A program made the translations under genes and the position numbers. Below are positions 1 to 39,848 of a stretch of DNA of 39,848 nucleotides, in pieces. How positions within the stretch are numbered: the stretch's first letter is position 1; each line of letters begins with the position of its first letter. Source of the DNA: Anaerolineales bacterium (lineage in GTDB: Bacteria > Chloroflexota > Anaerolineae > Anaerolineales > UBA11657); contig JAKUPR010000001.1 of assembly GCA_022450585.1 (NCBI GenBank), positions 1 to 39,848 of the forward strand. Direction: 5' to 3'. Below the pieces are notes generated by a model. That model was given only the letters and a program-made list of their open reading frames with translations. It was not told the DNA's origin and made no database searches.

Positions 1-1925
1 CTTTAGGGTACAGCCACTTCCCATTAATCGCACTTACCATAGAAGCTATCAGCCATTATCTTGCAATAAGTTTTTTTTCATATTTCTTTCTTCGAGAGGA
101 ATGTGGCAACCAGACTGGTGCTCTTATAGGCTCGGTCGTACTCGCGTACGGCGGATATCTAACCGGATACCCACCGTTGCAAACGGGCAATCTTGAAACT
201 GCTACATGGATGCCCTTGCTTCTATTGACCTTGCGCCATTTCGCCCTAACCGGCAGTAGCAGATCAGCTGTCGCGACTGTGGCTATTTATGCACTGGCAT
301 TCTTCGCTGGCCACCCGCAGACATTCTTGCTAATCACATATCTTAGCATTGGATATTATTGCTTCCGTGCAAGAAATGCGGGACGCGGTTGGATTTGGAT
401 CTTGCGCTGGCTGTTAACAATTTTCGCTCTGGTGACACTAATTGTTGCCGTACAGCTGCTGCCCCAAGCACAGTTCCTCTCACTTTCCACGCGCACCCAC
501 CTACCCTTCGACCAGCTCGCTCACGGCTTTGCACCACAAGACATCGTTCAATTCGTACTGACAAGATTGGGTAGCACCGAACTCTGGCAACCTCTTTATG
601 TTGGCATACTTGGTTTAACTTTGATTTGTATCGCGATATCCTTACGAAAAGACGCTACAACTCGCTTTTGGCTTGCAGCAGGCCTAATTGCCTTACTAAT
701 TTCCTTCGGCGGCAACGTCGCGCTTTACCAGCTAGCTCATTGGATGATGCCCTTCTTTCGCCTATTTCGTGGGCAAGAACGAGCCGCCATGCTAGTAGCG
801 ATGGCTGCTGCCACACTCGTCTCACTTGCAGTAGATGCACTCACTGGACAAACACGTGATAACCAATTGAAAACAGTGTCGGTCACTCTCCGGTGGCTAC
901 GCAACCTAACACCTATAGCAATTGTCCTGTTAATACTCGCAATACTATTGTCCCAGCACAATCCAGTCCAGTGGGGACACTTACCACCACGGTTTGGGCT
1001 ACTCGTACTCGGGATACTTCTCGCCATCCTCGCGCTATCCATGCACTCGTACAAGCGTTGGTTCCCAACAGCGTTAGCTGCAGTAATAACTCTAGAATTA
1101 TTCTCAGCCAACATGCCTACCAACGTATCATCACCCTTCGAAACATATCCTGAACTCCCTATGCTCTCAGTCATGCAATCAGACGCAGCGAGTGGACGTT
1201 GGTTCAGAGTACAGGATGATGCACGTATGCAAGGCCACTGGGCCTGCGCATATGGCTTGAAAGAATGGGGTGGGATATCGCCCATCCGGTTACAAAGCTG
1301 GATGGATTTTGACAGCCACGCGCCCGAACAGGCACGTTTCAAGATGCTGGGCATTGACTATCTCATTTCATGGAAAATGAACCTCGCCACACGAGAAGGA
1401 ATCCCAATCCTAGCTGAGACTCTTTACCATGGTTCTGCACCGCAGGGCGACGCCAAAGTGTACCGCCTACCAGGGAATGCACAGCGTGCTTGGTTCCCTA
1501 AACAAGTGCAACTCGCGGAAACCAACCAAATGTTGTGGAATCTCATGTCCGACGAAAATTTTGACGTCTATGAAACCGCCATCCTAATGCCAAACACACA
1601 AGGCCTGGATTTAAGCAGCGGACAAGTAAAGGTGCTAACTGAACGCCCAGGCCGCATCGAGTTACAGGTGCAAAACCAACAAAAAGGCCTTCTAGTGGTT
1701 AGCGAAGCTTGGTATCCTGGGTGGATGGCCACCACTGAAACCCAACATACGCATACAGAAATGGTGGATGGATATCTACAGGGTATACATCTGGGTCAGG
1801 CTGGCCCACAGCACGTAGTACTAGAATATCAGCCTGCGACGCTTCGATGGGGGCTGATGACGAGTGTTCTTGCTATATTGTTGACATTCGCACTTTTTTT
1901 CTCGAAGATAAAACTGCCAGAATGA
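1..1925 (+). CDS. YfhO-like multi-pass membrane protein, 5' end missing
   Basis: This is an incomplete gene. The reading frame is open back to base 3, so the TTG at 177 is an internal codon and the true start lies left of the window. The visible product has about ten hydrophobic segments. Near the N-terminal end it has a Gly/Tyr-rich stretch followed by NLETATWMPL, the loop pattern seen in YfhO-family (GT-C-like) membrane proteins. The C-terminal part is an extracytoplasmic domain containing SEAWYPGW, the typical YfhO 'YPGW' element, then a last membrane helix. YfhO proteins are linked in Firmicutes to glycosylation of wall polymers; a role in surface glycan assembly here is inferred. The stop overlaps the next start (ATGA, 1922-1925), so the two genes are translationally coupled. 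A second YfhO-like gene lies at the right edge of the window. Confidence 0.75.
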   Translation, partial: LGYSHFPLIALTIEAISHYLAISFFSYFFLREECGNQTGALIGSVVLAYGGYLTGYPPLQTGNLETATWMPLLLLTLRHFALTGSSRSAVATVAIYALAFFAGHPQTFLLITYLSIGYYCFRARNAGRGWIWILRWLLTIFALVTLIVAVQLLPQAQFLSLSTRTHLPFDQLAHGFAPQDIVQFVLTRLGSTELWQPLYVGILGLTLICIAISLRKDATTRFWLAAGLIALLISFGGNVALYQLAHWMMPFFRLFRGQERAAMLVAMAAATLVSLAVDALTGQTRDNQLKTVSVTLRWLRNLTPIAIVLLILAILLSQHNPVQWGHLPPRFGLLVLGILLAILALSMHSYKRWFPTALAAVITLELFSANMPTNVSSPFETYPELPMLSVMQSDAASGRWFRVQDDARMQGHWACAYGLKEWGGISPIRLQSWMDFDSHAPEQARFKMLGIDYLISWKMNLATREGIPILAETLYHGSAPQGDAKVYRLPGNAQRAWFPKQVQLAETNQMLWNLMSDENFDVYETAILMPNTQGLDLSSGQVKVLTERPGRIELQVQNQQKGLLVVSEAWYPGWMATTETQHTHTEMVDGYLQGIHLGQAGPQHVVLEYQPATLRWGLMTSVLAILLTFALFFSKIKLPE

Positions 1926-3343
1926 TACAGATTGCAACCAGCAGAACGCAGTACCCTACACTGATTGTCGGAATTACCCTAGCTATACTAAGTTTAGTCA
2001 TCGGCGCGCTGATAGCCTTTTTTGGGCCAATTAGAGGATTCGCTATCCTGATCGGCTTCTGTCTGATGATATGGGCCCTGAGCAATATAGAACGTGGTCT
2101 CTGGGCTACGACCCTTATTGTTACGATGCTACCCTTCGGGACTATTCCCTTTAGATTTGTTCTAACACCCACATTGCTTGACATAACCCTGGCCGCGGTC
2201 TTCCTGTTATATGCTGCAGAATGGATGACCGGCAGACGGCGCAGACTGATTGGATCCCCTGCCCATCTTCCGATTCTCACGTTCATGCTACTGGCGCTAT
2301 TTTCTTTTGTGGTAGGCAGCGGGAATGCCACGGTAACACCCAATTTGCTCCGTAAGTTTGTCGGCTTCATACTCAATATAGCTCTTGCATTTCTAGTAGT
2401 GGACTATTTTTCTAACCAGAAACAAATCACCCGATTACTACGCGTCATAATTCTAGGAGGTTCGGCCGCAGCACTAGTGGGGTTAGTTCTATATCTTCTT
2501 CCAATGAATATGACGGAACAAATACTGAACACTTTACACATAATCAATTACCCTACCGACAGTGTGCTGCGCTTCATCGAAGACAACCCCACTAACGCAC
2601 TACGCGCAAACGGCACCTCAGTCGACCCAAACGCCTTCGGAGGCATGCTGGCTATTGTGGGGGCTCTGATTGTCCCCTATTTGGCTATAGCCCGCCCGCT
2701 TTTCGACCGCCGATGGCCCGCTTGGCTGATGTTCGGTCTCATCGCTGCTTCAATTATTCTAAGTTTTTCCAGAACAGCCATGGCCGCTTTGCTGATATCA
2801 ATACTTTTTGTAACTTCACTGCGCCACCGCAAATTGCTCTGGCTCCTAGCTATAACTATCATCTTCCTCATATTCATGCCGATTGCACAGGAATATAGTA
2901 ACCACTTTTTCTCCGGCATACAGGGGCAGGATTTGGCCACCCGAATGCGCCTAGGAGAATATAAAGACGCCTTAACTCTAATTAGCCGTTATCCCTTCTT
3001 CGGAGTCGGCTTCGGCGGTACGCCTGATGTGGATATTTATCTTGGGGTTTCCAGTGCATATCTACTTCTTGCTGAGCAAACTGGTCTTGTAGGTTTGTTT
3101 TTCTTTATGTCTGCAATTGCTGTTGTTCTAGGGTGGGGACTGCGGCACCATAGCGCAGCGCTTTCTGATTCGAGCTTGTCGCCAAACTGGCTTGGAATCC
3201 ACGCGGCATTACTAGCCGCGCTTGTTATCGGCCTGCTTGATCACTACTTCGTAAATCTGGCATTCCAAGCCGCACAGACGTTTTTTTGGTTACTGGTTGG
3301 TCTATCTTTAGCATCCACACGTCTGGCTCACGGGTTGAAATAA
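1922..3343 (+). CDS. O-antigen ligase/polymerase-like membrane protein (Wzy_C type)
   Basis: A 473-aa polytopic protein with about 12 hydrophobic segments. Its large extracytoplasmic loop near residues 330-370 carries RLGEYKDAL and YPFFGVGFGG, the pattern of the Wzy_C/O-antigen ligase family (WaaL, Wzy and related enzymes that transfer or polymerise lipid-linked glycans outside the membrane). The ATG at 1922 is chosen because it overlaps the upstream stop as ATGA; a TTG/ATG further upstream would add about 25 non-homologous residues inside the previous gene. Co-transcription with the YfhO-like gene supports a shared role in surface polysaccharide synthesis. The substrate cannot be told from sequence, and a Chloroflexota host may lack LPS, so 'O-antigen' is only a family name. 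The 3' end overlaps the convergent hydrolase gene by 16 bp. Confidence 0.75.
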   Translation: MIQIATSRTQYPTLIVGITLAILSLVIGALIAFFGPIRGFAILIGFCLMIWALSNIERGLWATTLIVTMLPFGTIPFRFVLTPTLLDITLAAVFLLYAAEWMTGRRRRLIGSPAHLPILTFMLLALFSFVVGSGNATVTPNLLRKFVGFILNIALAFLVVDYFSNQKQITRLLRVIILGGSAAALVGLVLYLLPMNMTEQILNTLHIINYPTDSVLRFIEDNPTNALRANGTSVDPNAFGGMLAIVGALIVPYLAIARPLFDRRWPAWLMFGLIAASIILSFSRTAMAALLISILFVTSLRHRKLLWLLAITIIFLIFMPIAQEYSNHFFSGIQGQDLATRMRLGEYKDALTLISRYPFFGVGFGGTPDVDIYLGVSSAYLLLAEQTGLVGLFFFMSAIAVVLGWGLRHHSAALSDSSLSPNWLGIHAALLAALVIGLLDHYFVNLAFQAAQTFFWLLVGLSLASTRLAHGLK

Positions 3344-4764
3344 TTGAATACCATCCCAGAGATGTTAGCTACTATCTGCGCAGTTTGCTCCCACTCTAGA
3401 TAAACCGGGTGCCAAAGATAAATAACAATGACATAATCTCCACCGCTAGAGAAGACAATTCCGGCGTCAGCAATTGTATCGCCAGACCCGAAGCCATGCT
3501 TATGAGCCACGATAATGCCCTCTGGTACACCAGCCTCAATAAGAGTAGCCGTTTTATTTCGACCGAGCAGCTCAATGACAGATTTACATTCCGTCGAACT
3601 AATCTGACCGGGAAATGCCACATCCAGACCGCCTCCACCATTATCTGCACATTGATAAATCATGGTTAATAGCGCTGCCATATCGGCCGGGGTCGTCTGC
3701 ATGAATGGATCAGGATTGGTGTTCACATCAGTACGTTGATTAGCCTGAGTACGCACAATCGGTACTTGTGATTCCTGATCGAAATAGCCTGCCATAAACG
3801 TATCCAATAATCCCAAGCGCTGCAAATCGCTACTTAAAACGGAGGCCCCACTGTTCCGATCTCCGTCACCCAGTTCCGCCAAAAGTATATTCGCGTGCAA
3901 ATTCGATGACTGGACAATAGTACCTTCAATTACCTTTGATATCTCAGGAAGAGGATCAGAATCCAAAACTCGATAAATATCTAAGATAATGGGAATCTTC
4001 ATTATGCTCAAACCAGCATATGCCACATGTTCATTGATATTTATCTCCTCACCCGTTTCCAAATCTACCACTGCTAGACTGAGGACACCCTCAAAATCTA
4101 GCTGCTCCACGTAACGACGAATAAAATCTCTTAGCGTACCAGTCGTGGGTACTATGCTATCACTGTCCTGCACAGTGAGCACCACCCTCCTGTTAGTCGG
4201 GACACGTAAAGCAAGGTCTATAACAGCTAAAGAAGAATCTACGTCTAATCTGTATCCTGACTGTCCAGAACGCAAACGCAACGCTTCCGGGTCTATGCCT
4301 ATTCGGGTGGGTGCAAGATCATAACGCGCTGCAGTGTCCTCTAGAAATTCACGCAACTGCACGGTAGAATACTCTGCATCTAAGGGAACCAATACAGGGT
4401 CCCCCGGACTACGCCACAGAAACTTCCAGTATCCGTCCCAGAAATTAGTATCCGTCCTATATGTATCAGCAAGAGCAAGCATCGACTCAAGACTAAGACG
4501 AAAGCTGATTTCTGCCGGTTCCAAAAAGAAAAAGGTGTCTCGAAAATGCAGTTCCACTGGAGATGCATAAATCTGCGTTAGCATGGCAGCAGACTGCTCT
4601 AATGATAGTCCCTCTACCGGTACATCCGCAATCATCATCCCAGACGGAAAATTAGAGCGCACTCTCTGATAAGAAACTAATTGCAGAACAAGCAACACCA
4701 CAGAGGACAGCACCAACAGAATGGCAGTCCATTCCAACAATGTCGTATTTGGTCGTTGCCTCAT
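3328..4764 (-). CDS. Membrane-anchored serine hydrolase, beta-lactamase/DD-peptidase fold with N-terminal PG-binding-like domain
   Basis: 478 aa. An N-terminal membrane anchor (residues about 10-32) is followed by a domain beginning GMMIADVPVEGLSLEQSAAM, which resembles the PG_binding_4/VanW-associated repeat, and then a class A beta-lactamase-like domain (about 215-478). Active-site motifs are visible: SIMK (Ser253/Lys256, SxxK), SSN (286-288, SDN-like) and KHG (422-424, replacing KTG). The deacylating Glu of the omega loop (E-x-x-L-N) is not recognisable. I therefore read it as a wall-active DD-peptidase or transpeptidase-like enzyme rather than a resistance beta-lactamase. The catalytic domain should face outside. 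It is divergent from the SCP2 gene and convergent with the O-antigen ligase gene. Family assignment is good; substrate is unknown. Confidence 0.72.
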   Translation of the reverse strand: MRQRPNTTLLEWTAILLVLSSVVLLVLQLVSYQRVRSNFPSGMMIADVPVEGLSLEQSAAMLTQIYASPVELHFRDTFFFLEPAEISFRLSLESMLALADTYRTDTNFWDGYWKFLWRSPGDPVLVPLDAEYSTVQLREFLEDTAARYDLAPTRIGIDPEALRLRSGQSGYRLDVDSSLAVIDLALRVPTNRRVVLTVQDSDSIVPTTGTLRDFIRRYVEQLDFEGVLSLAVVDLETGEEININEHVAYAGLSIMKIPIILDIYRVLDSDPLPEISKVIEGTIVQSSNLHANILLAELGDGDRNSGASVLSSDLQRLGLLDTFMAGYFDQESQVPIVRTQANQRTDVNTNPDPFMQTTPADMAALLTMIYQCADNGGGGLDVAFPGQISSTECKSVIELLGRNKTATLIEAGVPEGIIVAHKHGFGSGDTIADAGIVFSSGGDYVIVIYLWHPVYLEWEQTAQIVANISGMVFNYFNP

Positions 4765-4782
4765 AAGAGATTAGCAATCGCG

Positions 4783-4788
4783 AGTATA
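4783..4788 (-). promoter_or_regulatory. Candidate -10 element of the serine hydrolase gene
   Basis: The minus strand reads TATACT here, 19-24 bases upstream of the ATG at 4764. No good -35 hexamer is seen 16-18 bp upstream. If used, the leader would be only about 10-15 nt. Weak call from motif alone. Confidence 0.3.
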
Positions 4789-4819
4789 TCACGGCCGCTC
4801 TCAGAAATTCTGGCCTTCA

Positions 4820-4848
4820 TTGACAGCGTCGATTCAAAATCTTATACT
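4820..4848 (+). promoter_or_regulatory. Sigma-70-type promoter for the SCP2 gene
   Basis: TTGACA at 4820-4825 and TATACT at 4843-4848, separated by exactly 17 bp. The expected transcription start is near 4855, about 28 nt before the ATG at 4883. This is one of the two best consensus promoters in the window. Confidence 0.7.
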
Positions 4849-4882
4849 GGAACCGCACTTGCAAACGTAATGGTTACGAAAA

Positions 4883-5230
4883 ATGTCTAAGCGAGCAGAA
4901 AACGTGGCGCAGGTATTCGATCTAATGCCGGAAAGGTTTCTCCCGGAGCAAGCGGGAGACATTGAAGCCATGATTCAAATGGATTTAAGCGGAGACAACG
5001 GGGGCAAATGGACGTTGCTGATAAAGGACAGCACACTATCTGTAACCTCCGGTGCGGGTAGTAATCCGCATATGACTATGTTCATGGAGTCCGATGACTG
5101 GCTGGACATTGCCAATGGCGATGCCAACGCCATGGCACTTTTCATGCAGGGCAAAATCCGTGTCACTGGGGACATAGGACTTGCTATGAAAATGCAGACC
5201 ATGTTTGATTTGTCCGGCAGCAAAACATGA
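4883..5230 (+). CDS. SCP2 sterol-binding-domain protein
   Basis: 115 aa, a single SCP2-like domain (residues about 10-112). The pattern includes IQMDLSGDNGGKWTLLIKD, then SVTSG, a DWLDIANGDANAMALFMQGKI segment split here as DWLDIANG / ALFMQGKIRVTGD, and a C-terminal helix. These are hallmarks of the family that binds sterols, acyl chains or other lipids in a hydrophobic tunnel. There is no signal peptide, so it should be cytosolic. It follows a strong promoter, and its stop overlaps the start of the next gene (ATGA, 5227-5230), so it is coupled to a small membrane protein. The ligand is unknown. Confidence 0.8.
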   Translation: MSKRAENVAQVFDLMPERFLPEQAGDIEAMIQMDLSGDNGGKWTLLIKDSTLSVTSGAGSNPHMTMFMESDDWLDIANGDANAMALFMQGKIRVTGDIGLAMKMQTMFDLSGSKT

Positions 5231-5520
5231 GTCGGGCAGAAACGCGACTAAACCAGTTTATCGGTATCATTGTAGGAGTGGTAGGTGCACTTATGACGTC
5301 CAATTTCTGGCCACATATCCGCCTAGCCGTAGGAGGATGGGGGGGTACCATCCTATGGGGAATAGCGATCGGTGGTTTACTAGGTTCACTTGGTAACCTC
5401 CACACAATTGGACGTCTAATTACACGCAGTGAAAACCAGGCTCTGAATACTTTCCTCGGAATACTAGCCCCTTTTGTGCTCATTCTAGCTCTCCTAATGC
5501 TGACAAACCTTGCTAGATGA
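5227..5520 (+). CDS. Small three-helix membrane protein, unknown function
   Basis: 97 aa. I do not recognise a family. Three hydrophobic segments are visible, at about residues 11-25, 36-57 and 75-93, separated by a Gly-rich loop (AVGGWGG) and a short polar loop (NLHTIGRLITRSEN). It begins inside the stop codon of the SCP2 gene (ATGA overlap), which supports real translation and a linked function: for example, a membrane partner for a soluble lipid-binding protein. That link is inference. No charged catalytic motif is seen. Confidence 0.65.
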   Translation: MSRAETRLNQFIGIIVGVVGALMTSNFWPHIRLAVGGWGGTILWGIAIGGLLGSLGNLHTIGRLITRSENQALNTFLGILAPFVLILALLMLTNLAR

Positions 5521-5659
5521 AACATAGCTCTTATATTGATGATTCACTAGATAATAACGGGCCGTGTCGACATTTCCAAATAGATGACGTATACTTCCCG
5601 CAGTGTCATCACGGGGCGGGAATTTAGGTCACGGTAACGTCTTAGGTTAGTGTAACATC

Positions 5660-5687
5660 TGCTTATGCATCCTCAGATGCATAAGCA
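5660..5687. other. Perfect 12-bp inverted repeat with 4-nt loop
   Basis: Left arm 5660-5671 (TGCTTATGCATC), loop CTCA at 5672-5675, right arm 5676-5687 (GATGCATAAGCA). No T-run follows on either strand, so it is not a classical intrinsic terminator. It lies between the small membrane protein gene and trx and could be a Rho-independent-like stop, an operator or an mRNA end. The rest of 5521-5769 holds no recognisable gene. Confidence 0.55.
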
Positions 5688-5769
5688 CAGCACCCGGTCT
5701 CGGATTAGACGCACACAGGTACTGATTGAGTTGGTTCACAGATGTAAGAGCGCATCTCATGTCCAACCC

Positions 5770-5806
5770 TGTTATACTAACTAGCATAATTATTTTTTAA
5801 GGAGGT
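5770..5806 (+). promoter_or_regulatory. Extended -10 promoter and strong RBS of the thioredoxin gene
   Basis: TGTTATACT at 5770-5778 fits an extended -10 (TGn-TATACT); there is no good -35. A perfect Shine-Dalgarno AAGGAGGT at 5799-5806 lies 8 nt before the GTG start at 5815 and fixes that start. This is the strongest ribosome binding site in the window. Confidence 0.55.
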
Positions 5807-5814
5807 TTCACAAA

Positions 5815-6144
5815 GTGACAGCACCAATTGAAGTAAATGACGCCGGTTTTGAAGAGCAAGTATTGCAATCTAGTACTCCGGTGGTCGTAGATTTCTGGGC
5901 GCCTTGGTGCGGCCCATGTAAAATGGTGGCGCCCATATTGGACGACCTCGCAACGGAATATGCAGGAAGAGTAACCATCGCGAAAGTAAATACAGACGAG
6001 AATTCTCAGTGGGCAGTAAAATATGGCGTGCAGGGAATACCAACGATGCTTTTTGTTAAGGACGGTAAGGAGGTTGACCGTGTAGTTGGTGCCAGCTCAG
6101 CAACTACGTACAGCAACAAGATTGATTCGTTACTAGAAGATTAG
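5815..6144 (+). CDS. trxA: Thioredoxin
   Basis: 109 aa, the normal length of thioredoxin 1. The redox site is W-C-G-P-C with Cys32 and Cys35, in the context VDFWAPWCGPCKMVAP. The cis-proline loop (GIPT) and the KDGKEVDRVVGA segment are also present. It is a cytosolic dithiol reductant for ribonucleotide reductase, peroxiredoxins and methionine sulfoxide reductases. It starts with GTG, supported by a perfect Shine-Dalgarno 8 nt upstream. It appears monocistronic: its own extended -10 promoter lies upstream and a GC-rich hairpin lies downstream before pyrG. Confidence 0.95.
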   Translation: MTAPIEVNDAGFEEQVLQSSTPVVVDFWAPWCGPCKMVAPILDDLATEYAGRVTIAKVNTDENSQWAVKYGVQGIPTMLFVKDGKEVDRVVGASSATTYSNKIDSLLED

Positions 6145-6294
6145 GGATGAGATTATCTCACCACATCAAATTTCATAGCTTAGCACATTGTTGCCTCGAA
6201 GTCTCACATATGGCATATTGCAAAGTGTTACTGTAGAGTAATGAAGGAAGTCACGTGGCTCGCTTGAGCACGACCAACAAAACAAATTTTCATC

Positions 6295-6330
6295 AGTGGG
6301 GAGGGGTGCGATCGCACCACCCTCCCCACT
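6295..6330. terminator. GC-rich stem-loop between trxA and pyrG
   Basis: AGTGGGGAGGG (6295-6305) pairs with CCCTCCCCACT (6320-6330). Between them is the palindrome GTGCGATCGCAC (6306-6317), with two unpaired bases. The helix is very stable but no U-tract follows, so termination may be imperfect or the element may be a different kind of mRNA end. It sits 150 bp after trxA and 31 bp before pyrG. Confidence 0.5.
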
Positions 6331-6361
6331 CCGGTTAACCAAATGAGCTGAGCATCATAAA

Positions 6362-8011
6362 ATGACAAAATACATCTTTGTCACAGGTGGAGTGGTAAGT
6401 TCAGTCGGAAAGGGCATAGTGGCCGCAGCGATGGGTCGAATGCTCAAGGAAAGAGGACTCACCATTTCTGTGCAGAAGCTTGATCCTTACCTGAACGTTG
6501 ACCCTGGCACAATGTCCCCTTACCAACATGGCGAAGTTTTCGTCACCAACGACGGTGCTGAAACCGACTTAGATCTCGGTCACTACGAGCGCTTTATCGA
6601 TATCAACCTTCAGCAAGTCTGCAACGTAACCACGGGACAACTTTATTCCGACATAATAGCGGCAGAGCGTCGTGGCGATTTCCTGGGTGGTACCATTCAG
6701 GTCATTCCACACATTACAAACGAAATAAAACGTCGCATCCTTCAGGTACCAAGCTCCACGGGTGCTGAGGTGATAATTGTGGAAGTAGGCGGCACAATCG
6801 GCGACATAGAGAGCCTCCCATTTCTGGAGGCATTACGTCAGATGCGCAGTGACATTGGGCGAAAGAACACTGTCTATGTGCACGTAACCTGGCTGCCGCA
6901 TATCGGGGCCACCGGAGAATTGAAAACAAAACCGACACAACACTCAGTGCGTGAGCTTCGCTCTATCGGGATCTCACCAGACATCATTGTGGCCCGCGCA
7001 GACTACCCAATTCAAGACAACCTGTGCGCCAAGATTGCACTATTCTGCGATGTACCAGAACAAGCCGTCATACCAGTTACCACAACCAAGGTTACATACG
7101 AAGTCCCTTTGCTGCTAGAGAATCACGACCTTGGCAACTATATCGTAGACCGACTGCAGTTAAAGGACAGTTGCCATAACGCCGACTGGTCGGAGTGGCA
7201 GACAGTTATTGATGCGGTTAATCACCCCGGACAACCTGTACGGGTCGCCCTAGTAGGAAAATATATCGAGCTCAAAGATGCATACATCAGTGTAAAAGAA
7301 GCTCTCCAACACGCAGGGTTAGGAAACGGCAGAGATGTAAAAATTGTTTGGGTCAACGCCACCGAACTGGAATCCAAAAATAGCGTTAAAGGACTAGAGA
7401 ATTGCAATGGAATCTTGGTGCCTGGTGGATTTGGTGAACGAGGGGTTGAGGGCAAAGTGTTAGCGGCAAAATGGGCGAGACAACAACGCATTCCCTACCT
7501 CGGACTGTGTCTTGGCATGCAGGTGATGTGTATAGAATTAGCACGCGCTGCGCTAGGCTATAGTGATGCTAACTCAACTGAATTCGACGCCGAAACCGAA
7601 CATCCTATCATTGATCTTATGCCCGACCAGCGTGACATCAGCGAGAAGGGCGGTACCATGCGCCTCGGAGTTTATCCATGTACAGTCGTACCCGGCACCA
7701 AGGCATCGGCGGCCTACGAGATTTCGAACGGATTACCAGTCTCCGAACGCCATCGCCATCGCTTTGAGTTCAACAACGACTATCGCGACATCCTAGCCAA
7801 GAACGGAATGGTATTTTCGGGACTTTCACCGGATGACCAACTCGTTGAAATAGCAGAAATAAAGGACCATCCCTTCATGCTGGGCAGTCAGTTCCACCCC
7901 GAGTTTCTGTCCCGTCCCAATCGTCCTCATCCTCTTTTCGCAGCCTTTGTGGCCGCAGCGGCAGAGCACAGCAACGAGCAGGCAGGTTCCGAGCCGACAG
8001 TGAAGTCCTGA
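6362..8011 (+). CDS. pyrG: CTP synthase
   Basis: 549 aa, full length. It aminates UTP to CTP using ATP and glutamine, the last step of de novo pyrimidine synthesis. The N-terminal synthase domain begins KYIFVTGGVVSSVGKG (P-loop) with the LDPYLNVDPGTMSP and HGEVFVTNDGAETDLDLGHYERF-type blocks (written here in part). The C-terminal class I glutaminase domain has LVPGGFGERG, the nucleophile Cys383 in GLCLGMQ, and the His512/Glu514 pair in FHPEF. The ATG at 6362 matches the family start. folP follows after 76 bp on the same strand, probably in one transcript. All catalytic residues I can check are intact. Confidence 0.97.
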   Translation: MTKYIFVTGGVVSSVGKGIVAAAMGRMLKERGLTISVQKLDPYLNVDPGTMSPYQHGEVFVTNDGAETDLDLGHYERFIDINLQQVCNVTTGQLYSDIIAAERRGDFLGGTIQVIPHITNEIKRRILQVPSSTGAEVIIVEVGGTIGDIESLPFLEALRQMRSDIGRKNTVYVHVTWLPHIGATGELKTKPTQHSVRELRSIGISPDIIVARADYPIQDNLCAKIALFCDVPEQAVIPVTTTKVTYEVPLLLENHDLGNYIVDRLQLKDSCHNADWSEWQTVIDAVNHPGQPVRVALVGKYIELKDAYISVKEALQHAGLGNGRDVKIVWVNATELESKNSVKGLENCNGILVPGGFGERGVEGKVLAAKWARQQRIPYLGLCLGMQVMCIELARAALGYSDANSTEFDAETEHPIIDLMPDQRDISEKGGTMRLGVYPCTVVPGTKASAAYEISNGLPVSERHRHRFEFNNDYRDILAKNGMVFSGLSPDDQLVEIAEIKDHPFMLGSQFHPEFLSRPNRPHPLFAAFVAAAAEHSNEQAGSEPTVKS

Positions 8012-8087
8012 AGCCGATTCACTAGATGTAATATTCACCAATCGGTTCCCACCAGACCTACAACCACAACTCTATCAATAAAACTCA

Positions 8088-8957
8088 ATGTGCCTGTCTG
8101 ACCTATTTCAATGGGGAACAAAAACATATGTAATGGGTATCATAAATGCAACGCCCGATTCATTCTCCGGAGACGGACTGAACTCCGAAGATGATCCAGT
8201 CCAAGCGGCAATTTTGCTTGCACAACGATTAGTCGCTGACGGAGCACACCTCCTGGATGTCGGCGGAGAAAGTACCCGTCCAGGAGCAACGCCTGTCTCG
8301 GCCGAGACAGAATTAAATCGGGTTACACCCATTATCAAGGCGCTAGCAGCAACTGTAGAAGTGCCTATATCGATAGACACAAGTAAAGCCACAGTGGCTC
8401 GGTCCGCGCTCGACGCAGGAGCATCAATAGTAAATGATGTCTCCGGTTTGATGTTTGACAATAAGCTCGGAGAAGTAGTTGCGTCTAGAGGCGCAGCCCT
8501 AATCCTGATGCATAATCGCAGTCGCAAAGAGGATGCTAGCAGCGATGAACGCCTCGGCGGACGTTATGTGGGTAGTACTTACGATAAGCTAATTGAAGAT
8601 ATATCGCGTGATCTAGAAGAATCGATAACCATTGCCTTCTCAGCTGGTATCGATAAGAACCAAATAATCCTGGATCCTGGCATCGGTTTCGGAAAGACAG
8701 TGGAGCAAAACCTCAGGCTACTCAATGAACTAGGAAAACTTGAGAATCTCGGGTACCCTTTACTAATAGGACCCTCGAGAAAGTCATTCATCGGCTACAC
8801 GCTTGATTTACAAATGGAAGACCGATTAGAGGGAACAGCAGCTGCTGTAGCTGTCGGTATCACTCGTGGCGCTGACATAGTACGCGTACACGATGTGCGC
8901 GAGATGGTTAGAGTCGCCCAAATGACGGATGCCCTTGTAAGACCAGTACAAGACTAA
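8088..8957 (+). CDS. folP: Dihydropteroate synthase
   Basis: 289 aa. It condenses p-aminobenzoate with 6-hydroxymethyl-dihydropterin diphosphate in folate synthesis and is the sulfonamide target. The TIM-barrel signature motifs are all present: INATPDSFSGDG (19-30), DVGGESTRPG (57-66), SIDT (95-98), NDVSG (116-120), DPGIGFGK (196-203), GPSRKSF (228-234) and RVHDV (266-270). It lies 76 bp after pyrG and probably shares its transcript. No Shine-Dalgarno is evident before the ATG. It is convergent with relA, with 30 bp between the stops. Confidence 0.96.
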   Translation: MCLSDLFQWGTKTYVMGIINATPDSFSGDGLNSEDDPVQAAILLAQRLVADGAHLLDVGGESTRPGATPVSAETELNRVTPIIKALAATVEVPISIDTSKATVARSALDAGASIVNDVSGLMFDNKLGEVVASRGAALILMHNRSRKEDASSDERLGGRYVGSTYDKLIEDISRDLEESITIAFSAGIDKNQIILDPGIGFGKTVEQNLRLLNELGKLENLGYPLLIGPSRKSFIGYTLDLQMEDRLEGTAAAVAVGITRGADIVRVHDVREMVRVAQMTDALVRPVQD

Positions 8958-8987
8958 AGTCTCGCGTCGTTCAGCCTCATATCAGCC

Positions 8988-11246
8988 TCAACCAGACTGC
9001 ATCCGTCTCACCTCGGTAACATTTGTCAATTGCTCCACACGGTTTAGTACCTTACTCAGCTGAGTAAGGTGGGACACCTCCAAAGTGATATTCAGTGCAA
9101 CCTCATGCCCCTGGCTAGGCAGCATGGAGACCGCACTCATATTGACATGTTCATCAGCCATTATGGTCGATATATCTCGCATCAATCCCTCTCGATCAAA
9201 AGCAACAATGCGCATTGCAACAGGGTATATCTTGGCCGGCTTTGCACCCCAAGTAACGCTGATAAGGCGCTCTCTCTCGCGAACGCGCAGAACATTCGGA
9301 CAATCCTTCCTATGAATAGTGACGCTGCGCCCGCGCGTCGTATAGCCAAATATCTCATCGCCCGGCACGGGATTACAGCATCTACCCAGATGAGTAAGCA
9401 GCCCGCGTGTGCCATAAACATTGATTTCTTCGGATTCAATCTGAGGTATACCAGTATCTGGCGGCGGTAATGTTTCGGCATCTGCTTCAGATTGGCTACG
9501 GAGCCAAGACACCAAGCGATTAATTACAGATTGTCCATGAATATCTCCACAGCCCACGCCAGCTAGAAAATCATCTACCTTGGAATGACCAAACATTTCC
9601 GCCATAGCTTGCAGGGAAATACCCTTGATGTTTAAACGTTTTTTTTCACGGTCGATAATAATACGACCCGTGGCAATATTCTCCTTACGGGCTTGTTTCC
9701 TGAACCAACCACGAATTTTCTCCCGCGCCCGAGCAGATCGCACATATCCCAGGTCGGCATTCAGCCAGTCACGGCTGGGACCACCAGTTTTTGAAGTCAG
9801 TATTTCCACTTGATCCCCTGAAGCAAGTATATGATTGAGCGGAACCAGACGCCCGTTCACTTTGGAACCACGGCAGCGCTCGCCAACCGCAGTATGAATA
9901 TGATAGGCAAAATCAATTGGGGTTGCCCCAGTAGGCAAATCGACAATGTCGCCCTGGGGTGTGAAGGCAAATACCCTGTCTGGGAACAGATCAGATTTTA
10001 GTGCGTCAACAAATTCCTGACCATCAGTGACTTCTTGCCTCCAATCCATCATTGAACGCAGCCATTCAATCCTCCTATCAAATGATCGGTCCTGCTTGCG
10101 AACGCCATCTTTATAGCGCCAATGTGCAGCAATGCCATACTCAGCGCTTTCATGCATTGACTCAGTACGAATTTGAACCTCAAGAGTGTCACCATCATTA
10201 TCGACAACTGCTGTGTGGAGAGACTGATAAAAATTATCTTTCGGCGTTGCAATATAATCGTCAAACTCACCGGGTATCGGGCTCCAAAGCTGATGCACCA
10301 GACCGAGAGCTAAGTAACAATCAGATGTTGCCTCTTGCTCGCCAGTTTCGCTTTGTTTGTGATCCGCTGCTGTTTGCTCAACATGATGCTTCACAAGTAC
10401 ACGTACTCCCCGTATGTCATAGACCTGTTCGAAGGGCACATCTTTACGGCGCATTTTTCTCCATATGGAATAAATATGCTTAGGGCGACCACTTACTTCA
10501 GCCACAATACCATTATCATTAAGCTCTTTTTCCAAGCGCGCCACAACAACACCAATGCGCCTTTCACGCTCCCCACGGAGTCGATTAATTGCCGTGGCTA
10601 TCTCTTTGTACCTTGCCGGCTCCACATATCGAAAACCAAGATCCTCTAGCTCCCATTTGATTTGCCAAATTCCCAGTCGATTCGCCAACGGAGCGAAAAT
10701 ATCCAAAGTCTCCTGAGCAATTCGGCGCTGCTTACTTCGGGGCAAAAATGACAGCGTACGCATGTTATGCAATCTATCAGCTAGTTTTATCAGAACCACA
10801 CGGACATCGTCTGTCATAGCAAGAAAAGTTTTGCGAATAGTGTCTGCCTGATGCATTGACATTGGCTTAATTTCACCGGAATCAACATAGATGTTAGTGG
10901 ACTCATCCCCAGTTTTCTCAACACGACGCACCTGTTTGGTCAATTTTGTCACACCATCCACCAACGTAGTAACTTCTAATCCAAACTGCCTTCTGAGGAC
11001 TGCAATCGAGGCACCCGAGTCTTCAACCACATCGTGGAGGAGAGCTGCTGCCAGTGCTGCTGGCGGCAGACCGAGTTCCCCCAAAATATCCGCTACGGCC
11101 ACGCTATGTTCAATATACGCGGCCCCCGAAGCACGCGTCTGCCCAGCATGGGCCTCACTAGCAAACGAGTAAGCTTGCTCCACCAACAAACGGTCCCGTC
11201 CTGTAATTGTCTCTGGTAACTTGGTAATGAATGTCTTAAATTTCAT
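8988..11246 (-). CDS. relA: Bifunctional (p)ppGpp synthetase/hydrolase (Rel)
   Basis: 752 aa with the full long-RSH architecture. The HD hydrolase domain has His47, HD at 71-72 and LADRLHNMRT at 155-164. The synthetase domain has GRPKHIYSIWRKM at 253-265 and ends with EYGIAAHWRYK. The TGS domain follows (about 425-485), then a Cys-rich segment (GRCCNPVPGDEI) and a C-terminal ACT domain (about 675-750). The synthetase loop reads RRKD (266-269), the basic RxKD form typical of bifunctional Rel rather than mono-functional RelA. A short hydrophilic insert (about 289-309) interrupts the synthetase domain. It makes and degrades the stringent alarmone in response to uncharged tRNA on ribosomes. Confidence 0.95.
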   Translation of the reverse strand: MKFKTFITKLPETITGRDRLLVEQAYSFASEAHAGQTRASGAAYIEHSVAVADILGELGLPPAALAAALLHDVVEDSGASIAVLRRQFGLEVTTLVDGVTKLTKQVRRVEKTGDESTNIYVDSGEIKPMSMHQADTIRKTFLAMTDDVRVVLIKLADRLHNMRTLSFLPRSKQRRIAQETLDIFAPLANRLGIWQIKWELEDLGFRYVEPARYKEIATAINRLRGERERRIGVVVARLEKELNDNGIVAEVSGRPKHIYSIWRKMRRKDVPFEQVYDIRGVRVLVKHHVEQTAADHKQSETGEQEATSDCYLALGLVHQLWSPIPGEFDDYIATPKDNFYQSLHTAVVDNDGDTLEVQIRTESMHESAEYGIAAHWRYKDGVRKQDRSFDRRIEWLRSMMDWRQEVTDGQEFVDALKSDLFPDRVFAFTPQGDIVDLPTGATPIDFAYHIHTAVGERCRGSKVNGRLVPLNHILASGDQVEILTSKTGGPSRDWLNADLGYVRSARAREKIRGWFRKQARKENIATGRIIIDREKKRLNIKGISLQAMAEMFGHSKVDDFLAGVGCGDIHGQSVINRLVSWLRSQSEADAETLPPPDTGIPQIESEEINVYGTRGLLTHLGRCCNPVPGDEIFGYTTRGRSVTIHRKDCPNVLRVRERERLISVTWGAKPAKIYPVAMRIVAFDREGLMRDISTIMADEHVNMSAVSMLPSQGHEVALNITLEVSHLTQLSKVLNRVEQLTNVTEVRRMQSG

Positions 11247-11307
11247 GGCATAGATAAATTTCGACGTTCAGGCACACTTATTGCTTCTACAGCTTCAAGT
11301 CGTACCC

Positions 11308-11316
11308 ATTTTAGCA
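11308..11316 (-). promoter_or_regulatory. Candidate extended -10 promoter for relA
   Basis: The minus strand reads TGCTAAAAT (TGn-TAAAAT), which would start transcription near 11301, about 55 nt before the relA ATG at 11246. No clear -35. It lies inside the short region between the divergent relA and hydrolase-like genes. Confidence 0.35.
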
Positions 11317-11334
11317 TCCATTACGAGGATTTTC

Positions 11335-12489
11335 ATGTCACTTGAGGGAAAAGGTTATTTCATCTGGCGAATCCTAAACTGTGAATCCGGTGACCCAGAG
11401 GCGATTGCTAACAAAGCGGAAGCGGCAAAGCTGACGCACGTGCTAATTAAGATTGCAGACACACGATATCCCTTCGGATACGATCGTAACAACAACGATC
11501 TTGTACCGGCGGTTAGCCAGGCACTGAAAAACCGTGGCATGCAAGTGTGGGGCTGGCACTATGTTAAAGGTGGAGACCCATCCGGGGAAGCCCGGGTTGC
11601 AGTTGCACGTACACAGGAACTACAGTTTGATGGGTATGTTATCGACGCAGAACACGAATACAAATGGCGTGGCAAAGACGCAGCAGCACGAATTTTCATG
11701 ACGGAGTTGCGCCAGGGACTACCGAATCATCCTATTGCACTCTGCTCTTATAGGTTTCCGACCTACCATCGTGAATTACCATGGGCCGCTTTCCTAGAAA
11801 AATGCGACTTTAACATGCCACAAGTATACTGGGAACAAGCACACAACCCCGGTCCGCAACTGGAGCGCAGTGTCGGCGAGTTTGCAGATACTCGCCTAGT
11901 AGGTCACGCCCGTCCCGTCATACCAACTGGATCCGCCTACGGAGCCGGCGGGTGGATTGCCACAGCAGAAGACCAACACCAGTTTTATCAGAAGGCACTT
12001 GAATTAGGTCTGTCCGCTGCGAATACTTACTCGTGGGACTGGTCAACCAGCCCAGGCCATCATTACCTCTGGGATGCGGTGGCTGCCTTCCAGTGGCCGC
12101 TGGAGGAAGCAGAAGCATTAGTCCAAGCACCTGCTCCGATGCCACCTAGTGTTAGTAACGACCCGCTCCAGAATTATATTGACGCCCTTAACAATCGAGA
12201 TATTGAATTACTCGTGAGCCTGTACCACGAGAATGCCGGCCACGTGAATGCACAGCGTCTAATCCTTGGAATTCAGGAAATACGCAAATGGTATCAGAAA
12301 CTACTGAACGAATTACTTCCATCAGGCACATTCGCAATAGACCAAGTCCGTGGTAACGGATCTTCTTGGACTTTCAAATGGAGTTTTCACAATCCGGGTG
12401 GTCAAATCGCCACTGGTAAAGACACAGTAGGCTTACGACATGGGCGCATACAATACCATTACAGCAGCTTTGCGGACGCACCTGCGTAA
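11335..12489 (+). CDS. TIM-barrel glycoside-hydrolase-like protein with C-terminal SnoaL/NTF2-like domain
   Basis: 384 aa from the ATG at 11335, chosen because ACGAGGA lies about 7 nt upstream; a TTG at 11281 would add 18 residues of no clear value. Residues 1-270 resemble a GH25/DUF1906-type (beta/alpha)8 barrel: VWGWHYVKGGDP on one strand, GYVIDAEHEYKWRGK with an acidic D-A-E at a strand end, MPQVYWEQ, and SWDWSTSPGHHY. After a Pro-rich linker (APAPMPPS), residues about 285-384 form a cone-shaped SnoaL/NTF2-like domain. No signal peptide is seen with this start, so it may act in the cytosol or leave by another route. Lysozyme or transglycosidase activity is possible but not shown. The gene stands alone, upstream of two envelope-protein genes. 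Confidence 0.6.
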   Translation: MSLEGKGYFIWRILNCESGDPEAIANKAEAAKLTHVLIKIADTRYPFGYDRNNNDLVPAVSQALKNRGMQVWGWHYVKGGDPSGEARVAVARTQELQFDGYVIDAEHEYKWRGKDAAARIFMTELRQGLPNHPIALCSYRFPTYHRELPWAAFLEKCDFNMPQVYWEQAHNPGPQLERSVGEFADTRLVGHARPVIPTGSAYGAGGWIATAEDQHQFYQKALELGLSAANTYSWDWSTSPGHHYLWDAVAAFQWPLEEAEALVQAPAPMPPSVSNDPLQNYIDALNNRDIELLVSLYHENAGHVNAQRLILGIQEIRKWYQKLLNELLPSGTFAIDQVRGNGSSWTFKWSFHNPGGQIATGKDTVGLRHGRIQYHYSSFADAPA

Positions 12490-12496
12490 ACGAAAA

Positions 12497-12643
12497 TTAG
12501 TTGACATCACCGTGAAGTGTACTCCTTAAAAATGGGACGGGTGCGACGACACGATACCCTTCAACTGCCTTAGAGGCCTTAGTATGACATCCATAATCTT
12601 CAACCCATTTATTCATGTATGGCTCACCAGCAAAATCACCCAT
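12497..12643 (-). CDS. Candidate small protein, 48 aa
   Basis: A short frame in the 217-bp gap, reading MGDFAGEPYMNKWVEDY at its N-terminus and ending TLHGDVN. The composition looks protein-like, with aromatic, Gly/Pro and charged residues well mixed. It ends 7 bp from the convergent stop of the hydrolase-like gene, in keeping with the tight 3' ends elsewhere in the window. Against it: no Shine-Dalgarno, in-frame stop three codons upstream, and overlap of its start with the promoter of the next plus-strand gene. I do not recognise a family; it could also be a fragment of a lost gene. Confidence 0.3.
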   Translation of the reverse strand: MGDFAGEPYMNKWVEDYGCHTKASKAVEGYRVVAPVPFLRSTLHGDVN

Positions 12644-12651
12644 GATATACT
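12643..12651 (+). promoter_or_regulatory. Candidate extended -10 promoter for the SH3b protein gene
   Basis: TGATATACT (TGn-TATACT) lies 56 bp before the ATG at 12707; no good -35 is visible. The same extended -10 form occurs before trxA, uvrA and rplS. Confidence 0.4.
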
Positions 12652-12706
12652 AATATGCGACTGTTAAGAATTTCCAGATATTTCACAATATCACAGATTT
12701 GGAGCA

Positions 12707-14143
12707 ATGACTACTAAGCGGCCCAGCGCAATTCCAAACAAAACAGTACTGGTAACAGTGTTGATTATTGGTCTCGCTACAGGCGGGGTTTCTGCAATTA
12801 GGTACGCTCTGAACGAGCTTAATTCAGACTCGCAACAAACTACTGCTCCTACAGAGCTACCTCCTACTCAAACAACAGCCAAAGTGTCCCCGAGCAGCAC
12901 CGAGGAACCAACTGAGGTATTGACCGACTTAACAAACACAGATACTCCGGTTCCCACTTTAATCGCTATCCAGCCCGCAGACCCAACATCAACTCCACTA
13001 GCAGACCAAGTGGCTGCCGGGGGGGCTACACTGCAGTTAACAGACGGCGTCTATCTGCGTGCTGGACCGGGTGCTGAATACGAAATTCTCGGCAGCGAGC
13101 CAGCCGGTTACATTGCACCGCTCATCGGAAAATCTGCGGACGGTCTTTGGTATCAGATTACCTACGGCGCTCGGAATCGCGTCTGGGTTTCATCCCTATG
13201 GTCAAAGGTCCAAACGGACATAGCGGAGATACCAATCGTCCAAGCCCCAGCCACTGCAATACCCACACACACTGCTACCCCAGTAATTACTGCTACAGCG
13301 TTAGCTGAGCCAACAGCCACATCAGAGGCCCTCTTAGCAAACGCTAACACAGATATTTCCGGAAAAACATTTAGTATCGAAACTGAATTCGTTGCAGGTA
13401 TAACCGGACCCCGACACCTTATTGGAGATCCGGTTTTTGTTAACATGCGAATCGCAAATTCGAGCAGCTCAGAGATTAGTTTCGGTGCATGGGGCGTACA
13501 CACTAACCTATATCCGAACTTCCTATATGTTTTCAACGGTGACCGCGAAGCAGACAAAATAGGTGGCAACACTGAATATAGTTGGAGAGATTCTATTACC
13601 ATCATCAATCCAGGTATTCATCATCTGCAAATGGGCATTTGTCTTGATACCGCAGCGAAATGTCTAGCCTCAAAAGCCCCTGGCACCAACTGGTTTATTC
13701 TTTCAGATGCTATTCCAGTAACCATTAGCGAATCCAGGATTTCTCCCATCACCCCCGATGGAAGTCCCATTACAGGCACTTACTTTTCGGCGGAGAAAAA
13801 ATGTACCGCGGGAAGCAGCTGCGTAGCAGAATACGCAGTGAACGAATCTATCTTTGTGAATCTGAGAATACAGAATCAGGGAACCGATGACCAGAAATTC
13901 GGTGCGTGGGGAGTTTACGCAAATCCCTACATTTTCCGATTTTTCAACGGTGACAGTGACGCAGATAAGATTTCTGCAGGCACAGAATACGAATGGCGCG
14001 ACCATATTGAAATCCCGGTATCAGGAAGTTACGATTTGCATATGGCTGTTTGTACAGATAACTCGACTGTCTGTAAAACGACTACCCCCCCAGCCGCAAA
14101 CTGGCATTTAATTTCGGGCGCTATTCCAGTCACAATCAATTAA
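12707..14143 (+). CDS. Exported SH3b protein with a tandem-duplicated C-x6-C beta domain
   Basis: 478 aa. A membrane anchor (about 12-30) leads into a long Thr/Pro/Ser-rich linker, a bacterial SH3b domain (about 106-168, with GVYLRAGPGAEYEILG and LWYQI), a second Thr/Ala/Pro linker, and two copies of an unknown domain at about 219-340 and 357-477. The copies share FGAWGV (259 and 398), FNGD, ADKI, TEY, WRD, a Cys-x6-Cys pair (312/319 and 449/456), NW and AIPVTI, at an offset of about 139 residues. Paired cysteines fit an exported protein with disulfides. SH3b domains usually bind peptidoglycan or other wall ligands. It is probably co-transcribed with the lipoprotein gene 39 bp downstream. The function of the duplicated domain is unknown. 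Confidence 0.7.
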   Translation: MTTKRPSAIPNKTVLVTVLIIGLATGGVSAIRYALNELNSDSQQTTAPTELPPTQTTAKVSPSSTEEPTEVLTDLTNTDTPVPTLIAIQPADPTSTPLADQVAAGGATLQLTDGVYLRAGPGAEYEILGSEPAGYIAPLIGKSADGLWYQITYGARNRVWVSSLWSKVQTDIAEIPIVQAPATAIPTHTATPVITATALAEPTATSEALLANANTDISGKTFSIETEFVAGITGPRHLIGDPVFVNMRIANSSSSEISFGAWGVHTNLYPNFLYVFNGDREADKIGGNTEYSWRDSITIINPGIHHLQMGICLDTAAKCLASKAPGTNWFILSDAIPVTISESRISPITPDGSPITGTYFSAEKKCTAGSSCVAEYAVNESIFVNLRIQNQGTDDQKFGAWGVYANPYIFRFFNGDSDADKISAGTEYEWRDHIEIPVSGSYDLHMAVCTDNSTVCKTTTPPAANWHLISGAIPVTIN

Positions 14144-14182
14144 GGTTACAAAACTAACAAAACAAACGGGCGGGAAAGACTC

Positions 14183-16945
14183 TTGAGTGAAACCTCACGT
14201 CCCGAATGCGCACAGCAAACACCGTGGTGGCCCAAAAGGCTAACGACAGGTGTCTCATTGCTTGGCATTGTTCTGATGCTGACAGGCTGCACGAATATTT
14301 TTAGATTGCCATCAGTCCCACTTTCTTCACCGTGTGAAGTTGCACAAGCAAAATCAACTGACCTTAACGGCGACTGGCTCTTTCGCATAGACCCAGATGA
14401 CATTGGTATATCAGAGCACTGGCACTCTTCTACAACCTCTGAGAATCAGTGGTTCAGCCTCGAACCCGGAACCCCTTGGGAGGCAAGTGGGCTGGAATAC
14501 GATGGTGTAGCATGGTATCGAACTAGGATTACCATCCCTGAATGGCCAAGTGTGTTTCTAGGGTTTGGAAGAATTGATGACGCCGCAATGCTCTGGATAA
14601 ACGGCAATCGTGTCGGCACCTGGGAAGACTTACTTGAGCAAGCAGTACTGATAGATATTCTAGAGTACGGCAAATCTGGCGAGGAGCTCCAACTTGCCTG
14701 GCGCATATCTGACCAAGGTGGATACGGAGGAATCAAACAACCAGTACGAATCGGTTCTAATCCTCGTACAGTGATGACCGGAGCGCAACACGTAGAGTGG
14801 ATGGCCAGACAAAACCCAGAGTGGCCGATGCCCGCATGGGCGAAAGGTCAACCTTTCGGCTGGACTATGACTGGAAACATGGATACGGCTGACGAAGCAT
14901 TGGTATCCTCAGATGGTGCAGTAGCACCATGGGCAAGAGCACCAAGAGTAGAAATATGGATCTACGATAATGACACCGGCACAATTGCGAGCGCGGACCC
15001 AACAAAAGTGCAATTCTCTTTGGTAAATGGCCGTCTACCCATGCCGCAATGGCAATGGGATGCACTTAACATAAATATCGAAAATACCATGTTTGGCGAC
15101 AGCAAACATTCCGCAATCCGCTGGAAAGTAACTTTGAAGAATACAGACTCAGGGTCCCGCCACCTAACCATGCTGCTTTCAATTAGGCCTTTTGCAATCA
15201 ATCAAAACATAACACCCATATGCTCGATTCGTGCAAGGCGCCACAGCCAACTATGGATTAATGACCTCCCATTCATGATAGCCGCAACACCGGCAAGTGA
15301 CACAGGCGCGGGGTTGTTACAAGAATCCATGGCGAAAGCATTGGTCGGCGAGGTGCCGTTCAATGACAGTGTGAGACATTTGGAAACAGCGGACGGGGTT
15401 GCCTTTTGGGCATATACTATTGACCTTAATCCCAGTGAATCAGCCCAGTTTCATTTCGCATTTCCCGCTACACCAGGCAATAAATTCCCACCTGTAGACA
15501 ACCCCATTGATGAACACATAAAAGAGACTGTCAAGTTATGGCAGAATGCCACAACTAAGGTCAAGATGACTATCCCTGACAAAGCATTAGAAGCTGGGGT
15601 AAACGCCTCTCTTGGGTACTTACTCCTATCTCTTGACCCTGACGGCCCCCACCCCGGACCATTAGCTCATGACGCCGTTTGGGTCCGAGACGCAGCATAC
15701 TCCGGGCTAGCACTGCTCCAATTTGGTCACACCGAAAGTGTCCGAAACACTGTCACAGCAACGCTAGCCACGCAAGAAACAGATGGACGAGTGCCTCCAA
15801 TACGAGGCAAGAACGTTCCATGGTACGATGATGAATGGGACTCGCAAGGACAGGTAATTTTTCTTGCTAGCACCTATTACCGTTTCAGTGGCGACAAAAT
15901 ACAACTGCGCGACTGGTATCCACATTTACGTAAAACCGCATATTACATTGCAGATCTTCGCACAAGGCCTAGCACAGTGGTGCGCACTGCGCATGGCCTC
16001 CTACCCCCAAGCAAAAGCGCAGAGGACCTCGGCCCGGCAGATTGGCACCACTATTGGGATAATTTCTGGGGAGTGTCTGGATTACAACACGCAGCGTACA
16101 TCGCCTCGGAATTAGGTGAAATCAATGATTCTAATTGGATGCAATCCGAAGCAAATGCGCTGCGTGAATCGATTCTAGACTCAGTCACAGCTGTAATGGG
16201 ACCCGAGCCAGCCTTCATCCCAGGAGCTGTAGAAAACAGCACAGATTCAGCCATGGCGCGAGGATCAGTCCCAGCTATCTGGCCGACCGAGGTGTTTCCT
16301 TTGGATATGCCACTCCTAACTCGCTCTTTTGACACATACTATCGCCTATGGCTTGAACCTAACGATGGCGGTTTTCGGCACCTGGGTGGACATTTTTGGC
16401 CTTACGGTGGACTAGATCTCGCCCACGCATACCTACGGCTAGGACGTAACGATGTACTCCATCAGATTCTTGGGTGGACAATGCGGCACGAAACCATACC
16501 AGGCACCTTCGCCTGGGCCGAACAAATCAACCCAACGAATGGAAGCTTTTCCGGAGGAGACATGCCACACGCCTGGGCATCATCTAATTTCATCACCCTC
16601 GTGCGCGAGATGCTTTTCTCCGAGCGCGGGGAAGCACTCAAGCTGCTAAGCGGCGTACCGGATTGGTGGTTGACGGATGGACGCACCATACAACTAGAGT
16701 CAATGCCCACATACTTCGGCAATTTTAATCTGCACACAGAAAACACGATCACACAATCAGACTCTGGGTGGAATGGTGACCTAATCATCACGCTATCGGG
16801 CGCAGCGCCGCCAGACGGTTTCCGCTGGAAATTCCCAGTTACGCCCACGAAATTATCTGGGCCACCTGGAACTAAAGTAGCGGATGGCTGGCTAATAGTA
16901 CCACCTGAAGCAGGAGTAGTGAAGCTAACTTTCACATCCCAATAA
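14183..16945 (+). CDS. Lipoprotein with GH2-like sugar-binding region and six-hairpin glycosidase-like domain
   Basis: 920 aa, TTG start after CGGGAAAG. A hydrophobic segment ends in the lipobox LTGC (Cys36), so it should be a lipid-anchored surface protein. Residues about 45-200 resemble the galactose-binding-like jelly roll of GH2 enzymes (WYRTRITIPEW, AMLWINGNRVGTWED, GGYGGIKQPV). After a beta-rich linker region, residues about 480-830 look like an (alpha/alpha)6 barrel: AHDAVWVRDAAYSGLALLQF near 495, WYDDEWDSQGQ, and WAEQINP...GDMPHAWASSNF near 777-800. That layout recalls GH15/GH63/GH94-type and alpha-L-rhamnosidase-like six-hairpin enzymes. The C-terminus is a small beta domain. Specificity and even activity are unknown. 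It follows the SH3b gene by 39 bp. Confidence 0.65.
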   Translation: MSETSRPECAQQTPWWPKRLTTGVSLLGIVLMLTGCTNIFRLPSVPLSSPCEVAQAKSTDLNGDWLFRIDPDDIGISEHWHSSTTSENQWFSLEPGTPWEASGLEYDGVAWYRTRITIPEWPSVFLGFGRIDDAAMLWINGNRVGTWEDLLEQAVLIDILEYGKSGEELQLAWRISDQGGYGGIKQPVRIGSNPRTVMTGAQHVEWMARQNPEWPMPAWAKGQPFGWTMTGNMDTADEALVSSDGAVAPWARAPRVEIWIYDNDTGTIASADPTKVQFSLVNGRLPMPQWQWDALNINIENTMFGDSKHSAIRWKVTLKNTDSGSRHLTMLLSIRPFAINQNITPICSIRARRHSQLWINDLPFMIAATPASDTGAGLLQESMAKALVGEVPFNDSVRHLETADGVAFWAYTIDLNPSESAQFHFAFPATPGNKFPPVDNPIDEHIKETVKLWQNATTKVKMTIPDKALEAGVNASLGYLLLSLDPDGPHPGPLAHDAVWVRDAAYSGLALLQFGHTESVRNTVTATLATQETDGRVPPIRGKNVPWYDDEWDSQGQVIFLASTYYRFSGDKIQLRDWYPHLRKTAYYIADLRTRPSTVVRTAHGLLPPSKSAEDLGPADWHHYWDNFWGVSGLQHAAYIASELGEINDSNWMQSEANALRESILDSVTAVMGPEPAFIPGAVENSTDSAMARGSVPAIWPTEVFPLDMPLLTRSFDTYYRLWLEPNDGGFRHLGGHFWPYGGLDLAHAYLRLGRNDVLHQILGWTMRHETIPGTFAWAEQINPTNGSFSGGDMPHAWASSNFITLVREMLFSERGEALKLLSGVPDWWLTDGRTIQLESMPTYFGNFNLHTENTITQSDSGWNGDLIITLSGAAPPDGFRWKFPVTPTKLSGPPGTKVADGWLIVPPEAGVVKLTFTSQ

Positions 16946-16964
16946 TGTCAGGCAACAATTTAGT

Positions 16965-16993
16965 TTGACGACTTAAGCGGGCAGAGGTATAAT
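16965..16993 (+). promoter_or_regulatory. Strong sigma-70-type promoter of the S1-rpsU-infA transcript
   Basis: TTGACG at 16965-16970 and TATAAT at 16988-16993, separated by exactly 17 bp. Transcription should begin near 17000, leaving a leader of about 310 nt before the S1 gene. The -35 begins only 20 bp after the lipoprotein stop. Confidence 0.75.
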
Positions 16994-16999
16994 GCCAAC

Positions 17000-17262
17000 T
17001 TCAGTTACCAATTGAGATGACCGCATTACTTCAATCAGTCATACGGTCATACTGCTGAAGAGTGTTACAAAGCGTAAATAACAAGACTTGATGGTGGTGC
17101 CTGTGCCTAGCAACCAGTTACTCTACGGAGAATCGGTAGCCACAAACAGGATGGGTTTGAGCGGAGGAATGTTGGTTTAAGTTAACCTTGCCGTCACACT
17201 CCACATTCCGGATGCTAAACACATGTCGGCACCAGCGTCACTTGGGAGTGCCGACTTTTGCT
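17000..17262 (+). ncRNA. Structured leader RNA or small RNA upstream of the S1 gene
   Basis: This fills the 365-bp gap 16946-17310. Starting at the predicted transcript end, CTTCAG (16999-17004) pairs with CTGAAG (17055-17060), enclosing ATGACCG (17017-17023) with CGGTCAT (17044-17050). Next, CTC-TACG-GAG (17121-17130) forms a hairpin with a UNCG-type tetraloop, flanked by ACC/GGT pairing. GGAATGT (17166-17172) pairs with ACATTCC (17203-17209). The transcript would end at an intrinsic terminator at 17225-17259. TGGTGCC (17095-17101) can pair with GGCACCA (17228-17234), the terminator's left arm, so an antiterminated state is possible. No known riboswitch, 6S, tmRNA, SRP or RNase P signature was recognised. 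It may be an attenuator for ribosomal genes or a separate small RNA. Confidence 0.55.
17225..17259 (+). terminator. Intrinsic terminator in the S1 gene leader
   Basis: GTCGGCAC (17225-17232) pairs with GTGCCGAC (17248-17255), with an inner CCA/TGG pairing, followed directly by TTTT (17256-17259). It lies 51 bp before the S1 ATG, the usual place for a transcription attenuator. Confidence 0.65.
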
Positions 17263-17310
17263 TAAACTTAATGTCCTATTTCGTAGCATATTATTAGGAA
17301 GCGAGAATTG

Positions 17311-18540
17311 ATGGAAGAAACATCACCTGACAACACGCCTACAGAAGATTTCGCAACTCTGTTAGAAAACTATGTCGATGTGGTAAAACCGGCACACGGG
17401 GAATTACTGCACGGAACCGTAATTGACGCGCGGTCAGATGGGATTTTGGTGGATCTTGGATTAAAACGCGAAGGTTTAGTTCCCGTGTCAGACCTAGAAC
17501 GCGCTGGCAAAGGATTTCAGGATTACGCCACTGGAGATGATATTGAAGTACTGGTAACGGTCCAAGGACACGGAGCGAATAACCCCATCCTCTCAGTTTA
17601 TCAGGCACGCCAACATCAGGCATGGAGGGATGCAGAAGTGCTGATGAGTTCCGGAGAAATTTTCAATGGAACGGTCGAGAGTTACAATCGAGGCGGCATC
17701 GTTGTGTCCTATCAAGGTGTGCCCGGTTTCGTGCCCGCTTCACACGTTCTAGGTGTTACCCGCGGAATGCAGGAATTAGAGCGGAGAAAAACGCTGGAGC
17801 AAACAGTAGGACAGGAAATCGCAGTTCGGGTAATAGAGGTAGACCGACAACGCCACCGCTTAGTGCTTTCGCAGCGCGCTGCGCAGCGGGCATCACGTGA
17901 AAAGCAAAAAGAGGAGCTTCTCTCTGAATTACACGAAGGCCAAGTTATGCAAGGAAAGGTTAGCAGCGTGCGCGATTTCGGCGCATTTGTAGACCTTGGC
18001 GCAGCGGACGGTTTAGTCCATGTATCCGAGATTGCTTGGAAGCCAATTGAACACCCAAGTCATGTCTTAGAGTCAGGCGATGAAGTGGATGTAATGGTAA
18101 TAAAAATTGACCAAAAACGTCAGCGTATTGGCCTCAGTATCAAACAACTCCTGCCTAGCCCGTGGGATTCAGCACCTGATTGGATATCACCTGGAGAAAC
18201 AATGGTTGGACGGGTGACCCGCGTGCTGCACTTTGGCGCCTTCGTTGATCTAGGCAACGGCATTGAGGGACTCTTACATAATAGCGAAATCCCGGATGCA
18301 GGAGGTCCGGAAATAAACCCGGGCTCCGAACTTATGCTACGAGTTGTGAGTCTGGATGTTGACCGCCAGCGCGTCGGACTTAGTCTGCAGGAACTAGATG
18401 AGGACCAAATCGCGTCTAACGATGTCCCACCACTAATGAAATCCGACTCTTCCCAGGACGCGGGCGAGGTTCCTATGAATACTGCGTTAGATGAGGATGA
18501 CACAACCGAGGAATTGCCGGAGCCAAAAGGGGGTGATTGA
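17311..18540 (+). CDS. rpsA: S1 RNA-binding-domain protein, four repeats (ribosomal protein S1-like)
   Basis: 409 aa from the ATG at 17311; AGGAAG at 17296-17301 supports this or the TTG just before it. It has four S1/OB-fold repeats at about 35-105, 118-187, 208-278 and 293-362. Repeats 3 and 4 carry the classic VRDFGAFVDLG and VLHFGAFVDLG cores, repeats 1 and 2 are more divergent. The C-terminal 45 residues are acidic. Four-repeat S1 homologues are usual outside Proteobacteria, where they help ribosomes bind mRNA or act as general RNA-binding proteins. It leads a translation operon: the rpsU start overlaps its last codons, and infA follows. A structured leader with a terminator precedes it, suggesting attenuation or autoregulation. 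Confidence 0.85.
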   Translation: MEETSPDNTPTEDFATLLENYVDVVKPAHGELLHGTVIDARSDGILVDLGLKREGLVPVSDLERAGKGFQDYATGDDIEVLVTVQGHGANNPILSVYQARQHQAWRDAEVLMSSGEIFNGTVESYNRGGIVVSYQGVPGFVPASHVLGVTRGMQELERRKTLEQTVGQEIAVRVIEVDRQRHRLVLSQRAAQRASREKQKEELLSELHEGQVMQGKVSSVRDFGAFVDLGAADGLVHVSEIAWKPIEHPSHVLESGDEVDVMVIKIDQKRQRIGLSIKQLLPSPWDSAPDWISPGETMVGRVTRVLHFGAFVDLGNGIEGLLHNSEIPDAGGPEINPGSELMLRVVSLDVDRQRVGLSLQELDEDQIASNDVPPLMKSDSSQDAGEVPMNTALDEDDTTEELPEPKGGD

Positions 18541-18736
18541 TCTGACTAAAGTAACGATCAAGCACAACGAATCTCCTGAGGAACTCTTGCGCCGTTTCCG
18601 CAAAAAGGTTATGCGGAGTGGCAGATTGGCAGCGGCACGCCAGAAACGCTGGTTTGTTTCAAAAGCCGAAGTGCGCCGTATCGAGAAGAAGAAAGCCATT
18701 CGCCGCCTACGTCGTCGACACCGACCACGTAGATAA
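18533..18736 (+). CDS. rpsU: Ribosomal protein S21
   Basis: 67 aa. The small-subunit protein bS21 is recognised by VTIKHNESPEELLRRFRKKV and the Arg/Lys-rich tail ending RRHRPRR. The start is taken as GTG at 18533, which overlaps the end of the S1 gene by 8 bp and has GGAG about 10 nt upstream. Family members usually begin three residues later, at a codon that is CTG here, so the exact start is uncertain. Translation is probably coupled to the S1 gene. S21 sits near the anti-Shine-Dalgarno end of 16S rRNA, next to where S1 works, so the pairing with the S1 gene makes functional sense. Confidence 0.92.
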   Translation: MIDLTKVTIKHNESPEELLRRFRKKVMRSGRLAAARQKRWFVSKAEVRRIEKKKAIRRLRRRHRPRR

Positions 18737-18804
18737 GCTGCATAAGATGCAAGGATACAGTTGCCGTTACAAACCAACGCTCATAAAAGTGAGAATCGCT
18801 TAAA

Positions 18805-19050
18805 ATGGCGGAAAAAGACGACAAGATTGAACTAGAGGGCACAATCTCTGAGGCTCTGCCTGGTACCCAGTTTCGTGTTGAACTGGATAATGGACACGAG
18901 GTCCTAGCATATTTATCTGGGAAAATGCGCCGATATTACATTCGTATTCTGCTAGGTGATCGTGTTAAGGTCGAAGTTACACCGTACGATCTTAAGCGAG
19001 GACGCATAATATACCGTTACCCGAGCGGAACCACACGACCGAATAAATAG
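18805..19050 (+). CDS. infA: Translation initiation factor IF-1
   Basis: 81 aa, a single OB-fold. Diagnostic segments are [40 protein letters not shown] and [13 protein letters not shown] followed by GRIIYRY. It binds the ribosomal A site and works with IF-2 and IF-3 during initiation. The 68-bp gap after rpsU contains no clear terminator, so it is likely the last gene of the S1-rpsU-infA transcript. The His of the common AHISGKMR motif is Tyr here (AYLSGKMR), a mild variation. Confidence 0.95.
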
Positions 19051-19089
19051 TTTCCGAAATCCCATTTTATTGAAAATTTATCGTTTTGA

Positions 19090-19120
19090 CTTGGTGCTTT
19101 TGTTTATGCCAAGTAGCACC
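19090..19120. terminator. Hairpin or pseudoknot between convergent infA and miaB
   Basis: CTTGG (19090-19094) can pair with CCAAG (19109-19113), and GGTGCT (19093-19098) with AGCACC (19115-19120). The two helices interlock, so they are alternatives or an H-type pseudoknot. T-rich sequence is scattered in the loop. It ends at the miaB stop codon. A bidirectional terminator is plausible but not secure. Confidence 0.35.
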
Positions 19121-20487
19121 TAGATTCCATCAGATACCGTAGTCGCCAACGGCATCTGGTCAGCGTAAGCATTGTGCAGACATCCTTGCAAAGACCAAGG
19201 GCCTGAACGAGTAATATCCACATCGACAAGTTCCCCGGTAAACTCGCGTTCTCCCTCAAAAAACACAAGCTTATTTGTACGCGTACGGCCACGCCATTTG
19301 CCCCGGTGAAACCCATCTACCAATACCTCCACCCGCTCTCCTAACAGGCTATTATTCTTATCTGCCAAGATCTCCGCCTGCAATTCATCGAGCGTCGCAC
19401 GCCTTCGCTCCTTCTCATCCGCAGGAACATCATCTAGCATCCGTCGCGCGGAAACCGTGCCCGGTCGCGGAGAGTACTTAGCAATATGTACCTTGTCAAA
19501 TTTCATTTCACCCAACAAATCACAGGTGTCTTGATACTGCGCTTCAGTCTCACCTGGAAAGCCCACAATAACATCGCACGCAATTGATCCGGAGGGCATA
19601 TACTCACGGATACGATTAATCAAACTGCGATACTGCTCAACAGTGTAACCTCGACGCATATTTTGTAGCACCCTATTATTTCCAGACTGCACTGGTACTT
19701 CAATATGCTCGCAAATTAATGGTAATTCCGCAACCGTGCGCAGCAGTTCGTCACTAAGATAATTGGGATGAGAGGTGAGAAAGCGAATTCGTTTTAGGCC
19801 GGGAATCTCGTGAACTACTCTCAAGAGTTGTGCGAGATCAGGGCAGCCTTCTATATCGCTACCATATCTGTCTACAATCTGTCCCAACAGTGTAATCTCC
19901 TGGACTCCCTGCACTACCAACGAACGAATCTCAGTCACAATTTCACTAACCGGTCGGGACCTCTCCACACCGCGCCTGAAAGGAATAATGCAAAAGGTAC
20001 AGGCGTGTGAACAGCCGTATACAACCGGTACGTGTGCACTAACCAATCCGCCACGCTGCGCAACCGGAAGGATCAACTCACCGTCTTGTATAGCATGACG
20101 ACGCTCAACACTCGCACGCTCATCATACATCCCGTGCCTATCGGCAATCAAATTTAATAACGGTTTAGGATCAGAGGGAGATAGGAAGGCGTCCACTTGC
20201 GGAAAAGCACGCACAAGTTTTGGGTTTCCCTTTACGCCCACCATACATCCCATCAATCCAATCATAATCCCCCTGTTGCTGCTTTGCTTCAGATGACTAA
20301 CACGGTGTAACCAGTTAGTAGCACGATCCTCTACACTCTGACGCACAACACAGGTATTAAGCACAGCAATATCCGCCTCGGTTAGCTGATCTGTCTCAAC
20401 ACCGCCCATTAGCTCCAATTCAGAAGCCAGACGAACACTGTCAGCCACATTCATCTGACAGCCAATAGTATGGATATGATATTTCAT
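19120..20487 (-). CDS. miaB: tRNA-2-methylthio-N6-isopentenyladenosine synthase
   Basis: 455 aa. A radical-SAM methylthiotransferase that adds ms2 to i6A37 of tRNAs reading UNN codons. The N-terminal UPF0004 domain has cluster ligands Cys10 (HTIGCQMN), Cys46 and Cys81. The radical-SAM domain has Cys159-x3-Cys163-x2-Cys166 in YGCSHACTFCIIPF. A C-terminal TRAM domain follows (about 385-450). The QMN in the first motif and general layout favour MiaB over MtaB or RimO. The ATG at 20487 matches the family start. It has its own promoter upstream and converges on infA. Confidence 0.93.
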   Translation of the reverse strand: MKYHIHTIGCQMNVADSVRLASELELMGGVETDQLTEADIAVLNTCVVRQSVEDRATNWLHRVSHLKQSSNRGIMIGLMGCMVGVKGNPKLVRAFPQVDAFLSPSDPKPLLNLIADRHGMYDERASVERRHAIQDGELILPVAQRGGLVSAHVPVVYGCSHACTFCIIPFRRGVERSRPVSEIVTEIRSLVVQGVQEITLLGQIVDRYGSDIEGCPDLAQLLRVVHEIPGLKRIRFLTSHPNYLSDELLRTVAELPLICEHIEVPVQSGNNRVLQNMRRGYTVEQYRSLINRIREYMPSGSIACDVIVGFPGETEAQYQDTCDLLGEMKFDKVHIAKYSPRPGTVSARRMLDDVPADEKERRRATLDELQAEILADKNNSLLGERVEVLVDGFHRGKWRGRTRTNKLVFFEGEREFTGELVDVDITRSGPWSLQGCLHNAYADQMPLATTVSDGI

Positions 20488-20511
20488 AGGTTATAAACTT
20501 GTCCAGAGTTC

Positions 20512-20540
20512 ATTCTACCAGTCCCCACAAGCGTGGTCAA
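20512..20540 (-). promoter_or_regulatory. Promoter of miaB
   Basis: On the minus strand TTGACC (20540-20535) and TAGAAT (20517-20512) are separated by 17 bp, with TGG just before the -10 as an extended element. Transcription would begin near 20505, about 18 nt before the ATG. The rest of 20541-20778 holds no convincing gene. Confidence 0.6.
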
Positions 20541-20778
20541 CGCGATGCACGAGCTTCACTATGAATAATTGAAACACTTACCCATGTGAGCCTCCTCAAA
20601 ACTATTTAGATGAAAACCCAAATTTTTTCTGGTCCATGCCCTTAGATATTAATATACACTTCAGCAAACTATGCAAATACAATTCTCCCATATGACTCAC
20701 AACACAGTTCCAATCACATATCCTAGTACGACAACTAAGGTACAATATTAATCAGGTAACTAAACAGCACTCCTAAGC

Positions 20779-21489
20779 ATGAACGAAAAAACTGGTTTGC
20801 AGCTGGATAAGAAAGATAACACCACACAATCCTGGCGACTGCCCACAATCATCGCAGTAATCATCGCCATAGTGGGATTAGCAGCCTACATCACGCAAGG
20901 CTCCAGCATTAAACCCTTGACGATTTTCTTCGCAACACCTACATCCACACCTACTGTCACATACACCCCGGTGTTGCCAACCGTCACAATTACTACTCCC
21001 ACGGAACCTCCTACAGTCACGCACACGGCAACACGAAGTGGCCCAATAAGTTACATCATCAAAGAAGGTGACACACTATATTACGTTGCGGACGAATACG
21101 GAGTCGATATAGAGGCCCTCATTGCATACAATCTAGCACAGGACATTGATCTCACTTCATTCCTGCAGGTGAATCAGGAAATACTAATTCCGCCGCCCGA
21201 TTTCAAAGCCCCAACGCTGACGCCAATGCCCAGCGGAGTTAGCCCTGGCACAATAATTGACTATACAATAAGACCCGGTGACATTCTACAATTGCTAGCA
21301 GAGGAATTCAACACCACTATAGACGCAATCGTTGAGCAAAATGAAGAACTAAGTGAAAACCCCAATATCCTGACGGTAGGTAAAAAAATACGGATACCCA
21401 TAGACATATTTATGCTAACCCCGGCCACACCCACTCGTCAGCCCTCGGCCACACCTACTCACAAACCATCGTCTACTCCGACCCCATAA
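20779..21489 (+). CDS. Membrane-anchored protein with two LysM domains
   Basis: 236 aa. One membrane segment (about 24-44, IIAVIIAIVGLAAYI) is followed by a Thr/Pro linker and two LysM repeats. The first (about 93-142) begins YIIKEGDTLYYVADEYGV and the second (about 160-212) begins YTIRPGDILQLLAEEFNTT; both end in the ILIPPP/IRIPI form. The tail is again Thr/Pro-rich. LysM binds N-acetylglucosamine in peptidoglycan or related glycans, so this should be a wall-attached surface protein. No catalytic domain is present. It stands alone, and its 3' end overlaps the convergent queG gene by 17 bp. Confidence 0.82.
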   Translation: MNEKTGLQLDKKDNTTQSWRLPTIIAVIIAIVGLAAYITQGSSIKPLTIFFATPTSTPTVTYTPVLPTVTITTPTEPPTVTHTATRSGPISYIIKEGDTLYYVADEYGVDIEALIAYNLAQDIDLTSFLQVNQEILIPPPDFKAPTLTPMPSGVSPGTIIDYTIRPGDILQLLAEEFNTTIDAIVEQNEELSENPNILTVGKKIRIPIDIFMLTPATPTRQPSATPTHKPSSTPTP

Positions 21490-22651
21490 ATGATGTCCTA
21501 GCCTCGAGCGCGGTCTCAATCTCCGCCAGAACCGCCTGATCCACTTCAATTTCCAAGGCAGCCCGTAACATACTCTGCACCGTATCCCCATCACACTGCG
21601 CCAACGCCCAGGCTGCATGGGCACGAACCACCGCATCCGGGTCACTGCGAAGTATACGTTCCAGAGCCGATACGGCATCCGCGCTTTCGCTTGCATTTCC
21701 TAGAGCCACAGCGGCGTTACGCAAGAGTCCTACCCTCTTAGCACGCTTCAGAGCCGTTCCCCGAAAAACAGTGCTGAATTCCGCCTGTGAAAGGTCGAGG
21801 AGTTCCAAATACTTTGGGTTAGGCAACGGCGACCGCGGAGCGAAATCTGAATCCTCCTGTGAATGTGCAAAGCGCTGATTCCACGGGCATACCTCTTGGC
21901 AAACATCACAGCCAAAAATCCAATCTTTCAGGTCTGCTCGGCGCTCGACTGGTAGAGTCCCACGATGCTCAATGGTAAGATAGGAGATACAGCTTCCGCT
22001 ATCTACACGTCTAGGCTCAAGCAAGATAGCATCGGTAGGGCAAGCATCTATACAGCGCGTACAGCTACCACATAGATCAGGCACAAATGGTTCATCTGAG
22101 GGAAGTTCTAAGTCCAGCATGGCCTCCGCTAGCAAAGTCCAAGAGCCAATGTCCGGATTTATAAGCATAGTGTTCTTCCCAATCCATCCAAGCCCAGCGC
22201 GCTGCGCCATCTCACGCTCCAGCACTGGCCCAGTGTCAGTATACAAGCGGTGTTGGACTGGACGACCTGCAGCAACCTCCACAAATGCAATCAGGTCCTT
22301 AAGGCGAGAAATTAAAACCTCATGATAATCACGACCCCACGCATAACGCGCCACTCTACCAGCCTGAGCAGATGCTTCAGACGAGCCCGAGTCACCCTGA
22401 AAGTAATTCGCGGCCAGCACTAGAATAGATTTACAAGCAGGAAAAAGTGCACGGGGGTCAGCACGCATTTCCCGAGCACGAGGACTTGCCATATATGACA
22501 TATCCGCGTGTAATCCATCGTCAAGCCAAGTTTGATACTCAAGTAGATGTCCTGGAGAGTCGGGAGTAGTGACTCCGCACAGTTGGAAACCAAGAGTTAG
22601 GGCATGTGATTTGATACGGTCAGCAAGACAGCGAGAGTCAGATGCGTTCAA
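21473..22651 (-). CDS. queG: Epoxyqueuosine reductase
   Basis: 392 aa. A cobalamin- and Fe-S-dependent enzyme that reduces epoxyqueuosine to queuosine in tRNA. YTDTGPVLERE holds the catalytic Asp139. RAGLGWIGKNT is the family signature. Two [4Fe-4S] clusters are indicated by Cys194, 197, 200 and 204 (CGSCTRCIDACP) and Cys248, 251 and 255 (CDVCQEVCPWN), with Cys221 as the further ligand. Residues about 300-385 form HEAT-like repeats, as in longer QueG proteins. Its ATG overlaps the uvrA stop (22648-22651), so it is translated from the uvrA mRNA. No other queuosine gene is in the window. Confidence 0.93.
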   Translation of the reverse strand: MNASDSRCLADRIKSHALTLGFQLCGVTTPDSPGHLLEYQTWLDDGLHADMSYMASPRAREMRADPRALFPACKSILVLAANYFQGDSGSSEASAQAGRVARYAWGRDYHEVLISRLKDLIAFVEVAAGRPVQHRLYTDTGPVLEREMAQRAGLGWIGKNTMLINPDIGSWTLLAEAMLDLELPSDEPFVPDLCGSCTRCIDACPTDAILLEPRRVDSGSCISYLTIEHRGTLPVERRADLKDWIFGCDVCQEVCPWNQRFAHSQEDSDFAPRSPLPNPKYLELLDLSQAEFSTVFRGTALKRAKRVGLLRNAAVALGNASESADAVSALERILRSDPDAVVRAHAAWALAQCDGDTVQSMLRAALEIEVDQAVLAEIETALEARTSFMGSE

Positions 22652-25581
22652 TGTTTTAAATACTTCGGTAAGAACTGCCCAGTGTAACTTGCATTAACCG
22701 TCATCACTTCCTCGGGGGTGCCCTCGGCAATTATTTCACCTCCACGGTCACCTCCCTCCGGACCCAAATCGATGATATGATCAGCGATTTTTATGATGTC
22801 CGGATGGTGCTCAATGATTATCACAGTGTTTCCCCGATTGACGAAGCTTTGAAGTACCTCGACGAGCCGGTCGACGTCTGCCGCGTGAAGCCCTACTGAA
22901 GGCTCATCCAACACATAGAGAGTACGGCCTGTAGAACGCTTGGAAAGTTCCTTGCTCAATTTCACGCGTTGCGCCTCTCCTCCGGACAACGTAGGCGCTG
23001 GCTGTCCAACCTTAATATACCCCAAGCCAACTGACAATAACGTAGACAGCTTACGCTTAATGTTAGGAAAGTTCCCAAAGATCACAGCTGCCTCTTCAAT
23101 ACTCAACTGAAGAACATCAGCAATCGTCAAATCCTTGTAGCACACCTGAAGGGTTTCGCGATTATATCGTGAGCCGTTACACACGTCGCAGGCTACGTAA
23201 ATGTCTGGTAGAAATTGCATCTCAATGCGTAACTGACCTTGGCCGCGACAGCCCTCACAACGACCTCCTTTCACATTAAAGGAATAACGCCCGGCTTTGT
23301 AGCCACGAATCTTGCTCTCCGGCAATTCTGCAAAAAGTTTTCTTACGTGGTCAAAAACACCCACATAGGTCGCTGGGTTGGAACGAGGAGTTCGCCCAAT
23401 GGGTGATTGGTCAATATTAATAATCTTATCGATATGCTCCAATCCCTCGATACAATCATGAGCACCGACCACAGTCCGTCGACGATCCAAAGACCGTGCC
23501 ACAGCACTGTATAGAATGTCATTCATAAGAGTCGACTTTCCAGAACCTGACACACCCGTAATGCAGATAATTTTTCCGAGCGGAAAACTCACATCAATTC
23601 CTTTAAGGTTGTGTTCTCGTGCTCCTCGTACCAACAGGTATTTCCCGTTGCCCTCCCGACGCACAGACGGAACGAGTATGGAACGTCGGCCAGAAAGATA
23701 TGCGCCAGTAACCGATTTCGGGTTAGCGATAATGTCCGCGGCCTTACCCTCAGCAACCACCTCCCCGCCATCGCTACCCGCCCCAGGACCCAAATCAACT
23801 ACCCAGTCGGCAGCCCGTATCGTGTCTTCGTCATGCTCCACCACTAGCAGCGTGTTACCCAAATCACGCATCGCCTTCAAGGTATCGATCAGCCTACTAT
23901 TATCACGTTGATGCAACCCTATAGAGGGCTCATCGAGCACATAAAGCACACCGGTTAGCTGCGAACCGATCTGGGTAGCTAGTCGGATACGTTGTGCCTC
24001 ACCCCCGGAAAGAGAGGCTGCCGAACGATCCAACGTTAGGTAATCCAACCCAACATTCACCATAAACTCCAACCGAGAGGTGATTTCCTTCAATACCTGA
24101 CGGCCGATAACGCGCTGTCGAGAGTTTAGGGAATTTTTCGGCAGCGCCTGCGCCCAGTCTAGCAGCCTGGTTACCGACAAATGTGTGAGAGCAACAATAT
24201 TGTACTCACCGATTCTCACGGCTAGCGCCTCAGCTCGCAGCCGCCCACCATCACAGGTTTCACATTCTCGCTGAGTCATATAGCGTTCGATTGTTCGGCG
24301 GATGTGCTCTGAGCTCGTTTCAAGATAGCGCCTCTGTAGGTTAGATATTACGCCCTCAAACACATTCTTCCACAACACCTTCTTCCCTTGACGAGTAACA
24401 TATTCTGTATGAATTTGTTCGCCGTCGCTCCCATATAGAAGAATGTCCATCTGCTCCTGTGAAAATTCCGACACCGGTTTATCCATCGGAATACCATAAT
24501 GGATACATGCACCTTGTAGGGACTGCCAATAATAACCATGCCTCTTTCCAGGCGACAAAGCACGCCATTCCATAACTGTTACCGCAGATTCTTTCAGCGT
24601 ACGGCTGCGGTCTGGAATTATCAGACCCGGATCAATTTCAAGTTTATAGCCCATACCCTGACATTCGGCACAGGCCCCATGAGGCGAGTTGAACGAGAAA
24701 GAGCGTGGTTCAAAATCCGGCAAACTGATTCCACAGTGCGCGCATGCATTTTGCTCGGAAAAAATAATGCTCCCACCGTCATCAGCGTCCATATCAACAG
24801 ATTTAACCCGTTGAACCATCAACATGCCATCGCCAACGCGTAAAGCTGTCTCCACTGAATCAGTCAAGCGCGAGACGAATTCATTCTCGTCTTTTCCGCT
24901 TTGTTGCTTCCCTTCCGGTAATACCAGACGGTCTACCACCGCCTCAATCGTGTGCATTTTGTAGCGATCCAATTCGGGTACCGCTGACTGTCCACTAGTT
25001 TCTCCAATTAGGTCATTAACATCGTAAATTCTTCCATCCACTCGAACACGCAAGAAACCTGCTTTCCGAACTTGCTCAAGAACCGCACGATGATGGCCTT
25101 TACGATCCCTGACTAGCGGTGCCAACAACAGAATACGACTACCGCCGGGTAGTGTTCGCACAGCCTGAACAATTTCTTCCGCCGATTGCTGGCTTACAGT
25201 GCGCCCACATTGCGGACAATACGGAGTACCCACACGCGCAAAAAGTAAACGTAGATAATCGTAAACCTCCGTAACCGTACCCACTGTAGATCGAGGATTC
25301 TTACTCACACCCTTCTGGTCTATTGAGACTGCTGGACTAAGCCCCTCAATATGATCCACATCAGGCTTTTCCAGCTGCCCAATAAACTGACGCGCGTAAG
25401 CGGAAAGAGACTCCACATAACGACGCTGGCCCTCAGCGAAAATAGTGTCAAATGCTAATGAGGATTTGCCAGATCCAGATAGGCCTGTAATTACCACAAA
25501 TTTGTCGCGCGGTATCTCAAGACTGATATTTTTTAGGTTGTGTTCGCGTGCTCCTACTACACTAATCTTGTCAAGGGCCAT
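22648..25581 (-). CDS. uvrA: Excinuclease ABC subunit A
   Basis: 977 aa from the ATG at 25581, chosen because family members begin at ALDKISVVGAREHNLKNI; an ATG at 25602 or TTG at 25605 would add 7-8 residues. It is the damage-recognition ATPase of nucleotide excision repair. Both ABC modules are complete: Walker A GLSGSGKSS and GVSGSGKST, signature LSGGEAQRI and LSGGEAQRV, and Walker B YVLDEPS in each half. Zinc-binding pairs are visible in CPQCG, CAHCG...CAECQG and CEGCRG...CDVCNG. The queG start overlaps its stop. No SOS box was recognised upstream. Confidence 0.96.
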   Translation of the reverse strand: MALDKISVVGAREHNLKNISLEIPRDKFVVITGLSGSGKSSLAFDTIFAEGQRRYVESLSAYARQFIGQLEKPDVDHIEGLSPAVSIDQKGVSKNPRSTVGTVTEVYDYLRLLFARVGTPYCPQCGRTVSQQSAEEIVQAVRTLPGGSRILLLAPLVRDRKGHHRAVLEQVRKAGFLRVRVDGRIYDVNDLIGETSGQSAVPELDRYKMHTIEAVVDRLVLPEGKQQSGKDENEFVSRLTDSVETALRVGDGMLMVQRVKSVDMDADDGGSIIFSEQNACAHCGISLPDFEPRSFSFNSPHGACAECQGMGYKLEIDPGLIIPDRSRTLKESAVTVMEWRALSPGKRHGYYWQSLQGACIHYGIPMDKPVSEFSQEQMDILLYGSDGEQIHTEYVTRQGKKVLWKNVFEGVISNLQRRYLETSSEHIRRTIERYMTQRECETCDGGRLRAEALAVRIGEYNIVALTHLSVTRLLDWAQALPKNSLNSRQRVIGRQVLKEITSRLEFMVNVGLDYLTLDRSAASLSGGEAQRIRLATQIGSQLTGVLYVLDEPSIGLHQRDNSRLIDTLKAMRDLGNTLLVVEHDEDTIRAADWVVDLGPGAGSDGGEVVAEGKAADIIANPKSVTGAYLSGRRSILVPSVRREGNGKYLLVRGAREHNLKGIDVSFPLGKIICITGVSGSGKSTLMNDILYSAVARSLDRRRTVVGAHDCIEGLEHIDKIINIDQSPIGRTPRSNPATYVGVFDHVRKLFAELPESKIRGYKAGRYSFNVKGGRCEGCRGQGQLRIEMQFLPDIYVACDVCNGSRYNRETLQVCYKDLTIADVLQLSIEEAAVIFGNFPNIKRKLSTLLSVGLGYIKVGQPAPTLSGGEAQRVKLSKELSKRSTGRTLYVLDEPSVGLHAADVDRLVEVLQSFVNRGNTVIIIEHHPDIIKIADHIIDLGPEGGDRGGEIIAEGTPEEVMTVNASYTGQFLPKYLKH

Positions 25582-25624
25582 TGCACCACCACGAGGACAC
25601 ATCAATCAACAGGTTCAATAGGTG

Positions 25625-25633
25625 ATTATACCA
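25625..25633 (-). promoter_or_regulatory. Extended -10 promoter of uvrA
   Basis: The minus strand reads TGGTATAAT (TGn-TATAAT), giving a start near 25618, about 37 nt before the chosen ATG. No -35 consensus. The opposing rplS promoter lies about 80 bp away. Confidence 0.55.
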
Positions 25634-25707
25634 ATTGATGTTCCAGACGAAACGCTGCGACAGTAAGACCCAAACATCATCTTTGCATCACCGTAACCAC
25701 CCATTTA

Positions 25708-25716
25708 TGCTATAAT
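25708..25716 (+). promoter_or_regulatory. Extended -10 promoter of rplS
   Basis: TGCTATAAT (TGn-TATAAT), perfect -10 hexamer at 25711-25716, no good -35. Transcription would begin near 25723, giving a leader of about 68 nt before the GTG at 25791. Confidence 0.6.
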
Positions 25717-25790
25717 GCGCCACCGCTTGAATTCAAATATCAAAGTCGAGTGGCTTCGAAGTATATTGCCCAGCAAACTAAAGGTAAAGC

Positions 25791-26144
25791 GTGCACGAAA
25801 ATATTAAGCAGTTTGTAGAAGCACCCTCAAACAAGAATATCCCAGACATTCACCCAGGTGACTCCGTCACCGTGTATGTACACATCCGCGAGGGCGGTAA
25901 GGACCGTGTGCAGGAATTCAAAGGCACAGTGATTAAAACTCGTGGCGGTGGCAACAATGCAAGTTTTACAGTGCGACGAATAGCGTCTCATGGCGTAGGT
26001 GTGGAGCGAACTTTCCTTATGCGGTCACCACGGATCGAGAGAGTCGAGGTGACGCGACGAGCTAAAGTACGTCGCTCCAAGCTGTACTACATGCGTGGAC
26101 TCACTGGTAAGAAAGCTCGCCTAAAAGAAAAGCGTACATATTAA
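25791..26144 (+). CDS. rplS: Ribosomal protein L19
   Basis: 117 aa, the usual bL19 length. Diagnostic segments are IPDIHPGDSVTVYVHIREGG, RVQEFKGTVIKTRGGG, SFTVRRIASHGVGVERTF and the C-terminal RRAKVRRSKLYYMRGLTGKKARLKE. It starts with GTG after AAAGGTAA. It is a large-subunit protein at the 30S-50S interface. In many bacteria rplS follows trmD, but here it stands alone between divergent uvrA and a pseudogene, with its own promoter and a downstream hairpin. Confidence 0.97.
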   Translation: MHENIKQFVEAPSNKNIPDIHPGDSVTVYVHIREGGKDRVQEFKGTVIKTRGGGNNASFTVRRIASHGVGVERTFLMRSPRIERVEVTRRAKVRRSKLYYMRGLTGKKARLKEKRTY

Positions 26145-26158
26145 TTCCTGTAACTCTA

Positions 26159-26186
26159 GGGCGTGAAACCAAGCGGTTTCACGCCC
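26159..26186 (+). terminator. Perfect 12-bp hairpin after rplS
   Basis: GGGCGTGAAACC (26159-26170), loop AAGC, GGTTTCACGCCC (26175-26186), 15 bp after the rplS stop. The following bases GTTGCATTGTCT are only mildly T-rich. Position and stability make it the likely end of the rplS transcript. Confidence 0.65.
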
Positions 26187-26213
26187 GTTGCATTGTCTCA
26201 GAGAGGGCCAAAA

Positions 26214-26659
26214 ATGACCCGTCCCCTCATCGGCATTAGTGTCTCCAGACGAAAATACAGCAGCGTAGAGAGAGACGTTTACTGCGTGTTGAATCCGTAC
26301 GAAACACAGTGTTTTGCCAGGGCGCAATCCCCATGATGATACCATTGGGTATGCTGACAGAGAGACTCCGCAATCTGTACAACCTCATGGATGGCCTGAT
26401 CCTCTCCGGAGGTGGTGACGTTCATCCTAAGAATTATAGAGACAACCTTAAGGGACTCTGCAAACAGATTGGTCGCGACCTTGCACCAGAAATGAGGAAG
26501 GTGGAAGTGTCATCCGATGGAATAATTGAAGCGGCTGAAATATCTAATCATCCATATGCACTGGGAATCCAATGGCACCCAGAATGGATTCAAGACACAT
26601 CTGACCAGAAACGTTTGTTCTCTCGGCTGGTAAACACGTGTAGAAATGGAATTATCTAG
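26214..26659 (+). pseudogene. Remnant of a class I glutamine amidotransferase-like hydrolase (PuuD/peptidase C26 family)
   Basis: A gene of about 720-750 bp is reduced to 446 bp. From ATG 26214 the frame reads RPLIGISVSRRKYSS, the family's N-terminus, but hits a stop near 26336. The next piece of homology continues in another frame from about 26309: GAIPMMIPLG, then DGLILSGGGDVHP. It then jumps straight to KQIGRDL...SSDGIIEAAE and GIQWHPEW. The central block that should hold the nucleophile Cys (GICRG-type motif) and much of the following beta region is missing, about 100 residues. So there is at least one frameshift plus an internal deletion that removes the active site. The HPE of the triad survives. 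The intact ancestor probably cleaved gamma-glutamyl compounds. Confidence 0.8.
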
Positions 26660-26734
26660 TCGCATGTTATACACCAAGAAGGTATAAGTCCGTGACCAAC
26701 AATAAGCAAGCTGGTCACCACCACTGACAATACG

Positions 26735-27535
26735 ATGCTAGGAATGTTCGATTCTGGACTTGGTGGTCTATCAGTGCTCCGCGAAATACGGAAGCGCGAG
26801 CCACATGAGAAATTACTGTATCTGGCAGACCATGCCCACTGTCCTTATGGAACTCGCACTCTAGTTGAAATCCGATCATTCGCCATGCAAATCACAAGAT
26901 GGCTATGCTCAGAGGGCGCAAAGCTTATTGCCGTCGCCTGCAACACAGCATCTGCAGCTGCACTCCACAGCCTTAGGGAAACATTCCCTAGTACGCCTTT
27001 CATAGGAATGGAACCGGCTGTTAAGCCCGCCGTGGTAAATACAACCACAGGCACTGTTGGGGTGCTCGCCACCGAAGCCACTATCAAGGGAAAATTATTT
27101 GGTGAGCTACTCGATCGATTCGCTGAGGATGCTACTGTGCTTACTCAGGCATGCCCAGGATTAGTCGAACTGGTTGAAAAAGAGGATTACGACTCTAGCC
27201 AAGCACGCTCGCTTTTAAGACGTTATGCACAACCGCTTCTAGACCTCGGCGCTGACACACTAGTACTCGGATGCACACATTACTCTTTCCTCAAGACGGA
27301 ACTTCAGGAGATGGTAGGACCCAACATCAATATAATAGATCCAGCACCAGCAGTTGCAGACCAAGTCTCACGCGTTCTCACAGAGAAAAATTTACGCAGC
27401 AAGAGTGAATTAGAGCAAAGCGACAATCTCATCGTGGTGTGCACCACCGACCTTAGTCACGCCACTCATCTTTCTAGGCAAGCACAATCATTGTTGGGTG
27501 AACCAGTCCACCTACGAGCAGTAGAACTGGACTAG
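26735..27535 (+). CDS. murI: Glutamate racemase
   Basis: 266 aa, full length. It makes D-glutamate for peptidoglycan. The N-terminal MFDSGLGGLSVLREI motif, the catalytic Cys69 in AVACNTAS and Cys180 in LGCTHYSF are present, with the YLADHAHCPYG substrate loop. The two-cysteine acid-base pair is intact. It sits 75 bp after the amidotransferase remnant and may have been expressed with it. Presence of murI, together with LysM and SH3b proteins, implies a peptidoglycan-containing wall. Confidence 0.95.
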   Translation: MLGMFDSGLGGLSVLREIRKREPHEKLLYLADHAHCPYGTRTLVEIRSFAMQITRWLCSEGAKLIAVACNTASAAALHSLRETFPSTPFIGMEPAVKPAVVNTTTGTVGVLATEATIKGKLFGELLDRFAEDATVLTQACPGLVELVEKEDYDSSQARSLLRRYAQPLLDLGADTLVLGCTHYSFLKTELQEMVGPNINIIDPAPAVADQVSRVLTEKNLRSKSELEQSDNLIVVCTTDLSHATHLSRQAQSLLGEPVHLRAVELD

Positions 27536-27643
27536 ATTCATATACACATTGCGACCACAAATAATCGTATATATTACTGCAACAGATATTCGCCGTATTG
27601 TTGGCATCCTAACCCGATACCCCAGCTCAGAAAATCAGCCCTA

Positions 27644-29299
27644 ATGAATCTCCAATTGCTAGCGCCCGTGCAGTGCAGAAAAAAGAATAGTGAGGAAACC
27701 ACAATACTTCTAACAACCCCAGCAGACAAAAGTGGGACCCCATTTATTGCCCAAATCACTACTACACTGGCTTTCACTGTAACCCTCTTCTTGTCTCAGG
27801 TTATGTATAGCTGCACCCCGCCCCCTAAAAAGGCTGCGACTGATGCGACACTGCCCAAGGAGGTTGAGGTAACACTCAACACCCCAATCAGGGAATATTT
27901 CAACCACACTAAACCTGTCACAGCTGTGCCGATGAAAGTCGCAAAATCTACGGAGCAATCCCCAACATCGATAGCACCTACAGAATTTTTCACCCCTCAA
28001 ATTAAAGATACTCCAACTGCCCAGCGGGCTCCAGTGAATCGAACCACGGTGACAGCACCGATTGCGGCAACACAGATTGTTACGCCGATGATCACTCACA
28101 CTACAGGTACCCGACATCCTGTAGACACCGTGGCTGTTTACTGGAAACTTGTGAATAATCAGGACTACAAGCCAGCATGGAGCATGCTCTCAGAAGGATT
28201 CCGAGAGCGAAAACATAATAATAACTACGCAGATTACCAGAGCACCTATCAGGAAATGGGCCTTTGTGGGGTAGAGGCAATCGATATCCAGACCATAGAA
28301 GAGCACAATCTGTCTGCCATGGTGAGTGCACACATATCATATCTAACGGGTGGTTCGTGTGACAACCAACGCGAGTTCTTATTTAATTTCAGGCTCGCCC
28401 GTGAAACTCCAGTATCCGCATGGGAGATTGATATCGTTACCCCCGAAGATAACCGAGACATCTTATTGAATGCTACAGCTAAATGCGAAGACAACATGGC
28501 AGCGGTTATACCTTCATCTCTCAATGTGCGGGCCGGCCCTGGAGCAGGCAGAGACAACGAGGCTCTGTACCCTATAAAGTCCTATTTACAGAAAAATGAG
28601 TGTGTCATCGCGATCTCAACCAACTCGGATTCTTCTTGGGTACAACTTTCGGGTACCCCGCGCAAAGGTGCGGAAGATGGATGGGTGGCGGTAGCATTTC
28701 TGCAGTTTGGCCACGCCCATCCTGAGCTTGCTCTTTTGCCAAAAGTCACAGAACAAACACCACTGCCGACCGACCCGCCTCCGAAAGATGAATGGCTGCA
28801 GCCCATAGGTATCGAGCATTTGGGAAGCGCGGAGTACGTCTGTTACGACATTCAGGGCACCTCAGGCCAAGAGCTGGCACTACAGATGGACGCCCTAGGA
28901 CCTTACGACAGTGATGGTAACAAAACTTGGGCTGTCGCTAGCTTGCAGTTTGTTATCAGCGGCGGAACATGTTACTCGGATGGGTCTGTTGATTTATCAG
29001 ATGTGACAGTCCTATTGAATTCCACCATCACTATGCCGTGCTGGTATCCGCCCCCCGGAAGCAGCCCTGCGGAAATCTCAAAATTTGACAATCTAATGCA
29101 ACTGATAGCAATCCACGAACTCAGACATGTCGAAATTGCCTGGGAATGGGCCGGCATTCTTGAGGAGCAATTGAGGAACGCTAATACGTGCGCACAAGAG
29201 AAACTAAACGAAATCTACAGCCAAGTGTGGGCAGATGCCGAAGCGGCGCAAGATGCGTACCACGCATCACCAGAGGGAAAGATAGTTCCCTTTCCATAA
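27644..29299 (+). CDS. Exported multidomain protein: SH3b plus DUF922-type metallopeptidase-like domain
   Basis: 551 aa. A hydrophobic segment (about 33-54) follows a 30-residue N-terminal extension and ends near YSCTPPP, possibly a non-standard lipobox. A Thr/Pro-rich linker leads to an NTF2-like region (about 158-265, VAVYWKLVNNQDYKPAWSML), an SH3b domain (about 283-357, SSLNVRAGPGAG, WVQL) and a C-terminal domain (about 395-545) resembling DUF922: YDIQGTSGQELALQM, a stretch ending in PCWYPPP, and HELRH at 491-495. HExxH-like zinc binding is suggested, but the motif is HELRH followed by E497, so activity is unproven. It should act at the cell surface. It follows murI by 108 bp. Confidence 0.65.
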   Translation: MNLQLLAPVQCRKKNSEETTILLTTPADKSGTPFIAQITTTLAFTVTLFLSQVMYSCTPPPKKAATDATLPKEVEVTLNTPIREYFNHTKPVTAVPMKVAKSTEQSPTSIAPTEFFTPQIKDTPTAQRAPVNRTTVTAPIAATQIVTPMITHTTGTRHPVDTVAVYWKLVNNQDYKPAWSMLSEGFRERKHNNNYADYQSTYQEMGLCGVEAIDIQTIEEHNLSAMVSAHISYLTGGSCDNQREFLFNFRLARETPVSAWEIDIVTPEDNRDILLNATAKCEDNMAAVIPSSLNVRAGPGAGRDNEALYPIKSYLQKNECVIAISTNSDSSWVQLSGTPRKGAEDGWVAVAFLQFGHAHPELALLPKVTEQTPLPTDPPPKDEWLQPIGIEHLGSAEYVCYDIQGTSGQELALQMDALGPYDSDGNKTWAVASLQFVISGGTCYSDGSVDLSDVTVLLNSTITMPCWYPPPGSSPAEISKFDNLMQLIAIHELRHVEIAWEWAGILEEQLRNANTCAQEKLNEIYSQVWADAEAAQDAYHASPEGKIVPFP

Positions 29300-29345
29300 G
29301 TCATTAACTTCCCGCTGACGTAGTCATTTTCTATGCTGAATCACA

Positions 29346-29381
29346 TATCCCAAACAATTCTATTTGGATAAATTTGGGATA
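29346..29381. terminator. Inverted repeat between convergent genes
   Basis: TATCCCAAA (29346-29354) and TTTGGGATA (29373-29381) with an 18-nt AT-rich loop, in the 102-bp gap between the DUF922-like gene and the AlbA_2 gene. It could end transcription from both sides; T-tracts are weak. Confidence 0.4.
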
Positions 29382-29401
29382 AGAACATTTGCGTCCGGTA
29401 A

Positions 29402-30784
29402 TCATTTCAAGATGTAATAGGTGCCCTTATTTGCGCCGATTTTTAGCAGGACGCCTTTGCCTACCAAATCTACTAAGTCCAACCGCAGTGTCTCTGGACT
29501 AACGTCGGGGCACAGCTGACGATACTCACGATTAGCGATGCTGCCTTTCTCACGGATATAGCTCAAGGCGCGCATCTGGCGTTCATTCATATTACTTTCC
29601 CATTTGGGCACAACCTTGCGGTCACGAATATTGCGCAACGTAACAGTAAAAACATGTGGCCGCGCCTTGAAATCCGGAGGCGGGTGACCCTCCTGCACCA
29701 TCGATTCAATCATTCCATCCACTCCCAGCCCCAGTTCCTCAATATATCCCCACTGAAACACCCCTGACACCAAACGCGGGTTCCGCGAAAAATGTTCCTC
29801 TACAATGTTGTCCACGGTTATAAAACCAGGTAGCCCACCTGGACTAATGATTTCCATGCGATCTGAAAACATACGTACCTCGATACGACGGCCTTGCAAA
29901 CGATAATCGCGATGACAAACAGCATTGACTAGGGCCTCCCTTACAGCGAAGGACGGGTATTCCAATGTTTCTTCCCGCTCCAGTCCCTCTACCACGGCCC
30001 CGACCGACATTTCTTCGTGAACAACCTGCCATGTCTGTTCGATAATGCGCGCCAAAGGACCGTTGATTTCCTCACGACGGCCATACCCTGCATGGCCATC
30101 AGAGCCACGCAGATCAGTGCCAACAAATTTGACAAAAACCAGTCCACTTTGTGGAAGCAACACCTGTGGCGCTACACCGAACAACAGCAGCCCCGCCACT
30201 GTGGGCAACCCTTCCACAGTCAGCGCCCCAATCTCGATAAGAATCTCATCTACCGTTCCGGAAATCGGCCTGCGTTTCCGCGTCTCACGCTTTTTCAGGT
30301 ATTCCGCCACGACTTCTTCGTCAAAGTCAGCACGAGTTGCTCCTACTACAGCCTCGCTCTCAAAATCACCCGCGGATTTCGTCGCCGCTAGCATCCGCAC
30401 CTGTTCTCCAGTGAGGGGCCGATTCTCCGCGCCAGCGCGGACCAACACACGACCATCATCCAGGGCATGCAACTCTGGGCTGCGCTCCACCCGAACCACG
30501 AATATCGCTCCTGCATCAACTACGAATTGCTCCCATCCGACAGGTATCACTGGGCGACAACGCTGCTCGGCTGCACGTAGAGCACCTTCTAATTCCTCCT
30601 CATAAATTGGGTCGTGATTCCCCCCGCCGTCCTCATCAAGTCCAATCACAATAGCACCACCATCGCCATTGGCAAACGATACCATCGTCTCCGCGAGCAA
30701 GTCAGGATCAGCTTCAGGCAGATATGTAGTTAACGGATCAGAAAGCACCAGATCGTTCAATAGTTCACTTGGTTGTTGATTCAA
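29402..30784 (-). CDS. AlbA_2/GHKL-type putative transcriptional regulator (COG2865-like)
   Basis: 460 aa, TTG start. The N-terminal AlbA_2 (Schlafen-like) domain has [21 protein letters not shown] near residues 29-50. A GHKL ATPase-like domain at about 265-370 has [24 protein letters not shown] and a Gly-rich lid ([11 protein letters not shown]). The C-terminal 65 residues form a winged helix ([19 protein letters not shown]). This is the layout of proteins often named RecG-like or ATP-binding regulators; they are not helicases. Its first 20 bases lie inside the end of gyrA, so it is made from the gyrA mRNA. A link to topology or stress control is inference only. Confidence 0.78.
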
Positions 30785-33428
30785 TTGTTATTTCAACAGT
30801 CTCGGGTGGGGGCAGATCAGCCGCCGGGAGGCGCGCCACGGACGCTACAATGTCACCCTTCTTTAAGTTCATAAGACGTGTCCCCTGAGTAGCACGTCCC
30901 AGAAGCCGAATATCCGAAACGGTAGTACGCAAAGCCTGTCCATTAGCAGAGATAATGGTTATCTGGTCATCGGGATGCACACTTCGCACAGCCACAATAG
31001 GGCCTGTGACCTTGGCGACCGCCTTACGAGAGAAGGTGGCCACACCCATGGTAGCTCTACCTTTAGGATTGTAGGCCCCCATAGCTGTACGCTTACCGTA
31101 TCCGTTAGCGGTTACCACAAGGAGTTCGCCGTCTTCAGTGACCGTCACCATTCCGCTGATACGGTCACCCCTGCGCAAGTTGATGGCCTTCACTCCGGCC
31201 GCCGGACGGCCCATGCTCCGCACCAGACTACTGTTAAAACGCAGGGCCTGCCCTTGCTCGGTGATTATGATGATATGTTGTTTATCCACCGTCAAGTGCA
31301 CCCATCCAAGCTCGTCATCGGACCCCAATCCAATAGCTATAAGCCCGGAGGGTCGCACCGACTTAAATTCACTAAGGGACACGCGCTTAATCTTCCCGTT
31401 GCGGGTGACCATTGTGCAAAATTCCGCATCATCGAAGTTGGGCACAGGAACAGCAGCAGTGATCCTCTCCTTAGATTCTAATGGGAGAATATTATGTAGT
31501 GACACCCCCTTGTCAGTTCGACGAGCAGCCGGTATTCGGTAGGCTTTCTGGGAATACACCTTCCCTTTGTCGGAGAAAAACAAAATAGGCTTTAACGACC
31601 GTGTCGAAAAAAGGTGTTCGATTTCGTCTTCGTCCCGCATACCCTGGCCGATGACCCCTTTGCCCCCTCGGCGCTGCGCCCGGAACTCGCGGGGAGGCAT
31701 CCGCTTTATAAACCCACGCGAGGTAATAGTAACCAGTATGGATTCATCAGGAACCATATCTTCAATACTGAGTTCATCACTCGCACCATATGCAATCCGG
31801 GTTTTTCGTTCATCCCCATATTTTTCTGTCATCGCCTGGAGGTCATCCTTAATTAGTCCAAGTATTTTCTTTGGATGAGCTAACAGGTCTTCCAACGCTC
31901 CGATGCGTGCCAAAATACTCTCATGCTCCTCCTCAATCTGCATGCGCTCGAGAGCCGCTAGGCGGCGCAACTGGAGATCCAATATGGCTCGTGCTTGCAC
32001 ATCGGTCAAATCAAACTGCTTCATCAGAGCACCCCGAGCTACATCGGCGTTCTTCGCATTTCTAATGGTTTTAATAACAGCATCTATGTTAGCAATTGCA
32101 ATCAGCAATCCCTCCAACACGTGGGCTCGCTCACGTGCTTTTTTTAGCTGAAATTCGGATCTCCTTGTGATAATTTCTTGTCGATGGATAATAAACAACT
32201 TCAGTGCCCGCCGCAAAGATAATAGCCGCGGTTCGCCGCCCACCAGCGCAAGCAACTGCACGCCAAAAGTACTCTGAAGACTAGTGTACTTATAGAGCTG
32301 GTTGAGCACCGACTGCGGGTGCGCTGCGCGCTTCAAATCAATTACTATCCGCATGCCACGTCGATCTGATTCATCTCGCATATCTGAAATCATCTTGAGA
32401 CGCCCGCTTCGCGCGAGTTGGGCAATGCGCTCAATTAGGACTGTTTTATTTAGTTGGTAAGGAATTTCCGTAATCACAATTTGGTGACGCGTAGGGGATA
32501 ACTCCTCAACCTGTGCCAAGCCGCGTATTACCACCCTGCCCTTACCCGTGCTGTAAGACGCCTTAATGCCCTCACTGCCCACAATAACACCACCTGTAGG
32601 AAAATCTGGTCCTTTCACAAAAACCATCAGCTCAGCAACCGATGCCTCTCCAGCGTCCTCACTGAAATCGTACTCACTGTACTCAGCAGCCAACCCAGGG
32701 CTCTCAAGTCCATTTTCACCATTTAGAATTATGCCCGTTATTGCCGTTGCCTCTGCATCTTGAAGTCCAAACTCCTTGGTCAGTTTGGCCGCTGATTTGT
32801 GCCCGTGTGTCTCAATAACCCCCAGAATATCATCTCGATCTATCAGGTATCGAATAGCCGCCGTGATTTCGTCCAAATTGTGCGGGGGAATGTTTGTCGA
32901 CATGCCCACCGCGATACCTGTTGCGCCATTCAGCAACAAGTTAGGTAGACGAGCTGGCAGTACATCCGGCTCCTGCAGAGAGTCGTCAAAATTGGTGCTC
33001 CAATCAACAGTATCCTGGTCTATATCAAGCAGCATCTCCTCGGCCGTGGAAGCCATCTTTGCTTCGGTGTAGCGCATAGCCGCCGGCGCATCACCATCCA
33101 CCGAACCAAAGTTGCCCTGACCACTGACCAGCAAATAGCGCATGGAAAACTCCTGTGCCATACGCGCCATAGCATCATACACAGCCTGATCCCCATGCGG
33201 ATGATACTTGCCCAGAACCTCACCAACTATACGGGCAGATTTCTTAAACGAACTATTGGACCGCAAACCCATGTCGTGCATTGCGTAAAGGATACGACGG
33301 TGAACTGGCTTAAGGCCATCACGCACATCTGGTAGCGCACGCGCTACAATTACGCTCATGGCGTAGTCTAGATACGCATCGCGCATCTCACCGTCTATAT
33401 CAGTGCGTTTTACTAGACCAATCTCCAT
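30765..33428 (-). CDS. gyrA: DNA gyrase subunit A
   Basis: 887 aa from the ATG at 33428, preceded by TGGAGA; an upstream TTG/CTG-type start would add 16 residues of unconserved sequence. The breakage-reunion domain starts [19 protein letters not shown] and holds the catalytic Tyr120 ([10 protein letters not shown]). The GyrA box QRRGGKG is present in the C-terminal beta-pinwheel, which marks it as GyrA rather than ParC. The quinolone pocket reads [15 protein letters not shown]: Gln81 stands where E. coli has Ser83, while the Asp at the 87-equivalent is kept. gyrB is not in the window. The AlbA_2 gene overlaps its 3' end by 20 bp. Confidence 0.96.
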
Positions 33429-33487
33429 AATTATCTCCAGCGGCCACCTAATGAGCCTATTTCCAGGATACCCCAAGAAGAGTATTG

Positions 33488-33516
33488 ATTAAATAAATAC
33501 GACGTAGCTAACACAA
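33488..33516 (-). promoter_or_regulatory. Candidate gyrA promoter
   Basis: On the minus strand TTGTGT (33516-33511) and TTTAAT (33493-33488) are 17 bp apart, about 60 nt upstream of the gyrA ATG. Both hexamers are one or two bases off consensus. Confidence 0.4.
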
Positions 33517-33662
33517 CTTTACTACCTGAATTTGGAGCACAGCAGCGCACTCTCTCTTCACTTAATTTTACTTCAGCTCCCAACACTACGCCATTCAGTT
33601 AGGCTGTGTATTCATCCCCAGAGACTACACTACACAATATATTCTATCGCGCAATTGCACCG

Positions 33663-33668
33663 TATAAT
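33663..33668 (+). promoter_or_regulatory. Candidate -10 (TATAAT) for the CinA-like/nucleotidyltransferase gene
   Basis: A perfect TATAAT ends 8 bases before the GTG start at 33677, so the transcript would be leaderless or nearly so. No -35 consensus. Confidence 0.4.
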
Positions 33669-33676
33669 ATGGCATC

Positions 33677-34852
33677 GTGATACAACCTGAAATAGCCAAG
33701 TTAGTTTCCGAGATTCACGCAAGCCCACAGCGCTTTGTGCTAGAGTTTGCCGGCGCTGGCAGCCTGGCTCTCTTCTGGCTGCACAGTCAGGCCGGGTCAT
33801 CCCGTACTGTTCTGGAGGCGGTCGACCGCTACGCCGCCCTATCCACTATCGACTTACTAGGCGCAGAACCAAAGCGCTTCGTAACCAAGAAGACAGCAAG
33901 GCTCATGGCCGTTCATGCTTACCAACGCGCGCTTCGACTGAGTTCGGGAACCGCTCCTGTGATAGGTGTTGGCTGTAGCGCCACCATTGCTACTGATCGC
34001 AGAAAACGCGGAAAACATACTTGTCGCGTGTGCGTGATAGAGCGCAACCTGTGCACACAATATGCGCTCACCCTTGAAAAGGGCACCCGCGAGCGTTTTC
34101 AGGAGGAGAATATCGTCAGCAAAGTCATAATGGCGGGAATAGCGAAGGCATGTGGCTTGGAGCCTGGTATAGACTTGAACCTGCAAAAGACAGAACCCTT
34201 GAAAATAGATTCAAGCCCTTACAAGGATCCTCTGGACAGCCTGCTGGCAGAGGAGATAAGGACAATCAACATAGTCTCCAATGGGCACATGCAGTATGAT
34301 CAAATCATAGACAATGTTGCTGTACTATCTGGAGCTTTCAACCCAATGCACGCCGGACACACGCAGTTGGCCCGAGCCGCAGCTACCCACTTGCGACGAG
34401 AAGTGGTCTTCGAGCTTCCAGTGATAAATGCCGATAAGGGTGCTCTTAGTCACTCGGAAATTTGTCAACGATTGGCCCAGTTCCAGAACAATTGGCGTCT
34501 ACTGCTTACTCGACAGCCTTTGTTTGCCAATAAAGCGGTCTATTTTAGGAATTCTGTTTTCATTGTCGGTTATGACACCGCACTACGCTTACTTCAATCG
34601 CGATATTACCATGATAACAAGGCCGAACTTCGCGCTGCTCTGACAACTATCCGGAACGCCGGATGCCGCTTCCTGGTAGCTGGACGTATCTGGAAGGAGA
34701 AATTCTGCCAATTGACTGACCTGTCCATCCCATCCGGTTTCTCCGATATGTTCGAAGCATTACCGGAAGACAACTTCCGGGTCGACACTTCGTCAACCGA
34801 GGCACGAAAACTCAGAGACACAACCGACACCAAAACCAGCCATCTAGGATAA
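33677..34852 (+). CDS. CinA-like domain fused to a nicotinate/nicotinamide-nucleotide adenylyltransferase-like domain
   Basis: 391 aa, GTG start. Residues 1-165 resemble the CinA C-terminal (PncC, NMN amidase) fold: FAGAGSLALFWLHSQAGSS, then a helix-rich section and VIGVGCSATIATDRRKRGKHT. The usual ESCTGG nucleophile motif is replaced by the FAGAGS stretch and the ATGIAGPgGG-like loop is altered, so amidase activity is doubtful. Residues 210-385 are a nucleotidyltransferase: SGAFNPMHAGH (218-228, GxFxPxHxGH) and SSTEAR (372-377, ISSTxxR). Such enzymes adenylylate or cytidylylate mononucleotides or phosphorylated alcohols. NAD recycling is a natural guess but another substrate is possible. The PTPS-related gene begins 15 bp downstream. 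Confidence 0.75.
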   Translation: MIQPEIAKLVSEIHASPQRFVLEFAGAGSLALFWLHSQAGSSRTVLEAVDRYAALSTIDLLGAEPKRFVTKKTARLMAVHAYQRALRLSSGTAPVIGVGCSATIATDRRKRGKHTCRVCVIERNLCTQYALTLEKGTRERFQEENIVSKVIMAGIAKACGLEPGIDLNLQKTEPLKIDSSPYKDPLDSLLAEEIRTINIVSNGHMQYDQIIDNVAVLSGAFNPMHAGHTQLARAAATHLRREVVFELPVINADKGALSHSEICQRLAQFQNNWRLLLTRQPLFANKAVYFRNSVFIVGYDTALRLLQSRYYHDNKAELRAALTTIRNAGCRFLVAGRIWKEKFCQLTDLSIPSGFSDMFEALPEDNFRVDTSSTEARKLRDTTDTKTSHLG

Positions 34853-34867
34853 TCTCAAGCTTCTAGT

Positions 34868-37800
34868 ATGAACAAGGCCACGCGTCTAGTACAACGCAAT
34901 ATGCCGCCAACGATCGTGCTGCTTTTTGGCCTACTGTCAGTATTGCCGTTGCTGCATACACGCAGCATCTGTTCTGACGACGGGCTCTTCCACATCCACA
35001 AAGCTGTTGGTCTAGAAGCCGTCATAGAGCTGGGACACTGGTTCCCACGCTGGTCACCTCACATGGCACATGGTTTCGGATACCCACTCTACAATTTTTA
35101 CGCACCCCTAGGGTCATACGTACTTGCTGGGTTACACGCGTTAGGGTTCATTTATCCCGTAGCACTCCATGTCATCTTTGGTCTGTGCATACTGTTATCC
35201 GGAATGGCAGTATTTGCACTAGTCCGCAACTGGTGGGGCCCGTGGGCGGGCATGGCGGCTGCAGTGGTGTACGAAACGTCACCATACCTTGCCTTCAATG
35301 TCCTATTTCGCGGCGCGCTCTCGGAGACCATTGCGCTTTTCTGGCTGCCTATGACTCTGTGGGCTATAGACCGTGCCTTGCGGCAAGAATCGCCTCGTTG
35401 GGGAACAATCGGAGCGCTTTGCTTTGGAGCTCTTATTTACACTCACAACACTTCAGCTCTTCTCGCTGCGCCGCTCATAGTGGCTTATGCAATATTTCTC
35501 GCATCCAAGCTAAGGAGGCCAAAGTCACCTATATACGCTTTCGCCACCATCATTGGTGGTCTCGCACTAAGCGCACATTTCTGGTTGCCTGCAATGATAG
35601 AGCGCGACCTTGTACACACCGAAAACCTGCTTGTTCCCCCTGTTTTTACATATTACACCAACTTCTTGAGCGGTGACGAATTGCTTGCAACACCAACACC
35701 AGCCCAACCGCTACTACTAAACCCATCACCACCAAAGGCTCTAGGGACAGTAGCAGCCACGCTAGCGCTGGTGGGTGCAGCTAGCGTGATGTTGCCACAC
35801 GCTCGATCAAAAACAAATAAGGTCATGCTTGGCGCGACACAGCAGCTGTTTTTCTCCGTGTCACTATTCATTTACGGTTCACTCACCTTATCACCAACAA
35901 TGCCTCTGTGGGAGGCGATACCTCTACTACACTTTGTTCAATTCCCGTGGCGCATGCTAGGAGTAGCTACACTATGCGCCGCTATATTAGCCGGGGCTGC
36001 AACAACCTGGTCGGCAATTCTCAGTCGCCCGTGGCTCGGGGCTGCAATTGTCGCTATAGTGGCTGCGCTCGGTCATTTATCGTGGTGGTATCCAAGATAC
36101 TGCGGTGAGTTTACTGAATCTACTGTAGGGACAATGCTTGAATACGAGTACCAAACGTTCACCGTAGGCACCTCCGCAAAAGGAGAATTCCTTCCAAAGA
36201 CAGTTCATTTTCTGCCAAATGACAATACAGTAGCAGAGGCACTTATGGCCGGCGAATCTCCTGCTCGACTGCGTGGATTACCTGCCAACATAACGCCCAA
36301 CATCCTTGACTATAATCCTTTAGATTTCCGAGCGATCATTCACACCCCAGATAACTTCAAAGCCACCTATCAAATGTTCTACTTTCCAGGCTGGCGCCTC
36401 ACTGTGAATGGAAGACCAAGTCCGATAACGGTGGCCACGGGCAGTGGCCTAATACAGTTTGATGTCCCTGCTGGAGAACATGAGGTGCGCGTGTTTTTCG
36501 GTCTTACTCCGTTGCGAGCAATTGCCTCTAGCATAACAGCAATCACATTGCTCGCTCTTATCCTTACTCTGATCCGTGCATCTGCCCCTAAGAAAAATGT
36601 CATGACCCGCCACTTGTCTGGTCCTGTTTTGTTATTAGCTCTGCCGCTCGCACTGATATCCGCAAAACTCCTGTTCATAGACCGCAGCAACAATCCTTTT
36701 AACCAAAATACGCTCGAGGCGAGTTCACTTGGTACACCGCTTGAGGTTTCCCTAGACAACGGCCTAGACACACTCGCATATAAGATAGTGCCAACCGAAG
36801 TCGCCAGTGGAAGCTCATTTGAAGTAGAGCTTTACTTAACTCCCCGCAAATCTATTAAGCATGATTACCGTCCATTCTTCCAGCTCCAAGACACTGCCAA
36901 TCTAATTTGGAACCTAAACCCACACGAAACGGTGCCCCCTCGCTGGCACAGGGAACCGCCGGAAACGCAGTACTGGTCAGTCGGACACTATGGCCAGTTT
37001 GCACGCAAGTACCAGGTCCTTAGCGGAACACCACCCGGGGCATACCACCTGTATGCAACCCTATTTGATGCCCACACACTAGAGACATCCAAGATAATCT
37101 CATCGGACGGTGCGCCACTATCAGACCGCGTTGATTTAGGTCAAGTTACTGTAGTACGTCCAACCATTCCACCGCCTGTCACCACACTCGAGATGCAGGT
37201 GGAAACAGAAACACGTTTAACCTCGGAAATCACGCTGCTTGGCGGAAGCACCGACCGTCAGCAGGCCAACCCCGGCGACTTATTGACCATCACTCTCTTC
37301 TTTCGAGCCGATACCGTGCCTAAAACCGATGAGTACATAACACTAGCATTACAGGAAACGGATTTTGCCGCCAGACTACAACTAACACCCGGATTCGCGA
37401 CCAGTAATTGGCTTAAGGGAGACGTGTGGCGAGGCCAACACACACTACGCCTTCCAGCTAACCTGCCGAGCGGAGAGTACACCTGGACGGTGCGAGCAGA
37501 TTCAACAAAACATGATATCTCATACTTAAAAAAGATTAGCATCACTGAACACGAGCGTATTTATGAGAAGCCAATTATCACCAATCAAACACAAGGAAAG
37601 TTCGGACAGTCGATTGTTCTAGTTGGATACAGCGGCACTCTTGCACAGATGGAAACAGGCGACATCTTCGAAATCATCCTAGTTTGGAAAGCATCATCGA
37701 CGCCAGATGAGGACATGAGTGCCTTCCTCCACCTGGAAACCTCGGACGGAAAGCTCGTGGCACAACACGATGGCGTGCCAGCTAGATGGTCACGACCAAC

Positions 37801-37990
37801 ATCCGGGTGGATAGCTGGAGAGTACATCGTAGATCCACACGAAATCACTATTCCTTCCGACACAGAACCGGGTACTTACAAGCTGTACGCCGGAATGGCC
37901 AACCGCACCAGTGGCCACCGCCTATCGGTAATCACTGATTCTGAGATTAACGATCGCCTATTGCTTGGTCAGTTTCTGGTCACGCCCTAA
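34868..37990 (+). CDS. Large PTPS-related/YfhO-like membrane protein with C-terminal beta-sandwich modules
   Basis: 1040 aa. A first membrane helix is followed by the signature of the '6-pyruvoyl-tetrahydropterin synthase-related' membrane family: SDDGLFHIHKA near 36, GHWFPRWSP, and GYPLYNFYAPL. The Pfam name is misleading, as there is no pterin enzyme here. About ten more helices follow. An extracytoplasmic domain holds YFPGWRLTVNGR near 503-515, like the YfhO 'YPGW' element. After another helix pair (about 540-605), three beta-sandwich-like modules fill residues about 625-1040. The last one (GDIFEIILVWKAS, FLHLETSDGKLVAQ) closely resembles the C-terminal module of the convergent gene. It is probably a GT-C-type or glycan-related envelope protein. 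Stops of the two genes are 4 bp apart. Confidence 0.72.
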   Translation: MNKATRLVQRNMPPTIVLLFGLLSVLPLLHTRSICSDDGLFHIHKAVGLEAVIELGHWFPRWSPHMAHGFGYPLYNFYAPLGSYVLAGLHALGFIYPVALHVIFGLCILLSGMAVFALVRNWWGPWAGMAAAVVYETSPYLAFNVLFRGALSETIALFWLPMTLWAIDRALRQESPRWGTIGALCFGALIYTHNTSALLAAPLIVAYAIFLASKLRRPKSPIYAFATIIGGLALSAHFWLPAMIERDLVHTENLLVPPVFTYYTNFLSGDELLATPTPAQPLLLNPSPPKALGTVAATLALVGAASVMLPHARSKTNKVMLGATQQLFFSVSLFIYGSLTLSPTMPLWEAIPLLHFVQFPWRMLGVATLCAAILAGAATTWSAILSRPWLGAAIVAIVAALGHLSWWYPRYCGEFTESTVGTMLEYEYQTFTVGTSAKGEFLPKTVHFLPNDNTVAEALMAGESPARLRGLPANITPNILDYNPLDFRAIIHTPDNFKATYQMFYFPGWRLTVNGRPSPITVATGSGLIQFDVPAGEHEVRVFFGLTPLRAIASSITAITLLALILTLIRASAPKKNVMTRHLSGPVLLLALPLALISAKLLFIDRSNNPFNQNTLEASSLGTPLEVSLDNGLDTLAYKIVPTEVASGSSFEVELYLTPRKSIKHDYRPFFQLQDTANLIWNLNPHETVPPRWHREPPETQYWSVGHYGQFARKYQVLSGTPPGAYHLYATLFDAHTLETSKIISSDGAPLSDRVDLGQVTVVRPTIPPPVTTLEMQVETETRLTSEITLLGGSTDRQQANPGDLLTITLFFRADTVPKTDEYITLALQETDFAARLQLTPGFATSNWLKGDVWRGQHTLRLPANLPSGEYTWTVRADSTKHDISYLKKISITEHERIYEKPIITNQTQGKFGQSIVLVGYSGTLAQMETGDIFEIILVWKASSTPDEDMSAFLHLETSDGKLVAQHDGVPARWSRPTSGWIAGEYIVDPHEITIPSDTEPGTYKLYAGMANRTSGHRLSVITDSEINDRLLLGQFLVTP

Positions 37991-37994
37991 TACT

Positions 37995-39848
37995 TCACGG
38001 TGGTGTGACTGTACCCTCACTGTGATGAACAAAGGCTTTGCCGAGAGTTATAACTTGATCTGCAACCGGCAAGAAGTCGCTGCGTGCAGAAATGCGCTGC
38101 ATTTCAGGCCATTCATACCAACCAACATTGATTCGATACTCACCGGCACTTGCCGAGCGAGGAACCGGGATAGCTATGCTATACGCAACAACTTGACCGG
38201 GTGACCAGGTGTTGGTGGGTATACGACCTCCCATCGGCTCCTGATCCAACCCCGCCACTAGTGCCCCATCTACTGAGACGAGATGCACAAATGCAGTCCA
38301 GTCAGACTTAACTTGTTCTTCAGCTCGCCAGTATAGAACTAACCTGAGCGAATCTCCTGCTTTAACATCGCGCTCCCAACTGCTCTCCAGTAGACTAACG
38401 TTGTCATCAAAAACAGCCTGTGGCGCCGGATTCGCTACAACAGGCTGTATCCTCAAATCCTGAACACCCGCGCTAATGGCACGTGTCATTGAGTGAGCTG
38501 ATTCGCAGGCCAACTCCTTGTCGAACGGCCCGGACATTGGTGTGCCACCAGCACAGCGCAAGTCACCCACGTACACACGCACACCGTGTAAATCTACCAG
38601 CTCAATCACATTTAGCCCGGACCGGACGGAAAAGGGCTCTGTCATGAATGGGAGCCAATCCCCGGACAGAAACTCCGCCACCTGCACACCGTTTACCTTC
38701 ACCGCAATAGAATGAGGTTCCATTTCGGGTATCAAGGTCAAACTCAGCTGCACATCGCGTTCATTGTTGCTGTGTACAAACACTTCGCCGTTTCCGTGAA
38801 ACCAGCGAGTGGGTACACCACCCCAGTCCTCTAAGTTATGCCAGTTTTCACCCAAGGCGTAGACCACATCCCTAATCTGTTTCTGTCCCTGGCTCACAGA
38901 ATACAGGGCCATATCTTGTCGACTAACGACCGGAGGTCCCAGTAGCGCAGCCAGCACAGCACGAGGATCCCCATCAACCGCCTCGTCGACGTCATGGTAT
39001 GCCACCCAGCTAACTTCAAATTCCCGCAACATTTGCAGGCGTTCTTGTTGGTCCATTGCTGGAATAATATCGGCGCCCACCACCCCCCTTGTCAGCGAGA
39101 GTTGATGCAAAAACCGCTGCGGGTGTGTGCGCTCTGTCATATTGCGCAATAAACGTCCGCCGATCATCGGCTGGCCATGCACAGTCTGGGCTAGGAGGGC
39201 TTCCGACGCCGTTTCTCGAGCATTAGCTGGGAGGGGTAACACTACACCGGGCTGCTCACGAGCTACACCAAAAACTTCGCTCCTCTCAATTCTAGCCACA
39301 GGAAAAGGCCAGGCCACAAGGTATTCAATGAAAATAAACCCACCTACCATAGCAACAAAAGCTAATCGCACAACCCGTGACCCGATGCGCGTTAGTAACG
39401 CAGCTGATCCATAAGCCACTAGAACCGCCAACGCAAACTGCGTGGTCTCGTGCAACCGTGCCGGCGCACGGCTCCACTCCATAAAAGGGATTTCTTGCAT
39501 AAATGCGTATGGCAGCAAAATCGGACTACTAATATCATCAACCTGCATCTCCACTACACGCCCGCCAAACTTAAACAGAGGCCCTAATGACAAAACGGCC
39601 GCAACACCACCCAGCAACACCCACCGCCTAGCCACGCTCCAGCCACTCCAAATGGCACATATGGCCAGAGCCACAGGCATCACCCCCAAATAGGCAATGG
39701 TCTCGTTAAAAGTCACATTAACTCGATGCGAAAATTCTCGCACAGCAGGAAACATTCTCAACAATGGATTCTCAGGCGCTGGCACAAAAAAAGAGCCTAA
39801 ATCAACCGAAAATCCCACCGATCCGGTCGCAGCCATCAAGCCAAGAGC
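37995..39848 (-). CDS. YfhO-like membrane protein with beta-sandwich tail, 5' end missing
   Basis: The frame is open to the right edge, so the gene starts outside the window; 618 codons are visible. The N-terminal visible part has the loop FFVPAPENPLL and FNETIAYLGVMPV, then about six helices, typical of YfhO/PMT-like proteins of Chloroflexota. A large extracytoplasmic region follows, and the C-terminus is a beta-sandwich module (GDSLRLVLYWRAEEQ, AFVHLVSVDGALVAG) shared with the convergent 1040-aa protein. A role in surface glycan or lipid-linked sugar handling is inferred. It is a second YfhO-type gene, distinct from the one at the left edge, with no C-terminal helix after the module. Confidence 0.72.
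   Translation of the reverse strand, partial: ALGLMAATGSVGFSVDLGSFFVPAPENPLLRMFPAVREFSHRVNVTFNETIAYLGVMPVALAICAIWSGWSVARRWVLLGGVAAVLSLGPLFKFGGRVVEMQVDDISSPILLPYAFMQEIPFMEWSRAPARLHETTQFALAVLVAYGSAALLTRIGSRVVRLAFVAMVGGFIFIEYLVAWPFPVARIERSEVFGVAREQPGVVLPLPANARETASEALLAQTVHGQPMIGGRLLRNMTERTHPQRFLHQLSLTRGVVGADIIPAMDQQERLQMLREFEVSWVAYHDVDEAVDGDPRAVLAALLGPPVVSRQDMALYSVSQGQKQIRDVVYALGENWHNLEDWGGVPTRWFHGNGEVFVHSNNERDVQLSLTLIPEMEPHSIAVKVNGVQVAEFLSGDWLPFMTEPFSVRSGLNVIELVDLHGVRVYVGDLRCAGGTPMSGPFDKELACESAHSMTRAISAGVQDLRIQPVVANPAPQAVFDDNVSLLESSWERDVKAGDSLRLVLYWRAEEQVKSDWTAFVHLVSVDGALVAGLDQEPMGGRIPTNTWSPGQVVAYSIAIPVPRSASAGEYRINVGWYEWPEMQRISARSDFLPVADQVITLGKAFVHHSEGTVTPP

Follow-up and report, generated by a model that had tools for sequence, protein, structure and literature searches.

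The region from position 16,965 to 17,310 of the window, by which we mean the whole stretch of 39,848 nucleotides analysed here, can be read as the leader of a transcription attenuator that controls the S1-rpsU-infA operon and is most likely switched by free S1 protein in negative feedback. We assign this reading a probability of roughly two in three. Together with the layout found before S1 genes across the class Anaerolineae, the leader probably represents a switch, so far undescribed, that turns the production of translation-initiation proteins on and off.

The leader is the 5′ untranslated region of an operon with ribosomal-protein genes: a promoter lies upstream of it and three genes follow downstream, all on the forward strand. 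Specifically, the S1 gene (17311..18540, ATG at 17311) encodes ribosomal protein S1 with four S1 domains (Pfam S1, E 2e-58), rpsU (18491..18736, frame as listed, start codon provisional) encodes ribosomal protein S21 (Pfam Ribosomal_S21, E 1e-9), and infA (18805..19050) encodes initiation factor IF1 (Pfam eIF-1a, E 8e-26). The promoter, TTGACG-17-TATAAT at 16965..16993, matches at 11 of 12 positions and recurs with the same pattern and at the same place in five relatives; it is the near-perfect promoter described in the first-pass annotation. Transcription would start about 7 nt after 16993, and the leader measures approximately 260 nt from promoter to terminator. The intrinsic terminator that stands, by sequence, between the promoter and the first gene (17225..17259) is composed of GTCGGCAC (17225-17232), 15 nucleotides, GTGCCGAC (17248-17255) and TTTT (17256-17259); its last T lies 51 nt upstream of the S1 start codon, the distance originally given, and a simple scan misses it because the loop is long. 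No second promoter was found between terminator and S1 by a simple scan, so S1 transcription apparently needs readthrough, from either the leader promoter or one further upstream.

Two observations concern the surroundings. Upstream of the leader, on the same strand, lies a gene for a 920-aa glycoside-hydrolase-like protein (14183-16945) with matches to Glyco_hydro_2_N and Bac_rhamnosid6H, both below cut-offs, and in relatives such as G001, G006 and G002 the leader likewise follows the 3′ end of this gene. A second, unlinked S1 homologue (L014, at G000:C47:11498-12427), 38% identical, has a TTGTCA-17-TATAAT promoter near the gene and no leader terminator; S1 paralogs resembling it occur in many relatives.

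The left arm of the terminator has a second potential partner earlier in the RNA. TGGTGCC at 17095-17101 is indeed complementary to GGCACCA at 17228-17234, as had been noticed on first reading, and with one mismatch included the complementarity extends to GATGGTGGTGCC/GGCACCAGCGTC, which defines the putative antiterminator strand (17090..17101, forward strand). TGGTGCC/GGCACCA lies within the strongest duplex that the leader can form with the left arm of the terminator (300 shuffles, p = 0.01). In nascent-RNA partition functions the predicted left-arm partner is TGGTGGTG in the window and GGTGCC in G009 and G008; in G006 and G002 the predicted best partner differs from the GGTGC box, and the full nascent fold of G001 predicts another one. 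In the six family members the terminated state and the best alternative differ by 0-1.5 kcal/mol; elsewhere the gap reaches as much as 7 kcal/mol. To judge by sequence and predicted folding, the antiterminator would be mutually exclusive with the terminator.

In the proposed switch, the early strand GATGGTGGTGCC can pair with the left arm of the terminator, GGCACC(AGCGTC), which is made later; as long as this pairing lasts, the terminator would be blocked and the operon read (ON). If the early strand is instead occupied or remodelled, the terminator would form and transcription would stop about 50 nt before S1 (OFF). The antiterminator strand and the left arm are both transcribed ahead of the right arm, so that nascent RNA can, unassisted, form the antiterminator first; ON would be the default. 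A factor occupying the early strand would then cause termination, and negative feedback by an encoded protein fits this polarity: free S1 in excess would bind the leader and favour the terminator. Switching between the two states in the cell is our inference, as is the nature of the signal, an encoded protein and most likely free S1 in excess. Autoregulation by S1 appears the likeliest trigger since S1 is the product of the first gene, shows a loose sequence preference in binding single-stranded RNA, and is known to repress its own synthesis in gammaproteobacteria; a loose binder would also tolerate a drifting leader interior. The short terminated RNA would be a by-product.

To see how much of this arrangement is conserved we compared the window with five further S1 loci from genomes of the same family, spanning two genera in all. 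Each of the five has TTTGAC(G/T), a 17-base spacer, TATAATG, a leader and a terminator no more than about 60 nt from the start of the same gene. In the six-genome alignment 94.4% of the terminator cells are paired, compared with 20-61% in slid controls, and 92.9% of the antiterminator cells, compared with 29-67%. GGTGC is invariant, and its partner in six of six genomes is GC(A/G)(C/U)C of the terminator left arm. Terminator and antiterminator each contain one compensatory pair, a number that does not exceed the shuffle controls for six sequences; the covariation statistics are weak because the leader itself is shared by so few. A covariance model of the family leader found only these six loci with confidence among 121 genomes of the order, the named copies being in uncultured Anaerolineales MAGs such as UBA1136, UBA3499 and UBA3001. 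The leader is single-copy, and all six confident matches lie directly before the S1 gene, which is the consistent position before ribosomal-protein genes expected of a ribosomal-protein leader. The earlier suggestion of such a leader fits in position and gene content, but its protein trigger is inferred, and we assign the leader to that class provisionally. In the same family, the genomes G003, G005 and G007 of genus g3 gave no leader and no high-scoring S1 match (loss or an assembly gap is possible), G005 and G007 having an S1 paralog only. A DNA match in G012 proved spurious, its position being inside gyrB.

Between promoter and terminator much less is kept. The nested 5′ hairpin described earlier (16999..17060) folds as claimed through CTTCAG..CTGAAG and ATGACCG..CGGTCAT, but the sister species G001 has an unrelated hairpin in its place and genus g2 has none. 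The GGAATGT/ACATTCC helix around GGTTTAAGTTAACC (17166..17209, arms 17166-17172 and 17203-17209) is present in the window; G001 keeps part of it, and in genus g2 it was not found. The hairpin with the UNCG-type tetraloop fares better. This P2 hairpin (17110..17138) carries CUC-UACG-GAG at its tip (17121-17130), and a hairpin keeps its position in all six genomes though its sequence varies; G001 has CCC-GAU-GGG instead, so that the stem is preserved by paired change, and G009 has CUGU/ACAG for CUGC/GCAG. The interior helices named in the first-pass annotation are mostly lineage-specific. RNAalifold recovered only the terminator and a short GUGC/GCAC hairpin from the six sequences, and the folding energy of the whole leader is ordinary (z = -1.02; 31 of 200 shuffles do equally well), so stability would not be a sufficient argument by itself.

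Instead of to free S1, the attenuator could respond to S21, to IF1 or to how well ribosomes initiate on a short leader frame, which we regard as improbable. In favour of it, all three operon genes act in translation initiation. An ATG-started frame of 29 codons (MVVPVPSNQLLYGESVATNRMGLSGGMLV, 17091-17180) does lie over the antiterminator strand, its first codons holding that strand, and G001 has a frame of the same length with the same stop; in genus g2 a Shine-Dalgarno-like AAAGGAG stands just before GGTGC. However, as a leader peptide the frame has to be rejected: the differences between G000 and G001 number 7, 8 and 9 by codon position, without third-position bias or any other coding signature. 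Moreover, genus g2 shares no start codon, and by eye no such frame was seen in the leaders of other families.

A metabolite-binding riboswitch of unknown class controlling the terminator is much less likely. Aptamer-like hairpins do stand upstream of a switchable terminator and no known riboswitch, T-box or other Rfam family matched: a covariance search of the leader yielded no hit, either at the curated threshold or with E relaxed to 10, in keeping with the original impression that no known class was recognisable, and 14 related loci likewise gave no Rfam match. But the genes under control are translation genes with no metabolite logic, and the interior is conserved in one family only, unlike that of known aptamers; this lack of conservation beyond the family weakens the suggestion of an unknown riboswitch.

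We can also ask how far the layout extends beyond the family. For the class survey, which covered Anaerolineae alone within Chloroflexota, an alignment of S1 proteins served as the search and the DNA upstream was then read. An S1 gene of the leader-bearing type is often linked to infA and usually has a near-consensus promoter and a terminator-bearing leader. Specifically, among 103 non-identical high-scoring S1 loci, 86 show a promoter of the TTGAC type, located 150-640 nt ahead of the conserved portion of S1, and 66 of these 86 leaders contain a terminator (a hairpin plus TTTT with an energy of -11 kcal/mol or lower), as against 10-25 in five dinucleotide-shuffled sets. About a quarter of the promoter-bearing leaders have no terminator by the scan used. 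Lower-scoring S1 paralogs show a promoter in 1 of 25 cases and a terminator in the last 300 nt in 2 of 25. The interiors vary between families, and the leaders of other families are not recognised by the covariance model of the family leader, so that leaders outside the family are linked to it by position, promoter and terminator and not by sequence. The strongest duplex between leader and terminator arm, compared with shuffled leaders, reaches p < 0.05 in 9 of 60 leaders and a p below or about 0.1 in 17 of 60; the window ranks second (p = 0.01). The combined value (Fisher chi2 186, 120 df) is indicative only, as the 60 leaders are related and their p values not independent. At the level of sequence, the promoter, terminator and complementarity are conserved, and across the class most S1 genes of this type have the layout upstream.

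The class-wide layout also speaks to the proposal that the region is a stand-alone small RNA gene, with a promoter and terminator of its own, placed before S1 by chance. A strong promoter and a terminator do enclose about 260 nt, but throughout the class the layout stays with the S1 locus, and it is the interior that varies. We give this free-standing small RNA very little weight, since the simple scan found no second promoter before S1 and every confident copy adjoins that gene. The genome's 6S RNA, moreover, lies elsewhere, on contig C108, and the leader has no match to RF00013.

Complementary boxes occur independently in another group of Anaerolineae. In 18 leaders of other families the predicted 5′ end of the RNA carries a box, GCYGRGT, that can pair with ACUCGGC in the terminator arm, with 88% of positions paired as opposed to 16-49% when slid. 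Four of 10 box columns are at least 90% conserved, compared with 2 of 99 other leader columns, and in nascent-RNA partition functions the same boxes are the predicted left-arm partners in most such leaders. Re-dealing partners among the 18 related leaders does not separate true from exchanged pairs (183 of 2000), so this pairing amounts to conserved complementarity and not to proven covariation. In the leaders L132, L134-L136, L139-L143 and L146-L154 of this other group the antiterminator box GGCTGAG sits at, or close to, the beginning of the predicted transcript, so that the choice of start site or 5′ slippage could itself control termination. Separately, CACCTC, which is the anti-Shine-Dalgarno core of 16S rRNA, occurs in both the L020 and the L021 leader downstream of ATGAGATAAT and may mimic the 3′ end of 16S rRNA. 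A constitutive partial terminator that merely sets a basal level is the least probable explanation: near-isoenergetic states could give a fixed partial readthrough and no sensor is conserved across families, but a fixed terminator would not need the complementary box that two unrelated leader types have kept separately. With conservation in the family, the layout across the class and these boxes in an unrelated group, the attenuator with an antiterminator that had been suggested for the window is supported.

A broader and more speculative version of the attenuator, which we consider unlikely, is that throughout the class it senses translation-initiation capacity, the operon being switched by whether ribosomes or free S1 occupy the antiterminator strand, with no ligand-specific aptamer. 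Selection would then act on the antiterminator/terminator pair only and the interior would drift freely. On the main reading, a transcription attenuator standing before the S1(-S21)-IF1 locus in many members of this large and mostly uncultured class would be a new route to balancing translation-initiation proteins. A switch logic that is conserved without a conserved sensor sequence would also explain why covariance-based surveys miss such leaders.

Several known systems offer comparisons. Antitermination at the 5′ end, of the type found at pyrG in B. subtilis, is a lead only: it resembles the other Anaerolineae group, where the antiterminator box forms the first few nucleotides of the predicted transcript, and differs from the window, where the antiterminator strand lies about 90 nt into the transcript. 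In the open-access literature, to which the search was confined, we found neither an S1 attenuator nor a Chloroflexi S1 leader. The catalogue of ribosomal leaders by Eckert and Weinberg 2020 (PMC7247131) contains 20 new motifs, none for S1 or from Chloroflexi; like them, the present leader is structured and consistently precedes ribosomal-protein genes, but those motifs are backed by significant covariation, for which six sequences are too few. The B. subtilis rplJL leader, where L10(L12)4 acts by transcription attenuation (PMC10931766), differs in genes and sequence, and the parts described for the window's leader include no third, anti-antiterminator structure and no kink-turn, but both are long leaders of ribosomal-protein operons with an antiterminator and an intrinsic terminator as alternatives. 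In gammaproteobacteria, rpsA is autogenously regulated by S1 at the initiation region (PMC10931766). That control is translational, unlike the visible device here, which is a transcription terminator, but the two share the S1 gene, a leader region upstream of it and, as proposed here, negative feedback.
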